A stretch of DNA of 64,000 bases from Paenibacillus ihbetae (GTDB lineage Bacteria > Bacillota > Bacilli > Paenibacillales > Paenibacillaceae): positions 1,572,501 through 1,636,500 of the forward strand of contig NZ_CP016809.1 of NCBI RefSeq assembly GCF_002741055.1. The letters run 5' to 3'. The notes under the pieces are model-generated. The model had not been told where the DNA came from. It ran no database searches and saw only the letters and a list, made by a program, of their open reading frames with translations. Position numbers and translations under genes: made by a program. This document shows positions 1 to 64,000 of this stretch, piece by piece. Every line of letters begins with the position of its first letter. The first letter of the stretch is position 1.

Positions 1-799
<799 letters not shown>

Positions 800-984
800 G
801 ATCATCCTTTCGGATGATTGATTGAAAAAGCGATTAAGCTCATTTAGAAAAACTGACGAGAATTTGTTCAATTCTCTATTGTAACTCCCCGCCGAAGCGG
901 TTCGTTTTTACTCACTCGTTGTTCAGTTTTCAAAGATCAACCTTTTCGTTACCGGCGAATCTCGTTCGCATCAGCAACTCTTAT
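800..984 (-). other. rRNA operon leader
   Basis: The stretch between rrn promoter P2 and the 16S 5' end holds the leader sequence TCTTTGAAAACTGAACAAC (about 940-920), a motif common in Bacillales rRNA leaders and 16S-23S spacers, and the pair ATCATCC / GGATGAT (804-820) just upstream of the mature end, which would form part of the processing stem. It has no coding potential. Confidence 0.6.
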
Positions 985-1013
985 AATATATCATATCTTT
1001 TTCGTTAATGCAA
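985..1013 (-). promoter_or_regulatory. rrn promoter P2 (sigma-A type)
   Basis: On the minus strand TTGCAT (1013-1008), a 17-bp spacer and TATATT (990-985) form a sigma-A type promoter about 190 bp upstream of the 16S 5' end. It shares the block TATGATATATTATAA with a second promoter farther upstream, as expected for twin rrn promoters. Confidence 0.7.
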
Positions 1014-1113
1014 GAGGTTTTTTGAAGTTTTTTTGATCTCTTAAATTCGAAACCAAAAGCATTCCTTGATCTCTTCCCTGCCGCAAAAGCTTTCGTTTCG
1101 CGACTGGATTTAT

Positions 1114-1143
1114 AATATATCATGAATCAACATCAATAAACAA
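1114..1143 (-). promoter_or_regulatory. rrn promoter P1 (sigma-A type)
   Basis: TTGTTT (1143-1138), an 18-bp spacer and TATATT (1119-1114) on the minus strand. The -10 neighbourhood (CATGATATATTATAA) nearly repeats that of P2 130 bp downstream. The -35 box is weaker than in P2. Confidence 0.6.
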
Positions 1144-1260
1144 TGCATAATTTTTTCCAATTCTAATATTATAACTTGTACTAGGGATATATGTTGCTTC
1201 CGAAACATTTGAACTGGTTTAGCTCTATATTCTACCGCCACTTGATTCCACAAACGTGAC

Positions 1261-1290
1261 AAGACGGCCGGTGACCGGCCGTCTTCTTCT
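1261..1290 (-). terminator. Hairpin downstream of safA
   Basis: A perfect 11-bp inverted repeat AAGACGGCCGG / CCGGCCGTCTT with a 3-nt loop sits 75 bp after the safA stop. Its U-tract in the safA direction is poor (TTG); the other direction has a slightly better CTTCTTCT. It most likely insulates safA from the rrn promoters. Confidence 0.6.
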
Positions 1291-1363
1291 AATAAACCTT
1301 AGCACGCTCTAACCCACTTAGAACTTACCATGAATCGGTTACCTCTTGTCTTTTTCGCTTACC

Positions 1364-3052
1364 TTATCCTTTTATCCATGGGTTTTGCTGTTTGTTCTTT
1401 GCCGACTGCGGCTTCCGTGTTTTCTTGGCTGCAGTTCTGGAGGCTTTCCCCCCCGTCTGACGATGAACCTTTGCCTTGGGCGCCTTACTGTTCTCTTCAA
1501 TCACAGCGTCACGAATTTCAGCTTCCTGATCGCTCTCTTCAACGGAATGATTCGCTGGAGAAGCATCTTCCGTAAAGCTTGAAGCAATTCCGACTCCTTG
1601 TTCTTCATTTTGACGGTCTATCCACATCTGTTCATAAGGGTTCACGAATGATGGATTTGCGCCGAAAGCTCCAAGCGGTTCCGAAGGAACGCTGTAGGCA
1701 CCCGACGAATTCATGGCACCATGCTGCCAATTATAAGGCATGGCATGCTCCGCTCCCCCCTGGTGAGCATATGGATAACTGTTTTGAGGCATCCCGTAAA
1801 AAGGACTCACTTCTCCGCCCTGGCAGCCGCAAGGAGATGAGGCATACCCAAGCGGCGAAATCCCTTGATGTTCTGGATACGGCATATAGTTAGAAGTTGC
1901 TCCTGCGGTATAGGACTCGGAAACGGAAATCTGGGAATACTCCATTCCGACCGGATCTCCGGACACTCCAGGATAGCCTTCCGCCGGAATTCCCCAGGCG
2001 TCTCCATAGGATGCCGGAACGGCTGGCTGCGGCATATGATAGTATGGATGAACACTCTCTCCATGCCATTTTACCGGCTCGTGGCACCCGCATGGAGATT
2101 CCGGATAGACGTATTGCGGCATCGTAAACTGAGGCTCATGATATCCATGATGGTGGTGATGTTGGTACGGACCAAGACATGGATGATCCGGAACATGATG
2201 AATCGGAAACTCCGGACATGGATGCATGAAAGGTTGGACCGGGAAGTCAGCAACCTTCGGGCATGGATCATCGGCTGGAAGAACCGGATGCGGCATCGGC
2301 ATTGTCTTTAACGGATACATTTGCTCCGGCTCAAAAGGCTTGTATTCCGGTTTATACTCCGGTTTAAATTCTGGCTTGAACTCTGGCTTATACTCCGGTT
2401 TGTATTCTAGTTTAAATTCGGGTTTAATCTCCGGTTTATACTCGAGTTTAATCTCCGGTTTAATCTCGGGCTTAATCTCCGGTTTGTACTCCGGCTCTAC
2501 CTTTTTAGGCTCCTCCGGCAAAGGCGCAATCTCCGGAAGCTTCGGTAACACAGGCGGCTCTGGCATTGGCTGTGGCGGGGCCACCGGCGGCTGCGGTACG
2601 GGCTGGGTAATTTCTTCTTTCACGCCCGTATAATCCTTGCTTCCCGGCTTCTTTTTACCCGGAGCGACTTCAGCACTCATCGTAATGCCATCGCTATCTC
2701 CCGTCTCCGTATAAATGCCCGACGAAGGAATATTGACAATCTCTCCCACTAAAAGGGCATTCGGATTTTTAAGCTGCGGGTTGGCATCGATAATTTCTTT
2801 CAGGGTTACTCCCCAGGCTTTGGACAGCTTCCACAAGGAGTCCCCTTGTTTTACCGTATGCTTATGGATAATTGGCTGGCTGCCGCCAGGTACCGGAACG
2901 GGCTCTGTCGGAATTTTAATTTTAGCCCCGACATCAAGCTTATTCGGATCGACCAGCTGCGGGTTGGCATCGATGATTTTCGTTAACGGTACGTCAAATT
3001 TTTTGGACAGCTCATATAGGGTGTCGCCTACCTTGACGATGTGTATCTTCAC
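1364..3052 (-). CDS. safA: SafA-like spore coat morphogenetic protein, two LysM domains
   Basis: 562 aa. Two LysM domains lie at residues 2-48 and 63-109; each has the VGDTL or QGDSL start and an ANPQL core, and they should bind cortex peptidoglycan. A linker rich in P and E follows, then a run of KPE-type repeats (about 187-243), then a long tail rich in His, Tyr, Pro, Gly and Cys, and a Lys-rich C-terminus. The layout matches SafA/ExsA, which assembles the inner coat on the forespore and works with SpoVID, also encoded here (34190-35584). Bacillus SafA has one LysM; this one has two. The start is GTG with AGGAGG 10 nt upstream. The B. subtilis gene is made under late mother-cell sigma factors; no convincing promoter was seen here. 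Confidence 0.85.
   Translation of the reverse strand: MKIHIVKVGDTLYELSKKFDVPLTKIIDANPQLVDPNKLDVGAKIKIPTEPVPVPGGSQPIIHKHTVKQGDSLWKLSKAWGVTLKEIIDANPQLKNPNALLVGEIVNIPSSGIYTETGDSDGITMSAEVAPGKKKPGSKDYTGVKEEITQPVPQPPVAPPQPMPEPPVLPKLPEIAPLPEEPKKVEPEYKPEIKPEIKPEIKLEYKPEIKPEFKLEYKPEYKPEFKPEFKPEYKPEYKPFEPEQMYPLKTMPMPHPVLPADDPCPKVADFPVQPFMHPCPEFPIHHVPDHPCLGPYQHHHHHGYHEPQFTMPQYVYPESPCGCHEPVKWHGESVHPYYHMPQPAVPASYGDAWGIPAEGYPGVSGDPVGMEYSQISVSESYTAGATSNYMPYPEHQGISPLGYASSPCGCQGGEVSPFYGMPQNSYPYAHQGGAEHAMPYNWQHGAMNSSGAYSVPSEPLGAFGANPSFVNPYEQMWIDRQNEEQGVGIASSFTEDASPANHSVEESDQEAEIRDAVIEENSKAPKAKVHRQTGGKASRTAAKKTRKPQSAKNKQQNPWIKG
2324..2494 (-). repeat. Short tandem repeat array inside safA (KPE-x-K units)
   Basis: About 170 bp of degenerate 12-bp and 18-bp units built on TACTCCGGTTTA and TAAATTCTGGCTTGAA-like words encode KPEYKPEIKPEFKLEYK-type peptides. 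The units stay in frame. Such arrays can change length by slippage, and this one likely sets spacer length between the LysM part and the tail. Confidence 0.8.
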
Positions 3053-3152
3053 GCCGCTAAAACCTCCTACACTCTTCTAGGCGCTATGGTTATTCGCCCG
3101 TGTTCGTTACTACATCCTATGCAGGAAATGGGCGATTGACATCCCTCGATGC

Positions 3153-3188
3153 AAAAAAAATCCTTTCATCGACATGAAAGGATTTTTT
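3153..3188 (-). terminator. Terminator after ilvE
   Basis: AAAATCCTTTCAT (3157-3169) pairs with ATGAAAGGATTTT (3174-3186), followed on the minus strand by a run of eight T. It closes the ACT-hom-thrC-thrB-pheA-ilvE operon. Confidence 0.88.
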
Positions 3189-3217
3189 AATACGCTTGAA
3201 CTTCTTGTCCGTAATAC

Positions 3218-4102
3218 TTAGGATTCCCAAACTTTATACCCGTCAATCTCAACGATTTTCCGGAACTCTTCAAGCAATTGAAGCGTAATCGGCCCCGCTT
3301 GCCCCTTGCCGATGGTACGCCCGTCAATCTCGCGTGCGGCGATCACCTCGGCAGCCGTACCTGTGAAAAATACCTCGTCGGCGATATACACATCATGCAT
3401 GCTGAAAGGCTCTTCCTTGAGCGGAATGCCAAGCTTGCCGCACAGCTCGATGATCGCCTGGCGCGTAATGCCTTCTAGTGCGCCCAGGTAACATGGCGGC
3501 GTTGTGACGACACCATTTTTCACGATGAAAATATTATCTCCCGAACCCTCCGTAACATATCCTTGGGCGTTCATCATAATGGCTTCATCAGCCCCGGCGA
3601 AGTTGGACTGGATCTTAACGAGGATGTTGTTCAAATAGTTCAGCGACTTGATCTTCGGATTGAGCGCATCCGGAATGTTTCTCCGCTGCGCCACGGAAAC
3701 CGCTCGCAAACCGTTCAAATACGCTTCTTCTGAATAGATCGCCAGCTGTTCGACAATAATCAGTACCGTCGGTTTCGGGCAGCGACGAGGGTCAAGACCC
3801 AAGTTGCCCGCACCGCGCGACACGACGAGGCGGATGTACCCGTCTCTCATATCGTTGCGGCGAATCGTCTCCGCCATTGCCTCCAGCAGCTCATCATAGG
3901 CCAATGGAATCACAAGATCGATAGACTTGGCCGAATCGTATAAACGGTCCAAATGCTCTTTGCATTTGAAGATGTTGCCGTTATAAATCCGGATGCCTTC
4001 GAAAATGCCGTCCCCGTACAGGAAGCCGTGATCAAATACCGAAACTTTCGCATTCTCTTTCGTGACAAATTCTCCGTCTAAATAGATCCATTGCTCAGAC
4101 AT
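3218..4102 (-). CDS. ilvE: Branched-chain amino acid aminotransferase
   Basis: 294 aa, a class IV (fold type IV) PLP aminotransferase that makes or degrades Leu, Ile and Val by transamination with glutamate. The PLP lysine is K152 in NPKIKSLNYLNN, and the family motif VTEGSGDNIF (E185) follows. The short length fits the ilvE type rather than the long Bacillus YbgE/YwaA type. D-amino acid transaminases and ADC lyases share the fold, but FDHGFLYGDGIFEG near the N-terminus and the length favour IlvE. The ATG follows directly on the pheA stop, which implies translational coupling. It is the last gene of a six-gene operon. Confidence 0.9.
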   Translation of the reverse strand: MSEQWIYLDGEFVTKENAKVSVFDHGFLYGDGIFEGIRIYNGNIFKCKEHLDRLYDSAKSIDLVIPLAYDELLEAMAETIRRNDMRDGYIRLVVSRGAGNLGLDPRRCPKPTVLIIVEQLAIYSEEAYLNGLRAVSVAQRRNIPDALNPKIKSLNYLNNILVKIQSNFAGADEAIMMNAQGYVTEGSGDNIFIVKNGVVTTPPCYLGALEGITRQAIIELCGKLGIPLKEEPFSMHDVYIADEVFFTGTAAEVIAAREIDGRTIGKGQAGPITLQLLEEFRKIVEIDGYKVWES

Positions 4103-4990
4103 TTACTTTACCCCCATTTTCTCGCTTTCGTAGGCGTAACTCGGATACGATCCAAGCGTGCGGACTTGGCATCCGAGTGCTTCGATTTCTCCCATGGCAG
4201 CCGTCAGCAGAACGGAATCGGCAGCAGCCATTACATCTATATAGAAATAATAGTTGCCGAGCTTTTTCTTGGTCGGCCGGGATTCGATTCGGGTCAGGTT
4301 CAGCCGTCTCCACGCAAATGCCGAAAGCACCTGATGCAGCGCACCCGGCACATCCTCCGGCAACGTAACCAGAATGCTCGTCTTGACATGCTCCGGTGAA
4401 CGGTCAATCGCGATCGGCTCACGGCCGATCAGCACGAACCGGGTGTAATTGTTGTCGTGATCCGTAATCCGCTCTGCAAGCAGATCCAATCCATGCTTCT
4501 CTGCACCGAGGGATGTTCCGATGGCCGCCCACCCTTTGCCCGGATTTTCTTTTACGATTTTAACGCCTTCGGACGTGCTGCCTACCTGTTCAAGCTCCGC
4601 CTGAGGGGCGGCTTTGGCCAGGAATTGGCGGCACTGGGCGGTCGCAACCTGATGGGACCAGATTTTCGTAATTTTACTGAAATCCATCGCCCCCTCCGAT
4701 CCGCGGAATTCCGACGCATTGCCGATTAAATTTTGAATCGACGGATACACCCACTCCACCTGCATCGGCATATCCACCTCGTTGACAAGCCAATCCATAT
4801 GGAGGCTTACGGAGCCCTCAATCGTATTCTCAATCGGAATTACGCTATAATCACTCTTGCCTTCGACCGTAGACATGAACACATCAGAGATCAGTTTGTA
4901 GTGGACGAGCTCGACAGGCTGATCGCCAAGAAGATATCGTATCGCTTCATGAGATACCGATCCTGAGGGCAACAAGGCTATTTTTTTCAT
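4103..4990 (-). CDS. pheA: Prephenate dehydratase
   Basis: 295 aa. It converts prephenate to phenylpyruvate in phenylalanine synthesis. The catalytic periplasmic-binding-protein-like domain covers about residues 1-190 with the NYTRFVLIG (TRF) motif; a C-terminal ACT domain with the ESRPTKKKLGNYYFYID signature binds phenylalanine for feedback. The usual N-terminal GPxGTxS motif is altered to LPSGSVSHEA, still with the Ser. The monofunctional form (no chorismate mutase) is normal for Bacillales. It overlaps the thrB stop by 4 bp. B. subtilis has the same pheB-pheA linkage, but here the threonine genes stand between the two. Confidence 0.93.
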   Translation of the reverse strand: MKKIALLPSGSVSHEAIRYLLGDQPVELVHYKLISDVFMSTVEGKSDYSVIPIENTIEGSVSLHMDWLVNEVDMPMQVEWVYPSIQNLIGNASEFRGSEGAMDFSKITKIWSHQVATAQCRQFLAKAAPQAELEQVGSTSEGVKIVKENPGKGWAAIGTSLGAEKHGLDLLAERITDHDNNYTRFVLIGREPIAIDRSPEHVKTSILVTLPEDVPGALHQVLSAFAWRRLNLTRIESRPTKKKLGNYYFYIDVMAAADSVLLTAAMGEIEALGCQVRTLGSYPSYAYESEKMGVK

Positions 4991-5955
4991 GCGGTTACTT
5001 CCCCTCTAATCATATCCAAAAAGGATCTGTTGTTGATGTCGTCCATAATCTGGACGCCCTCGGCTGCCGGGTCCAGACTGAAGCACGAGGACGGGATGCC
5101 TTCGGCCTCCATCGCTCTCACCAAGTAAGCCTTGAGATCATCCACACGCCGATCATCACGATCCACGAACGCGATAATCGTCGGGCCAGCTCCGCTGAGC
5201 GCGACCCCCAGTGCGCCTTGATCAGGCGCTTCCGCCAGGATTCTCGGCATCCCGGGCACGAGCGGTGCCCGGTAAGGCTGGTGAATGCGGTCCTGCATCG
5301 CTGCCCGGACAAGATCCAAGCGGCCAGCCGACAGAGCAGCCGTCATTAAGGACGATCGACTAATATTATATACGGCATCCGCCAAATTGACCTGGGCAGG
5401 CAGCGCCTCCCTCGCCTTGGAGGTGGCCAAGTGGAAATCAGGAATGACGACCACGGTCCCGAGGCGGGCTGGCGGTTCGATCCGGATATAATCCGCATGC
5501 TTGCCATCCCATGCCGCTGTAATAATGCCGCCAAACAACGATGCGCCCACGTTGTCCGGATGCTTCTCAAGGGCAGTCGCCATATCGAACAGCTTGGACT
5601 CCGATAACGGAGAGCCGATCAACGCATTCGCCGCATATAAAGCGCCAACGATGGCGGAAGCGCTGCTGCCGAGTCCCCGCGCCAGCGGAATATCGGAATA
5701 CATCGATACTTCAAGCTCGGGAACCGATTCTCCTGCTTCATCGAACACCATTTGCGCCACTTTATAGATCATGTTGCTTTTGTCGACCGGCAAGCCCTTC
5801 ATCTCATCTCCGTGGAGATGAATTTCGGTACGATCAGCAGGTTTCAGCTCGATCCAGGAGTAAAGTGACAATGCCATGCCGAGCGTATCAAAACCTGGAC
5901 CAAGGTTGGCCGTGCTGGCCGGAACCTTAACCCTCAAGCCTTGGGACAAACTCAT
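4987..5955 (-). CDS. thrB: Homoserine kinase
   Basis: 322 aa GHMP-family kinase that phosphorylates homoserine with ATP, the step before threonine synthase. The N-terminal [16 protein letters not shown] strand, the phosphate-binding loop [16 protein letters not shown] (about 90-105) and the C-terminal [11 protein letters not shown] motif are all present. It overlaps thrC by 4 bp (ATGA) and pheA by 4 bp, so the three are translated as a coupled set. Confidence 0.95.
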
Positions 5956-7025
5956 ACCTGCGCAGCCCCTTCAAGCTTCGCGATGGCTTCCATAACCGCG
6001 GACTCCGTATCGGATACGACCAGCGGTTCCGATTGGACCGTCGAAATCGCGATGTTCGGATCCTTCAATCCATGTCCGGTCAAAACGCAGACGACGGATT
6101 CCCCGCCTTTAAAATATCCTTCCCGTTTCATTTTATATACGCCTGCAATCGAAGCCGCGGAACCCGGCTCGGCAAAGATTCCTTCACGTGACGCGATTTT
6201 GCGGTAGGCTTCCAATATTTCCCCGTCGGTAACGTAGTTAATCTGCCCGCGGGACTCCTCGGCTGCGGCTACCGCCGTTTTCCAGCTGGCCGGATTGCCG
6301 ATTCGGATTGCCGTTGCGACCGTTTCCGGATTAGGAATCGGCTCGCCTTTCACGATGGCCATGGCCCCTTCGGCCTCAAACCCGAGCATCTTAGGCAGCG
6401 AAGCCGCCTTGCCGGCTGCATGGTATTCTTTGAATCCCTTCCAATACGCGGAGATATTGCCCGCATTGCCCACCGGGATCGCCAGCACGTCCGGCGCTTT
6501 CCCCAGCTGATCGACCACTTCGAAAGCAGCCGTCTTCTGTCCCTCGATCCGGTACGGGTTCACGGAGTTGACGAGCGTAATCGGATGCTTGGCCGTGATC
6601 TCCCGCACGATTTCCAGTGCACGGTCAAAGTTGCCGTCGATGGCAATGACTTTAGCGCCATAGATCATCGCTTGTGCAAGCTTGCCCAAGGCAATATTGT
6701 TGTTCGGGATAATGACGATGCAGTTCAATCCGCCGCGTGCCGCATAAGCAGCAGCTGCAGCGGAGGTGTTGCCGGTCGAGGCGCACATAATGGTGCGGCT
6801 TCCTTCCTCCATCGCCTTGGCTACCGCCATGACCATCCCTCGGTCTTTAAAGGAGCCTGTAGGATTCAGTCCTTCAAATTTAAAATGCAGGTCGATTCCA
6901 AGCTCCTCCGACAGGTTCTCGGCACGGATCAGCGGCGTATTCCCCTCCTTAAGGGTTAGCAGCGGGGTCTGGTCATTGACGGGTAAATATTCTTTATAAG
7001 TTTGAAGTAATCCTTCGTACGGCAT
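5952..7025 (-). CDS. thrC: Threonine synthase
   Basis: 357 aa, fold type II PLP enzyme that turns O-phosphohomoserine into threonine. The PLP lysine lies in [11 protein letters not shown] (about residue 60) and the phosphate-binding loop reads [17 protein letters not shown]. The length matches the short Bacillus-type enzyme. A separate ribosome-binding site (AAGGAGAT) precedes the ATG; the gene lies 69 bp after the hom stop. Confidence 0.95.
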
Positions 7026-7094
7026 CTCTCATGATCTCCTTTTCTATGAAAAAATATAGTTTCGGCTCTGATGTACACTTCGTGGCCATATGGC

Positions 7095-8381
7095 CTAGCC
7101 TTCAACCCGGTATACGCTCTTGATCCGCCGGATAACCTCCAGGCCTTCGAAATGATTCAGCACCTTATCCATATTGGCCTTGCTTGCATGGTGCGTAACG
7201 ATGATGATCTCTGCATCCGGATTCTGGTCATTCGGCTGCTGAACAACTGATTCCAGGCTCACGTCATGCTGCGCGAACACTTGCGTGATTTGGGCGAGAA
7301 CCCCCGCTTTATCATCGACATGCAGCAGGATAAAGTTTTTATACGAAATCTGCTCGTCCGTCTTGAGCTTCTTCGGTTTATACGGGACGATCGCTTTCAG
7401 ACCGTTCACGCCGAGCTTCAAGTTTTTGATTATGGCTACCAGATCCGCGACAACGGAGGTCGCCGTCGGCATCTCGCCGGCACCGGCACCATAGAACATT
7501 GTCTCCCCTACAGCTTCCCCATACACGTAGACGGCGTTGAATACACCGTTAACGGCTGCGATGGGATGTCCCGTGCGTACCATGGTCGGCTGCACGCTGA
7601 TGCTGACCTCGTCGTCCTGACGCTCGGCGATGCCGAGCAGCTTCATCTCATAGCCCAGACGTTTGGCGTACGAAATGTCTTCTTTGGTTACTTGAGAGAT
7701 TCCCTTGACCGATACATCCTGCAGCTCGACATTCGTCCGGAAACCGAGCGTTCCGAGAATCGCCATCTTGCGCGCAGCGTCCAGGCCCTCCACGTCAGAG
7801 GTCGGGTCCGCCTCCGCATAGCCGAGCGCCTGCGCTTCAGCCAGCACGTCCTCGAAGGATGCGCCCTCCTGGCTCATTTTCGTCAAAATATAATTGGTCG
7901 TGCCGTTCACGATCCCCATAATCTTCATAATGCGGTCCGATGAGAAGCCCTCGATCAGCGTCCGGATAATCGGAATACCGCCGGCTACGCTTGCCTCATA
8001 GAATACATCGCACTGCTTCTCTTGCGCTTTTGCCAAAATCTCAGCGCCGTGCAGAGCCATCAAATCCTTGTTCGCCGTCACGATATGCTTGCCCCGGTCC
8101 AGCGCTTCCAAAATGTACGTCTTCGTCTGTTCGATGCCGCCCATAACTTCCACAATAACATCGATTTCCGGATCCCGGATCACTTCCCATGGATCCTCCG
8201 TCAGCTTGCTTTGATCCACACTAACGCTGCGGTATTTCTCCATATGCTTTACCGCGATCCGTTCGATCACGATCGGCGATCCGACCTGGCTGCTCAGATC
8301 CTCCTGATGACCTTCCACAATTCTTACAACCCCAGTTCCTACTGTTCCCAATCCTAAAAGTCCTATCTTCACCGGCTTCAT
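7095..8381 (-). CDS. hom: Homoserine dehydrogenase
   Basis: 428 aa. It reduces aspartate semialdehyde to homoserine, the branch point to threonine and methionine. An N-terminal Rossmann domain starts with GLLGLGTVGTGVV; the catalytic part holds NGTTNYILTKM and the YAEADPTSDVEG region with the conserved acidic and lysine residues; the C-terminal ACT domain (about 350-425) suggests threonine feedback control. The order hom-thrC-thrB matches B. subtilis. A good Shine-Dalgarno (GGGAGGTAA) precedes the ATG. Confidence 0.96.
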   Translation of the reverse strand: MKPVKIGLLGLGTVGTGVVRIVEGHQEDLSSQVGSPIVIERIAVKHMEKYRSVSVDQSKLTEDPWEVIRDPEIDVIVEVMGGIEQTKTYILEALDRGKHIVTANKDLMALHGAEILAKAQEKQCDVFYEASVAGGIPIIRTLIEGFSSDRIMKIMGIVNGTTNYILTKMSQEGASFEDVLAEAQALGYAEADPTSDVEGLDAARKMAILGTLGFRTNVELQDVSVKGISQVTKEDISYAKRLGYEMKLLGIAERQDDEVSISVQPTMVRTGHPIAAVNGVFNAVYVYGEAVGETMFYGAGAGEMPTATSVVADLVAIIKNLKLGVNGLKAIVPYKPKKLKTDEQISYKNFILLHVDDKAGVLAQITQVFAQHDVSLESVVQQPNDQNPDAEIIIVTHHASKANMDKVLNHFEGLEVIRRIKSVYRVEG

Positions 8382-8440
8382 TCCTACGATTACCTCCCGT
8401 ATCCCATCACAATAAGCGATTTACTTAACTATGAAACAAA

Positions 8441-8878
8441 TTATCCTTGCCCGATCATCTGTACTTTTCGTACGCCGGTGATGCGGCGCAGACCGTCCAA
8501 CAAATCGTCGAGCTCTTCAATCAAGCGGGAAACCTCAACGGAGATCACCACGTTCGCGATCCCTTGCAAAGGAATGCTCTGATGGATGGTCAGCACATTG
8601 CCGCCTTCACCGGCAACCAATCCAAGCACCTCTGACAGCATGCCCGAACGGTGCTCCATATCAATCGATATGGTGACAATTTCATCCCGCTCCAGCTGAT
8701 TGATCGGATGGATGCCGTCCTTATACTTATAAAAGGCGCTGCGGCTAAGCCCTACCTGCTCAACAGCTTCGTGGACCGTCTTGACGTCGCCGGAGGCCAG
8801 CAGCTTCTTCACCTGCATGGTTTTGACCACAGCTTCGGGAAGGATGTCTTCCCGGACCAAATAATAGCGTTCCTTCAC
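8441..8878 (-). CDS. pheB: ACT domain-containing protein, PheB family
   Basis: 145 aa. The N-terminal part (KERYYLVREDILPEAV, then a helix-turn-helix-like stretch containing GLSRSAFYKYKDGI) and a C-terminal ACT domain (about 70-145) match PheB/YszB of B. subtilis, found next to pheA. Its biochemical role is not settled; an amino-acid-responsive regulator is a fair guess. The longest frame begins at a TTG at 8896, but that TTG lies inside the Shine-Dalgarno TTGAGGAGAGGACG; the GTG at 8878, 7 nt downstream of it, is the likely start. It is the first gene of the operon. Confidence 0.85.
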   Translation of the reverse strand: MKERYYLVREDILPEAVVKTMQVKKLLASGDVKTVHEAVEQVGLSRSAFYKYKDGIHPINQLERDEIVTISIDMEHRSGMLSEVLGLVAGEGGNVLTIHQSIPLQGIANVVISVEVSRLIEELDDLLDGLRRITGVRKVQMIGQG

Positions 8879-8921
8879 AAAACGTCCTCTCCTCAAAGAC
8901 TACTGTTTTCGTATAGTGGAC

Positions 8922-8950
8922 ATTATACTGGATATATCGGGCAAGGGCAA
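8922..8950 (-). promoter_or_regulatory. Promoter of the pheB-hom-thrC-thrB-pheA-ilvE operon
   Basis: TTGCCC (8950-8945), 17-bp spacer, TATAAT (8927-8922) on the minus strand, about 45 bp upstream of the pheB start. No T-box, leader peptide or obvious attenuator follows in the short leader, so control is likely by a protein or at the enzyme level. Confidence 0.75.
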
Positions 8951-9071
8951 TACATAAATGTCCCTTTTTTCGCATTGGCAGCATCTTCATGTCCATGCTA
9001 TAACCTATACTATATCGCAAATTTTATAGGAACTCATCGTTGATTGTATTCATTTCGTAAAAATGTGCCCA

Positions 9072-9106
9072 AATAATAAAGCAGCTCCCGGCCTTTCGGG
9101 AGCTGC
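9072..9106 (-). terminator. Terminator of the SPFH/zinc-ribbon operon
   Basis: GCAGCTCCCG (9081-9090) pairs perfectly with CGGGAGCTGC (9097-9106), followed on the minus strand by TTTATTATTT. It sits just after the last gene of the five-gene operon. Confidence 0.88.
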
Positions 9107-9119
9107 TGATAGGGTCTGT

Positions 9120-9830
9120 TCAGCCCGTATGATTCATGACAGAACCGCAGTATGCACATTCGACTGGTTGATTTTTCCGGATCACTACTTCTGAGCCGCA
9201 TCCGGAGCACGTTACGACTCCCGTAGAACTAGAAGCTCGGTTGTTATTTGCCTTGTTTATTGGTTGAACCGACGCATTCTTAGGCGCATTTGCATCCAGG
9301 CGGATAAATCCGTCTTTTATAATCCCTCTCATGAAATGCTTGTGATTCAACAAATACTTTAAATCTTCTATAACTCTTGAACCCGGCTGCTTCACTTCCG
9401 CCGCAATCTCTTCAACCGAAAGGACGCCCCGTCTGATCTGATCCTCGTACTGTTTCGCCAGTTGATAAAACTGTTTATTATGATGGACCCTCAACATGCT
9501 TAGAACGGCAATAAATATCAAAAACACGATGCCCAATTGCCATGCAATCGTGATACCTTGATCAGCCCTTTGAGATGGTTCCATATCGCTGTACAGTACA
9601 AAAAATGCATATAATACCATACCCAAATACATCCCACCAAGCTGTCGACCCAGCTGACCATATTGAAAACCTCTCGCATAGTTAAGGGAGTATTGGCGAA
9701 AGAACCTCCACAAACCTAGAGGCAAAAAAACCGGAAAAAACAAAAGGTTGCCTATGACCAAAGCTTTATCAAAGGAGGTTGGTTCCGCTTCAAACTTCTG
9801 CTCCTCTATGATACGTTTACTTTCTTCCAT
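9120..9830 (-). CDS. Membrane protein with C-terminal zinc ribbon (paralogue 3 of 3)
   Basis: 236 aa, function unknown. Three predicted membrane helices (about 23-44, 63-81, 92-113), then a cytoplasmic stretch that could form a small winged-helix domain (SVEEIAAEVKQPGSRVIEDL, then LNHKHFMRG and FIRLD), then a linker and a zinc ribbon with Cys at 208, 211, 225 and 228 (CSGCG...CAYCG). It has the same architecture as the next two genes upstream. It is the last gene of the operon, with its own ribosome-binding site (AGGAGAGGAGAG). It resembles zinc-ribbon membrane proteins such as YdjG of the B. subtilis pspA operon; that link is an inference. Confidence 0.85.
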   Translation of the reverse strand: MEESKRIIEEQKFEAEPTSFDKALVIGNLLFFPVFLPLGLWRFFRQYSLNYARGFQYGQLGRQLGGMYLGMVLYAFFVLYSDMEPSQRADQGITIAWQLGIVFLIFIAVLSMLRVHHNKQFYQLAKQYEDQIRRGVLSVEEIAAEVKQPGSRVIEDLKYLLNHKHFMRGIIKDGFIRLDANAPKNASVQPINKANNNRASSSTGVVTCSGCGSEVVIRKNQPVECAYCGSVMNHTG

Positions 9831-9858
9831 GTACCATCTCTCCTCTCCTGACTTGTTC

Positions 9859-10548
9859 TCATGACACGGATTGTACCAATAGCCCGCAGTATTCGCACTC
9901 TTTTGATTCCTCTGATCTCAGAATCAATTTGGAACCACATCCCCTGCACTCCACAACGTGAGATTGTTGTGTTGACGGAGTTGTCTCTTCTTGATTCGTG
10001 ACAGAATGGCCGAAAACTTCATCGGATTTATTTGCATAATCTTGTTTGAATGTCAACACCCCCTCAACTAAGGCTCCTTCCGGGAAGTGACCTATGGACA
10101 TTAAATACTCCATATCTTGCTCTACGTTAAGCTGGGGTTGTCGCACCTGCTCCGCGATTTCGCTAATGCGGCGAATCCCGTGATCGAAAATAATTTGCTT
10201 ATATTGTTCAACAAGTTTTATGTACCACTCGCTTCGTCTCATATAGATTCCGGTTAATATAAAAAACAGCAGCAAGGAAACAATGAGGACCGCAAAAATA
10301 TAAGAGAGAATCGAATTAAAGAAAAATCCATAGACCAGATACGATATAAAGCTTGTAAATAACTGAAATGATATCATTTTGTAATGATATCCTTGTCGAT
10401 AATTAAGGTGCTTGTTTGCCCTAGCCCTCCATACCGACAAAGGAATCAGGACATAAGGAAGAAGCAAGCTGGCCGTAAACAGCGCAAGATCAACAGGCTC
10501 GGGCTTGGGCTCGTATTTATATTCTGTCGTTGTTTTGCTTTCAACCAA
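9859..10548 (-). CDS. Membrane protein with C-terminal zinc ribbon (paralogue 2 of 3)
   Basis: 229 aa, function unknown. Three membrane helices, a possible winged-helix region (RISEIAEQVRQPQLNVEQDM) and a C-terminal zinc ribbon CRGCG...CEYCG follow the plan of its two neighbours. The longest frame starts at a TTG at 10569, but AAGGTGA lies just upstream of another TTG at 10548, which I take as the start. It lies 28 bp upstream of the next paralogue and 37 bp after the previous one. Confidence 0.83.
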   Translation of the reverse strand: MVESKTTTEYKYEPKPEPVDLALFTASLLLPYVLIPLSVWRARANKHLNYRQGYHYKMISFQLFTSFISYLVYGFFFNSILSYIFAVLIVSLLLFFILTGIYMRRSEWYIKLVEQYKQIIFDHGIRRISEIAEQVRQPQLNVEQDMEYLMSIGHFPEGALVEGVLTFKQDYANKSDEVFGHSVTNQEETTPSTQQSHVVECRGCGSKLILRSEESKECEYCGLLVQSVS

Positions 10549-10585
10549 TAGTATCACCTTTCTTGTCAATTTCTTAATAAATCGT

Positions 10586-11341
10586 CTACCCGATCCTGCT
10601 GTGCCTCAGCAGCGTGCCGCAATAGTCGCACTCCTTGTGCTCTCCGCGGGCCACGGACGATTTCGCACCGCATCCGGAGCATTCTACCCAATATGGGCCG
10701 TCCTCTTCCTGCGTTTCCGTCTTCTCTGCCTTCATAATTACAGCGGCTTGGTTGAGGACCGAGTTCAGCTGCTCATCAAGGCTCTGTGCACCGCTGGTTT
10801 CGCTGAAGTCTTCCCGGCTCCGCAAGGACGGGATTTTCACGACACCGTTCTCGATCCGTCCATAGGGGAGCAAATGCAAACGAAACAAATCGTTCAAGTC
10901 CCGAATCACCTGCTCGGGCCCCTGTCTGACCGCCTGGGCGATATACGGGACATGGAACAGCCTCCTTCGCACGATGGTATCCGTGTAAACCTCGATCAGC
11001 ATTCCGAAGCTCTGGTCCCGCCTATTTCCGATCACGAACAAAATGACTACCGGAACCAAAAATACGATTCCCAAGAAGATTGTGACTTCCATAAGACTCC
11101 CGGTCTCTCCGGTGTCCGTGCTGCCGATGATCATCAAAAACTCAAGAACCATAAACGTAATTAGCAATACCCAGCCCAAGAGCCTGTAATTTCTTCCCTT
11201 GCAGCTGTTTCGCCGATGGCTGGCCATCATTCGGATGGCGGCCAGCACCATCGCGAGCGGAAAGAACAAAACGGCAGCCCCAAGGATAAGGGCATCGGTT
11301 GTAGAAAACTTCAATTTATAAGGTTTAAAAGGCGCACCCAT
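10586..11341 (-). CDS. Membrane protein with C-terminal zinc ribbon (paralogue 1 of 3)
   Basis: 251 aa, function unknown. Membrane helices occupy about 15-37, 55-75 and 80-105; a winged-helix-like region (HVPYIAQAVRQGPEQVIRDL) and a zinc ribbon (CSGCG...CDYCG) near the C-terminus complete the same plan as the two genes downstream. A strong ribosome-binding site AAGGAGAT precedes the ATG. The three copies are well diverged, which points to an old tandem duplication kept by selection. Confidence 0.84.
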   Translation of the reverse strand: MGAPFKPYKLKFSTTDALILGAAVLFFPLAMVLAAIRMMASHRRNSCKGRNYRLLGWVLLITFMVLEFLMIIGSTDTGETGSLMEVTIFLGIVFLVPVVILFVIGNRRDQSFGMLIEVYTDTIVRRRLFHVPYIAQAVRQGPEQVIRDLNDLFRLHLLPYGRIENGVVKIPSLRSREDFSETSGAQSLDEQLNSVLNQAAVIMKAEKTETQEEDGPYWVECSGCGAKSSVARGEHKECDYCGTLLRHSRIG

Positions 11342-11363
11342 ACGTTATCTCCTTGATCTGCTT

Positions 11364-12128
11364 TTATGTAGAACCCGCTTTGGCGTGCAAAAGCTGCATG
11401 TTACGGTCCTGTACCGTCCTGAGGATATCCCGGATCATCCGTGCCGTTTCCTCGGTCACCCCTTGCCGGGCTTCGGCGCTGACTTCACCGATCAATGTCA
11501 CCTGGTCCTCCAATACAGCGATTTTCTCCCGGATCAGATTTTCCACTTCATGGAGGGATGCATGCGGAATGGGATCGCTGTAGCGGAGCGTCTCCTCCAG
11601 TTCAGCCATGTCCCGGTCCAGCGAGTGGATTTCCTCGCCGGATAGCTGGTTCAGCTTACCCCGGATTGCGCCAATCCAAGCGACCGTTTCACGCTTCCTT
11701 GCCGTAAGCTCTCCCTCCTTCTCCTCATGACCGGCGACATACCTGCCGAGCAGAGAGACTAAAACCAAAACAACGGCGAATCCCAATAACGTCATCGCAT
11801 GGATTTTGAGATACGCCGGTCCCGAGAGCTTAAACAAGCTCCCCAGCAAAATGACCTCAAGGATGACGGATAAGGCATACACCCCGATAATGAAGCCCAT
11901 GGCAATCGTAAAGGGGGCACTGGAGGAAGCAGCTTTGCGTCTGCATTGATGGATGCAGGATCCGATAAAAATAAGCACAGACGCTTCAGCGAAGCCAACG
12001 GCAATGCCGGATACCCACGCGTTGATATCGGTCAGCCCGCCAATAATGCCGAATAGGAGAATCGTGGCAACCGGGACAATCAAGGCAGCCAACCAGAAAC
12101 CGTATCGAGCCGCGACTCTTGACGTCAT
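11364..12128 (-). CDS. Four-helix membrane protein with cytoplasmic coiled coil
   Basis: 254 aa, function unknown. Four hydrophobic segments (about 12-32, 38-57, 72-95, 108-128) are followed by a charged, helical C-terminal half (about 135-250) rich in E, R and L that should form a coiled coil. No zinc ribbon is present. Its ATG overlaps the stop of the upstream SPFH gene (ATGA), so the two are translationally coupled and probably work together at the membrane. Confidence 0.82.
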   Translation of the reverse strand: MTSRVAARYGFWLAALIVPVATILLFGIIGGLTDINAWVSGIAVGFAEASVLIFIGSCIHQCRRKAASSSAPFTIAMGFIIGVYALSVILEVILLGSLFKLSGPAYLKIHAMTLLGFAVVLVLVSLLGRYVAGHEEKEGELTARKRETVAWIGAIRGKLNQLSGEEIHSLDRDMAELEETLRYSDPIPHASLHEVENLIREKIAVLEDQVTLIGEVSAEARQGVTEETARMIRDILRTVQDRNMQLLHAKAGST

Positions 12129-13456
12129 GATGGATCACCGCTTTCACTTTCCATTATCCGGTGCCCGCATTCCATGCAGAACTTCTGCCCCGGCTTTACC
12201 TCATGATTGCAGTTGGTGCATTGAAGCTTATGACTTGCTCCACAGTTCGGACAGAATTTTGCACCCGGGTCCAGCAAGTGGCTGCATTCCCGGCAAGGGA
12301 TCGGCAGCTGGGCACCGCACTCCGCGCATACCTTGGCATCCGCCGGATAATCATAGCCGCAGGATGGGCAGGCTCTGTACGGGTCACCGCAGTTCAGGCA
12401 AAACTTCGCATGGCGTGGGATCACATGACCGCAATCGGTGCACAAAATATCGCGGGCCGGCTTATCCGGCTTCTGCACATGAGCAGGCTGGCCACAGCCT
12501 GAGCAAAACCGGGAATGCTCATCCATTAACGTCCCGCACTCGGTACAGGCTCTTGGCTTCAGTCCGGGTCCGTCTGCTGTCTGAACCTCGGTGTCTCTTA
12601 ACAGCCGTGTCATCGTTTCGTATACCGGACCAGCCATGCCGATCCCTATGCCCAGTCCGCTGCCGATCGCCCCAGCAGGGCTCCCGGGATTCTTCGCGGC
12701 TCCTTCCAGCGTATCGAAGGTCCGCTCCTGATGATAGGTATAGCCGATAATGTCCATTTCCGCTTTCTTCGCCAATGCTTCCTTAATTCGAAGAGCAGCG
12801 GGGTCATCTTCCGGAATATTGATGGAATCGACAAAGAAATTGAGCAGCGTAATCCCCATCTCATCGAACGATGGAGCAATCGCTTCCATAATATGCTTTG
12901 ATATTTCCGTCATATAGGCGCTGATTTCGACGACGCTGATCTTTTTGAAAATGATGTACGAGGAGATAATATCCTTAATATTGGACATAAGCACTCCGCG
13001 ATAATATTTGACCAAGGTGCTTTGATCAAAGGTTGGCAGCGTGCCGACCATTTCTCCCAAAAACTTTCTCGGATCGCTGATCTGGACCCCGAACTGTCCA
13101 AATGCCCGCACGGAGACGATAATATGATATTTGGGATCCTGCAGCTGAATCGGTGCGCTCGTTCCCCACTTCACATCCAAAGAGCGCATTTTGTTGATAA
13201 ACCAAACCTCTGCCGTAAACGGAGATTTGCCTCCGAACGGGAGATTGGTGATATTCGATAAAATCGGAATGTTTGCGGTGCTTAGCGTGTGCCTGCCTGC
13301 AGAGAAGGAATCCAAGGCTTGGCCGCCCTTATATAAAATCGCCTCCTGCGATTCGTGAACGATTAGTTGGGTCCAGGTGCCCAGCTCCTGGTTGGGATAA
13401 CGCCAAGCAAACACATCCGGCGGGCCTTCAAATTTAACAACATCAATGATAGCCAT
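12125..13456 (-). CDS. SPFH-domain protein with five C-terminal zinc ribbons (YdjI-like)
   Basis: 443 aa. The N-terminal two thirds (about 1-285) is an SPFH/virion-core-like domain (AIIDVVKFEGPPDVFAWRYP start, RSLDVKWGTSAPIQLQDPKY core, then NFFVDSINIPEDDPAALRI). A Gly-rich helix (AGAIGSGLGIGIGMAGP) leads into five tandem zinc ribbons at 304-432, each with two CxxC pairs. It resembles YdjI of the B. subtilis pspA-ydjGHI membrane-stress operon, but no pspA lies here. The longest frame begins at 13666; I chose the ATG at 13456 because AAGGAGAG lies before it and the SPFH domain starts there. It is the first gene of the five-gene operon. Confidence 0.85.
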   Translation of the reverse strand: MAIIDVVKFEGPPDVFAWRYPNQELGTWTQLIVHESQEAILYKGGQALDSFSAGRHTLSTANIPILSNITNLPFGGKSPFTAEVWFINKMRSLDVKWGTSAPIQLQDPKYHIIVSVRAFGQFGVQISDPRKFLGEMVGTLPTFDQSTLVKYYRGVLMSNIKDIISSYIIFKKISVVEISAYMTEISKHIMEAIAPSFDEMGITLLNFFVDSINIPEDDPAALRIKEALAKKAEMDIIGYTYHQERTFDTLEGAAKNPGSPAGAIGSGLGIGIGMAGPVYETMTRLLRDTEVQTADGPGLKPRACTECGTLMDEHSRFCSGCGQPAHVQKPDKPARDILCTDCGHVIPRHAKFCLNCGDPYRACPSCGYDYPADAKVCAECGAQLPIPCRECSHLLDPGAKFCPNCGASHKLQCTNCNHEVKPGQKFCMECGHRIMESESGDPS

Positions 13457-13596
13457 AGTTCTGCTCTCCTTTTGCATGGTTCGTCCGATCGGATGATCGA
13501 TAAAAATAGGTACAAATGTACTACTATTGTATACGATTTGGCCGGTAAATGGATGAAAAATTTGGGAATCGGACCATTCGTCGTCGCTTTTGCACA

Positions 13597-13637
13597 CAAA
13601 AAAACCGCCAAGCCTGCTTATACACAGACTTAGCGGT
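13597..13637 (-). terminator. Terminator after obg
   Basis: ACCGCTAAGTCTG pairs imperfectly with CAGGCTTGGCGGT, followed on the minus strand by TTTTTTTG. It separates obg from the SPFH operon. Confidence 0.85.
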
Positions 13638-13710
13638 AACTCTTTATCTATCCAAACGAGCGGCATTGAAGGCCCCGTTTCCGGGAAGCTGCCTCCTTCT
13701 AGCCCTGCTT

Positions 13711-15021
13711 TTAATAATAGCTGCTTCCTTCTACAAACTCGAATTCAAAATCCCCGATGCGTACAATCGTTCCATCCGTTGCACCGCGCTTGCGAAGCTC
13801 CTCGTCCACGCCCATATGGCGCATGGTCCGGGCAAGCTTCAGAATTGCATCATGCGAATTCATCTGCATACGCTTCAGCATCCGCTCGATTCGCTCGCTG
13901 TGCACGACGTACATTTCATTGTCGCGGGTAATCGTGAACGTGTTGTCATTCTGGGCTTTGAACTTGTAGACCTTCCGCTCGGCAACCTCGGTCACCTCTT
14001 CCACCGTCGGCTCTTCCGGCATGCTCTCAAGGATATCCATCGTCCGATACAGAAGCTCCTGGATCCCTTGACGGGTCAGTGAAGAAATGGGCATAACTTC
14101 AATGTCCGGGCGGATCGCCTTTACCTTCTCGGTGAAGACGGCCAGATTCTCTTCGGCTTCAGGCATATCCATCTTATTGGCAGCCACAATTTGCGGGCGG
14201 TCCATCAGAGCCGCATTGTAGAGCCTGATCTCATCATTGATCTTCTCCCAATCCTCGAACGGGTCCCTTCCCTCCGTACCGGCCATATCCACCACATGAA
14301 TAATGACGCGCGTCCGCTCTACATGCCGGAGGAACTCATGTCCGAGTCCGACGCCTTCATGGGCGCCCTCGATCAGTCCGGGCAGATCGGCCATAACGAA
14401 GTTTCGGCCATCGCCCACTTCCACCATACCGAGATTCGGCGTGATGGTCGTAAAATGATAGGCTCCAATCTTAGGCTGTGCGGCGGAAACGACCGATAGC
14501 AGCGTAGACTTGCCGACGCTCGGGAAGCCGACCAGACCGACATCGGCCATCACCTTAAGCTCCATAACGACATATCGCTCTTCGCCCTCTTCGCCGTTCT
14601 CAGCGAGCTCCGGCGCGGGATTGTTCGGCGTTGCGAAACGGATATTTCCCCGTCCGCCGCGTCCGCCTCTAGCTACGACGACCTGCTGCCCATGACGGGT
14701 CAGATCCCCGATTACTTCGCCCGTATCGTCATCCATCAGGATCGTGCCGGGCGGTATGCGCACAATCAAATTTTCAGCGTTGGCGCCATGCTGGCTTTTA
14801 TTCCGTCCCTTTTCTCCGCGCTTGGCCTTGAAATGCTTCTGGTAACGGAAATCCATCAGCGTACGAAGTCCTTCATCCACGCGAAATATGACATCGCCGC
14901 CTTTGCCGCCGTCACCGCCGGCAGGGCCGCCCTCAGGCACATACTTCTCACGGCGGAATGCAATAAGGCCATCTCCTCCGTCTCCGCCTTTTACGTAAAC
15001 TTTCGCTTTATCTACAAACAT
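13711..15021 (-). CDS. obg: GTPase Obg (CgtA)
   Basis: 436 aa ribosome-associated GTPase needed for 50S maturation, growth and, in Bacillus, sporulation. An N-terminal Gly-rich Obg fold (about 1-158), a G domain with [11 protein letters not shown] (G1), [12 protein letters not shown] (G3) and NKMDMPEA (G4), and a C-terminal OCT domain (about 350-428) are all present at family length. A strong ribosome-binding site (GAGGAAGGTGAT) precedes the ATG. It lies 13 bp after spo0B, the same pair as in B. subtilis. Confidence 0.97.
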
Positions 15022-15034
15022 GATATCACCTTCC

Positions 15035-15775
15035 TCAAGTCACTAACGGCAGGTATAAGCGGTACGTGGGTTCCCCCGGCTCCGTCTGTTCCACCCGAAC
15101 GCCTTCGTCCTGTACGGCTTGTTCGATCTGAAGCCTTAAGCTGTCGGGTTCTCCGAAGTCTCCCTCACCCTGTGCCCATACAATCAGCTCATGCTCCTGC
15201 TGCATAAATGTTAACGCTAACTCCCGGGTTTCTCCCCATGACGCTTTCCCGCTCATCTGGAAAGCCTTGACCGTCCGAATAATCGTTTCGGCCACCCGAT
15301 CGGCCGTTCCTGGCGAGACCTTGCCTTCCAACTGGACTTGATCCACAATGTCAACTTCCAGCTGCAGATTGTTGCCGGAGGTCCGGTATGAATGTAAATA
15401 AAAAACCAGAGAAGGGATGCCCAGCTTGGATATTTTGCTCTCCAGCGCCATCCGCTCTTTTATTCTTTCCACACAAGCCACGGATTTATCAAGCTTACCT
15501 AATTGAATATAGCCGTATAAAATTTGAAGTTCATTCATCCAATCATGTCGGTGATGATTCAACATCCGAATCGACGCGTGCTCCATATTCCGAACGATCG
15601 CCTGCTGCCTGCGCTTCTCCGACCGCAGCACAAGCCATGCAGCGCCAACCGAAGCAGCCGCAGCCCAGATTGCCGTTACGGCACCCGCTGCGAGACTAGG
15701 CTTCCATACCATCCATGCTACCGGCAAGACTGAGGTTAAACCGGCCCCAGCCGTTATCCATATCCAGGATTTCAT
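15035..15775 (-). CDS. spo0B: Spo0B-like sporulation phosphotransferase
   Basis: 246 aa. Two N-terminal hydrophobic segments (about 5-24, 30-49) precede the four-helix-bundle segment [20 protein letters not shown], where the His before DWMN is the expected phosphorylated residue. The rest is a degenerate histidine-kinase-like ATPase fold with no N/G boxes. Spo0B moves phosphate from Spo0F to Spo0A in the sporulation phosphorelay. Assignment rests on this motif and on the position between rpmA and obg; B. subtilis Spo0B lacks the N-terminal membrane helices, so this form differs. A histidine kinase of the SpoOB-type family is the main alternative. Confidence 0.85.
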
Positions 15776-15821
15776 CGCTTCTCCTCGTCTTTCAACAGCA
15801 ATTGGTTACATTCACCAGATC

Positions 15822-16001
15822 TCAGTATATCACAGTCTTTCCGCACGGTTCATCCCCTGGATGATGAACTTGGCAAATTTCAATACGAATTACGGTGGAG
15901 GACCAGCGATCGAAGGCGCTGCAGGCTAACGACTGCTCCACCTTGGATTCGAAGATGCCAACCATCTCGACGACCGGATACTCGCCCGCGGAGCCAAGCA
16001 A
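15822..16001 (-). CDS. Possible small ORF between rpmA and spo0B
   Basis: A 59-aa frame from a TTG at 16001 to TGA at 15822 reads as a plausible protein (EYPVVEMVGIFESKVEQS, FDRWSSTVIRIEICQ). There is no good Shine-Dalgarno at a proper distance and it begins just after the rpmA terminator, so it may be a chance frame or a remnant. The region otherwise holds the spo0B promoter. Confidence 0.25.
   Translation of the reverse strand: MLGSAGEYPVVEMVGIFESKVEQSLACSAFDRWSSTVIRIEICQVHHPGDEPCGKTVIY
15824..15852 (-). promoter_or_regulatory. Promoter of spo0B-obg
   Basis: Extended -10 TGATATACT with TATACT at 15829-15824 on the minus strand and a weak -35 (TGAACC, 17-bp spacing), about 50 bp upstream of spo0B and after the rpmA terminator. 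Confidence 0.5.
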
Positions 16002-16017
16002 GCCCCTTCTTATAATT

Positions 16018-16055
16018 AAAAAAGAAGCCCCGGCAACGATGCCGAAAGGCTTCTT
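16018..16055 (-). terminator. Terminator after rpmA
   Basis: AAGAAGCC...CGGCA (16022-16035) pairs with TGCCG...GGCTTCTT (16040-16055); TTTTTTAATT follows on the minus strand. It ends the rplU-prp-rpmA ribosomal operon. Confidence 0.88.
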
Positions 16056-16077
16056 CTGTAAGCAGTATAAGAAACGA

Positions 16078-16389
16078 TTAAGCTTCCACTGCAGCCGCTA
16101 CAGGAGCGACTTCAACCGGGTAGACGCTCACTTTCTTACGATCACGGCCCCAACGTTCGAATTTCACAACGCCGTCCACTTTCGCAAACAAAGTATCGTC
16201 TTTACCGATTCCCACGTTCGTGCCTGGGTGAATTTTCGTACCGCGTTGACGAACCAAGATGCTGCCGCCGGTCACAACTTGACCGTCCGCACGCTTCACG
16301 CCAAGGCGCTTCGCTTCACTGTCACGGCCGTTCTTCGTGGAACCTACACCTTTTTTCGATGCGAATAACTGAAGATCCAATTTCAACAT
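16078..16389 (-). CDS. rpmA: Ribosomal protein bL27 with cleavable N-terminus
   Basis: 103 aa 50S protein bL27, placed near the peptidyl-transferase centre. The N-terminus [21 protein letters not shown] carries the nine-residue Firmicutes extension that the Prp protease, encoded just upstream, removes before the Ala. The ATG at 16389 has AAGGAGGTAG before it; the longer open frame to 16641 only reads through prp in another frame. The C-terminus has an Ala/Val/Glu-rich tail. Confidence 0.97.
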
Positions 16390-16406
16390 GTTGTCTACCT
16401 CCTTCT

Positions 16407-16739
16407 TTAAGTAGTCAGTTCTTGTATTCGTATATATTTGCCGTATGAATCGGCAATTCCCTGCAACATGACAACCATCGACTCGAGAAGCAGCTGAACT
16501 TGACCCGATGCAGATTCGTCTGCACTCTTCGGAAGATTCGCGCTGAGAAAGCCGCCCTTCATCCGGGTCTCCATAACGGTTCCGGTAAGAGCCTCGACGG
16601 AATTGACCGTTCCCACCGTGATGCTGGATACTCCGGCACACACGATATCTTGTCCGGGATCGGCATAGCCCGCATGTCCCTCAACCTTAAAGCTACGGAT
16701 TCGTCCATCTTCCCCGCGCAGGATCTGTACCGTAATCAC
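16407..16739 (-). CDS. prp: Ribosomal-processing cysteine protease Prp
   Basis: 110 aa (YsxB). It cleaves the N-terminal extension of bL27. The catalytic residues fit the family: H22 in VEGHAGYA, and D31 and C34 in [10 protein letters not shown]. It always lies between rplU and rpmA in Firmicutes, as it does here, 13 bp after rplU and 17 bp before rpmA. The start is GTG with GAGGGTG six nt upstream. Confidence 0.95.
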
Positions 16740-16752
16740 TTACCGCACCCTC

Positions 16753-17064
16753 TTACGCTTGGATCTTCTCGATGGTTACTTTCGTATAAGGCTGACGATG
16801 ACCTTGCTTCTTGTGGTAGTTCTTCTTCGGCTTGTACTTGTATACAACGACCTTGCGGCCTTTACCGTGCTTCTCCACTTTCGCAGTCACAGTTGCACCG
16901 GCTACAACCGGGGTACCTGCTACCAGTCCGTCCTCTTTGGAAACGGCCAGTACACGGTCGAAAGTCACGCTCTCTCCGTCACCTGCATTCAGCTTCTCGA
17001 TGAACAATACATCGCCCTCTTGAACTTTGTATTGCTTACCGCCTGTCTCGATAATAGCGTACAT
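16753..17064 (-). CDS. rplU: Ribosomal protein bL21
   Basis: 103 aa 50S protein that binds 23S rRNA. The start [18 protein letters not shown] and the C-terminal [18 protein letters not shown] are family signatures, and the length is typical. A strong GGAGGTG lies before the ATG. It is the first gene of the rplU-prp-rpmA operon and is preceded by a leader of about 120 nt. Confidence 0.98.
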
Positions 17065-17186
17065 TTGCTTGCACCTCCCTATGTCTCAGACTCGCCTGGA
17101 AAAGGTGTCCGTTCATGCTGAACAGCGCTTATCAACCCAACCGGAGCGGTTACAGCATGTGCAGCAATAGATTACTTCACACATAC
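17065..17186 (-). ncRNA. Probable L21 leader (ribosomal protein autoregulatory region)
   Basis: Between the promoter at 17193-17221 and rplU lies an untranslated leader of about 120 nt. Inverted words (GCTGTAACCG/CGCTGTTCAGC, CATGCTG/CAGCATG) show it can fold. Bacillales have a known L21 leader RNA at this place; I did not check the consensus structure, so the assignment rests mainly on position. Confidence 0.5.
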
Positions 17187-17192
17187 CCAATG

Positions 17193-17221
17193 ATAATATC
17201 ATAATCCTTAATCAGCGTCAA
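17193..17221 (-). promoter_or_regulatory. Promoter of rplU-prp-rpmA
   Basis: TTGACG (17221-17216), 17-bp spacer, TATTAT (17198-17193) on the minus strand, a near-consensus sigma-A promoter directly after the rng stop codon. Confidence 0.85.
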
Positions 17222-17223
17222 CC

Positions 17224-18459
17224 TCAAGAAGGAAGAACAAAGCCTCTGCCTCCGCAGGCACCGCAAGGCTTGGCAAAGGGAAGCGGCATGCTCTCTCTCG
17301 CTTTCTTACGGGTCATTTCCAGCAAATCCAGCTTGGTCCAGCCTACGACAAATGTCTTGCTCCGATCCTTCCGGATCGCCTCCTCCATTGCGGCAGCTAC
17401 CTGATGCCGATGCTCCTCGCGCTCCATATCGATGAAGTCGACGATAATGATCCCTCCGATGTCCCACAGCCGCAATATGCGGGCAATCTCGCGAGCGGCC
17501 AGCAGGTTGGTCTGGAGAATCGTCTCGCCCAGATTATCCCCGCCGATATATTTGGCGGTATTGACATCAATAATGGTCATCGCTTCAGTCTGGTCAATGA
17601 CGATCGTAACCCCTTCCGGCAGCGCAATCTTTCTTGCGAAGCCGGTCTTCAGCTGATCATCTATCCCGTAAGCCTGGAAGAGCGGGACGCTCTCCGAATA
17701 ATGGATAACCTTGGGCTCGATGCCCGGGACGCTGTCCTTCAGGTAGCTAATCGTCTCCTCGGCTTTGGGCAGGCTGTCAATCACGAGCTCATCCTCATAA
17801 GGGTCAAATGAATCCCTGATCAGGCGCTGCAGAAGGCCAAGATCCCGATGCAGCAAAGCGGGAGCTTGAAGCTTCCGTGCCTTATCCGTTATTCTCGACC
17901 ATTCTTCCCTTAAAAACTCAAGATCACTGCGGATAAAATCGATGGGCTCATCCTCCGAAACGGTCCGAATAATGATGCCCTCTTCCCCGGTTCGCAGCTG
18001 CTCTCCAATCCCCTTCAGCCGGCTTCGCTCTGCATCGCGCTCGATCTTCTTCGAGACGGCGACATAATCGGCCGTCGGCATGTAGACCATGCATCTGCCC
18101 GGCAGCGAGAAATGCGTTGTCACCCTCGCCCCCTTGCCTCCCCTCGGCTCCTTCATCACCTGAACGATCAGCTCTTGGCCGACGGTCAGCAGCTGCGAAA
18201 TCGAGGGTTTCTGCTTCGGCTGTTTCTCAAGATGCGGATGAAGCACATCATCGACATATAAAAATGCGTTCTTCTTCAGCCCGATATCGACAAAGGCTGC
18301 CTGCATCCCGGGCAGCACATTGACAACCTTTCCCTTATAAATGCTTCCGACGACGCTCTGCTCGGAATTTCGCTCGACTGCGAACTCCGCTAATCTCCCA
18401 TCCTCGATGAGAGCCATCTCAATGGTCTCATGTTCACAATGAACTATCATTTGCCTCAT
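17224..18459 (-). CDS. rng: Ribonuclease E/G family endoribonuclease
   Basis: 411 aa. An S1 RNA-binding domain (about 35-115, IYKGKVVNVLPGMQAAFVDI) and an RNase H-like catalytic domain with the two metal-binding Asp motifs TIIDVNT and IIVDFIDME are followed by a short zinc-link-like CGACGGRG at the C-terminus. The length suits RNase G rather than the long RNase E; it lacks a degradosome scaffold. It should process rRNA or mRNA 5'-monophosphate ends. B. subtilis lacks this family but Paenibacillus and Clostridia have it. GAGGTGA precedes the ATG. Confidence 0.93.
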   Translation of the reverse strand: MRQMIVHCEHETIEMALIEDGRLAEFAVERNSEQSVVGSIYKGKVVNVLPGMQAAFVDIGLKKNAFLYVDDVLHPHLEKQPKQKPSISQLLTVGQELIVQVMKEPRGGKGARVTTHFSLPGRCMVYMPTADYVAVSKKIERDAERSRLKGIGEQLRTGEEGIIIRTVSEDEPIDFIRSDLEFLREEWSRITDKARKLQAPALLHRDLGLLQRLIRDSFDPYEDELVIDSLPKAEETISYLKDSVPGIEPKVIHYSESVPLFQAYGIDDQLKTGFARKIALPEGVTIVIDQTEAMTIIDVNTAKYIGGDNLGETILQTNLLAAREIARILRLWDIGGIIIVDFIDMEREEHRHQVAAAMEEAIRKDRSKTFVVGWTKLDLLEMTRKKARESMPLPFAKPCGACGGRGFVLPS

Positions 18460-18582
18460 GGCTTCACCTCACAAACGGAAGACGAACTCTATGATTCTAT
18501 CCTACCACAATTTGGATGAATGAAGCAGACAGAATCCGGCCCACCCTGCGTCTCCCTCATGTTGTTTACGATTTTACGCATA

Positions 18583-19437
18583 TCAGGGCGGTCCATTCGA
18601 TGCGAAGTACGAAGATATGACATGCTGTTCAGGCACAACCGCGAGCAAACGGCCCGGTCCGCCCATCACATATATCAAATGATACTTCTCTCTTTTAAAT
18701 AGACGCATGATTTCACCCAAAGGTTTCGCAGAATCGGCTACGATCGGCTGTGCAGGTCCGAGCCGATCCAGATTTCGTTCGTAAATCTCGCTGCGGTTCA
18801 CAAGAAATCGGAGAAAACGATAAGGAACATTCCGGTGATCCTCGAAGTTGGAGTAGGCCAGAAACACGCCGATCATCAGCAGATTGAGGCGGATGCCTCC
18901 TCCCGATAATAGGGGAGCAAGCCCGTAAGCGATCATCAGCAGACCGCCGCAAATGCCGGCCCGGGAAGTCCATACCAGCGTAGCGTGGTAAGGCGCGGCT
19001 AAGCTGATCAGCGCCTGGAGCACCTTCCCTCCGTCGAGAGGAAGAATCGGCAGGAGATTGAATAAAGCGATCATCGCATTCCCCTGGATCACATAGCCCA
19101 GCATCGCCTCGTCTCCCCAGCCTGCCCAGCGGCAGCACAGGGCAAGTCCGATCATGATGGCATTTTGGAGCGGCCCTGAAAGAGCGATGACGATTTCCTT
19201 CCATGCCGTCATCCGCCCATCGTCCTCAATAACAGCAACGCCGCCGAACGGCAGCATCTGAATGGCTCTCACCTTGAACCCCATCGCTGCCGCGGCGGCG
19301 GCATGACCTAATTCATGGATAAATACGATGATGAATAATGTAAGCAGCTCGAGAAAACGTCCCGTTACGACTGAAGCCAGCATGACGATGACAAAAAGCG
19401 GATGCAGCGACAGCGCTGTGCCCTTAAAATTAATCAA
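18583..19437 (-). CDS. spoIVFB: Stage IV sporulation protein FB, site-2 metalloprotease
   Basis: 284 aa M50 membrane protease that cleaves pro-sigma-K in the mother cell. The zinc motif HELGHA lies in the second membrane segment (about 42-47), and the third ligand is in NLLPILPLDGGKVLQ (about 133-147). At least five hydrophobic segments are visible. A C-terminal part (about 205-284), resembling a single CBS-like unit, fits SpoIVFB. Start is TTG with GGAAGTGA upstream; it overlaps spoIVFA by 8 bp, so the enzyme and its inhibitor are made together. Confidence 0.93.
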   Translation of the reverse strand: MINFKGTALSLHPLFVIVMLASVVTGRFLELLTLFIIVFIHELGHAAAAAAMGFKVRAIQMLPFGGVAVIEDDGRMTAWKEIVIALSGPLQNAIMIGLALCCRWAGWGDEAMLGYVIQGNAMIALFNLLPILPLDGGKVLQALISLAAPYHATLVWTSRAGICGGLLMIAYGLAPLLSGGGIRLNLLMIGVFLAYSNFEDHRNVPYRFLRFLVNRSEIYERNLDRLGPAQPIVADSAKPLGEIMRLFKREKYHLIYVMGGPGRLLAVVPEQHVISSYFASNGPP

Positions 19438-20344
19438 GCGGCATCACTTCCGCAGGGTCCACGTCCCGGTTGCCCTCTTTGAGAACAAAATAAAGCGTCG
19501 GGGGACGGCCCGAATCCGTCGGCTGAAGGGTACCGATCGTATCTCCGCCCTGCACCCAGTCATTGACCTTCAGCCCGGTCTCCGCCAGTCGGCTGTAAAT
19601 CGCCCTCCGGTCTCCCGTATGCTGAATTAAGACCGAGATCCCGTTCTCTGGATGCTCTGTCACCTCCAGTACCCGGCCGGTCTCAATGCTTCTAACCGCT
19701 CGCTGGGATAAAGATCCTCCTTTGGCTTCCAGCACGATTCCCTTCAGATCAACGGCAAAGGATTGCACCAGCCGACCTTCCAGCGGAGAAATGAGCGACG
19801 TGGATGCATTTACTTTGGTTGAGTGCTCATCGGTTTGCCCGAAAATCGGAATAAAGGACGGCGCTTCCCCAAAATGCTCTTCGTACCATACCTGGGCCGC
19901 GCGGAAATCCATCTCACGGCTTAGCCCTTCGATAATAAAGGCCTGCGTTCGCAGAGCCCATGGCTGCTGCATGGAAAATATCCCCCACACGATGCCGAAC
20001 AGCAGCGCGCTCACGACGATCCGGCGTACAAAGCCGGACAGAAAGGAGCCCCTTCGCGGCGGATTCGGAGCGTCGCCGGGGTCTAGAGAATCGTACCAGC
20101 CGCGATATCCCTGCTGCTTCCAGAGCCGCTCGGGATCCGGCTCCGTATCGGCGGAAGGCCGATCAGGCAATGCGGGTCTGGCGTTCTGCGTCCATTCGGG
20201 CTCTTTGGCTTCCGGCTTGACCGTCTCAACTTGTCCAGGCAGCGCCGGCCATGACTTGTCCGGCGGGAGCGAATGCTGCCCGCCCTCGAGCAGCTCCCGG
20301 ATCCGGGCTTCCCTGCGATGTTTCACTGAGGATTTAACGTCCAT
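19430..20344 (-). CDS. spoIVFA: Stage IV sporulation protein FA (inactive M23-like)
   Basis: 304 aa. A long charged cytoplasmic N-terminus (1-110), one membrane helix (RIVVSALLFGIVWGIFSM, about 109-126) and an outer LytM/M23-like domain (about 190-300) are visible. The domain keeps the fold words (SPLEGRLVQSF, IETGRVLEVTEH, GDTIGTL) but lacks the HxxxD and HxH zinc ligands, so it is not an active peptidase, as known for SpoIVFA, which holds and regulates SpoIVFB. Ribosome-binding site AAGGGGGAGAG. CATATGAT about 70 bp upstream could be a sigma-E -10, but no clear -35 was found. Confidence 0.9.
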   Translation of the reverse strand: MDVKSSVKHRREARIRELLEGGQHSLPPDKSWPALPGQVETVKPEAKEPEWTQNARPALPDRPSADTEPDPERLWKQQGYRGWYDSLDPGDAPNPPRRGSFLSGFVRRIVVSALLFGIVWGIFSMQQPWALRTQAFIIEGLSREMDFRAAQVWYEEHFGEAPSFIPIFGQTDEHSTKVNASTSLISPLEGRLVQSFAVDLKGIVLEAKGGSLSQRAVRSIETGRVLEVTEHPENGISVLIQHTGDRRAIYSRLAETGLKVNDWVQGGDTIGTLQPTDSGRPPTLYFVLKEGNRDVDPAEVMPLD

Positions 20345-20549
20345 AAGCTCTCCCCCTTGGGGCTTGTTGGTCTGTCTGCCTAAAGAACATCCGGCAGATC
20401 TCTTCTTGTCCTATCATATGAGGGAGGGAAAGCCGTTTAGAACAAGCCCTGTTCAACTTCACAAGCCATAGCAGGAGGGAATTGCACGTTCCGCTCGCGA
20501 GAGCCTCCCCGGTTGTGGTGAACCGTTGCTATTGGGGGGACCTCCAACA

Positions 20550-20596
20550 GAAAAAAGGTACCCCGCCAGATCCGGAATCTGATGGGATACCCCTTT
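20550..20596 (-). terminator. Terminator after minD
   Basis: GGTATCCCATCAGAT pairs (one mismatch) with ATCTGGCGGGGTACC around a short loop; TTTTTTC follows on the minus strand. It ends the long maf-radC-mre-min cluster, 30 bp after minD. Confidence 0.82.
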
Positions 20597-20625
20597 TGCT
20601 GCTCTATATGAAACTGAAACTTCGC

Positions 20626-21420
20626 TTAACCCATTCCGAAAAACTTCTTGAACTTGGTGAACATGCCCTGTTTCTGATGAATCTGCATCAGAGGCACGGT
20701 ATCGCCAAGAATTCGGCGTGCGATGTTCCGATAGGCGATCGCTGCCTGGGAATCCGGATTCATGACGGTCGGCTCCCCAATATTGGCTGCCTTGATTACC
20801 TTCTCGTCATCAGGCACGATACCGATCAAATCGATGTTCAGCACCTGCAGCACATCCTCGATCTCCAGCATGTCGCCGGACTTGACCATGTTCGGACGGA
20901 TCCGGTTCACGATCAGCTTCGGCGATTCCACATGGGAGCTCTCCAGAAGCCCGATAACCCGGTCTGCGTCCCGAACCGCTGCGTTCTCCGGCGTCGTAAC
21001 GACAATGGCTTTATCGGCGCCGGCAATTGCATTCTTGAAGCCCTGTTCAATCCCTGCAGGGCAATCGATGATAACGTATTCGAATTCTTTCTTGAGTTCG
21101 AGAACGATATCCTTCACTTGATCCGGAGAAACCGCGTTCTTATCCTTCGTCTGGGCTGCAGGCAGCATATACAGATCGTCAAAGCGCTTGTCCTTGATCA
21201 GCGCCTGATTGAGCCGGCATCGCCCTTCTGCAACGTCGCATAAATCATAAATAATCCGGTTCTCAAGGCCCATGACGACATCCAGATTGCGCAGACCGAT
21301 ATCCGTATCCACCAAACACACTTTTTTTCCCAAAAGTGCCAAAGCTGTGCCGATGTTCGCCGATGTCGTCGTTTTACCGACTCCGCCCTTACCAGAAGTT
21401 ACGACGATTGCCTCTCCCAT
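20626..21420 (-). CDS. minD: Septum site-determining ATPase MinD
   Basis: 264 aa ParA/MinD ATPase that recruits MinC to the membrane to block polar septa. The deviant Walker A (TSGKGGVGKTTTSANIG, residues about 8-24), switch I (DTDIGLRNLD) and switch II (IIDCPAGIEQGF) are intact. The C-terminus KFKKFFGMG is the amphipathic membrane-targeting helix. It follows minC by 3 bp. Confidence 0.97.
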   Translation of the reverse strand: MGEAIVVTSGKGGVGKTTTSANIGTALALLGKKVCLVDTDIGLRNLDVVMGLENRIIYDLCDVAEGRCRLNQALIKDKRFDDLYMLPAAQTKDKNAVSPDQVKDIVLELKKEFEYVIIDCPAGIEQGFKNAIAGADKAIVVTTPENAAVRDADRVIGLLESSHVESPKLIVNRIRPNMVKSGDMLEIEDVLQVLNIDLIGIVPDDEKVIKAANIGEPTVMNPDSQAAIAYRNIARRILGDTVPLMQIHQKQGMFTKFKKFFGMG

Positions 21421-21423
21421 GTA

Positions 21424-22086
21424 CTACACCCCTTTAAACACATTAAAATCCCGACCCAAACGTGAGATGTTGCTGATCTTGTCGATCTCCATGCTTCCGT
21501 TCTTCAAATAAGCAAATTCCATGACCGTCTCGCGCGTCTCCCATTCGTCCGGCGGCCGGCTGATCATCTGAGAAATCCGGAGCTGGGTAGGAGCAAAATA
21601 CGAAGCGGCTATAATCGCTTCTTCGTTGCCGTCCACACCGGCATGCGCGGTTCCGCGCAGCGCGCCCAGTATGTATATATCGCCGGTGCACGTAATGACG
21701 CCGCCGGGATTGACGTCTCCCAGGAATAAGAGATCTCCATCATGGTGCAGCACCTGCCCTGATCGCACGATTCCCGTCATCAGCTCCAGCCGGCTGCCGG
21801 GAGGGGTCTCCGGCTCGATCGGCGGGGATTCTACATTGCGGATGAGAAGATTTCCTTTTTGCTTCAATATATCGAGAATCATCTGTTTTTCTTCTTCGGA
21901 TACTTTACGGGATCCCAGCTTTACATCCACATGAATGATCGGTCCGGTCAATATATTCTGGTGACTGTGCTCCAGCTTATACCTAAGCTCCTGGAGCAGC
22001 TCGTCAAGCTCACACTGATCGTCAAGCAGGAATACCAGGCCATCCTTAATGCCCTTAATCGTCACATGATTGGATTTTACAGCCAT
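21424..22086 (-). CDS. minC: Septum site-determining protein MinC
   Basis: 220 aa inhibitor of FtsZ assembly. The N-terminal domain (NHVTIKGIKDGLVFLLDD, about 1-100) binds FtsZ, and the C-terminal beta-helix (RSGQVLHHDGDLLFLGDVNPGG, then LRGTAHAG) binds MinD. The longest frame starts at a TTG at 22125; the ATG at 22086 with GGGAGGGACAGG upstream and the family N-terminus is preferred. It lies 84 bp after mreD. Confidence 0.95.
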   Translation of the reverse strand: MAVKSNHVTIKGIKDGLVFLLDDQCELDELLQELRYKLEHSHQNILTGPIIHVDVKLGSRKVSEEEKQMILDILKQKGNLLIRNVESPPIEPETPPGSRLELMTGIVRSGQVLHHDGDLLFLGDVNPGGVITCTGDIYILGALRGTAHAGVDGNEEAIIAASYFAPTQLRISQMISRPPDEWETRETVMEFAYLKNGSMEIDKISNISRLGRDFNVFKGV

Positions 22087-22170
22087 AAGACCTGTCCCTC
22101 CCATCCTAGTACATTTCGCGCTCAAACCTTCAAGTTCCTGCTAGTCTTCGTAAAATGTCTTGGCGTGGGC

Positions 22171-22701
22171 TTAGGAAGCAGTCTTTCTCCGCTGATATTT
22201 CGCGATCAGCTCCAGCTGCTTGCGGACCGGGACATAGATCGCCAAAGCAAAGGCAAAGTGAACAAGGAGATTCGGCAGCATATGATGCAGCAGCGACCAA
22301 TTGTAAGAGGTCGGATTAAGCCGGAATACCTTATAGATACCAAACAGCGTGCTATCGAACAGCAGGCTTCCCAAGATGACGATCGTCATCATCATCGGCA
22401 GCGGAGCCCGCGGCGCCTTGAACACAAGTCCCAGCAAATATGCGGATACGCCCATAGCAAAAGAATAAGTGCCGATCATTTCGCCGTAGTATACGATGTC
22501 ATGAAGCATACCGAATATAAGTCCGAGCACAAGGCCGGTATGGCGGTGATAATAGATTGAGACGAAAAATATGGCGACCAGAACAAAATTAGGATAGATC
22601 TGCAGCTGCAGCGAGCTCGGCGTTAACCAGAAGAACACCGTGCCTTGCAGGATGAACAAAACGAACAACAGGAGGATGAGAATCTGCTTGCGCGCCATCA
22701 T
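22171..22701 (-). CDS. mreD: Rod shape-determining protein MreD
   Basis: 176 aa integral membrane protein with five or six hydrophobic segments across almost its whole length (ILILLLFVLFILQGTVFF at the start). It is part of the elongasome with MreB and MreC. Identification rests on the short hydrophobic profile and on its place directly after mreC, with which it overlaps by 4 bp (ATGA). Confidence 0.93.
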   Translation of the reverse strand: MMARKQILILLLFVLFILQGTVFFWLTPSSLQLQIYPNFVLVAIFFVSIYYHRHTGLVLGLIFGMLHDIVYYGEMIGTYSFAMGVSAYLLGLVFKAPRAPLPMMMTIVILGSLLFDSTLFGIYKVFRLNPTSYNWSLLHHMLPNLLVHFAFALAIYVPVRKQLELIAKYQRRKTAS

Positions 22702-23573
22702 TTCGGCTCCTCAGGGGTAACCACGATAATGACGTATCTCCAGTCCTCGAATTTGGCGGCAGGGGTGATCGTCGCGGTTTTGCTCTGCCCGAATTGGCTT
22801 ATCTGGACGCTATCCACGGTTCCGATGATCAGGCCAGGCGGAATAACTCCGCCCGCGCCGGACGATATGATCTTGTCTCCCTCTTTAATCGGGTCATCCT
22901 CCGCTATCCGCGTCATCAGGAGCGTATTGGTCTTCTCGTCATAGGTCTCCACAATGCCGAAGGTTTTGTCCTCCTTGCCGATCGCCGTAACCGAGATCGG
23001 CTGCGGATTCGGATCCTGGGCATCCATCGTTGTCAGCAGCTTCACCGTGGAGGTGAAATTGCTCACGTTGCTTACGATGCCGACCATGCCGTCAACCGTG
23101 GTGACCGACATGTTCGGCCGGATGCCGTCGCGCTCGCCCAAATTGACGACAAGCGTCCGGTTGTTCGGATCCGAATTGACGCTGATCACCTCTGCCGTAC
23201 GGTAATCGTATTTATCCCGGTTTTTCTGGTTTTGCGTAAATCGGAGATTATCCCGAAGCCTCTCGTACTTGGCTTTCATCGTATTGTAGTTAGCGCTCTC
23301 TCGCGAATATTGCGCAACCGCCCGGCGAAGCTCTTCGTTCTCCTCATAGATTGCCTTCATATTCCGCACGTCTTCAAAGAAACCCGCTATATAGGCAGCG
23401 GGCTTGTAAAACACACTTTGCACAAAACCGACCGTATCTTTGACGAATTTCTCAGGCCAAGATAAAGAAGCTCTCGGACCGAGCGTAAATCCCATGATCG
23501 CGATAAACGCCACGAGTCCGATGAGCATGATGAACAAGCGCTTGTTGCCTAGCAGCTTAAACAGTTGCAACAC
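22698..23573 (-). CDS. mreC: Rod shape-determining protein MreC
   Basis: 291 aa. One N-terminal membrane helix (LFIMLIGLVAFIAIMGF, about 13-29), a coiled coil (about 65-110) and an outer beta-barrel domain with the VISVNSDPNNRTLVVNLGE and GMVGIVSNVS motifs. It links MreB to the cell-wall synthases. The start is GTG with AAGG seven nt upstream; nearby TTG codons are possible alternatives. Confidence 0.94.
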   Translation of the reverse strand: MLQLFKLLGNKRLFIMLIGLVAFIAIMGFTLGPRASLSWPEKFVKDTVGFVQSVFYKPAAYIAGFFEDVRNMKAIYEENEELRRAVAQYSRESANYNTMKAKYERLRDNLRFTQNQKNRDKYDYRTAEVISVNSDPNNRTLVVNLGERDGIRPNMSVTTVDGMVGIVSNVSNFTSTVKLLTTMDAQDPNPQPISVTAIGKEDKTFGIVETYDEKTNTLLMTRIAEDDPIKEGDKIISSGAGGVIPPGLIIGTVDSVQISQFGQSKTATITPAAKFEDWRYVIIVVTPEEPK

Positions 23574-23628
23574 CCTCTAACCTTACTGTTTTCTCTCCCA
23601 ACATTAGGGGTTTACACGCATCTTGGGT

Positions 23629-24663
23629 CTACCGTTTGGAACGGACGGCAGAGCTGCTCCGGGATTTGAACAGGTGGATGTTTTCGAGCGCCTTGCCCGT
23701 ACCGATCGCCACGCAGTCCAGCGGATTCTCGGCAACGATCACCGGCATGCCGGTCTCTTCGGCAAGCAGCTTGTCCAGGTTGCGCAGCAGCGCGCCGCCG
23801 CCGGTCAGGACGATACCGCGGTCCATAATGTCCGCTGCAAGCTCCGGAGGACATTTCTCCAGCGTAACCTTCACCGCATCCACAATGGCGTTGATCGTGT
23901 CAGCCAGTGCCTCGCTAATCTCATCGGACGTAATCGTAATGGTCTTCGGCAGACCGGTTACCAGGTCGCGCCCGCGGATTTCCATCGTTTCCACCGTTTC
24001 AAGCGGCATGGCGGAGCCGACTTCCATCTTCAACAGCTCGGCAGTGCGCTCACCGATCATCAGATTATACTGTCGTTTGATATAGGAAATAATAGAATCA
24101 TCCATCTCATCGCCGGCAACGCGAACCGAACGGCTCGTTACGATGCCGCCCAGCGAGATAACCGCAACCTCGGTGGTACCGCCGCCGATATCGACTACCA
24201 TGCTGCCGGTCGGCTCCCATACAGGCAGGTCCGCACCGATCGCGGCCGCGAACGGCTCCTCAATGATATACGCCTCGCGTGCACCGGCTTGCTTGGTCGC
24301 ATCCTCTACCGCACGCTGTTCAACCGCCGTAATGCCCGAAGGAACACAGACCATCACATTCGGATGGCGCGGGAAAATGGAGCGCTGCTTCTGCGCTTGG
24401 CGAATAAAATACTTAATCATCGTTGCCGTCGTATCAAAATCAGCGATGACGCCGTCCTTCATCGGACGGATGGCACGGATGTTGCCCGGCGTGCGTCCGA
24501 TCATCTTCTTCGCGGACTCGCCGACCGCCTCAATCGTCTTTGTATCTGTACGCAGTGCAACCACGGACGGCTCCCTGACGACAATTCCTTTACCGCGGAC
24601 ATAGACCAGCGTATTCGCCGTCCCCAAATCGATTCCCAAATCTTTTGTAAAACCACCCAACAT
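23629..24663 (-). CDS. mreB: Rod shape-determining protein MreB
   Basis: 344 aa actin homologue that guides lateral wall synthesis. The nucleotide-binding motifs [31 protein letters not shown] and [15 protein letters not shown] are all present. The longest frame reaches 24687, but the ATG at 24663 begins the family N-terminus ([10 protein letters not shown]) and has AAAGGGAGAT upstream. A Ser/Arg-rich tail ([12 protein letters not shown]) ends the protein. It lies 38 bp after radC. Confidence 0.97.
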
Positions 24664-24701
24664 GATGTATCTCCCTTTCTTCCTCAATCTGAACTATTAT
24701 A

Positions 24702-25391
24702 TTACATCAAGCCCCGTTCCTTCAAACTTACGAACGATCCGTCCCCGATAATCAGATGATCCAGCACGTCGATCCCGACAATCTGTCCCGCCTCCACAAG
24801 ACGGGAGGTAAGGGAGATGTCTTCCGGGCTGGGCGTCGGATCTCCGCTTGGATGGTTGTGCGCGCACACCAGCGACGCACTGCTGCATTTGATAGCCGCT
24901 CTGAACACCTCGCGGGGATGGACGATGGAAGCGTTGAGGCTCCCCATCGATAACGTTTCCTGGGCAATGACATGATTCTTCGTATTTAGAAACAAGCAGA
25001 CGAAATGCTCCTTCTGCAAATAACGCATCTGTTCACTGAGCAGCTCCGCCGCATCATGCGGATTGCGTATAATGACAGGCTCCACATGCCTGGATGCCGC
25101 CAACCGCCGTCCAAGCTCTATGCCAGCCTTCAGCTGAACGGCCTTGGCGGTTCCAATTCCTTTAATTTGCGTAAGTTCTTCGATGCTGAGGTCCACGAGC
25201 TGCCGGATTCCTCCGGCTTCCTTAAGCAGCCGCTGGGCTATATGTACGGCAGATTCCTGGCGGGTTCCTGTTCGAAGCAATATCGCCAGCAGCTCCGCAT
25301 GGCTCAGTGCGCTCGCCCCATAATGCATCATGCGTTCTCTTGGTCGTTCGTCATGGGGGATGTCGCGCAGCAATAATGTTGGCGACTCCAT
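24702..25391 (-). CDS. radC: RadC-family JAB-domain protein
   Basis: 229 aa. An N-terminal helix-hairpin-helix part (about 40-90, ELTQIKGIGTAKAVQLKAG) is followed by a JAMM/JAB metalloprotease-like domain with the motif HNHPSGDPTPSPEDI holding the two His, the Ser and the Asp. The old link to DNA repair is doubtful and the true substrate is unknown. It sits between maf and mreB, as in B. subtilis. Confidence 0.94.
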   Translation of the reverse strand: MESPTLLLRDIPHDERPRERMMHYGASALSHAELLAILLRTGTRQESAVHIAQRLLKEAGGIRQLVDLSIEELTQIKGIGTAKAVQLKAGIELGRRLAASRHVEPVIIRNPHDAAELLSEQMRYLQKEHFVCLFLNTKNHVIAQETLSMGSLNASIVHPREVFRAAIKCSSASLVCAHNHPSGDPTPSPEDISLTSRLVEAGQIVGIDVLDHLIIGDGSFVSLKERGLM

Positions 25392-25479
25392 AGATTCCCC
25401 TACTTTCTAAGAATAAAATCAATCGGTTACAGCTTGCCCGGGGTGCTCCCGAAGACAACGAACCGATCAGCCTTTATAT

Positions 25480-26112
25480 CTACGATTCGGTTAGTACATC
25501 CATCCCCATCTCAGACAGCATGTCCGACAGCAGAGAAAGCGGAAGGCCGACGACATTAAAATAGTCGCCTTCAATTCCTTCGACAAGCGTCGCGCCAAGG
25601 CCCTGAATCGCATACGCACCGGCCTTGTCCATCGGCTCGCCGCTCCTTACATAAGCTTCAACCGCATCCGGACTCAAGCGTTTCATGCTCACTTTGGTTT
25701 CCCGGTGAGACACCTTGATCGCGCCCGATGCCAGATCGATGCAAGCAACTCCCGTAAATACCCGGTGGGCGCGTCCCTGCAGCATGGTCAGCATTCGCAC
25801 CGCATCGTCATGATCCACCGGTTTCCCCAGCACGAGATCCTCCAGTACAACAACCGTGTCGCTTCCGACGATAATCCCGCCGCCCTGGTCCGTATTCAGC
25901 TTGCGGTGAACCGCCTCCGCCTTACGCAGAGCCAGCGATTCTACAATCCGGTCCGGGGACCATTTTGCAGGCGTATCCTCATTCGCTTCACTCGGCACGA
26001 TCTCGAATGGAATTCGAAGGGAGGCGATCAGCTCCCGGCGCCGAGGAGAGGTCGAAGCCAGTATTATACGGCGATTTCTCTTCTCTTTCAAGGGGATAGT
26101 CTCCTTTGTCAT
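25480..26112 (-). CDS. maf: Maf family nucleotide pyrophosphatase
   Basis: 210 aa. The start motif IILASTSPRRRELI and the later GSDTVVVLEDLVLGKP and GIEGDYFNVVGLPL are characteristic of Maf/YhdE, which hydrolyses dTTP/UTP or modified nucleotides and is tied to septum arrest in Bacillus. The ATG at 26112 has only GCAGG upstream; a TTG at 26091 (LKEKRNRRIILAS) has a strong AAAGGAG and could be the real start. Confidence 0.93.
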   Translation of the reverse strand: MTKETIPLKEKRNRRIILASTSPRRRELIASLRIPFEIVPSEANEDTPAKWSPDRIVESLALRKAEAVHRKLNTDQGGGIIVGSDTVVVLEDLVLGKPVDHDDAVRMLTMLQGRAHRVFTGVACIDLASGAIKVSHRETKVSMKRLSPDAVEAYVRSGEPMDKAGAYAIQGLGATLVEGIEGDYFNVVGLPLSLLSDMLSEMGMDVLTES

Positions 26113-26115
26113 GTC

Positions 26116-26358
26116 TTAGAGCCTGCGGTATAGCCAGATCGCTGCAATGATGCCCAGCAGACTAAGCAGGCTGAAATGAAGTTCAAGGTTAATGTCGTAA
26201 ATGATGATGTCAAGGTCGGCTGAAGGGGACCACTTGATGGGCGTAGACGCCGTTAGAAACGACACCGCCTTTACCGGCTCAAGCGCCTTCGCGATCCATG
26301 TGCCGGCAAGCCACCCTAACAGCAAAAATAAGATGAGCATTCCTTTATTTTTCTTCAT
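26116..26358 (-). CDS. Small membrane protein, DUF4321-like
   Basis: 80 aa, function unknown. Two membrane helices (about 6-24 and 58-77) flank a short outer loop (TPIKWSPSADLDIIIYDINL). The form matches small DUF4321 proteins found before maf in Firmicutes. The start at 26358 is set by GAAGAGGATG; the longer frame to 26430 runs through the promoter. The stop is 3 bp from the maf start. Confidence 0.8.
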   Translation of the reverse strand: MKKNKGMLILFLLLGWLAGTWIAKALEPVKAVSFLTASTPIKWSPSADLDIIIYDINLELHFSLLSLLGIIAAIWLYRRL

Positions 26359-26395
26359 GCATCCTCTTCCCTCGCCATTTTTTGACACCCTAATT

Positions 26396-26424
26396 ATTAT
26401 ACGGTGAATCGATAAGCAATACAA
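26396..26424 (-). promoter_or_regulatory. Promoter of the DUF4321-maf-radC-mre-min cluster
   Basis: TTGTAT (26424-26419), 17-bp spacer, TATAAT (26401-26396) on the minus strand, about 40 bp upstream of the small membrane protein gene. Confidence 0.65.
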
Positions 26425-26425
26425 A

Positions 26426-26471
26426 CACAAATCCGGCAGGGGGAACTATTTCCAATTCCTTGCCGGATTTG
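26426..26471 (-). terminator. Terminator after the SPOR-domain gene
   Basis: CAAATCCGGCA (26428-26438) pairs perfectly with TGCCGGATTTG (26461-26471); TGTTTGTATT follows on the minus strand. It overlaps the region of the next promoter. Confidence 0.75.
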
Positions 26472-26485
26472 ACGATCATTTGAAA

Positions 26486-27901
26486 TTATAGGCCGTCCAG
26501 GAGCTTCTTCTGGCCCATGATATAGTTCATCATGCCTGTTTGAATCTCCCACAAATGCCCCTTGGATTGATTTTTGATATATTCGGAGAGCGCCATGACC
26601 GATCCGTTCATGGATTGCTCCATCATCGGAAGCACAGCCAGAGACTCCGGTCCCAGTCCTTCGGACAGCTGTTTGACGGATTGGATCCACTGCTGATGGA
26701 GGTTTGTCACGCTCTTCATCGCTTCCGCGGCTACGGGACCTCCTCCCTCCTGCTCGCTCAATAGAGTAGCGGACAGCGCACTCAGCTCGGAGACCAGTTG
26801 ACCGCTGACTGTAAAATAGTCCTTAAGCGTCTTCGCTTCACCGGAATACACCCGGGGCTCGGTCTGCGGCAAGGAAATTTCCCGCACGTACAGCTCGACC
26901 CCTTCGGCCTTGAGCTGATTGCTCAGCAGCTTCGCCTGCTCCCGATCCGGGGATATGCCCGCATAGACCCGGTTTTCCTCATTCGGATCCGCGCCGGCCG
27001 CGATCCCTGCCGCAAGCAGCTCGCTCTTCGCCTGCTCCACGCGCTCAGGCGTGCTGAATACACCGTATTGCAGCATATAGAAGGTCGAGCCCGGAATTTG
27101 CACGACCGTGGCAGGCTGTTGCCCGGAAGGTGCCGGTGTCCCCGTGCGGTCCCCCGTCCCCGTTTCGTTTTCTATCACCGTCTCACTGCCCGTCCCTGGC
27201 GCAGGCATGTTCCCATTGCTAGTGCCGCCGGCACCGCCGTTAAACATCGTCAGGACCATATACCCAAACATCAATCCGGTGATGACCGCGGCACTGACGG
27301 CAGCCGACATCTTCCAGAAGGACGTCGGCCGCTTCGTCCGGTAATAGCTGTAATCCTCTCCCTGAGATCCCTCATAAAAAACGTCGTCCTGCTGTCCGCT
27401 GTCCCACGGGTCTTGCAGCGGGGTGTCGTATGAGAAGTTCCCCGTGCGGGAGTCAATCGCGCCGCCATCCCATACCTCAGGAAGATCCTCATACGGATCC
27501 GTGCGCTCTGAATTGCCGGCAAGCTGCTCGTTGGCAGACTGAAGCCGCCTTCGCTCCTCGGCCAGCCGCCCTCTTCGCGAGGAGTTCCGGCTGCTGCGCA
27601 GCCTCCAATCATCCTGCGCATCCGGTTGATCCGTCTCGGCCTCGGGATGAACCACCCGCAGAGGCTCCGGTTTGGGATCGGCCGAGAAAGCCGAATGGCT
27701 GGTGAAGCCGTACGAATCCCGGTTTCCGGGCGTATCGTCATCATCCATTCCCGGCCTATTGAAATTCCAATCGTCTTGCCTGTTCCAATTGGAAGGCCCA
27801 TGTTCATTCGCGCCCGGCTCTTCCTGCACAACGCTGCCGTTCCGATGATTCGGTTTGGGAGGGTCATGATCGAAACGGATGGTCATCCGCGCTTTGTTCA
27901 T
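26486..27901 (-). CDS. SPOR-domain membrane protein at the SpoIIB position
   Basis: 471 aa. A long, acidic, disordered cytoplasmic N-terminus (1-190), one membrane helix (MSAAVSAAVITGLMFGYMVL, about 203-222), a linker rich in G, T and P, a SPOR-like domain (about 265-345, TFYMLQYGVFSTPERVEQA, then VYAGISPDREQAK) and a helical C-terminus. SPOR domains bind denuded septal glycans. In B. subtilis spoIIB, a SPOR-type protein of septal peptidoglycan remodelling, sits just before maf, so this is likely its counterpart; sequence similarity outside the SPOR part is not evident. The ATG at 27901 has GAGGTGTG upstream. Confidence 0.82.
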   Translation of the reverse strand: MNKARMTIRFDHDPPKPNHRNGSVVQEEPGANEHGPSNWNRQDDWNFNRPGMDDDDTPGNRDSYGFTSHSAFSADPKPEPLRVVHPEAETDQPDAQDDWRLRSSRNSSRRGRLAEERRRLQSANEQLAGNSERTDPYEDLPEVWDGGAIDSRTGNFSYDTPLQDPWDSGQQDDVFYEGSQGEDYSYYRTKRPTSFWKMSAAVSAAVITGLMFGYMVLTMFNGGAGGTSNGNMPAPGTGSETVIENETGTGDRTGTPAPSGQQPATVVQIPGSTFYMLQYGVFSTPERVEQAKSELLAAGIAAGADPNEENRVYAGISPDREQAKLLSNQLKAEGVELYVREISLPQTEPRVYSGEAKTLKDYFTVSGQLVSELSALSATLLSEQEGGGPVAAEAMKSVTNLHQQWIQSVKQLSEGLGPESLAVLPMMEQSMNGSVMALSEYIKNQSKGHLWEIQTGMMNYIMGQKKLLDGL

Positions 27902-27972
27902 ATTCACACACCTCACTTGTCCTCTCTATACCTAGCTATATGATAGGGCTTGGCAAGTTATGTGCAGCGGCG

Positions 27973-28032
27973 AAAAGAACAAATCAGGGCCCGTTTCACC
28001 GAGTTCGTCCGAACAACGGGAAACGGGCCCTG
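27973..28032 (-). terminator. Terminator after murC
   Basis: CAGGGCCCGTTTC (27985-27997) pairs perfectly with GAAACGGGCCCTG (28020-28032), with an inner GTTCG/CGAAC pair; TGATTTGTTCTTTT follows on the minus strand. Confidence 0.8.
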
Positions 28033-28107
28033 ACGCGTCAAGACCGGCGAGCTTATGCTCTTAAAGCAGCTTAAGCCCGCGCCTGACGGCATGGTGTAAT
28101 TGTAATG

Positions 28108-29481
28108 CTACTTGCTTTTAATGGATTCCGCGAGTGCCGCGCCGACCTTCCATATGTCGCCGGCCCCCATCGTCAGGACAAGGTCTCCGTCCTTGACCCG
28201 ATCCTTCAAGTCGCCCAGCACATCTTCCTTCGTCGGCAAATAGCGGGCTCCCGGATTGCTGTTCTGCACGATCAATTCAACCAGCTTTGCCGAGCTGATG
28301 CCCTCAATTTGCTTCTCGCCGGCCGGGGAATAAATGTCCGTAATGATCACCTCATCCGCGTCTCCGAAGGCACGGCTGAACGCGTCCAGGAGGAAGAAGG
28401 TTCTTGAATACCGCTGCGGCTGGAAGACGGCAATAATTCGCTTGCCCGTCGCTTTCGCGGCGCTGATGGTAGCTTCAATCTCCGTCGGATGATGCGCATA
28501 ATCGTCGATCACCAGGATGCCGTTCGATTCCCCGAGCACCTGGAACCGGCGCTTCGCTCCGTTGAACTTCACGATCGCTCTTGCGATCGCTTCGAAGGAA
28601 ATGCCGGCTTTCAGGCAGCTGATGACCGTAGCCATCGCATTATAAACATTATGCTTGCCGGGCACGGACAACTCGATCGTACCAAGCTCCTGTCCACGGT
28701 GAAGCATCATGAAGCTGACATGACGATCGCCCAGCACAAGCTGGGTTGCCGTATAATCGGCATCCGAATGAATGCCGTACGTCGTCACATTGCAGCGCAG
28801 CTCCGGAAGGATCGCCTGGATGTTCGCGTCATCCGCACATACGACCGCCGTGCCGTCCTCTTTGATCTGGCTGAGGAACTGCACATAGGCCGCTTTCAGA
28901 CGATTGAAGTCGCCGTCATAATTTTCAAGATGATCGGCTTCGATATTGAGCACGACCCCAAGCCATGGATGATATTGCAGGAATGAGCCGTCGCTCTCGT
29001 CCGCTTCCGCTACGACATGCTCGCCCTCTCCGGCTTTGGCATTCGTGCCGACGTTCATGATTTCGCCGCCGATGATGAAAGTCGGATCCGCTCCGCACTC
29101 TTCCATGACGAGGGCGATCATCGATGAAGTAGTCGTTTTGCCGTGCGCCCCCGCAACAGCCACACCCTTGCGCTCATTCAGCAAGCGGGCCAGCATCTGG
29201 GCGCGGTGAAGAACAGGAATATTGAGCTTCTCCGCCTCGACGCGCTCCACATTATCCTTCGACAACGCGGTCGAGTAGACAACGAGATCCGCTCCCTTCA
29301 CCTGCTCCGCCGTATGTCCGATATATATTTTGGCGCCTTTGGCCGCCAGCTTTTCTGTCAATTCCTGAGATGCCACGTCAGAACCCGTGACTTTGTAACC
29401 CATCTCCAGCATAACTCGTGCAATGGCGCTCATCCCGTAGCCGCCAATTCCGATGAAATGTACATGTTCTGATGTATTCAA
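28108..29481 (-). CDS. murC: UDP-N-acetylmuramate--L-alanine ligase
   Basis: 457 aa. It adds the first L-Ala to UDP-MurNAc in the cytoplasm. The N-terminal UDP-binding loop [18 protein letters not shown], the ATP loop [13 protein letters not shown] (about 113-125), EADESDGSF and the YAHHPTEI motif are all present, and length is normal. The start is TTG with GGTGATA upstream; the family N-terminus begins here, so the start is well supported. It lies 6 bp after folC. Confidence 0.97.
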
Positions 29482-29487
29482 CAGATA

Positions 29488-30891
29488 TCACCAACCTTTT
29501 TCAGAATCGGAAAGGCCCAGGAGGCTGGAACGCACGTCGGCAATCAGGTACAACGTGCCCGACACCACCCCAAGATCCTCCGCTTCCGTCCGTGACTTCA
29601 ACTCTTCAAGTGCGTTTTTCCAATTTGGTTCTATGATGATTTGCAGTGTACGTTTCGCATATTGCTCCCTCACCTGCTCTACGATGTCCCCTAACGCCTT
29701 GGCGTCCAATTTCTTCCGGAAATCCGGTTCAGTCAGGATAAGCGTATCCACTATAGGCAGTATATGCTGCAAATACGAATCATGATGCTTATTCGCGAGC
29801 ATTCCCATCATCAAGTTCAGCTTCCGGTATTTATAGATCTGCGGCAGGCTTTTCGCCAGCGCCTCCGCCCCTTCCGGATTGTGCGCGCCGTCGAGAACGA
29901 TCCGCGGCGAGCGCTGCACGAGCTCCAGCCTTCCCGCCCAGAACGTTTGCTTAAAGCCTTGACGCAGATCATCATCCTCCACGATAAAAGCCATGTACTG
30001 CCGAAGGACCTCCAAAGTCATCATCGACAGCGCGGCATTCGAGCATTGATGCTCTCCCTGCATCGAAATGTCGATATCCATGCTCCGGAACGGTCCTTGG
30101 AAATGGAATGTCTGGCCCTCTTCATCGCTGCGAAGACGCTCGTAGGTGAATTGCTCGCCGGCCAGATACAGCGTCGTCCGGTTTCGCTCCACCGTCTCCT
30201 TCAGAATCGCTATGGCCTCCGGCTGCGTGACGGTGCTTACCACCGGTACGCCGGGCTTGATGATGCCGGCCTTTTCCCTTGCGATCTCCTCAATGGTGTC
30301 CCCCAGAACGTCGGTATGATCCATCCCGATATTCGTGATCACCGATATGACCGGATGCACGATGTTGGTCACATCGAGCCGGCCGCCGAGCCCGGTCTCC
30401 CACACCACAACGTCGGGATAGCACACCTCGGCATAATACAGGATGGCCAGCGCCGTTGACACCTCGAACATGGTCGGTGAGCCAAGTCCTGATTGCGCGA
30501 TTTCCTCAACGAGCGGCTGCAAACGGTTGGCAAGCGCAAGCAGCGTCTCCTCGGGAATGTCTTCGCCGTTATATTGGAACCGGTTTGTAAACTTCGTGAT
30601 ATAAGGGGAGGTATACGTTCCGACGGAGAATCCGCCTTGGAGCAGCGTCTTCGTCAGAAACGCGCAGGTCGACCCCTTGCCGTTCGTCCCGGCCACATGG
30701 ATAAATTTCAAGCGGCGCTCGGGATGACCAAGCCGTTCCATCAGCTGCTGGATCCGCTCCATGCCCGGACGAATCCCGAATGCCACTAAGCCGTTGATCC
30801 AATCTACCGCTTCCTCATAGGTTTGGAATGGAGCTGCAGCGGCAGCTCCCGAATGATCCCCCATTGATTTCACCTTCTGGTCCAGATTCAT
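29488..30891 (-). CDS. folC: Bifunctional folylpolyglutamate/dihydrofolate synthase
   Basis: 467 aa Mur-ligase-fold enzyme that makes dihydrofolate and adds glutamates to folates. The P-loop FIHVAGTNGKGSTCAFL (about 63-79), VWETGLGGRLDVTN and VLDGAHNPEGAEAL are family marks. The extra 20 or so N-terminal residues (Ala-rich) are unusual but follow a good GAGAGG. It lies 7 bp after valS, as in B. subtilis. Confidence 0.96.
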   Translation of the reverse strand: MNLDQKVKSMGDHSGAAAAAPFQTYEEAVDWINGLVAFGIRPGMERIQQLMERLGHPERRLKFIHVAGTNGKGSTCAFLTKTLLQGGFSVGTYTSPYITKFTNRFQYNGEDIPEETLLALANRLQPLVEEIAQSGLGSPTMFEVSTALAILYYAEVCYPDVVVWETGLGGRLDVTNIVHPVISVITNIGMDHTDVLGDTIEEIAREKAGIIKPGVPVVSTVTQPEAIAILKETVERNRTTLYLAGEQFTYERLRSDEEGQTFHFQGPFRSMDIDISMQGEHQCSNAALSMMTLEVLRQYMAFIVEDDDLRQGFKQTFWAGRLELVQRSPRIVLDGAHNPEGAEALAKSLPQIYKYRKLNLMMGMLANKHHDSYLQHILPIVDTLILTEPDFRKKLDAKALGDIVEQVREQYAKRTLQIIIEPNWKNALEELKSRTEAEDLGVVSGTLYLIADVRSSLLGLSDSEKGW

Positions 30892-30898
30892 AAGCTGT

Positions 30899-33568
30899 TT
30901 AGCCTCTCAATTCTTCAATACGCGCGATGACCTTGCTGCGTTTATCCGAATAATCTGCCAGCTTCGCACGCTCTTCTTCAATAACTTTTTCAGGCGCCTT
31001 GGAAACGAAGCCGGGGTTGTTCAGTTTCTTCTCCACCCGTTCGACCTCGCTGTTCAGATGCTGAATCTCCTTCTCCAGGCGGGCGATTTCCTGCGCAATA
31101 TCGATCAGTCCGGCCAGCGGCAGGTATAATTCAACACCGGTAACAACCGCAGTCATGGCCTTCTCCGGCGTTGCCAGCTCAAGCGAGGACTGGTATTCCG
31201 ACGTATTGCAGAATCGGCGGATATAATCGGCGTTGCGGTCGATAATGCCCGCGATCTGCTCGTTCACCGGCTTGAGCAGGAGCTCGACCTTTTTGCTCAT
31301 CGGCACGTTCACTTCAGCCCGGATGTTGCGGACCGCACGAATGACATCCATGAGCAGATTCATTTCCGCAACCGACTCCGGATTCTCGAACGCCGGATCA
31401 TACGCCGGCCAGGAAGCCAGCATAATCGTCTCGCCCTCATGCGGCAGATGCTGCCAGATTTCCTCCGAGATGAACGGCATGAACGGGTGAATCAGGCGCA
31501 TCGTGCGATCGAGCACATAAGCAAGCACGGATTGCGTTTTTTTCTTGGCTGCCTGATCCTCGCCATAGAGGGACAGCTTCGCAAATTCAATATACCAATC
31601 GCACAGGTCATCCCAGATGAAATTGTAGAGCAGTCGACCGGTTTCGCCAAATTCGTAGGCATCAATTAGACGCGTAATATCGCGGGAAGTTTCGTTCAGT
31701 CGATGCAGAATCCAGCGATCGGCGGTGCCGAGCTCCCCGGAAATATCGATATCGGCGGCGGTGAAGCCCTCGAGATTCATGAGCGCAAAGCGGGAGGCGT
31801 TCCAAATCTTGTTCGCGAAGTTCCGCGCCTGCTCGACGCGTTCCCAGCGGAACCGCAGATCCTGCCCCGGTGTGCTGCCTGTCGAAATCATGTAGCGCAT
31901 CGCGTCTGCGCCGTACTTCTCGATGACCTCAAGCGGGTCGATGCCGTTGCCTAGCGATTTCGACATTTTGCGACCTTCGCTATCGCGAACCAAGCCGTGG
32001 ATCAATGTATCCTTAAACGGCATTTGGCCTGTAAATTCAAGCCCTTGGAAAATCATCCGCGATACCCAGAACGGAATGATGTCGTATCCCGTCACGAGGA
32101 CGCTGGTCGGATAGTAGCGCTTCAGATCCTCGCTGTCCTCGTTCGGCCAGCCCATGGTCGAGAACGGCCATAATGCGGAGCTGAACCACGTATCCAGCAC
32201 GTCCTCATCCTGTCTCAGATCGTCCTTGCCGAGCTTCGCGCGCGCTTCTTCCTCGTTCATCGCCACGACGACTTCGCCGGTCGATTCGGAGTACCACGCC
32301 GGAATCCGGTGCCCCCACCACAATTGCCGGGAGATGCACCAGTCGCGGACGTTCTCCATCCAGTGCAGATAGGTGCGCTCGAACCGTTCAGGTACGAAGT
32401 TTACCCCCTTGCCGGACTTCTGGGCCTCGACTGCCGCTTCGGCAAGCGGCTGCATTTTAACAAACCATTGCGTTGACAAATAAGGCTCTACCACCGCACC
32501 GCTTCGCTCGCTGTGTCCAACCTGGTGAACATGGTCCTCGATCCGGACCAGTACGCCGGACTCCTTGAGGTCGTTGACGATTTGCTTGCGGCATTCACTG
32601 CGGTCCAAACCTTCATACCGGCCGGCAAACTCGTTCATCGTTCCCGACTCGTCCATCACCGTAATTTGAGGCAGGTTATGCCGCAATCCCATCTCAAAAT
32701 CGTTCGGATCGTGCGCCGGCGTAATTTTCACGGCACCGCTGCCGAATTCCTTCTCAACATACTCATCGGCAATGACCGGAATTTCACGGCCCACGATCGG
32801 CAGAACCAGCGTTTTGCCAATCATATCCTTATAGCGCTCATCCTCCGGATGAACGGCTACAGCCGTATCGCCGAGCATCGTCTCCGGACGGGTCGTGGCA
32901 ACGGTAATGGAGCCGCTGCCGTCTTTGAGCGGATATTCCAGATGATACAGATGTCCGTTCACTTCTTTATATTCTACTTCAATATCGGACAATGCGGTCC
33001 GGGCTGCCGGGTCCCAATTGATGATCCGCTTGCCGCGGTAAATCAGCCCTTTTTCATAAAGCTTGACGAACACCTGGCGAACCGCATCCGACAGCCCTTC
33101 GTCCATCGTAAAGCGTTCCCTGGAGTAATCAAGGGACAGACCGATCTTCGACCATTGATCGCGAATGGTGCCGGCATACAGCTCCTTCCACTCCCATACC
33201 TTCTCGAGGAATTTCTCGCGGCCAAGATCATAGCGGGTAACGCCTTCCTCGCGGAGCTTCTGCTCTACCTTCGCCTGCGTAGCGATGCCCGCATGGTCGG
33301 AGCCTGGGAGCCACAACGCATCATAGCCCTGCATGCGCTTGAAGCGAATCAGGATATCTTGCAGCGTGAAATCAAGGGCATGGCCGATATGGAGCATTCC
33401 CGTCACGTTCGGAGGCGGAATTACGATCGTATAGGGCTTCGCGTCCGGACGCTTGCCCGCTTCGAAATAGCCGCCTTCCTTCCAATAAGGGTACCATTTT
33501 TGCTCCGCAGCCTTCGGGTCATACGTCGTCGGCATTTGCGTCTGAGATTGCGTTTGCTTTTCTTCCAT
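30899..33568 (-). CDS. valS: Valyl-tRNA synthetase
   Basis: 889 aa class I synthetase. The HIGH motif is in [16 protein letters not shown] (about 50-65), the KMSKS motif in [14 protein letters not shown] (about 530), and the editing CP1 domain lies between ([17 protein letters not shown]). A C-terminal coiled-coil tRNA-binding arm (about 820-889) ends the protein. GGAGG lies 8 nt before the ATG. Expression should depend on the T-box just upstream. Confidence 0.98.
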
Positions 33569-33662
33569 ATTTTCGTACCTCCGTTACTGTTAATCAGTTT
33601 TGCCATCCCAAAATGTTTTAGCCGCCCTAAACAGGGCGTTAAGATCACATCGGCGGCGTGAA

Positions 33663-34006
33663 AACAAAAAAAGCCCTTCGTCCTCAAAGGACGAAAGACT
33701 GTTCTCTCGCGGTACCACCTTTGTTTCGCGCTTAGCAGCCGTCAGGAACTCCGTTCCTTACCGTGCTGTATCAATGAAGAACTTGAAGCGCGACACTTTA
33801 CGCAGATAACGGCTGCAGCCGGCGGGCTCTGACCGGCGGGCATCGTGGATGCTCCGGTTCAAGCACGCAACTCCCGGGCGACATTGGGCAAGCTGGTTCC
33901 TGCGGAATTTCACAGCGCCTATTACAGCAATTCCGCTCTCTGAAGGCCATATCTTCCTACTCTTCCCGTTCAACGTTGTTCACTTTAGAAATACCTGTAC
34001 ATATTC
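33663..34006 (-). promoter_or_regulatory. T-box riboswitch of valS (specifier GUC)
   Basis: The minus strand has the T-box plan: stem I with AGAGAGC and a GCTG...TGTGAA distal loop, a specifier region ...CAATGTCGCCCGGGAG in which GTC (33882-33880), followed by a purine, reads valine, the antiterminator box AGGTGGTACCGCG (33720-33708), and a terminator CTTCGTCC/GGACGAAG followed by a T-run at 33672-33665. Uncharged tRNA-Val(GAC) should allow read-through into valS-folC-murC. About 60 nt with a second GC-rich hairpin (GCCGCC...GGCGGC, 33621-33657) lie between the T-box and valS. Confidence 0.93.
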
Positions 34007-34012
34007 TATTCA

Positions 34013-34041
34013 AATATAACGCGGTTGTGCAATATAGTCAA
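34013..34041 (-). promoter_or_regulatory. Promoter of the valS operon
   Basis: TTGACT (34041-34036), 17-bp spacer, TATATT (34018-34013) on the minus strand, directly upstream of the T-box leader. Confidence 0.85.
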
Positions 34042-34103
34042 TATATCGAGTATTTCCGGCATTTTGCTGCCGCATACCTGCTTGAGGTCAGAAACGGTCA
34101 AAT

Positions 34104-34145
34104 AAAAAAGCTGTCCCTTGCATGGCGTTTGCAAGGGACAGCTTT
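34104..34145 (-). terminator. Terminator after spoVID
   Basis: A perfect 16-bp stem AAAGCTGTCCCTTGCA / TGCAAGGGACAGCTTT with a seven-nt loop, followed on the minus strand by TTTATTTG. Confidence 0.9.
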
Positions 34146-34189
34146 GAATGCAGCTGGAGGCTTAGTCTGCGCTTCCTATTGCTAGCAGA

Positions 34190-35584
34190 TTACTGAGGAA
34201 TGTAAAGGACTTGCCCTTCCTCCACATTCTGCTCGGACATCCGATTGTACAGCAAGAGCTCGCGCGGCGAAAGCTGATATCTCTCCGCAATAATATCCAG
34301 CGTCTCTTCCCGCTGAACGATGCACATCCGCACCTTACGGAACGGCGTTTCCTCTCTCCGGTTGCCCAGGAACAAGCTTTTCCATTCGACATCCTCGGAT
34401 GATGCCGGCTCCGGCAATGCCTCGTCCTTCTCTTCCTCATCCAGAGCGGCAATGTCCTGGTCCTGCACAAGCCGGCTGGAATGCAGCAGGGAAGAGAATC
34501 CTACGCCGGAAGAAGCGGAAGCGTCGCTGCCCTTCGTCGAAAATGCAACCTTCAGCTCCGGTTTGCCGGGTTCGGACGGCTCCTCGGCCTTCAGGGCAAC
34601 TTTAGGCTCCTCAGCTGCGTTGTGGGCAAGCTCCGGCGCTTCGTACGTTTCCTGGGCCACCGTTTCAACAGCTTGCAGGTCAGGCACAGCCTCCACGTCG
34701 TCACCCTTGCGGTCGACTACGCCCGGAAACGCCGATGCCGCTTCCTCTGCTTGCGTCTCGGCAGCAGGCTCCGGCTCCGCCTTGCGTTCAAATTGCCATA
34801 CACTTGGAACCGAAGGCTCCGCTTCCTGGGCGGCTGGCTCCGGATCATTATGTAAGGCGTATTCCACCGTATCGCGGGCATCGGCATCGTCAGCCGCCGG
34901 GCTGCGGGTTTCCGGGGCCGGCACTTCTTCGCGGCTGACCTGATTCTCGTATTGGGCCCATGAGGCCAGATACTGCTGGGTCCGCTCCTCCTGCTCCTGG
35001 ATGCTGGCCCGGAAGTTTACATAAGGCGCGGCTTCGCCTGCTTGCGAGGCGGCGTCGTCATTGCTTCCGGTCAGCTCCTCACTGTCGCTGGCTTGGAACG
35101 GCTCGTACCGCCCCTCTTCTGCCGCCGGTTCGCCGGAAGGCTGCGTGCCGGAAGCCTCGGGAGCATGTACCACTGTGAATTCCTCATTCGCCCAAGCCTG
35201 ATCCCGGACTCCCGGAGCTGCTGCCTGAATGCCTCTTAACGACAGAACGCCCGTGATGTTAAGACTGCGTCTCGATAACAGATCGATATCAAAGTTTTCG
35301 ATCTCGACTGCAATGTCATCCAGCGATGATACCCGGTTCATCGGGACGGTAATTTCGACTGGAATCCAGTGCTCCAGCGGCTCCGATTCCCCGGTTTCGG
35401 TATCGCCTTTATACACGCCCGCCAGAAGCAGATGCCCCCGGAGCGTAGCCTGATCCTGCTGGCTGATGACTTGAATATGCGGGATCAGTTCCGCTTCCTC
35501 TAATTCTTCGATTCCCGGCAGATCTTCCGCCAAATTAATACGCTCGTAAATATCAAACCGCAATCCGTAGGACTGGTCAAACAC
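34190..35584 (-). CDS. spoVID: SpoVID-like spore coat encasement protein
   Basis: 464 aa. A conserved N-terminal domain (about 1-130, FDQSYGLRFDIYERINL, then HIQVISQQDQATLRG) and a C-terminal LysM (about 415-463, REETLDIIAERYQL, NRMSEQNVEEGQVLYIPQ) flank a long acidic, Ala/Glu/Pro-rich disordered middle. This is the plan of SpoVID, which drives coat encasement through SpoIVA and SafA. The position between the heme genes and valS matches B. subtilis. The start is GTG with AGGAGG eight nt upstream. Confidence 0.92.
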   Translation of the reverse strand: MFDQSYGLRFDIYERINLAEDLPGIEELEEAELIPHIQVISQQDQATLRGHLLLAGVYKGDTETGESEPLEHWIPVEITVPMNRVSSLDDIAVEIENFDIDLLSRRSLNITGVLSLRGIQAAAPGVRDQAWANEEFTVVHAPEASGTQPSGEPAAEEGRYEPFQASDSEELTGSNDDAASQAGEAAPYVNFRASIQEQEERTQQYLASWAQYENQVSREEVPAPETRSPAADDADARDTVEYALHNDPEPAAQEAEPSVPSVWQFERKAEPEPAAETQAEEAASAFPGVVDRKGDDVEAVPDLQAVETVAQETYEAPELAHNAAEEPKVALKAEEPSEPGKPELKVAFSTKGSDASASSGVGFSSLLHSSRLVQDQDIAALDEEEKDEALPEPASSEDVEWKSLFLGNRREETPFRKVRMCIVQREETLDIIAERYQLSPRELLLYNRMSEQNVEEGQVLYIPQ

Positions 35585-35660
35585 GGGAATGTCCTCCTTT
35601 CGGCATATACTATCCGTGATCTATCGCTCACGGCATGAGCCTTTTTTTGCCACTCAACTT

Positions 35661-35690
35661 ATTTATATGCTGGAAAAAGGAGTGCATGAC
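35661..35690 (-). promoter_or_regulatory. Possible sigma-E promoter of spoVID
   Basis: On the minus strand GTCATGCA (35690-35683), a 13-bp gap and CATATAAAT (35669-35661) resemble the early mother-cell (sigma-E) pattern. B. subtilis spoVID is a sigma-E gene. The match is partial. Confidence 0.4.
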
Positions 35691-35820
35691 TTTTTTACGG
35701 ATCGGGTCTGAATCTTGATGCTGGATCCAGCCGGCTGGCAGCCTTATCTGCAGAAGTTGAAAGGCAGCCGGCAGGATTGTAGGGCTGCCAGAATAACGCT
35801 GGTATACATACTCGCTCGGT

Positions 35821-36726
35821 TTACTCGTGCGCGAACTGCTTCCGGAGCGCCGTCAAATCCTCCGGCCATGGCGCATGGATCTCCAGCGGTTCGCCGGTGA
35901 AGGGATGCGAAAAATGCAAACTTTCCCCGTGAAGCGCCTGTCTGTCCAGGCGGGATGCCCTGCCTCCGTATAGCGTATCCCCGAGCAGCGGATGCCCCAT
36001 GTGGCTCAAGTGAACCCGGATTTGATGCGTCCGTCCGGTTTCAAGCTTTACGCGCACCAAGCTCGCGCTCGAATAGATCTCCGAGGAAATTATATGGGTA
36101 ATGGCCGGCTGCCCGGTCAGCGAGACCCTGCGGCGGCCCGAATGGTGGCGATCCTTCCCGATCGGCAGATCGATGGTTTTCAAATCGGCCCCTACGCGGC
36201 CTTGAACGATGGCGGCATAGATGCGGACGATCTCCTTGTTCCGCATCGCTTCATCCAGCTTGAGCTGGGCGTATTCATTTTTGGCGTACAATACCGGGCC
36301 CGTCGTATCCTTATCCAGCCGGTGGATATGCCGGACCGCCGCGCGGATTCCAGCCGTTTCATAATAAGCGGCAACCGTGTGATTGAGCGTAATCTCCCGG
36401 CCGGCAGGGTCTGCGGGATGAACGGACATCCCCGCGGGCTTGTTCACGACGAGGCAAAATTCATCCTCGTACAGCACCTCAAGCTCATGCCACCTCGGCT
36501 CGATCCCATATTCCCGGTAAGGAAAAAGGACCAGCGACAGCCGGTCCCCTCTCCATCGTATTCCCTGTTCCTGACGGAGCTTGCGATACAGCTTCTCGGG
36601 CATCCCCACGGTATCCAGCAGCCACCGGCCGGCGGCTTCCTCCCGGTCCGCTTGTCCGGTCAGTGCTTTACCCGGCGTCATTTCAAGCCATTCGCCCCGC
36701 CGGACCCAGCTTCCCTGATAGCTCAT
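35821..36726 (-). CDS. RluA-family pseudouridine synthase
   Basis: 301 aa. The catalytic motif [16 protein letters not shown] with the conserved Asp (about residue 140), [12 protein letters not shown] before it and the C-terminal [17 protein letters not shown] mark the RluA/RluD group, which modifies uridines in 23S rRNA or tRNA. The exact target cannot be read from the sequence. It overlaps the hemL stop by 4 bp (ATGA), so it is translated with hemL. Confidence 0.92.
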
Positions 36727-38018
36727 AAGCTCTTGAAGGCGTTGTAGTTCGCCTCGATCGTTGCGTCGATATCCTCCGTCGTGTGCGCCGCGGATATGAA
36801 CATGCCCTCGAATTGGGACGGCGGCACGCTAACGCCCTCTTGCACCATCGCGGCAAAATAACGGTTGAACCGCGCCAAATCGCTTGTTTTGGCGGTGTCA
36901 AAGTTAACGACCGGCACATCGGTAAAGAACGGGCAGACCATCGAGCCGATTCGGTTAATCGTGAGCGGAATGCCGAATTCCTTCGCATTGCGTTCAAAGC
37001 CGGCCTGCAAGCGCGCCCCGCGCTCCTCCAGCTGATCATACACCGCAGGCGTGAGCAGCTTCAGCGTCGTATAGCCTGCTGCCATGGCCAGCGGATTTCC
37101 GCTAAGCGTTCCCGCCTGATAGATCGGACCCGCCGGTGCGATTTGCTCCATCAGCTCCCGCTTGCCGCCATAAGCGCCCACCGGCAGTCCGCCGCCGATC
37201 ACTTTGCCAAGGCAGGTCAAATCCGGCGTGACGCCATACCGGCCCTGTGCACAGTTCAGGCCGACCCGGAATCCGGTCATGACTTCGTCAAAAATAAGCA
37301 GGCTGCCATATTCGGAGGTCACCTTACGGAGTCCTTCAAGGAATCCTTCCTGCGGCGGCACGACGCCCATATTGCCGGCAACCGGCTCTACAATGACGGC
37401 TGCAATCTCTTCGCCGAACCGTTCGAAGGCAAGCTGAACGGATACCAAATCATTATACGGCACCGCTATGGTATTGGAGGCTACGCTTTCCGGAACGCCC
37501 GGGCTGTCAGGCAGGCCGAGCGTCGCGATCCCTGAACCGGCTTTGATAAGAAGGCTGTCGGCATGGCCGTGGTAGGAGCCTTCGAATTTGATGATTTTGC
37601 TGCGGCCGGTAACGCCTCTGGCAAGGCGGATCGCGCTCATCGTCGCTTCCGTGCCGGAGTTAACCATGCGCACGATCTCGATGGACGGCACGCGCTCGCA
37701 GACGAGCTTCGCCATCTCCGTCTCCAGGAGCGTCGGCGCACCGAAGCTGGTGCCTTTCTTCGCGGTCTCTTGGAGAGCCTCCACCACTTCCGGATGCGCA
37801 TGTCCCATAATCAGCGGGCCCCAGGAGCCGACATAATCGATAAAGCTGTTGCCGTCGATATCATAGACGCGGCTTCCTTCCCCGCGCTCGATATAGATCG
37901 GCGTCAGTCCCACCGATTTGAACGCGCGAACAGGGCTGTTGACACCGCCGGGAATATACTTCTTGGCTTCCTCAAAGGCAGAGCGCGACAATTCTTCTTT
38001 TCTCAAACCTTGGCTCAT
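36723..38018 (-). CDS. hemL: Glutamate-1-semialdehyde 2,1-aminomutase
   Basis: 431 aa, PLP enzyme of the C5 pathway that forms 5-aminolevulinate. Family marks are [16 protein letters not shown], the cofactor-binding [14 protein letters not shown], and [11 protein letters not shown] with the PLP lysine (about 268). The length is typical. It is the second-last gene of the heme cluster. Confidence 0.97.
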
Positions 38019-38056
38019 ATTAGCAACTCCTAACTGTATAATCGTATCGTTACGGA

Positions 38057-39052
38057 TTAGCGCATCCAGCGTGCCGCATCCTTGGAGAAATACGTAATGA
38101 TAATATCGGCGCCGGCGCGTTTCATTCCGGTCAGCAGCTCCATAACGATCGCCTTCTCACTGATCCAGCCTTGCTGCGCGGCGGCTTTGATCATTGAGTA
38201 TTCCCCGCTGACATTGTAAGCGACGATCGGCAAGTCGAATTGATCTCGAAGCAATCTTACAACGTCAAGATAAGCCATCGCCGGCTTGACCATCAGCATG
38301 TCCGCACCCTCCAGCACGTCGGATTCCGCCTCGCGCAGCGCTTCCCTCACGTTCGCCGGGTCCATTTGATATGTTTTACGGTCGCCGAATTGGGGTGCGG
38401 AGTCAGCCGCCTCCCGAAACGGGCCGTAGAACGCCGAAGCATATTTAACCGAATACGACATGATCGGCACGTTCTGGAAACCGGCTTCGTCAAGGCCTGA
38501 ACGGATGGCCTGTACGAAGCCGTCCATCATGTTGGACGGCGCGATAATATCCGCGCCCGCCTTGGCTTGGGATACGGCGGTACGGACGAGCAGCTCCAGG
38601 GATTCGTCGTTCAGGACGTCTCCGCATACATGGCCGTCTCGCTCATACGTATGAACCATGCCGCAGTGCCCGTGATCCGTAAATTCGCACAGACAAGTAT
38701 CGGCAATGACTAGAAGCTCCGGGTACCAGGATTTAATAAGACGGGTCGCTTCCTGAACGATTCCGTCGTCGGCAAACCCCGAGGTCCCGATGCTGTCCTT
38801 CGTCTCCGGGATCCCGAACAGCAGCACAGCCGGAATGCCCAGCTGCACAATCTCATCCACTTCGTCCTTCAATGTATCGAGCGAAAACTGAAAGACGCCC
38901 GGCATCGATGAAATTTCGGATTTCACGCCGCTGCCGTAGGTAACGAAGATCGGCTGCACCAGATCCTCGGGATGCAGCACCGTCTCGCGGACCATGCTGC
39001 GGATGCCGGCATTTTGACGCAGCCGGCGATGGCGTACAATTGGAAAACTCAT
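38057..39052 (-). CDS. hemB: Delta-aminolevulinic acid dehydratase (porphobilinogen synthase)
   Basis: 331 aa. It joins two 5-aminolevulinates to porphobilinogen. The zinc-type metal site [17 protein letters not shown] (about 118-134) and the Schiff-base lysines in [16 protein letters not shown] (about 199) and [12 protein letters not shown] (about 254) are visible. A weak AAAGG lies 11 nt before the ATG. The 265 bp upstream carry an inverted-repeat element that separates hemB from the rest of the heme operon. Confidence 0.97.
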
Positions 39053-39082
39053 AGCTGTGACAACCTTTCTTTTTTAGAGGTT

Positions 39083-39249
39083 GTTCAAAAAGTCGTCTTT
39101 TGATCACGAAGTGAATCAAGAAGTAACTCGACATCGAATCTTGAATTCAACCGGTCCTTCCGGTGCTCACGTACCGATAACGTATGCTCCGCTCCTCACT
39201 CCCTAGTTTCATCCAACCTTCTCGGTGCTGAAAACCCGACTTTTTGAAC
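39083..39249. mobile_element. Non-coding inverted-repeat element (MITE-like) between cobA-hemD and hemB
   Basis: Perfect 13-bp terminal inverted repeats GTTCAAAAAGTCG (39083-39095) and CGACTTTTTGAAC (39237-39249) bound 167 bp with no meaningful ORF. The inside has small inverted pairs (ACCGGTCCTTCCGGT, ACGTACCGATAACGT). No clear target duplication is seen. Size, ends and lack of coding sequence fit a miniature element moved by a transposase from elsewhere. I recall very similar sequence as an interspersed repeat in Paenibacillus genomes, which needs checking. Confidence 0.72.
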
Positions 39250-39317
39250 TCGCAATTTTAGGAGACTACAAGCGGGATGACAAGCAATATATAGAAATTA
39301 TACGAATAATGATAGCC

Positions 39318-40874
39318 CTATCGTCTGCGGGGATCGTCTTCCTGCTGATTCCAGCTGCAGAGGGCCTCCACCAGGCTGTCGATGGTTGCCTCCTCCGCCA
39401 TGATCGTAACGTCCAATCCGGCCTCGGCCGCCGTTTGGGCCGTGAGCGGACCGATGCAAGCGATGGCGGAGCCTTTCAGCAGCTCAGCAGGGTTGTCGGC
39501 CCCCATCCGCTCCAGCACCTTCAGCAGATTCGTTACGGTTGAGGAGCTCGTAAACGTAACGGCATGAATTCCGCCCTCGGCAAGCAGCTTCATCAGCTCC
39601 TCGTCATCCTCCCCGCACAATACGTTCTCATACAGCGTTGCTTCCGTAACGGACAGCCCCATTTCGGTCAGCTTCTCCGGCAGCCACGAACGGCCCAGAT
39701 TCCCCCGGGGAAGCAGCACATTCTGCCCGGCGGCCAGCTCGGGACCATAAGCGTCGATCAAGCCTTCGGCCTGAAACCGCTCCTTCAGCACCTCCGGCAC
39801 TATGCCGTATTGTCGAAGCGCTTCGGCCGTTGCCGGGCCGACTGCAACGATCCGGGCACCGGCTAGCGAGCGGATGTCCCGCCCGTGTTCTTTCAGATGA
39901 CGGAAGAAGAATTCAACCCCGTTGGTGCTCGTGAAGAAGACCCAATCGAAGGTCGAAAGCTTGTCCAGTGCCGACCGCAGGCCGGCAACAGCCTCTTCCG
40001 ATGTCGGAGCAACCGTTTCGATGACCGGAAATTCATAAGGCTCCCCGCCAAGGTCCTCGATTTTCGATACGAGCGAGCTGGCCTGGCTCCGGGTTCTCGT
40101 AACGAGAATTCGCTTGCCGAACAAGGGGAGCTTCTCGGCCCACTTCAGCCGCTCCCGCTGCAGGACAACATCCCCGACGACAATAACGGCTGGCGGCTGG
40201 AAGTCGGCCGCCATGACCTTCTCCTCAATGTCCGCGAGCGTGCCGGTCAGCGTATCCTGCTCGGCGCGGGTTCCCCATCTTACAAGAGCTACCGGGGTTG
40301 CCGGAGGCCGGCCATGCTTGATCAATTGACGGCTGATGTAACCGATCTTGGCTACGCCCATCATGAAGATCAAGGTCCCGGTTGCATGGGTCACTTTATC
40401 CCACTGAATCATCCGATCCAGCTTCTCCGGGCTCTCATGGCCTGTCACGATGGACAAGGAAGAGGCATGCTCGCGATGCGTGACCGGTATGCCCGCATAG
40501 GCCGGCACACTGATGGCCGACGTGATTCCCGGCACGATTTCATATGAAATGCCGTTTTGCCTCAGCAGCTCCGCTTCCTCCCCGACTCTGCCGAATATCG
40601 TCGGATCGCCGCCTTTCAATCGAACGACAACCTTGCCCTCCAGCGCCAGATCAACGAGCAGCTGGTTGATCTCCTCCTGCTTCATCGTATGCCGGTCGGG
40701 CAGCTTGCCGACATACACCTTCTCAACGCCCGGCTTTGCCCACTTTAACAGCCTTGGACTTGCAAGCCGGTCGTAAACAATGGCATCGGCCTTCTCTATG
40801 CATTCCTTGCCTTTAATTGTAATCAGGCGCGCGTCGCCTGGACCCGCTCCTACGAGATAAACCTTCCCAGCCAT
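39318..40874 (-). CDS. cobA-hemD: Fused uroporphyrinogen-III C-methyltransferase / uroporphyrinogen-III synthase
   Basis: 518 aa with two parts. Residues 1-250 are SUMT/CobA (VYLVGAGPGDARLITIKG, RLKGGDPTIFGR, MMGVAK), which methylates uroporphyrinogen III to precorrin-2. Residues 255-510 are HemD (ILVTRTRSQASSLVSKIE, FTSTNGVEFFF, FTSSSTVTNLL), which closes the tetrapyrrole ring. B. subtilis has a separate hemD; the fused form is known in other Firmicutes. It joins heme and siroheme/cobalamin synthesis at one protein. It starts 4 bp after the hemC stop. Confidence 0.96.
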   Translation of the reverse strand: MAGKVYLVGAGPGDARLITIKGKECIEKADAIVYDRLASPRLLKWAKPGVEKVYVGKLPDRHTMKQEEINQLLVDLALEGKVVVRLKGGDPTIFGRVGEEAELLRQNGISYEIVPGITSAISVPAYAGIPVTHREHASSLSIVTGHESPEKLDRMIQWDKVTHATGTLIFMMGVAKIGYISRQLIKHGRPPATPVALVRWGTRAEQDTLTGTLADIEEKVMAADFQPPAVIVVGDVVLQRERLKWAEKLPLFGKRILVTRTRSQASSLVSKIEDLGGEPYEFPVIETVAPTSEEAVAGLRSALDKLSTFDWVFFTSTNGVEFFFRHLKEHGRDIRSLAGARIVAVGPATAEALRQYGIVPEVLKERFQAEGLIDAYGPELAAGQNVLLPRGNLGRSWLPEKLTEMGLSVTEATLYENVLCGEDDEELMKLLAEGGIHAVTFTSSSTVTNLLKVLERMGADNPAELLKGSAIACIGPLTAQTAAEAGLDVTIMAEEATIDSLVEALCSWNQQEDDPRRR

Positions 40875-40878
40875 CCCC

Positions 40879-41832
40879 TCATCCCCTAACTTGTGCCAGA
40901 ATCTTCTCTGCTCCCTTAGCTTTCAGCTTCTCGGCCACTTCGATTCCGAGCGATTCAGGATCGGTTCCCTCCGCGGTTTCTTTCAGGATGATTTCCCCGT
41001 CCGGAGAACCTACCATACCTGTTAATTGTATAATGTTTTGGGCTCCGCGGGAATCTCCCGAATCCTCCTTGATGACAGCATACGCTCCGATCGGCACTTG
41101 GCAGCCCCCGTTCAGCTCGCTCAGGAACTTGCGTTCTGCCGATACGGTCCGGGCGGTCACCTCATCATTGTAAAGGGACAGCAAATGCAGAAGCTCCGGA
41201 TCGTTCTCGCGGCATTCGATTCCGAGCGCGCCTTGTCCCACGGCCGGCAAGCTGATGTCGACCGGCAGATAGGACGTAATCCGATCCTCCCAGCCCATGC
41301 GCTGAAGGCCTGCCGTTGCCAGGATGATAGCCTGGAATTCTCCGCTCTCCAGCTTCCGGATCCGGGAGTCGATATTGCCGCGGATCCAGTCAATCTTGAG
41401 ATCCGGCCGGTACGCCTTCAGCTGGCTGGAGCGGCGCAGACTGCTGGTTCCCACCTTCGCCCCCTGCGGAAGATCATCCAATGTCGAGCCCTCCATGGAA
41501 ATGAGGCAGTCGCGGGGATCCTTCCGCTTAGGAACGGCACCGGATACGAGGCCTTCGGGAAGAACGGACGGCATATCCTTCATGCTGTGCACAGCCATAT
41601 CGATTTCTCCGTCCAGCATGGCCTGCTCGATTTCCTTCACGAACAGCCCTTTCCCGCCTACTTTGGACAGGGTAACGTCGACAATGCGATCGCCTTTCGT
41701 GACGATTTTCTTGACGGTAAACTCGTACTCTAAGCCATGCTCCTTTGCTAGCCGCTTCAAATCATCGATAACTTGTCCTGTTTGTGTAAGTGCAAGAGCA
41801 CTCTGCCTGCTGCCAACCACGATCGTGCGCAT
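40879..41832 (-). CDS. hemC: Porphobilinogen deaminase (hydroxymethylbilane synthase)
   Basis: 317 aa. It polymerises four porphobilinogens. The start [17 protein letters not shown], the active-site Asp region and the Cys that holds the dipyrromethane cofactor ([13 protein letters not shown], about 240) are present. Two in-frame ATGs lie close together; the first (41838) is one nt from AGGAGG, so the second (41832), seven nt away, is the likely start. It lies 2 bp after the next gene upstream. Confidence 0.96.
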
Positions 41833-41834
41833 AT

Positions 41835-42494
41835 TCATTCCTCCTGATTGTTCTCAATCCATAGCTTGATTTTTTCCGTATTCCAGGACTCGTAACCTCC
41901 GCGGCGAATATCGCCGAGAATATCCAATCGGTATAACCGGTCCAACAGCCGTTTGCGCGTCTCAGCGGATGCCGCTTGTGCCTTAATCGCCGAACGCATG
42001 CTGTATAAAATATCGAGATATTCCTCGTATTCCCGGCCGAACTGCTCTTCGAGCTGCTGACGAATCCGCACAGCCGCAGCAGGCCCTGCCCCTGATGTAG
42101 CTACCGCCAAGGTCAATCTTCCCCGTCGCATGACCGCCGGGCTGATAAAGGAGCCCGCTTTTCCGTCGCTGGCGACGTTCACCCATATTCCAAGCCGGTC
42201 GGCCTCCAGCGCGATCGTTTTATTCAGCGCATCATCGTCCGTTGCGGCGTACACCAGGAAAGCCCCTTGCAAGTCTCCCGGCTCATAGGCCCGGCTTGTC
42301 CATCGGACTGCCCCTTCATCAGCCAGCCTGCGAAGCTGTCCGCTCTTTAATTGGGGGCTTACGATATGTACGCTTGCTCCGGCATCCAGCAGCGCCGCAG
42401 CCTTCCGTTCGGCCACGGCGCCTCCGCCGACCAGCAAGCATAAACGCCCGTTGCATTTCAGCATTACGGGCACGTACATCGAATCACTCATCAT
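41835..42494 (-). CDS. Precorrin-2 dehydrogenase / sirohydrochlorin-type (SirC/YlnF family)
   Basis: 219 aa. A Rossmann fold starts at [21 protein letters not shown] (about 18-38), followed by [20 protein letters not shown] and [18 protein letters not shown], the pattern of Met8/CysG-B/SirC NAD-dependent precorrin-2 dehydrogenases. Together with the CobA part of the downstream fusion this provides the siroheme branch. No ferrochelatase motif is obvious, though Met8 is bifunctional. AGGAG lies eight nt before the ATG. Confidence 0.9.
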
Positions 42495-42497
42495 CCG

Positions 42498-43328
42498 TCA
42501 CACTCCTGACCAGCTGTGAAATCCGGACCACGTATTCAGATAAAAGTTCAATATAATGAATCCGTACCCGATCAGCGCCCAAACCGCTGCCTCCATCCCG
42601 GAGCGTTTCAGCAGGCTGCGTTTCAGGAAATAAACAATATACATGCTGAGCGCAATGAGCGTAGACAGCACTTTGATATCCAGGAGCAGCTGCCATCGCC
42701 CTGCCATGGCAACCGACATAATCGCCACGATCAAGGACAGGACCAAAATCGCCGTTCCCGTCATCAATGCCTTATAAGCGTAAATATCCAGCTTCTCCAA
42801 GCTGGGCAATCTTCGTACCGTATCATTCCAGTGTTTGTGCTTAAGCTTTCGGTGCAGAAACATATAGATTGCGGCAAAAACAGCCCCTACCGTCAGTGCG
42901 GCAAAGCTTACGCTCGCCAGCGCGATGTGGATCAGCAGGAGCCGATGCTCGGTCTCCCAGCTGTACAGGGCGTTATCCCCGGCCTTGAACCAAAGCTGGT
43001 TGACCAGCATGACGCAGAAGCCGACCAGGTTGATCAGCAGCACCGCATACTCGGAACGCTTCAAATACGTCAGTGCCATCGATGTAATCGTGATACAGAA
43101 TGCGAGGAGAAGCAAGAAATCGAACAACGTAAACACGGGGAGATGAAAATGCCCGCCCTCCATTGCCCTGATCCCGATGCCCCCCAGCTGAAACAGCGCC
43201 GTTATGCCAAGAAGCCCTGTGCCTATCCGCTTCGCCACCGAATTGCGCGATACGCAATCCGAGATAAAAAACAGAAGGCTCAGGGCATAGATACAAATGC
43301 CGGTATTATAAATAAGGTTTAGCAGCAT
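42498..43328 (-). CDS. hemX: HemX, cytochrome c assembly-type membrane protein
   Basis: 276 aa with eight hydrophobic segments. It belongs to the CcsA/HemX group of membrane proteins. In B. subtilis HemX lies between hemA and hemC and lowers the amount of HemA protein; the position here is the same. The segment LIHIALASVSFAALTVGAVF is typical of the family. It lies 18 bp after hemA. Confidence 0.92.
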   Translation of the reverse strand: MLLNLIYNTGICIYALSLLFFISDCVSRNSVAKRIGTGLLGITALFQLGGIGIRAMEGGHFHLPVFTLFDFLLLLAFCITITSMALTYLKRSEYAVLLINLVGFCVMLVNQLWFKAGDNALYSWETEHRLLLIHIALASVSFAALTVGAVFAAIYMFLHRKLKHKHWNDTVRRLPSLEKLDIYAYKALMTGTAILVLSLIVAIMSVAMAGRWQLLLDIKVLSTLIALSMYIVYFLKRSLLKRSGMEAAVWALIGYGFIILNFYLNTWSGFHSWSGV

Positions 43329-43346
43329 GGAATGAATTCACCCGCC

Positions 43347-44750
43347 TCATAGGGTGGCTGGGGCAAGAGATACCTTTATGGGCTTCTCCTCTGCCTGCCG
43401 TTCGGCAGCGCTCGATATCGCTTCAGCTTTGGTAGCTGCTTGGTCCTTGGTGTGGCTGCGGGTCCCCTGCTCTTTTTCATGAATCAGGCTTTCCAGCGCG
43501 AAAATTTGAGTGAAATAGTCGAGCGCTTCACCGCCGTGCTTACCGCCGGTCATTTCTTTAATCCGATTGATCGGGTCATGCATCATCTGGTTCACGATGC
43601 TCTTCGTCAATCGGCGAATAACCTTACGCTGACGTTCGTCCAATTCCGGAAGCTTATTGAATAAGCTTTCAAGCGTTTCTTCATGGATGGTATTGGATTT
43701 CTCCTGCAGAGCGCGAATCGCCGGTCTGACCCCAAGCGTCTTCAGCCAAGTGTGAAAGGCTTCCATCTCCGCCTGAATCATTACCTCGATCTTGGCCGCC
43801 TCGACTCGGCGCATTTCCATATTCGTCTCAACGATACCTTCCAGATCATCGATGTCGTACAAAAATACATTCGACAGCTCGCCGACAGCCGGATCGATAT
43901 CCCGCGGAACGGCGATATCAATCATGAACAGCGGGCGGGACTGGCGCTTCTTCATGCTCTCCCTTACCCGGTCGGCATTCAGCACGTATTCGTTCGAACC
44001 CGTGGAGCTGATAATGATGTCTACGTCATAAAGAAGCCCCATGCCTTCCTCCATCGTGCAAGGCGTGCCCTTGAACTTGCTCGCAAGCTCCTGGGCGCGG
44101 CCCAGCGTCCGGTTAGCCACGATTACCTCGGCGGCGCCGTTGGCATAAAGATGCTTGACGGTAAGCTCGCTCATCTTGCCTGCCCCGAGAATCATAACCT
44201 TCTTGTCGTTGAACGTGCCGAAAATCCGTTTGCCAAGCTCTACCGCTGCATAGCTGACCGACACGGCGCTCTCGCCGATCGAGGTTTCCGAGTGCGCGCG
44301 TTTTCCGAGCGTTACGGCCTGCTTGAACAGCATATTAAACCAGGTTCCAGTAGCATGATGCTGCTGGGATGTTAAAAAGGCATTGCGAACCTGTCCCAGG
44401 ATCTGCGTCTCTCCGATCACCATGGAATCCAGGCCGCAGGTTACCTTGAACAGATGGGAAATAGCCTGTTCATCTTCATATATATAGAGATGCTGTGTAA
44501 ATTCCTCTCGGTTAATGCCGAACCACTGCTCCATAAAACTGCGGATAAAGTAGCCGCACATATGAAGGCGATCTACCACAACATAAATCTCAGTACGGTT
44601 GCAGGTAGCGACAATGACGCCCTCCAATACGCTCTTGGTTGATTTCAGCTCCCGCAGCGCCTCCGGCAATTCAGCTTCCGAAAACGTAAAGCGTTCCCTG
44701 ACCTCCACGGGCGCCGTGCGATAATTCAACCCAACAACGACGATGTGCAT
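43347..44750 (-). CDS. hemA: Glutamyl-tRNA reductase
   Basis: 467 aa. First committed step of C5 heme synthesis, reducing glutamyl-tRNA to glutamate-1-semialdehyde. The catalytic Cys lies in VIVATCNRTEIYVVVD (about 50), the NADPH domain has MILGAGKMSELTVKHL, and a long spinal helix follows. The C-terminal about 35 residues (KDQAATKAEAISSAAERQ) are a low-complexity extension. AGGTG lies eight nt before the ATG. It is the first gene of the heme operon. Confidence 0.97.
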   Translation of the reverse strand: MHIVVVGLNYRTAPVEVRERFTFSEAELPEALRELKSTKSVLEGVIVATCNRTEIYVVVDRLHMCGYFIRSFMEQWFGINREEFTQHLYIYEDEQAISHLFKVTCGLDSMVIGETQILGQVRNAFLTSQQHHATGTWFNMLFKQAVTLGKRAHSETSIGESAVSVSYAAVELGKRIFGTFNDKKVMILGAGKMSELTVKHLYANGAAEVIVANRTLGRAQELASKFKGTPCTMEEGMGLLYDVDIIISSTGSNEYVLNADRVRESMKKRQSRPLFMIDIAVPRDIDPAVGELSNVFLYDIDDLEGIVETNMEMRRVEAAKIEVMIQAEMEAFHTWLKTLGVRPAIRALQEKSNTIHEETLESLFNKLPELDERQRKVIRRLTKSIVNQMMHDPINRIKEMTGGKHGGEALDYFTQIFALESLIHEKEQGTRSHTKDQAATKAEAISSAAERQAEEKPIKVSLAPATL

Positions 44751-44817
44751 TGCATGTTCACCTGCCTATTTCTCCGATAGTATGACCGCGATCAAGCGGT
44801 CTGCCCTGACCTTGTTC

Positions 44818-44826
44818 ATTATATCA
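44818..44826 (-). promoter_or_regulatory. Extended -10 promoter of the heme operon
   Basis: TGATATAAT on the minus strand (TATAAT at 44823-44818) 68 bp upstream of hemA; no good -35 hexamer at 16-18 bp, so the extended TGn motif likely carries it. The 44827-44990 stretch behind it shows nothing else beyond a 12-bp palindrome ATGGAGCTCCAT. Confidence 0.5.
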
Positions 44827-44990
44827 CAGTCAGCCAAATCCCCTTGTCTATTTTATGAAATGTTTATGAAATCCCCATGTTTCGTTATATTCTGTTCATG
44901 GAGCTCCATCATTTCCTAATTACCGACACCTTACTATTGTGGATATTGAGCACTGGAGATATACGTATGATTTTCCTTGAAAAGGTCGTC

Positions 44991-45025
44991 TCAAAATAAA
45001 TAACCATGGAGGACTCCATGGTTAT
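44991..45025 (-). terminator. Terminator after speD
   Basis: ATAACCATGGAG (45000-45011) pairs perfectly with CTCCATGGTTAT (45014-45025); TTATTTTGAG follows on the minus strand. Confidence 0.8.
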
Positions 45026-45052
45026 AGGTATTCACAATTTGTAGTTGGCCTG

Positions 45053-45451
45053 TTAAACCAGTTCGGCCAGTTTCATCTCGGGCGTCTCGACCTTCATTTC
45101 TCCTAGTCCGCGCACGAGTTTCTTAGCATAGCATTTTTCAGGTTTCAGTACGGATACCAGGTAGTCAATAGCCAATTGCGGATCTACCGTCTCCCCGCAG
45201 GTGTAACAGTCAATCGCAGCAAAACCTCTCTCAGGGTATGTGTGAATCGAGAGATGGCTTTCCGACAGCAATACAAGCACCGTGGCACCTTGTGGCTCGA
45301 ACTGCTTGGATTGGACGGACAATACCGTTGCTCCACATGCTTCAGCGGCTTCGACCATCTGAGCTTGTAAAAATTCTGCACTGTTCAATAGTTCAAAATC
45401 GACTCCCCAAGTATCAACAGCAACGTGTCTTCCGAAAGTTGAGTATTCCAT
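45053..45451 (-). CDS. speD: S-adenosylmethionine decarboxylase proenzyme
   Basis: 132 aa class 1B (Bacillus/Thermotoga-type) enzyme making decarboxylated SAM for spermidine. The self-cleavage site is SESHLSIHTYPERG, where the Ser before HLS becomes the pyruvoyl group, and AIDCYTCG holds the catalytic Cys. Length fits the short SpeH form. AGGGGGAA lies nine nt before the ATG. It stands alone, with its own promoter and terminator. Confidence 0.96.
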   Translation of the reverse strand: MEYSTFGRHVAVDTWGVDFELLNSAEFLQAQMVEAAEACGATVLSVQSKQFEPQGATVLVLLSESHLSIHTYPERGFAAIDCYTCGETVDPQLAIDYLVSVLKPEKCYAKKLVRGLGEMKVETPEMKLAELV

Positions 45452-45597
45452 CTTCCGGTTTCCCCCTTCCTAGGAATAAAATGTTTGAAAATTTCATCCG
45501 CTAGGACCTACGTCATTCACTTCCCGAGGGAATAATCTCTCGCAACATTACATGTCCTGAGTGAATCCTGGTTCCTATATTCTTTTCAACGAGATTA

Positions 45598-45626
45598 AAA
45601 ATAACATCTATGACAGCGAAATGCAA
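45598..45626 (-). promoter_or_regulatory. Promoter of speD
   Basis: TTGCAT (45626-45621), 17-bp spacer, TATTTT (45603-45598) on the minus strand, leaving a leader of about 140 nt. The leader has no structure I can name. Confidence 0.55.
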
Positions 45627-45718
45627 CACCTTTTTCAAAAATAACTCCATAAATAATTTTACAGCTCAATATATGTGCCAAATTCCGAAGCTGTGACTAA
45701 GATTACTCCCCTTAGCAT

Positions 45719-45747
45719 ATAAAAAAGCCGCCCATTTAAGGGCAGCC
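45719..45747 (-). terminator. Terminator after the 196-aa orphan gene
   Basis: GGCTGCCC pairs with GGGCGGCT around TTAAAT, followed on the minus strand by TTTTTATA. Confidence 0.82.
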
Positions 45748-45758
45748 TTACGTAGTCC

Positions 45759-46349
45759 TTATGCTTCGAGAACGAATAGCCGCTGATTGTAGCTCCGGAG
45801 CTGTTCATCGATCGATTGGATCCTCAACATGTCATTGCCTGCCGCGATCCGCTGGTCCAGAAGAAGGTTAATGTTCTGCTGAATGGATTCGATCTCTTTC
45901 TCCGCTTCCTTGCTGTTAAATAAGCGCTGCAGCTCTCCGGCCGTATTCTTGTACTCGTATATGACGATACTCTCGTTCCCGGTCATCTGGGTGATTCGGT
46001 GAACCGTTCCGACATGGTAATCATAGCTCATTGTAAAGCCGCGATAGATCCGATTGACCTTCCCCGATCCCTTAAAAGCCGTAAACAGCTTGCGCACGGC
46101 ATCGGCCAAATGGGGAGTTACCAATCGGCACGACAGCTCACAGACGTACAGGCCATTCTTGCGTTCAAAGGGCAAATGAACTTCTTCCCCGCTTTCATCT
46201 TCAAGCACGAACTCATGCTCTCCGCCGTCCATCACTTTCACCCGGCTGCTAACCCGGAAAGCGTGGGTCCCCTGCAGAAATCGATCCATTTGAACATCCG
46301 TCATTTGCATTGTGGCATTAACATATTCTGTGGCTAACCGCTGAGCCAT
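45759..46349 (-). CDS. Protein of unknown function, 196 aa
   Basis: I do not recognise this family. The protein has no signal peptide and no membrane helix. The middle (about 35-120) looks like a beta-rich fold (HEFVLEDESGEEVHLPFERK, GLYVCELSCRLVTPH, YRGFTMSYDYHVGTVHRI); the C-terminal 60 residues (EAEKEIESIQQNINLLLD) should form a coiled coil. GAGGG lies before the ATG. It is monocistronic, between speD and ysxC; a possible -10 TATAAT lies at 46386-46381. Real coding is supported by length, ribosome-binding site and the terminator just after it. Confidence 0.78.
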   Translation of the reverse strand: MAQRLATEYVNATMQMTDVQMDRFLQGTHAFRVSSRVKVMDGGEHEFVLEDESGEEVHLPFERKNGLYVCELSCRLVTPHLADAVRKLFTAFKGSGKVNRIYRGFTMSYDYHVGTVHRITQMTGNESIVIYEYKNTAGELQRLFNSKEAEKEIESIQQNINLLLDQRIAAGNDMLRIQSIDEQLRSYNQRLFVLEA

Positions 46350-46564
46350 AAAAATCCCTCAATTCTTTTAACTTACTCCCATTATACTGCACATCCCAGC
46401 GGTCTTTCCTGTCGTCCGAACGAGATTATTCATCATATTTCATAAAAAAACGGTTTTAGCCGGATTCAGACTGAGATTTCCCTCAACATGCTCACTTTCC
46501 TGTGAAGAATACACCGATTCCCTTTATTACCCTCAAAAAATCGGGTATTTCCACTCGATGAGGC

Positions 46565-47260
46565 TTATTCGCCGTCTTCCTTGGCTGCATTCCGGAAATC
46601 GCTGTAGTTCGCTCCGCCGTCTTCCGCGGCTGCATCCCGGACATCACGGTTGTCCTCTTCGCTATTTTCTTCACGGTATCCAATATGTGATTCGATAATT
46701 TCCCATAGCTCCTCTTTGCCAAGACCGAGCTCCGAAGAGAACATGACGAATGAATGATAAGGCTGAAACCCAAGCGTTTCCTTGACAATCTTGACATGCT
46801 TCTGTCTGCGCGTCTTCGGAATTTTGTCCGCTTTGGTCGCGACGACGCACACCGGTCTGTCGTAATGCTGCAGCCACTCGTACATGCTGACGTCGTCCTT
46901 TGTAGGCGGGTGGCGCATATCGACCACCAGCAGAACGAGCTTCAGCTCATCCCGGCTGAGCAAATATTTCTCGACCATCTCGCCGAACGCCGCGCGCTGG
47001 CTTTTGGATACCTTGGCGTAACCGTATCCCGGAAAGTCGACCAAATACAAATCCTCGTTGACCCGGTAATAGTTGAGCTGCTGCGTTTTGCCCGGCGTTG
47101 CGCTTGTACGGGCTAAGTTCTTTCTTGATATCATACGGTTGATCAGTGAGGACTTGCCCACATTGGAACGCCCTGCCAGAGCAATTTCCGGCAAGGCGTC
47201 TTCAGGATATTGAGCAGGACCGACCGCACTGATGACGAATTCGGCTTTTGTTACTTTCAT
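46565..47260 (-). CDS. ysxC: Ribosome biogenesis GTPase YsxC (EngB) with extended acidic tail
   Basis: 231 aa TrmE-Era-type GTPase needed for 50S assembly. G1 is [15 protein letters not shown]3 [12 protein letters not shown]4 ATKADKI, all intact. The enzyme part ends near residue 195, the usual length; about 35 further residues ([29 protein letters not shown]) form an acidic tail that arose from a 45-bp tandem duplication. It follows lonA by 18 bp, as in B. subtilis. Confidence 0.95.
46570..46650. repeat. 45-bp tandem duplication at the 3' end of ysxC
   Basis: CGCCGTCTTCCTTGGCTGCA (46570) recurs as CGCCGTCTTCCGCGGCTGCA (46615) and the match continues for about 35 bp (TTCCGGAAATC versus CCCGGACATC). 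The 45-bp period keeps the frame and repeats a 15-residue acidic peptide. Confidence 0.8.
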
Positions 47261-47278
47261 GATTTTAAAGCTTCCTCT

Positions 47279-49615
47279 CTAATGCACTCCCGCTTGCTCT
47301 ACGAGCGCATGCTCGAGAACTTGGTCCATGTGGGATACCGGCACGAATTCGACGTCATTCTTCACACTATCCGGAATGTCGCGCAAATCCCTCTCGTTAT
47401 CTTTCGGGAGCAGTATTTTTTTGTAGCCGGCCCGATGTGCGGCCAAGGACTTCTCCTTAAGCCCCCCGATCGGCAGGACGCGTCCGCGGAGTGTAATCTC
47501 GCCGGTCATCGCCACGTCACGGGCGACATGGCGCTTCGTTAAGGAAGAAATAAGGGCCGTAGCAATCGTGATGCCTGCAGACGGTCCATCCTTCGGAATG
47601 GCTCCTTCGGGAATATGGATATGGACATCCAGCTTCTCGTGGAAATCCGGATCGATGCCGAGCTCTGCCGCCTTCGATCGGGTAAAGCTGAACGCAGCCT
47701 GAGCCGACTCCTTCATTACGTCGCCCAGCTTGCCCGTTAGCGTCAGCTTCCCGGTGCCCGGAACGACGGTAACTTCAATGGTCAGCGTCTCGCCGCCAAC
47801 CTCGGTCCACGCAAGACCAGTGACGGTTCCGACCTGGTCCTCCAGCTCGGCCATCCCGTAGCGGAACTTCGGAATGCCAAGATAATCCTTAATATCGTCC
47901 GCAACGATCACGATGGAGTCGGATTCGTTCGTAACGATCCGCTTCGCGGCCTTCCGGCACAGCGCGGCCACCTGCTGCTCCAGATTCCGAACGCCGGACT
48001 CCCGCGTATATTCTCGGATCACCTTCAGGAGCGCGGCTTCATCTACCTGAAGCTGCTCCGGCTCGAGTCCGTGCTCGCTCTTCTGCTTCGGCAGCAAATA
48101 GCGGTTCGCAATCTGAAGCTTCTCGATCTCCGTATAGCCCGGAATATAGAGAACCTCCATCCGATCCAGCAGCGGCCTAGGAATGTTGTGCAAAGCGTTG
48201 GCTGTCGTCACGAACATGACCTGGGATAAGTCAAACGGAATTTCGATAAAGTGATCGCTGAACGTATTGTTCTGTTCCGGATCCAGTACCTCCAGCAGCG
48301 CCGATGACGGGTCGCCGCGGAAATCCGAAGCCATTTTATCGATTTCGTCCAGCAAGAATACCGGGTTCAAAGAACCTGCGGTCTTCATGCCTTGAATGAT
48401 TCGTCCCGGCATAGCCCCCACGTACGTCCGGCGATGTCCCCGAATTTCGGCTTCATCCCGCACGCCGCCGAGGGAGATGCGGACAAATTTGCGCTCCAGG
48501 GAGCGGGCGATGGAACGGGCCAGCGACGTTTTGCCGACCCCCGGCGGGCCGACCAAGCACAGAATCGGTCCCTTCATCTTTTTCACGAGCTTCTGCACGG
48601 CCAAATACTCCAGCACGCGTTCTTTCGGCTTCTCGAGCCCGTAATGGTCCTCATCCAAGACCTGCTCGGCCTTTGCGATATCGAGATCGTCTTCGGTCTT
48701 GTTCGTCCACGGCAATGCAAGCAGCCAATCGACGTAATTCCGGATGACGCCGCCTTCTGCCGAGCTGGCCGGCATCTTCTCGAGGCGGTCGATTTCCTTC
48801 TCGACTTTCTCGTGGACGCGTTCCGGAAGCTGAAGCTCCTGGAGCTGACTGCGCAGCTCCTCGACTTCGCCGGCACGGCCTTCCTTATCGCCAAGCTCTT
48901 TCTGGATGGCCTTCATCTGCTCGCGCAGATAGTATTCCTTCTGGGTCTTCTCCATCTGCTTCTTAACCCGCTGGTTGATCTTTCGCTCCAGCTCCAGCAC
49001 TTCGCGCTCGTTGTTTAAAATATCCAGCAGCTTTTCCAGCCGTTTGCGGACGTCGATCGTCTCAAGAATCTCCTGTTTATCCTTGATCTTCAACGATAAG
49101 TGGCTTGTAATGACATCCGCCAGACGGCCCGGCTCATCGATATCGGAGACGGCCGCGAGCGTCTCGGGCGTAACTTTTTTGGACAAATTGATATAATTCT
49201 CAAACTGTGACAGCACCGTCCGCATCAAAGCGGATACTTCAGGGTCATTGTTCTCTTCCTCCGGAAGCTCGCGCGCGATGACCTCGTAGTAATCCGCTTG
49301 ATCCGTATATTGAATAATTTCCGCCCGTTCCATACCTTCCACAAGCACGCGTATGGTACCGTTTGGAAGCTTAAGCATCTGGCGTACATTCGCAACGGTT
49401 CCAATTCGAAAAATATCCTCTTGCGTCGGTTCTTCAATGTTCACTTCCGATTGAGAACACAGGAGAATCAAATTGTCTTCAACCATCGCCTTTTCTAAAG
49501 CCTTTACGGATTTCTCCCGGCCTACATCCAAATGGAGCACCATACTCGGGTAGACAAGGAGTCCTCTTAAAGGCAATAAAGGAAAACGACGACCTTTGGT
49601 TTTACTTGGTCCCAT
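47279..49615 (-). CDS. lonA: ATP-dependent protease LonA
   Basis: 778 aa. The N-terminal LON substrate domain ([20 protein letters not shown]), AAA+ module with Walker [13 protein letters not shown] and Walker [10 protein letters not shown], and the C-terminal protease domain with the catalytic Ser in [12 protein letters not shown] and Lys in [14 protein letters not shown] are complete. It degrades misfolded and some regulatory proteins. The longest frame begins at 49651; the ATG at 49615 has GGAGGTG eight nt upstream and is chosen. Confidence 0.97.
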
Positions 49616-49658
49616 CGCTTTCGCACCTCCAATGGCTCTCAATGTTGACACTATTCCT

Positions 49659-49688
49659 ATTTTATCAAATCTGCGTATAAAAAACCAA
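49659..49688 (-). promoter_or_regulatory. Promoter of lonA
   Basis: TTGGTT (49688-49683), 18-bp spacer and TAAAAT (49664-49659) preceded by TGA, on the minus strand in the gap between the lonB stop and lonA. No CIRCE or CtsR box is visible. Confidence 0.55.
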
Positions 49689-49699
49689 CAACGGGAAAC

Positions 49700-51430
49700 T
49701 TACACGCCTCCGGCATCGGTCATTTTGCCATTGCGCGGTGGCGTGGCCTGAAGAAGCGATGCCGAGGAGGCCGGATACATGTCGGTGTTCGGAAGCTCCA
49801 CGATTTCCGCCGCCAGCGAGCCGCCGAACACTTGGCGGAATACTTCATCGACCGATTCGACCGGAATGACCCGCAGGCCTCCGCTCAGATCCTGGAATAA
49901 CGATTGCCAGTTATCTTTCGGGATGATGACACGGGTGGCCCCGGCCTGGAACGCTGCCTCCACTTTGGCAATCACCCCGCCGATTGGCTTCACTTTGCCG
50001 TGAATGCTCATCTCACCGGTCATCGCAATTTTATTATCGACCTCAATTCCCTTCATCGCCGATACGATCGCCGTTGCCATCGCAATCCCGGCGGACGGGC
50101 CGTCAATCGGGGTTCCCCCCGGGAAATTGATATGGAGATTATAATCCTTCGGCGAGAAGCCCATCGCTTCCAGCACGGTCAGGACGTTCTCAATCGATCC
50201 CTTGGCCATGCTCTTGCGCCGCAGCTTGCGCGATCCCCCGCCAAGCTCTTCTTCATCGACGACACCGGTAATATTATAGGTGCCCTGTCCTTTCTCGACC
50301 GGCACCGCGGACACTTCTATCTCGAGCAGCGCCCCCATATTCGGACCGTATACGGCCAGCCCGTTGACAACGCCGATCTGCGGCTTCTCCGGCACCTTGC
50401 GGTCCGGGCGGGGCTGCAGCTGACTGCTGCTCGCTACCCACTCTACATCCGAGGCGCGGATCGAGTCTCTTTTTTCCGTTAAGGCCAGCCCTGCGGCGAG
50501 TTGAATCATATTGACGGCCTCGCGTCCATTGGAGCAGTACTGCTTCACGACGTCCACCGCTTCCGGCGCTGCACCGAGACCGATCTTCTGAATCGCATCC
50601 TCCGCAATTTTTCCGATCTCCTCGGGCAGCAGCGGACGGAAGAAGATCTCCATGCAGCGTGAACGAAGAGCCGGCGCCACTTCTTCCGGCGAACGTGTAG
50701 TCGCGCCAACCAGGCGGAAATCGGCAGGAAGTCCGTTTTGGAAAATATCGTGAATATAGGCTGGCGTATTGGCGTCCTCTGAATTATAATATGCACTTTC
50801 CAGCAGGACCTTGCGGTCCTCCAGCACTTTTAACAGCTTATTCATCTGAATCGGGTGCAATTCGCCGATTTCATCGATGAACAGAATGCCGCCGTGCGCC
50901 TTCGTCACTGCCCCCGGCTTCGGCTGCGGAATGCCGGCTACCCCCATGGCACCGGCCCCCTGATAGATCGGATCATGCACCGACCCGATGAGCGGATCGG
51001 CGATTCCGCGCTCGTCGAAGCGGGCGGTGGTCGCATCGATCTCCGTAAACTTTGCATCATATTTAAACGGCGATTGCGGATTCTTCTTCGCTTCCTCCAT
51101 CACCACGCGCGCTGCAGCCGTCTTGCCCACCCCCGGCGGGCCATAGATGATGACGTGCTGCGGATTGGCGCTGCACAGCGCAGCTTTCAAGGCGCGCAGT
51201 CCGTCCTTTTGCCCGACGATATCATCCATGGTCTGAGGTCTCGTCTTCTCCGCGAGCGGCTTTGTCAACGATACCGACCGGAGCTTGCGCAGCTTATCGA
51301 GCTCCTTGCGCGATTCCCGGTCCACCGCGGTCTTGCTGGTCTTTTGCCCACGCAATAAGTTCCAAAAATAAATGCCGATGATGACTGCAAAAAACAGCTG
51401 CACCAGCATAATCACGATACTCAGATTCAC
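49700..51430 (-). CDS. lonB: ATP-dependent protease LonB
   Basis: 576 aa, membrane-linked Lon. One N-terminal helix (IVIMLVQLFFAVIIGIYFW, about 5-23), Walker [14 protein letters not shown], Walker B FIDEIGE, and a Lon-type protease domain with IDGPSAGIAMA (Ser) and GGVIAKVEAAFQAG (Lys). In Bacillus lonB lies next to lonA and is a forespore gene. The length agrees. The start is GTG with AGGAGG eight nt upstream. Downstream of it comes lonA; upstream lies about 1 kb without genes. Confidence 0.96.
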   Translation of the reverse strand: MNLSIVIMLVQLFFAVIIGIYFWNLLRGQKTSKTAVDRESRKELDKLRKLRSVSLTKPLAEKTRPQTMDDIVGQKDGLRALKAALCSANPQHVIIYGPPGVGKTAAARVVMEEAKKNPQSPFKYDAKFTEIDATTARFDERGIADPLIGSVHDPIYQGAGAMGVAGIPQPKPGAVTKAHGGILFIDEIGELHPIQMNKLLKVLEDRKVLLESAYYNSEDANTPAYIHDIFQNGLPADFRLVGATTRSPEEVAPALRSRCMEIFFRPLLPEEIGKIAEDAIQKIGLGAAPEAVDVVKQYCSNGREAVNMIQLAAGLALTEKRDSIRASDVEWVASSSQLQPRPDRKVPEKPQIGVVNGLAVYGPNMGALLEIEVSAVPVEKGQGTYNITGVVDEEELGGGSRKLRRKSMAKGSIENVLTVLEAMGFSPKDYNLHINFPGGTPIDGPSAGIAMATAIVSAMKGIEVDNKIAMTGEMSIHGKVKPIGGVIAKVEAAFQAGATRVIIPKDNWQSLFQDLSGGLRVIPVESVDEVFRQVFGGSLAAEIVELPNTDMYPASSASLLQATPPRNGKMTDAGGV

Positions 51431-51570
51431 AAGTCATTCCTCCTGTTTCTCCATTATGTCAAGATCCAACGTTAATACTTGGTAGTATTGCCGATTCGTT
51501 TGCAGGTAAAACGCCAATGCGGGAACAATTTGTAAAGCGGCAGCCTGCTTGACAAGTTCCATAAAGGGAT

Positions 51571-52090
51571 ATCTTCACAGGCAGTAGGACCGTTGTCAGT
51601 TTATCAGCACTTCGCATGCGGGTGGTTCTTACGATCTCTGTGTGCCCTCGGATTTTTTTGAATTTCTGGATTCCTATCAGGAAATCCGAGGGTAAAGGAG
51701 AACGCTTGCTTCTTCTGAACAATTCCGCCTTCTCCGTTGGGGCTTTCCTGGCGGGCAAGTCCCTTTTGGGGACTTGCTTGCTGCTTTGGAGCCCATTTTT
51801 CCTCTACAAGCCCCTTTTGGGGACATCTTCACAGCCAGTAGGACCGTTGTCAGTTTATCAGCACTCCGCATGCGGATTGTCCTTACGATCTCTGTTGTCC
51901 TCGGATTTCTTTGAATTCTATGTTCCTATTGATGAAATCCGCGGACAAAGGAGAACGCTTCGCTTCTTCAGAACAATTCCGCCTGCTCCGTTGAAGCTTT
52001 CCTGGCGGGCAATTCCCTTTTGGGGACTTGCTTGCTCCTTCCGAGCCCGCTTTCCCTCTTCAAGTCCCTTTGGAGGACTTGCTTGCTCGT
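51571..52090. repeat. Imperfect 254-bp tandem repeat between lonB and ispG
   Basis: Unit A (51571-51824) and unit B (51825-about 52090) begin with the same block (ATCTTCACAG, AGTAGGACCGTTGTCAGTTT) and stay alignable throughout, with many substitutions and a few indels. Each unit contains GAAATCCG...AAAGGAGAACGCTT and ends in hairpins of the type GCAAGTCCC-TTTTG-GGGACTTGC (51755-51777, 51807-51824, 52009-52031, 52061-52082). Short frames on both strands follow the repeat and show no ribosome-binding sites. The rest of 51431-52237 shows nothing else. Confidence 0.85.
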
Positions 52091-52237
52091 TTTCTGCAAT
52101 TGGGTCACTTTGCACGCTCTCAGGCTCTTCCAGTACTTGCATTGACTTCGTGACGCACCAGAAGGGGGGGACGCCAACGCCTGCCTGAGTTCACGCAACG
52201 CAATTCGGCTGAATCCGAGAACGATCCCGATGAAGAA

Positions 52238-52278
52238 TAACAAAAAGCGGCAGCCTCTTGAATCAGAGGCTGCCGCTT
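52238..52278 (-). terminator. Strong terminator downstream of ispG
   Basis: AAGCGGCAGCCTCT (52245-52258) pairs perfectly with AGAGGCTGCCGCTT (52265-52278) around TGAATC; TTTTTG follows on the minus strand. It lies 240 nt after the ispG stop, leaving a long 3' region (52279-52519) rich in inverted repeats (ACCGCG...CGCGGT, AGCGTCGACGCT, two TGATCA) but with no gene. Confidence 0.9.
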
Positions 52279-52519
52279 AGGGCAAACGCTATTAACTTAC
52301 CAAGCAAAGATGCACATGGAGTTCCGGCATACCGCGTGCCTCCCCCGGCGCGCGGTGTAATGATCACTGCTGCACGATGATCAGCGTCGACGCTCGGATG
52401 GCAAGGCATGCCTGGTGCTCGTAATTTCGGCACAAGCTTAGAGTTACCGTATATGGCTTCTAGCTATCGCAAGCTACCGACAGCCAAAGGCCATGCGTGC
52501 ATGATTGGCTCCATCATGC

Positions 52520-53629
52520 TCACACCGTAGACTTATGCTTGCGGCCAGGGATTTCACCCGTCTCCTCGTACACCTTCACAATGTTGTCGATCTCTTTCTT
52601 CAGTTCCTCCACCATCGTGGCCTCCGGAACCTTGCGAATCATTTCGCCGTAACGGAACAGCAGTCCCTCTCCGCGGGCGCCGGCAATTCCGATGTCAGCC
52701 TCTCGCGCTTCACCCGGACCGTTCACGGCACAGCCAAGAACGGATACCTTGATCGGCACTCTCAGTTTCGAGATATATTCCTCGACCTCATTGGCAATGG
52801 AGAACAAATCGATATCGAGACGTCCGCAGGTCGGGCAGGATACGAGCGTGGCCATATCGGAAATCAATCCGAACGTTTTGAGAAGCTCGCGTCCGACCTT
52901 AATCTCCTCTACCGGATCGGCGCTAAGCGAAATCCGCATCGTGTTGCCGATGCCCATCGACAGAAGCGCACCGAGCCCGGCCGCGCTTTTCACCGTTCCG
53001 GAGAACAGCGTACCGGCTTCCGTAATGCCCAGGTGGAGCGGGTAAGGAATCACCTCGGCCGCTTTCGTGTATGCCGCAATAGCCATCGGAACATCCGATG
53101 CCTTCAAGGATACGATGATATCATGGAAATCGAGCTCCTCCAGAATGCCAATATGGTACAGGGCGCTCTCTACCATCGCTTCCGGCGTCGGATAGCCGTA
53201 TTTTTCAAGAAGATGGTTCTCCAGCGAACCGGCGTTAACGCCGATCCGGATCGGAATGCCTTTCTCCTTGCACGCTTTTACGACCGCTTCGACCTTTTCG
53301 CGTTTTCCGATATTGCCCGGGTTAATCCGGACTTTATCGATGCCATTCTCTATAGCGAGAAGGGCAAGCTTATAGTTGAAATGAATATCCGCAACAAGCG
53401 GGATATGAATGCGTTTCTTGATTTCCTTAATGGCAGCGGCGGCTTCCTCATTGTTGACCGTTACCCGGACGATTTGGCATCCGGCTTCCTCCAGACGCAA
53501 AATTTCCGCGACGGTCGCCTCGACATCCGCTGTTTTGGTGGTGCACATGCTTTGAATAATGACTTGGTTATTTCCCCCTATGGTGAGGTTCCCCACCTTA
53601 ACGGGCCGTGTGTCTTGTCTCAAAAACAT
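52520..53629 (-). CDS. ispG: 4-hydroxy-3-methylbut-2-en-1-yl diphosphate synthase
   Basis: 369 aa [4Fe-4S] enzyme of the MEP isoprenoid pathway (GcpE), converting MEcPP to HMBPP. The N-terminal TIM-barrel part ([17 protein letters not shown]) and the cluster Cys residues in [13 protein letters not shown] and [20 protein letters not shown] are present. The longest frame starts at 53686; the ATG at 53629 with GGGAGAG upstream and the family start is preferred. Its place between clpX and lonB is not the B. subtilis arrangement. Confidence 0.96.
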
Positions 53630-53658
53630 GGTACGATCTCTCCCGTATAACGCCAAAG

Positions 53659-53700
53659 CTCCACTCCAGCCTAGGCTCTTGGCCATAACTGGAAGTGGAG
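53659..53700 (-). other. Hairpin in the clpX-ispG gap
   Basis: CTCCACTTCCAG pairs with CTGGAGTGGAG (one bulge) around a 19-nt loop, 30 bp upstream of ispG. There is no T-run, so it is not a clear terminator; it may stabilise the ispG mRNA 5' end. An extended -10 (TGATATAAA) lies just before it on the minus strand. Confidence 0.4.
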
Positions 53701-53744
53701 AGGATCAGCGTAAATTTATATCACGTCTGCTGCGTTAGAACGCC

Positions 53745-55013
53745 TCAGGCGCTTTCTTCCTGTTTCTTGTCATCTTCCGTTCCCTTGCCTTGCATCAGCT
53801 CAGGGATCACTCTGTCACGAACGACCTGTTCGGTGATGACGCAATCCTTGATATCGTCTCTGGACGGCACTTCATACATAACATCCAGCATGATGCCTTC
53901 AATGATGGAGCGCAGTCCGCGCGCGCCGGTATTGCGCTTGATTGCCTCTTGGGCAATGGCTTCGAGAGCGCCGCGCTCGAACTTGAGATTGACATTATCA
54001 AGCTCAAGCAGCTTCTGATACTGTTTGGTGAGCGCATTCTTCGGCTCGGACAGAATCCGTACCAGCGTCGCTTCATCCAGCGGTTCCAATGTGGAAACAA
54101 CCGGCAGACGGCCGACAAATTCCGGAATGAGACCGAACTTAAGCAGGTCCTCAGGCAGCACCATTGTCAAATATTCGCCCGGCTTCAGATCTTTCTGGCC
54201 TTCAGCGGAAGCGTTGAAGCCGATGACCTTCTTGCCGATCCGGCGTTTGATGTACTGCTCCAACCCGTCAAATGCGCCGCCGCAAATGAACAGAATGTTG
54301 GTTGTATCGATCTGAATAAACTCCTGGTGAGGGTGCTTGCGTCCACCTTGCGGCGGAACGGAAGCGACCGTTCCCTCCAGAATTTTCAGAAGCGCCTGCT
54401 GAACCCCTTCGCCGGATACGTCACGAGTGATGGACGGATTCTCGGATTTGCGGGCCACCTTGTCAATTTCATCAATATAGATAATGCCGCGTTCCGCTTT
54501 CTCCACGTCATAGTCGGCGGCCTGGATCAGCTTGAGCAGGATGTTCTCGACATCTTCACCCACGTAACCGGCTTCCGTCAACGAAGTGGCGTCGGCAATG
54601 GCAAACGGAACGTTCAAGATTTTAGCCATCGTTTGCGCAAGCAGTGTTTTACCTGAACCTGTAGGTCCCAGCAGCAAAATGTTACTCTTCTGCAATTCAA
54701 CGTCATCAATCTTGTTCTGCGTATTAATTCGTTTGTAGTGGTTATATACGGCAACCGATAAGGACTTCTTCGCTTGGTCCTGACCGATGACGTACTGGTC
54801 AAGAATATCCCGAATTTCGCGCGGCTTCGGAATATCCTTCAAATCCACTTCTTCCTCATGACCGAGTTCTTCCTCTACGATTTCCGAGCACAAGTCAATG
54901 CACTCGTCACATATATAAACACCGGGCCCCGCAACCAGCTTGCGAACCTGCTCCTGCGATTTGCCGCAGAAGGAGCATTTCAGCTGCCCTTTGTCGTCGT
55001 TAAATTTAAACAT
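53745..55013 (-). CDS. clpX: ATP-dependent Clp protease ATP-binding subunit ClpX
   Basis: 422 aa AAA+ unfoldase. The N-terminal zinc domain [14 protein letters not shown] with ICDEC, Walker [15 protein letters not shown], Walker [11 protein letters not shown], the [18 protein letters not shown] pore/sensor part and the IGF-type ClpP loop ([11 protein letters not shown]) are in place. It delivers tagged proteins to ClpP. It lies 14 bp after clpP, an arrangement common outside B. subtilis. Confidence 0.97.
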
Positions 55014-55027
55014 GCTATAACCACCCC

Positions 55028-55618
55028 TTATGATTTGGTCGGTGAAGACAGAACTTCGTCAATAATACCGTACGCCTTCGCTTCCTCCGCGCTCATAAAA
55101 AAGTCGCGGTCTGTATCGCGTTCGATTTTTTCAAGTGGCTGACCCGTGCGCTCCACATAGATTTGGTTAAGTTTCTGTCTGGTCTTGATGATCCAATCTG
55201 CATGGATTTGAATATCGGATGCCTGACCTTGAATTCCGCCAAGCGGTTGATGGATCATCACTTCGCTGTTCTCAAGCGCATACCGTTTGCCGGGCGCTCC
55301 GGCGGTGAGCAGCAGCGAGCCCATGCTGGCGGCCATGCCGACGCAAATAGTGGACACATCAGGCTTAATCAACTGCATCGTATCATATATACCCATCCCG
55401 GCTGTCACCGAACCGCCAGGAGAATTGATGTACAGAGAGATGTCTTTCTCCGGATCTTCCGCAGCCAAGAAGAGCAGCTGGGCAATGACGAGATTGGCTA
55501 CATCGTCATCGATCGCATTGCTGAGGAATATAATGCGATCCTTCAGTAATCTTGAGTAGATATCGTAGGATCTTTCGCCTCGACTGGTTTGCTCCACCAC
55601 CATAGGTACAAGACTCAT
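55028..55618 (-). CDS. clpP: ATP-dependent Clp protease proteolytic subunit ClpP
   Basis: 196 aa serine peptidase of the barrel. Catalytic residues: Ser in [14 protein letters not shown], His in [12 protein letters not shown], Asp in [12 protein letters not shown]. The N-terminus [19 protein letters not shown] is typical. GAGG lies eight nt before the ATG. B. subtilis carries clpP far from clpX; here both are together behind tig. Confidence 0.97.
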
Positions 55619-55666
55619 GCGACCAACCTCATTTCCTTGAAAATTTACTTATGCGTTACAAAAGTT

Positions 55667-55695
55667 ATTCTAACATGTTCAAAGCGCAATGTCAT
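55667..55695 (-). promoter_or_regulatory. Promoter of clpP-clpX
   Basis: ATGACA (55695-55690), 17-bp spacer and TAGAAT (55672-55667) with TGT before it, on the minus strand. No CtsR repeat is visible. Confidence 0.65.
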
Positions 55696-55820
55696 TTTTT
55701 AACCCTGATTACATTCTATGAACTTCGCTAGGAATATATCCAGCCAACTTGTCTCATTATGTATGTCGAAAAAATAACCAATTCATGTCACATTTAGTTG
55801 AAAATTGGCTATTCTTAGGT

Positions 55821-55851
55821 AAAAATAAGGCACGCATAAAGTACGTGCCCT
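55821..55851 (-). terminator. Terminator after tig
   Basis: AGGGCACG pairs with CGTGCCT around TACTTTATG; TATTTTTACC follows on the minus strand. Confidence 0.8.
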
Positions 55852-55890
55852 ATCTCATGTAACGGCAGCTTCGGCAGCCGCCTGTTGTTA

Positions 55891-57228
55891 TTATTCTTCA
55901 GTCGCAGTTTCTGCAGTTTCTTCCTTATTCTCCACCGGAGCGCCTTCTACGCTGTTCTCCAGCAAGAAGTCAATCGTCTTGCGGAGGAGCAGCTCTTCGC
56001 TAAGGCTGTCAAGGGAACCGTTGGCAGCAAGGATGCTGCGGATTTCTTCGGCGGAACGCTTGTACGTTTCAGCCATGTTATCCAGTTCCTTGTTGATTTC
56101 TTCTTCGGAAACCTCAAGCTTCTCTTCTTTCGCAATCGCTTCAAGCACAAGGTTGTTGCGAACGCGCTTCTCGGCATCGTCCTTCATCTGACCTTCCAAA
56201 TCCGCATTGGTTTGGCCGGAGAAGCTGAGGAACATTTCGAGGTTCATGCCTTGCTGGCGAAGACGGTTGTCGAAATCGCGCATCATGTTCTGAACTTCGG
56301 ATTGAATCATCGCTTCCGGAATTTCGATTTCAGCGTTAGCCGCCGCTTTTTCAACAACTTCGTTCTCGCGGACGCCTTGAGCTTCCTGCTCTTTGCGAGC
56401 CAAAAGCTGCTTCTTCAGATCTTCCTTATACTCGTCAAGCGTATCGAACTCGCTTACGTCTTTAGCGAACTCGTCGTCCAGCTCAGGAAGCTGCTTGCGC
56501 TTGATTTCATGCACTTTTACTTTGAAGACCGCTTGCTTGCCGGCCAGCTCTTCCGCGTGGTAAGTTTCAGGGAATGTCACTTCCACGTCTTTGAAGTCAC
56601 CCGTAGCCATGCCGATCACTTGATCTTCAAAGCCTGGGATGAAGGTGTTGCTTCCAAGCTCGAGGGAATAACGCTCAGCTTGTCCGCCTTCGAAAGGAAC
56701 GCCGTCCACGGAACCGTCGAAATCGATCACGACGACGTCGCCGGATTCAGCCGAACCTTCATCGATGACAGCCAGCTCAGCATGACGCTGTTGCAGGCGC
56801 TCAAGCTCTTGGTTCAGCTCTTCATCCGAAACCTCAGCCGTTACAGCAGCAACTTCAAGTCCTTTGTAATCGCCAAGCTTAACTTCCGGCTTCACGGTTA
56901 CTTTCGCTTTGAATTTGAAGGTTTCGCCTTTAGCGAACTGCTCGATTTCTACTTCTGGACGATCTACAGGGAAAATATCCGCTTGTTCAACAGCTTCGCT
57001 GTATACTTCAGGGAGCAGAATGTCAATTGCATCCTGATACAAGCTCTCTACGCCGTAACGAGCTTCAAAGATCGGGCGCGGCACTTTACCTTTACGGAAT
57101 CCAGGTACATTTACTTTTTTCGCTACTTTATTAAAAGCTTTGTCGAGGGCGGCCGCAACGCGATCCGCATCAACCTCAACGTCAAGAACGCCAAGGTTCT
57201 TCTCTATTTTTTCCCAAGTTGCTTTCAT
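55891..57228 (-). CDS. tig: Trigger factor
   Basis: 445 aa ribosome-bound chaperone and prolyl isomerase. The ribosome-binding signature GFRKGKVPRPIFEARYG lies at about 43-60, the FKBP-type PPIase domain at about 150-240 (GDVVVIDFDGSVDGVPFEGG), and the helical C-terminal arms follow. The tail is Glu-rich. A 468-aa reverse frame over the same DNA is a shadow. It is upstream of clpP-clpX, as expected for this chaperone-protease block. Confidence 0.97.
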   Translation of the reverse strand: MKATWEKIEKNLGVLDVEVDADRVAAALDKAFNKVAKKVNVPGFRKGKVPRPIFEARYGVESLYQDAIDILLPEVYSEAVEQADIFPVDRPEVEIEQFAKGETFKFKAKVTVKPEVKLGDYKGLEVAAVTAEVSDEELNQELERLQQRHAELAVIDEGSAESGDVVVIDFDGSVDGVPFEGGQAERYSLELGSNTFIPGFEDQVIGMATGDFKDVEVTFPETYHAEELAGKQAVFKVKVHEIKRKQLPELDDEFAKDVSEFDTLDEYKEDLKKQLLARKEQEAQGVRENEVVEKAAANAEIEIPEAMIQSEVQNMMRDFDNRLRQQGMNLEMFLSFSGQTNADLEGQMKDDAEKRVRNNLVLEAIAKEEKLEVSEEEINKELDNMAETYKRSAEEIRSILAANGSLDSLSEELLLRKTIDFLLENSVEGAPVENKEETAETATEE

Positions 57229-57298
57229 TTATGCTTTCCCCTCCAAAATAGTTCACGTGGTCGGCGCAATAATCTATCACGTACCGAATAACCACTAT

Positions 57299-57327
57299 AG
57301 TATAAACAACATTACATGCTTTTTCAA
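57299..57327 (-). promoter_or_regulatory. Promoter of tig
   Basis: TTGAAA (57327-57322), 17-bp spacer, TATACT (57304-57299) on the minus strand, about 70 bp upstream of tig. Confidence 0.78.
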
Positions 57328-57373
57328 GGGCGTACCCTTATGGAGCGATACCGTAAACGTTTTCCATCTCTGC

Positions 57374-58303
57374 CTATTCCTCCGCTCCGGCAGCTACAAA
57401 CTGCTTTAAAGAACGGTATGCTCCCTCATAGCGAAAACGCATGGTGTCTGTAATTCCGTACAACGGCCGGATTTCGTCCTCATTCCGGAACCCTTTTAAA
57501 CTCTCCGACACGATGTCGTGCAATGCTGCCGCCCAAATATCGAGCGTAGACTCATCCTCGTCGAGCATGGACTCGTAATCCATGGTTCCGTAAATGGCCA
57601 TAATGAACTGCGACCATAATTCCTGTGCGAAATAAAACAACGTCGGCTCATGAACCTCTGTCTGATCGGCAACGCGCTCCAATATTCTCGTGATCGCAGG
57701 CGGGAACTCCGAAGGGTCAAGCGGTACCGAGTCAATCTCGATTTCGACAGCTTCCTGTCCCCTCTTTAGGGTTATGCTCCCTTCCATGCCCCGTCTGCGC
57801 AGCGTCTGCAGCACGCGGAATTGAAGGAGCGGATGAAGCGGAGCCTCGCTGAGCCAGTCCGCCAGAGCCGCATCGATTTCCGGACGGTCCAGATAGGCCA
57901 GCTGCTCAAGCGCAAGGATCGTCTGCTCGGTCAAAGGTCCGTTCATGACCGAAGCGAGAAGCTTATCCGCATATCCTGCATCCTGAGCTGCCTTATCGTT
58001 GACCATCTGACGGGTCATTTCCGCTTCGTCCGGATCGTCGTTCTCCTCGGTATCGGCATGATCCTCGCGGGGTACAGCTGCCTCGGGGAAGGCAGCCTCC
58101 AGCCATTCCAGAAGGGCCCGCCATTCCTCATAGTTTCGCTCATTCTGTCCGCTGCATTGCAACAGAAACCGCAGCACCTCCATCGCTTCGCCATACCGTT
58201 CATTCTCGAGCATAACCGTTAGCTGAATCTGATAGTAATCCAGCGTCTTCGGAAACAGGATGATGTTCTTATCCTCTTGTTCGGGGGAGTAAGAGTCCTT
58301 GAT
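57374..58303 (-). CDS. ysoA: TPR-like protein, YsoA family (probable non-canonical start)
   Basis: 309 aa if started at ATC 58303; 279 aa from the first ATG at 58213. Helical repeat protein with TPR-like segments (TLDYYQIQLTVMLENERYGEAM, then YADKLLASVMNGPLTEQ), an acidic linker and a C-terminal domain of unknown role. B. subtilis ysoA lies before tig too. The 30 codons upstream of the ATG read as coding (KNIILFPKTLDYYQIQLTV), and the only Shine-Dalgarno, AAAGGAGGTG, stands just before ATC 58303; no ATG, GTG or TTG lies in frame from there to 58213. The true start is therefore uncertain. Confidence 0.82.
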   Translation of the reverse strand: MKDSYSPEQEDKNIILFPKTLDYYQIQLTVMLENERYGEAMEVLRFLLQCSGQNERNYEEWRALLEWLEAAFPEAAVPREDHADTEENDDPDEAEMTRQMVNDKAAQDAGYADKLLASVMNGPLTEQTILALEQLAYLDRPEIDAALADWLSEAPLHPLLQFRVLQTLRRRGMEGSITLKRGQEAVEIEIDSVPLDPSEFPPAITRILERVADQTEVHEPTLFYFAQELWSQFIMAIYGTMDYESMLDEDESTLDIWAAALHDIVSESLKGFRNEDEIRPLYGITDTMRFRYEGAYRSLKQFVAAGAEE

Positions 58304-58343
58304 AAGGACACCTCCTTTCTAGTCCTGTTTTTAATATTCGTTG

Positions 58344-58349
58344 ATTATA
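58344..58349 (-). promoter_or_regulatory. Extended -10 element upstream of ysoA
   Basis: TGCTATAAT on the minus strand (TATAAT at 58349-58344), 40 bp before the probable start; the -35 region is poor. Confidence 0.45.
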
Positions 58350-58522
58350 GCATATGTACCACCAAGATTAAAAAAAGCGCGGATTCCGTGGATTCTTTCT
58401 ATTCTTAGAGAGATCGGGATAACCGATCAAGGAAAGAGCAACCGTATTTTATCAATATAACCCCGGATTGCCTAGTCATAATCGGGCCCCATCAAAAATC
58501 TTCTATTTTCAAAAATATATAG

Positions 58523-58551
58523 TTGAATTATTCCAGACCATATGATAATAT
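58523..58551 (+). promoter_or_regulatory. Promoter of tRNA-Arg
   Basis: TTGAAT (58523-58528), 17-bp spacer, TAATAT (58546-58551), ending about 22 bp before the tRNA. Confidence 0.65.
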
Positions 58552-58573
58552 ATTTTTTGCTTGAAAAAAATGT

Positions 58574-58647
<74 letters not shown>

Positions 58648-58650
58648 TAA

Positions 58651-58680
58651 AAAAACACCGCCATAATGGCGGTGTTTTTG
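58651..58680. terminator. Bidirectional terminator between tRNA-Arg and the surface-protein gene
   Basis: AAAAACACCGCCAT pairs perfectly with ATGGCGGTGTTTTT. The A and T tracts on both sides let it stop the plus-strand tRNA and the minus-strand gene ending at 58712. Confidence 0.9.
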
Positions 58681-58711
58681 CGTTCCTTGAGGATGAGAAC
58701 TCCAGGTAAAG

Positions 58712-60895
58712 CTATATCTCTCGATACGGCATCAGCTGCGCCAAACGATTCAACACCGCGGCCGCTTCTTCCCGGACCAGGGTTTGTTCGGGATGGAACA
58801 AACGTCCCTCTCCCTTCATGATCTCCTGCTCATATAAAATCTGAATAGCCTTCTTGCTTGATTCCGGTAACCCCGCTGTATCCTTGAACGGCACGCGTTC
58901 CGGACTTCCAAGCGGTTGAAGCCCCAGGGCGTTAGCCATCATTACAGCCGCTTCTTCGCGGGTTACAAGCTCACCGGGTCCAAAGTACCGAAGCTTGTCA
59001 CCGATAATACCAAGCTTCACCGCTCTGGAAATTTCGCCGCTATACCATCTTCCGCCCGGAACATCCGCGAACGAACGCGATGAACGAGGGTTCGCCGGCT
59101 CACGCAGGACACGAAGCAGCATAACGACAAACTCTGCCCGCGTCATGGCTCGCTTCGGTGCTAGCTGCGGACGCGATCCCGGGCTGACGCCCTGCATCCA
59201 GCCTTCCGATAGTGCCGATGCCACGTCATAGGCGGCCCACTTCGATACCTTTCCGGCGTCTGTAAAACTCGACAGTTCAGGGGATGACACGGGAAAAGGA
59301 ACCGTCCGCTTCGCAAGTAACGGCGCTCGGCCCTGTCGATAGGAAGAGACGGTAAGCTCATAGACTCCGGGCTTCAGTCCAGGAAAGGATACCCTTCCGT
59401 TCTTGTCGGTTACGGCCGTTTTGCCGCCAAGCGAAACCTGGATGCCTGACGACACGGCCATGTGCCCGAACTGTCGTGTTGCCTTTTTCAATGTCAATGT
59501 GAACGGAGTATCGGCTCTAGGTGTTCCACCTATAATCTGCCCATTCTCATACTTCCATTCGATTTGGATATGATCGACGAGCGCAGTTTGATCCGAGTAA
59601 TAGAGGAGCACCTCCTCCGGGTCAGAATAATAGATCAGGTCATCTTTCAAAATGTACCAGTTCCCGATGCTGCGTACAGCGATTTCCCATTTGTCCAAGC
59701 CGCCATAGCGGCCGTTCGTTACGCCTCCGATCGAGGTGAATAATGCACCGTGCTCACTCACGCGCGTTGTATATGCAACACCCGATTTCTTCAAAAAGGC
59801 AGCTGCTGCCTCCACCAAATTTTCGTTGCTCCCTAACTCCATCCACCCTTCCGCGATCGTTCCTTCAGGTCCTTCCACATGTACACGCGTCTTATTGGGA
59901 ATCGGATGGTTCAAGCTTGCATACAATCGATCTCCGGCCTCGGCATACAGCTTGTAAGCAGTCAATGCCAAATAAGCTTGAACGGTCGCTTCCATGCTGG
60001 CACTGCCGTCCTCCACCTCGGCGAAAGCCCCTCCAGGGAGCTGTCTCCCAAGGAGCGTATCCATCAGCTGCACGCCGGTCTCTGAAAAAGCCGCCGCATC
60101 AAGTCCAATGCTGGATAGTGCAATCACCACGTCGGAAACAGCGGTCGTCTCAAGGTCGGATGTCCGGCTGCCCTCAAGCTTGGTTTGAAGCCAATCCAGT
60201 GCAGGCTTGGATGAAGGCTCATCGGGACTCCCTATCGCTGTAAGCACCTTCGCCGTAGTTCGAATATCGCCGGGACCAGAATCGCGGGCCGACCACCCGC
60301 CTTCCTTCGTTTGCCGTTCCCGCAGACGATAAACGATCAGATCCGGGTACCACTCCAGCCGGTTAAGAGCCGTCGGATGGTAATACCATGACATCAGGTA
60401 AGCTTCGGCCAGTTCCGGAACGCCGGCCCGTTCAAGACCCGCATGGTTCATCAGAAGCGCATGCAGATCAATGCTTCCGATGCGGTTTATATCGCCGCCA
60501 GCGGCCATATAGCCGAGTGATATACGAACATGATCGCTGAGTGAGTTGAATTTACCGCCAGCATCCATGATCCGGTCGGCTAATTTTTCACGAAAGCCTT
60601 TTGGAAGCGGCGTACGATTTTTGGCAAAACCAACGGCTCCTTCAATTGGAAAGTCCGTTTCGTTCAGTATCACGGCTTCCGCCTTCTCCAATGCCTGCTG
60701 CATCCGTTGATCAAAAACGGCTGACCGGCTCGCAGCATCCGAAGCGAGAGCATCCGATTGTTGACCGGATGTATCTGCCAGAACGCTTGATACAGGTACG
60801 GCGAGCAGGCTTAGGATCAAGACGCTGATCACGAGCCTCCGAATAACCTTATCCCCTGTCCAACCCCAACGATTCATGTCTTGATCACGATTCAA
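58712..60895 (-). CDS. S-layer-anchored surface protein with prenyltransferase-like and DUF4430-like domains
   Basis: 727 aa. Signal peptide (about 16-41, cleavage near VLA-DTSG). Residues about 95-330 look like an alpha/alpha barrel of the terpene cyclase/prenyltransferase-repeat type (EGGWSARDSGPGDIRTTAKV, PGGAFAEVEDGSASMEATVQ). Residues about 337-440 look like a DUF4430/transcobalamin C-terminal domain. A small CnaB-like unit (about 485-535) and three SLH domains (543-597, 608-660, 669-722) end the protein; the SLH part binds pyruvylated wall polymer. Barrel plus DUF4430 is the order seen in cobalamin-binding intrinsic factor, but ligand and role are unknown. The start is TTG with GGAGG eight nt upstream; the ATG at 60877 has none. 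Confidence 0.88.
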   Translation of the reverse strand: MNRDQDMNRWGWTGDKVIRRLVISVLILSLLAVPVSSVLADTSGQQSDALASDAASRSAVFDQRMQQALEKAEAVILNETDFPIEGAVGFAKNRTPLPKGFREKLADRIMDAGGKFNSLSDHVRISLGYMAAGGDINRIGSIDLHALLMNHAGLERAGVPELAEAYLMSWYYHPTALNRLEWYPDLIVYRLRERQTKEGGWSARDSGPGDIRTTAKVLTAIGSPDEPSSKPALDWLQTKLEGSRTSDLETTAVSDVVIALSSIGLDAAAFSETGVQLMDTLLGRQLPGGAFAEVEDGSASMEATVQAYLALTAYKLYAEAGDRLYASLNHPIPNKTRVHVEGPEGTIAEGWMELGSNENLVEAAAAFLKKSGVAYTTRVSEHGALFTSIGGVTNGRYGGLDKWEIAVRSIGNWYILKDDLIYYSDPEEVLLYYSDQTALVDHIQIEWKYENGQIIGGTPRADTPFTLTLKKATRQFGHMAVSSGIQVSLGGKTAVTDKNGRVSFPGLKPGVYELTVSSYRQGRAPLLAKRTVPFPVSSPELSSFTDAGKVSKWAAYDVASALSEGWMQGVSPGSRPQLAPKRAMTRAEFVVMLLRVLREPANPRSSRSFADVPGGRWYSGEISRAVKLGIIGDKLRYFGPGELVTREEAAVMMANALGLQPLGSPERVPFKDTAGLPESSKKAIQILYEQEIMKGEGRLFHPEQTLVREEAAAVLNRLAQLMPYREI

Positions 60896-60963
60896 GCATC
60901 ATCCCTCCAAGCACATTTGATGCATTACCATTTCTCCACTTAGGAAGGAATTTCCTACCACAG

Positions 60964-60979
60964 TATTCGGATGTCCGAA
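60964..60979. promoter_or_regulatory. Possible operator palindrome upstream of the surface-protein gene
   Basis: ATTCGGATGTCCGAAT has perfect 7-bp arms around TG, 70 bp upstream of the TTG start. A second shorter inverted repeat (TAGGAA...TTCCTA, 60941-60957) lies next to it. They may bind a regulator; a hairpin in the leader is the alternative. Confidence 0.35.
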
Positions 60980-61102
60980 TTTCATGTTCCTGGTTTTCGC
61001 GAAAAAATAATGGCTTTTTTCCGATTACCCTATAATATAAAAAAGAATCCTGTCGGATTCGAATGTTTTGCCAAGCTATATACATAAAAAAGGAGGATAC
61101 GT

Positions 61103-61531
61103 ATGCCTTTATGGCTCATATACGCGCTGCTGTCAGCCGTAGCCGCTGCGCTCGTGGCCATCTTCGGCAAGATCGGCCTGCAGAACATCGACGCGAATTC
61201 CGCAACGGCGATTCGATCGGTCATCATGGCTTTGTTCTTGCTCGGGGTTATAGCCGTTCAGGGGAAATTCTCGCAGCTCGGCGATATTCTAACGCAGAAA
61301 AAGGCGCTTAGCTTCATTGTGCTCAGCGGGATTGCCGGTGCCTTATCCTGGCTGTTTTACTTCCTGGCGCTGAAGTACGGCAAAGTTTCGCAGGTTGGAC
61401 CGATCGATAAATTGAGCGTCGTAATTGCGGTCATTCTTGCCTTTGTTTTTCTGGGCGAGAAAATATCATGGATTAACGCGGCCGGCGTTGCCCTGATTGC
61501 GGTCGGTGCGCTCCTGGTAGCGGTGAAATAA
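61103..61531 (+). CDS. EamA-type small membrane transporter (single-domain)
   Basis: 142 aa with five hydrophobic segments (about 4-21, 35-52, 69-88, 95-113, 120-139). The end (SVVIAVILAFVFLGEKISW, INAAGVALIAVGALLVAV) is the EamA/DMT repeat signature. Full EamA proteins have two repeats and ten helices; this one has a single repeat, so it should act as a dimer. Substrate unknown. A strong AAAAAAGGAGGAT lies before the ATG. It stands alone between the surface protein and the argS leader. Confidence 0.9.
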   Translation: MPLWLIYALLSAVAAALVAIFGKIGLQNIDANSATAIRSVIMALFLLGVIAVQGKFSQLGDILTQKKALSFIVLSGIAGALSWLFYFLALKYGKVSQVGPIDKLSVVIAVILAFVFLGEKISWINAAGVALIAVGALLVAVK

Positions 61532-61541
61532 AATTATCGTC

Positions 61542-61569
61542 TTGATTTTCGAAGCAGATTGGTTATAAT
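61542..61569 (+). promoter_or_regulatory. Promoter of argS
   Basis: TTGATT (61542-61547), 16-bp spacer, TATAAT (61564-61569), just after the upstream gene and directly before the T-box leader. Confidence 0.78.
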
Positions 61570-61575
61570 ATGAAA

Positions 61576-61840
61576 AACTCGATTATTACTTAAGTTCTGT
61601 GATTGGGAGAGTAGCTGCACGCGCTTCAGTCCAAGCGAGCCGGGACAGGTGGGAACCGGTACGAAGCCGTCGGTGAAACGGACCCATGAGACGGTTATCC
61701 GAAAGCATACAGTAGGGTGACCCGGTTTACACCGTTATCGTAGCAAAGGGGTCCGACCTTCATTTGAGGGTTTGACAACAAGAGTGGTACCGCGAGCAAA
61801 AGTCCTCGTCTCTTAGGAGACGCGGGCTTTTTTTATTTTT
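61576..61840 (+). promoter_or_regulatory. T-box riboswitch of argS (probable specifier CGG)
   Basis: Stem I carries AGCGAGC and the distal loop CAGGTGGGAACC; the specifier region reads GGTGAAACGGACCCATGAG, where CGG (61679-61681) followed by A codes arginine. The antiterminator box AGAGTGGTACCGCG lies at 61781-61794 and the terminator CGTCTC/GAGACG with TTTTTTTATTTTTT ends near 61840. Uncharged tRNA-Arg should allow transcription of argS. The specifier call depends on alignment by eye. Confidence 0.9.
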
Positions 61841-61881
61841 TCAGACATCGTTGTCACTGTTAAAAGGGGGATTTCACCATT

Positions 61882-63747
61882 ATGTTAAGTCACTTTATCA
61901 TTGCAAGCCTGGAACAAGCCGTAAACAAGGTGTGCCAAAGCTTCGGCACGAAGCTGCCGGATTCCATACAGGTCCGCATCGAGCAGCCAGCCAGCATGGA
62001 GCATGGAGATTATGCGACCAACGTCGCCATGCAGCTTGCCAAAGTTTTGCGCAAGGCACCCATTGAAATTGCCGGGCTGATTCAGCAGGAGCTTCAGCAG
62101 AACGCCTCATTTCTCGAACTCATAGCTTCCGTTGAGGTCGCGGCACCTGGCTTTTTGAATCTGCGCATCCGCTGGGAGGCGTGGGCGGGACAGCATTTCG
62201 AGCTGCCTACGGCCCCGGATGAGAAAATCGTCATTGAACACACGTCCATCAACCCGAATAAATCGGCGCACATCGGCCATCTGCGAAATTCTTGTATCGG
62301 CGACACCCTGGTCAGATTGATGAGAAGGCTCGGTTATCAAGTCGAAGTCCATAACTACATCGACGATTTGGGGAATCAGCTTGCTGATACGGTCGTCGGC
62401 CTCCTTCACACTCCGCTCTCTCAAGCGCATGCCCGGTTCGGGGATTATTGCTGGGATGTTTACTCTGCCACCAATCGGGCGTATATGCAGGATCCATCGC
62501 TCGTGCAGCATCGAACCGAAGTGCTTCACGCCCTGGAGGAAGGACACCAAAACCTGTCATGGATCGGACTTCTCGTGGCGGAGCGAATCGTTAAAGAGCA
62601 TCTGGAGGAAATGAAGCAGTTCGGCATCGAGTATGATCTGCTGGTGTGGGAGAGTAGCATCGTGAGAGAGGGCTTCTGGGATTATGCATTTGAGCTGCTG
62701 AAGAATACGGCGTTGTTCCAGCAGGAAACCGAGGGCAGGCTGGCGGGATGCTGGGTGCTGAAGCAATCCGGCGGCGAAGAAGCTGCGGGAAATCCGGAGG
62801 CCGAGCACAGCATGGATAAGGTGCTGGTCCGCTCCAACGGCATTTTGACCTACACGGCCAAGGACATCGCGTATCACTTGTGGAAATACGGGGTGTTGGC
62901 CAAGGATTTTGCCTACAAAAAATTTACGGAGCATGTATGGACAACAAGCGCTGACGGCGAGCAGCAGCCCTTCGGCAAAGCCTCCATGGTCATTAACGTT
63001 ATCGACTACAGGCAGCAATATCCGCAGGCGATGGTCAAGCAGGCGCTTGAAAGCCTGGGATTCGTCAAGGAAGCGGAGAAGCTTCGTCATGTCAGTTACG
63101 GGGTCGTTTCCCTCAGTCCGTCGGCTGCGGCGGATCTCGGAATTGATACAAGTGACGGGAAGGCCTCCTACGCGATGTCCGGGCGTCAAGGGATCGGCAT
63201 TAAAATTACGGAGCTTATCGGGCAAGTGGAAAAGGTAATCGAGGAGACCCGCTCGGATAAGAACGGACTGTCCAGCCGCGAAATCGCGATCGCCTCCATC
63301 CGTTACTATCTGCTTCGCTTTGCACTTCAGACCGAGGTCGTATTTGATCTGAAGCAGGCAACCGAAATATCCGGCAATACGGGGGTATACCTGCTCTATT
63401 CCTATGCACGCGCCTTGAGCGTCCTGAATAAAGCGAAGGCATCCGGTATACAGCCAGTTAGGCCTGCGCATTTTCCAGCGATGGAAAAAGCCGAGCACGC
63501 CTTGCTGAGACACATCAGTACTTGGCAGGACACCCTCGTCACGGCCGGACGCGAGCTGACTCCGAGCGCGATCTGTAACTTCGCCTACGAGCTGTGCTCA
63601 TGGTTTAACAATTTTTACTCGGCGTGCCCGATCCTGAAGGCGGAGGATGAGGTCCTCCAATTCCGCGTATGGCTGACCTCGGTGTTTCAAGAGACGCTGG
63701 GCGATGCGCTTGACGTCCTGGGGCTGCCTACACCAAGCCGGATGTAA
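61882..63747 (+). CDS. argS: Arginyl-tRNA synthetase
   Basis: 621 aa class I synthetase. It has the N-terminal additional domain (MLSHFIIASLEQAVNKVC), the catalytic start IEHTSINPNKSAHIGHLRNS with the HIGH motif, and a C-terminal DALR anticodon-binding domain (about 500-621). Instead of KMSKS the region reads YAMSGRQGIGIK, as is usual for ArgRS forms that lack a clear KMSKS. GGGGGA lies before the ATG. The T-box upstream makes expression depend on tRNA-Arg charging. Some B. subtilis-type ArgRS proteins are about 556 aa, so this belongs to the longer group. Confidence 0.95.
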   Translation: MLSHFIIASLEQAVNKVCQSFGTKLPDSIQVRIEQPASMEHGDYATNVAMQLAKVLRKAPIEIAGLIQQELQQNASFLELIASVEVAAPGFLNLRIRWEAWAGQHFELPTAPDEKIVIEHTSINPNKSAHIGHLRNSCIGDTLVRLMRRLGYQVEVHNYIDDLGNQLADTVVGLLHTPLSQAHARFGDYCWDVYSATNRAYMQDPSLVQHRTEVLHALEEGHQNLSWIGLLVAERIVKEHLEEMKQFGIEYDLLVWESSIVREGFWDYAFELLKNTALFQQETEGRLAGCWVLKQSGGEEAAGNPEAEHSMDKVLVRSNGILTYTAKDIAYHLWKYGVLAKDFAYKKFTEHVWTTSADGEQQPFGKASMVINVIDYRQQYPQAMVKQALESLGFVKEAEKLRHVSYGVVSLSPSAAADLGIDTSDGKASYAMSGRQGIGIKITELIGQVEKVIEETRSDKNGLSSREIAIASIRYYLLRFALQTEVVFDLKQATEISGNTGVYLLYSYARALSVLNKAKASGIQPVRPAHFPAMEKAEHALLRHISTWQDTLVTAGRELTPSAICNFAYELCSWFNNFYSACPILKAEDEVLQFRVWLTSVFQETLGDALDVLGLPTPSRM

Positions 63748-63845
63748 AAATCGTATGCCAGGGCATCCGGGCCGCTCCTTATTCAAGGAATATTGCCTGA
63801 TGAACGCTTAGGCTTTTCGCCTCTAAAGGACCGGGGAGTAGTCCC

Positions 63846-63881
63846 AAAAAAGCCGCCATCCCGATGGATGACGGCTTTTTT
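63846..63881. terminator. Bidirectional terminator after argS
   Basis: AAAAAGCCGCCATCC pairs with GGATGACGGCTTTTTT around CGAT (one mismatch). It serves argS on the plus strand and the minus-strand gene entering from the right. Confidence 0.88.
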
Positions 63882-63888
63882 CCTGTTT

Positions 63889-64000
63889 CTATTGCAGCCC
63901 TCTAACCGTAAGTTTGACCTGGATCTTCCCACCAGTCAGGGGTTCTTCTTGAACGGTCCAATTGACGGCGAGCGCATCCTTCAAACGGTCCAGCTGTTCC
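63889..64000 (-). CDS. C-terminal end of an unidentified protein (cut by window edge)
   Basis: The minus strand reads open from the edge to TAG at 63891-63889, giving about 37 residues (EQLDRLKDALAVNWTVQEE, then GGKIQVKLTVRGLQ). The reading looks like a real protein end and a terminator follows at once. The family cannot be told from this fragment. Confidence 0.6.
   Translation of the reverse strand, partial: EQLDRLKDALAVNWTVQEEPLTGGKIQVKLTVRGLQ

Follow-up and report, generated by a model that had tools for sequence, protein, structure and literature searches.

A predicted SPFH and zinc-ribbon membrane operon of Paenibacillus ihbetae appears to be one form of a three-part module that lacks adjacent PspA

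How can a soluble SPFH protein be brought to the membrane and matched with its clients when the operon that encodes it carries no PspA gene? SPFH proteins are widespread membrane organisers, yet for few of the soluble ones is it known how they get to the membrane and select their clients. The question is raised by a predicted operon of five minus-strand open reading frames (ORFs) at 9120-13456 of the window, which is the whole stretch of 64,000 nucleotides analysed here (Paenibacillus ihbetae, contig NZ_CP016809.1, positions 1,572,501 to 1,636,500).

The operon had been described in a sequence-only reading as five genes closed by a terminator. The listed ORFs were present on the minus strand, and as a gene layout, judged from the reading frames, the operon is real. 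Gene 1 (12125..13456, 443 aa) encodes an SPFH protein of the Band_7_1, YdjI-like kind, and gene 2 (11364..12128, 254 aa) encodes a four-TM protein. The two genes overlap by ATGA, in agreement with the coupling proposed earlier. Gene 3 (10586..11341, 251 aa) combines membrane segments, a predicted winged helix, and a zinc ribbon, and it is followed by its paralogues gene 4 (9859..10569) and gene 5 (9120..9830), which were assigned by protein comparison and a tree. For gene 4, the TTG codon at 10548, located behind AAAGGTG by eye, is a more likely start than 10569. On the same strand, terminator-like hairpins were located between obg and the operon (13604..13637) and at the operon end (9080..9107). 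The hairpin scan of the region gave 6 terminator-like sites compared to 6.0 in shuffles, so the proposed terminator is supported by its position and not by the count.

Gene 1 starts at the ATG at 13456, behind an AAAGGAGA ribosome site seen by eye, while its mechanical ORF extends upstream to 13666. The Pfam profile search matched the protein to Band_7_1 (PF13421) at E 1.1e-47, which bears out the kinship with YdjI that had been suggested. Ten CxxC knuckles form five four-Cys ribbons at residues 304-430 (12167..12547, minus strand; Zn_Ribbon_1 in five stretches), as the earlier description of an SPFH protein with five ribbons had stated. No 19-residue hydrophobic segment reached 1.6 in gene 1, and the maximum 19-residue hydropathy was 1.21. 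Searches of the protein matched at least 6308 proteins, gave only weak ribbon-type and other matches among solved structures (best E 0.0011), and returned no NCBIfam match above cut-off.

Gene 2 showed four hydrophobic segments in the hydropathy scan. Its structure model (mean pLDDT 89.7) predicts a cytosolic helical bundle that would share no more than its shape with MLKL and plant CC-type bundles. Solo copies of gene 2 were intact in three loci (L089, L090, and L092) and retained the upstream box described below. The dN/dS values of solo copies were 0.47 (L089/L090) and 0.96 (the shortened pair L093/L094), compared to 0.19-0.24 for other pairs. The solo copy was rejected as an independent functional gene because these raised values, from one pair each, look like stepwise decay. 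In one further genome (L091) the operon itself was decayed: SPFH was mostly lost, gene 2 lay in two frames, and gene 3 contained a stop.

Genes 3, 4, and 5 each carry two CxxC knuckles near the C-terminus, which upholds the earlier claim of three membrane proteins with a terminal ribbon. The ribbon of gene 3 lies at 10619..10681 (minus strand), and the general form of the third component is CxxC...CxYCG at the protein end. Gene 5 matched gene 4 at E 4e-27 and gene 3 at E 2e-13. The protein searches gave two matches for gene 5, including itself, and 10 for the gene 3 profile; these small numbers mean little, since both searches depend on shared short words. Two gene 3 relatives labelled Cytobacillus firmus (P0128) and Virgibacillus sp. 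LDC1 (P0129) clustered with Paenibacillus entries, and their organism labels may be wrong.

The structure model of gene 3 (mean pLDDT 85.7), which has three hydrophobic segments, contains a predicted winged helix at residues 112-175 (10817..11008, minus strand) that the sequence-only reading had overlooked. The best structural matches of this predicted fold were PCI-type assembly domains, namely the PCI winged helices of the COP9 signalosome, the proteasome lid, and UFL1/DDRGK1. In the profile search, none of the five window proteins matched Pfam PCI. The PCI profile matched 4 of 46 members of the gene 3 family at E up to 0.1 (best 1.8e-5), as one among 101 weakly matched families, and one distant relative (L084) exceeded the Pfam PCI cut-off with 22.6 bits against 22. 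DNA-binding winged-helix profiles also matched weakly (HTH_DeoR 7/46 and FeoC 4/46 members, E up to 0.1). In four loci (L168, L169, L170, and L175) that contain SPFH and gene 2, the third component consists of two short proteins and the match covers the ribbon end only. Therefore, the module does not require the winged helix. Every form of the third component seen has the ribbon, whereas not every form has the winged helix, and this pattern favours docking by way of the ribbon.

The third component was present in one to four copies across loci, with three in the window and four in P. glucanolyticus. Thus, the earlier statement that the membrane partners are multiplied is right for the window but describes a local state. 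A 38-row tree paired genes 4 and 5 with the third and fourth P. glucanolyticus copies (100/99 and 89/77), so the duplications seem older than the split from that species. The close relative P. lactis has one gene 3 copy. Between this copy and pheB, at the site of window genes 4 and 5, the P. lactis locus (L055 6757-7371) contained six copies of the palindrome ACAAGTCCCTTTWAGGGACTTGT by eye, repeated in tandem with a unit length of about 51 bases; the window has one such palindrome, looser in form, at 51755-51777. Two loci (L041 10054-11415 and L043 5390-6751) encoded a 453-aa protein made of two gene 3 units in one frame, in which the match of the first unit stops before the ribbon. In three other Bacilli (L165, L166, and L167), gene 3-like membrane/ribbon proteins were observed with no adjacent SPFH or gene 2, as a tandem pair in L165.

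Close SPFH relatives (E <= 1e-60) were detected in 22 of 60 whole genomes, the window's own included, and in 20 of 37 within the genus. Among these 37, gene 3 was present in 20/20 genomes with SPFH versus 4/17 without it (two at E near 1e-5, one fragment, and one broken copy), and gene 2 in 19/20 versus 6/17. Conservation of the neighbourhood in relatives had been proposed as the check on the operon, and it was borne out. The order SPFH, gene 2, gene 3 was kept in 27 of 34 named-genome loci, a proportion that is conditional on gene 3 because these loci were collected through the gene 3 profile, and obg and pheB flanked 19 of the 34. The loci left out of the module count were L074, L079, L083, L084, L085, L086, and L088; three of them, from gut MAGs (L074, L084, and L086), combine SPFH with a gene 3 relative and a short gene of hydrophobic character. 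In a class-wide sample 27/348 genomes matched, and the 12 stretches that were read comprised six with SPFH, gene 2, and gene 3, among them L168, L169, L170, and L175, one with SPFH and gene 3 (L172), and five with gene 3 only. A phylum-wide sample gave 12/348 matched genomes. The two strongest new matches, from other families, contained the three genes in order at other sites with no PspA. Judged from these gene contents, the operon is one form of a conserved, predicted three-part module: an SPFH protein with a ribbon array, a four-TM protein, and one to four ribbon-tipped TM proteins.

None of 54 window-type loci, of which 50 have SPFH, showed PspA in stretches of 4-17 kb; these are 20 whole-genome and 34 named loci, partly from the same genomes and including a few fragments. 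In contrast, pspA was present in 12 of 16 loci of other Band_7_1 genes, a count that leaves out four places below the family cut-off, and all 12 also had ydjG and ydjH. The earlier statement that PspA is absent therefore holds for the operon and its relatives' loci. It fails for the genome as a whole, where four PspA genes are present and a complete pspA-ydjG-ydjH-ydjI operon with a second Band_7_1 gene lies elsewhere. Gene 1 is 26% identical to this ydjI paralogue. In the SPFH tree, 12 ydjI-type rows (100/100) stood apart from the window-type and gut MAG rows (100/99), with very long intervening branches. The TPM domain of YdjH (PF04536) is present in the genome's pspA-ydjGHI operon and was not found in the five window proteins. 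Within the genus, the operon showed no association with a ydjI-type gene (5/20 versus 4/17, p 1.0). Because of the 0/54 count, the separate SPFH clade, and the 26% identity, the operon is, at the level of sequence comparison, not a member of the PspA-YdjGHI system. YdjG-like proteins in three loci were matched by the gene 3 profile as well (E 1e-7 to 1e-6), a similarity that the ribbon alone may explain; these loci (L141, L142, and L143) contain a third Band_7_1 SPFH group next to a YdjG-like protein about 366 aa long, with no PspA in the stretch.

A promoter-like box, CC-N15-CGTATACAAT, is located 69 nt upstream of gene 1 (13526..13552, minus strand) and had escaped the sequence-only reading. 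Of 28 upstream stretches, 18 had an exact TCGTATACAAT within 250 nt before gene 1, and the number rose to 20 when one change was allowed, compared to 0 and 0.12 in composition shuffles; the counts are not independent, since the rows are related. Seven of the window and 34 named loci were left out: in three no SPFH was found, one had a short upstream stretch, and in three the start pattern failed. The gut MAG rows lacked the box. By eye, a CC-containing element stands about 15-16 nt upstream of the box, and the box was not seen before pspA. In five genomes without SPFH and gene 3, the box was retained upstream of gene 2, as CGTATACAAT in two and CGTTTACAAT in three. No sigma factor is named, because the box contains CGTATA but no clear AAC element was seen at the box in the window (both by eye).

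In the own genome, CC-N15-CGTATACAAT with at most one mismatch gave 29 sites compared to 12 for the reversed control. Three sites were exact: that of the window operon, one at 84 nt upstream of a lone DUF350 gene (L128 3167-3586) that follows a mutS2-like gene, and one after which no ORF was found. Downstream genes were inspected for 12 of the 29 sites, and no operon-specific regulon could be named. Elsewhere in this genome (L009, 626000-633000), a PspA gene precedes a run of small genes, the first of which looks DUF350-like by eye.

Comparison of the window with P. lactis gave dN/dS values of 0.064, 0.205, and 0.149 for genes 1-3, compared to 0.013-0.014 for obg, hom, and thrC, and pheB showed no amino-acid change. 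Two further genome pairs agreed on this pattern for genes 1-3. Genes 1-3 are under purifying selection, and the membrane partners (genes 2 and 3) change much faster than their neighbours, yet the genes are kept.

We favour a PspA-independent SPFH membrane scaffold with its own anchor and swappable zinc-ribbon clients, at a probability of roughly 0.5. In its mode of action, the operon may resemble the YdjI arm of the PspA system. Passages of one study report that the soluble SPFH protein YdjI of B. subtilis needs YdjG and YdjH for the membrane, with YdjH the likely anchor, and that YdjI binds PspA (PMC8581546). By analogy, the four-TM product of gene 2 would bring the SPFH protein to the membrane and anchor the scaffold, which would form a ring or cage at the inner membrane face. 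The ribbon array of gene 1 would dock the ribbon tails of gene 3-type membrane proteins, the PCI-like winged helix, where present, would serve protein assembly, and multiplication of the third gene would diversify the clients. Together, these parts would form a membrane microdomain that tunes membrane fluidity or shields envelope enzymes and needs no PspA for this. An envelope-stress role of the operon is possible.

The SPFH platform could instead be a second phage-shock or envelope-stress arm that recruits PspA encoded elsewhere in the genome. Four PspA genes are available for this, YdjI binds PspA in B. subtilis, and other abbreviated band-7 operons (flotillin with YqiJ/YuaF) may use a distant PspA according to passages of PMC11237479. 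Such recruitment is unlikely given that PspA is adjacent in none of the 54 loci, the operon occurs regardless of a ydjI-type gene, the SPFH clade is separate, and the box is not seen before pspA. We consider it still harder to accept that genes 3-5 are membrane-tethered regulators whose winged helix and ribbon bind DNA or RNA polymerase while SPFH controls clustering or release: the weak HTH_DeoR and FeoC matches would fit, but the closest structures are assembly domains, and the third component of L168, L169, L170, and L175 is matched at the ribbon end only.

In other systems, membrane proteases sit inside SPFH cages. On this precedent, HflKC/prohibitin-like quality control or assembly of membrane proteins, with ribbons recruiting the clients, could be proposed; the operon contains no protease or chaperone gene, which makes the proposal rather improbable. 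An anti-phage or other conflict system would agree with the patchy presence, the copy-number changes, and the rate at which genes 2 and 3 evolve, which exceeds that of neighbours several-fold to about fifteen-fold (dN/dS 0.09-0.21 versus 0.00-0.04). Nevertheless, PADLOC gave no match except PDC-S64 at E 0.032 over the gene 5 ribbon, 19 of the 34 loci occupy one housekeeping site, and whole-gene selection is purifying rather than diversifying. The defence function raised in the sequence-only reading is thus not supported, and a conflict system is very improbable.

As a scaffold with its own anchor, the three-gene module, which recurs in several families of a single phylum with no PspA nearby, would provide a testable minimal set of scaffold, anchor, and clients, and a predicted PCI-like winged helix, a fold characteristic of assembly platforms in eukaryotes, would be placed on a bacterial membrane protein. 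A literature search, largely of journals outside subscription, gave no description of an SPFH, four-TM, and TM/ribbon set in the parts of the sources available. The ydj operon, with its band-7 protein and ribbons, appears in work on PSP partners (PMC11237479, PMC9239133), whose passages on it mention no PspA-free trio of such kind. A far-reaching extension, which we hold to be doubtful, is a phylum-wide PspA-free membrane-organising machine with an SPFH cage, a ribbon docking board for exchangeable membrane proteins with ribbon tips, PCI joints, and a four-TM bundle replacing PspA at the membrane. If true, this machine would correspond, in bacteria, to the SPFH and PCI/winged-helix components of ESCRT-type systems.

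Compared to pspA-ydjG-ydjH-ydjI of B. subtilis, the operon shares a PF13421 SPFH protein with a C-terminal ribbon and no membrane segment, and both operons also encode membrane proteins, one of which bears a zinc ribbon in B. subtilis. Unlike that system, it has neither PspA nor TPM and encodes four-TM and ribbon-tipped proteins instead, and gene 1 has five ribbons versus one in the genome's own ydjI paralogue. The flotillins FloA and FloT, which have NfeD partners and act as membrane scaffolds, share the SPFH domain, whereas gene 1 lacks a hydrophobic segment of its own (hairpin or TM helix), and the Pfam profile search found no NfeD family match in the five window proteins. Archaeal Meth_adaptin ESCRT-type loci also contain an SPFH protein with a zinc ribbon, and archaeal ESCRT systems include membrane proteins with a PCI-like winged helix, as passages of PMC10936438 describe; unlike the Meth_adaptin loci, the five proteins gave no ESCRT-III/PspA, Vps4, or adaptin-type match in Pfam. 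The predicted fold of gene 3 residues 112-175 may be like the PCI domains of the COP9 signalosome, the proteasome lid, and UFL1/DDRGK1, but its winged helix is short and adjoins membrane segments, followed by a ribbon.
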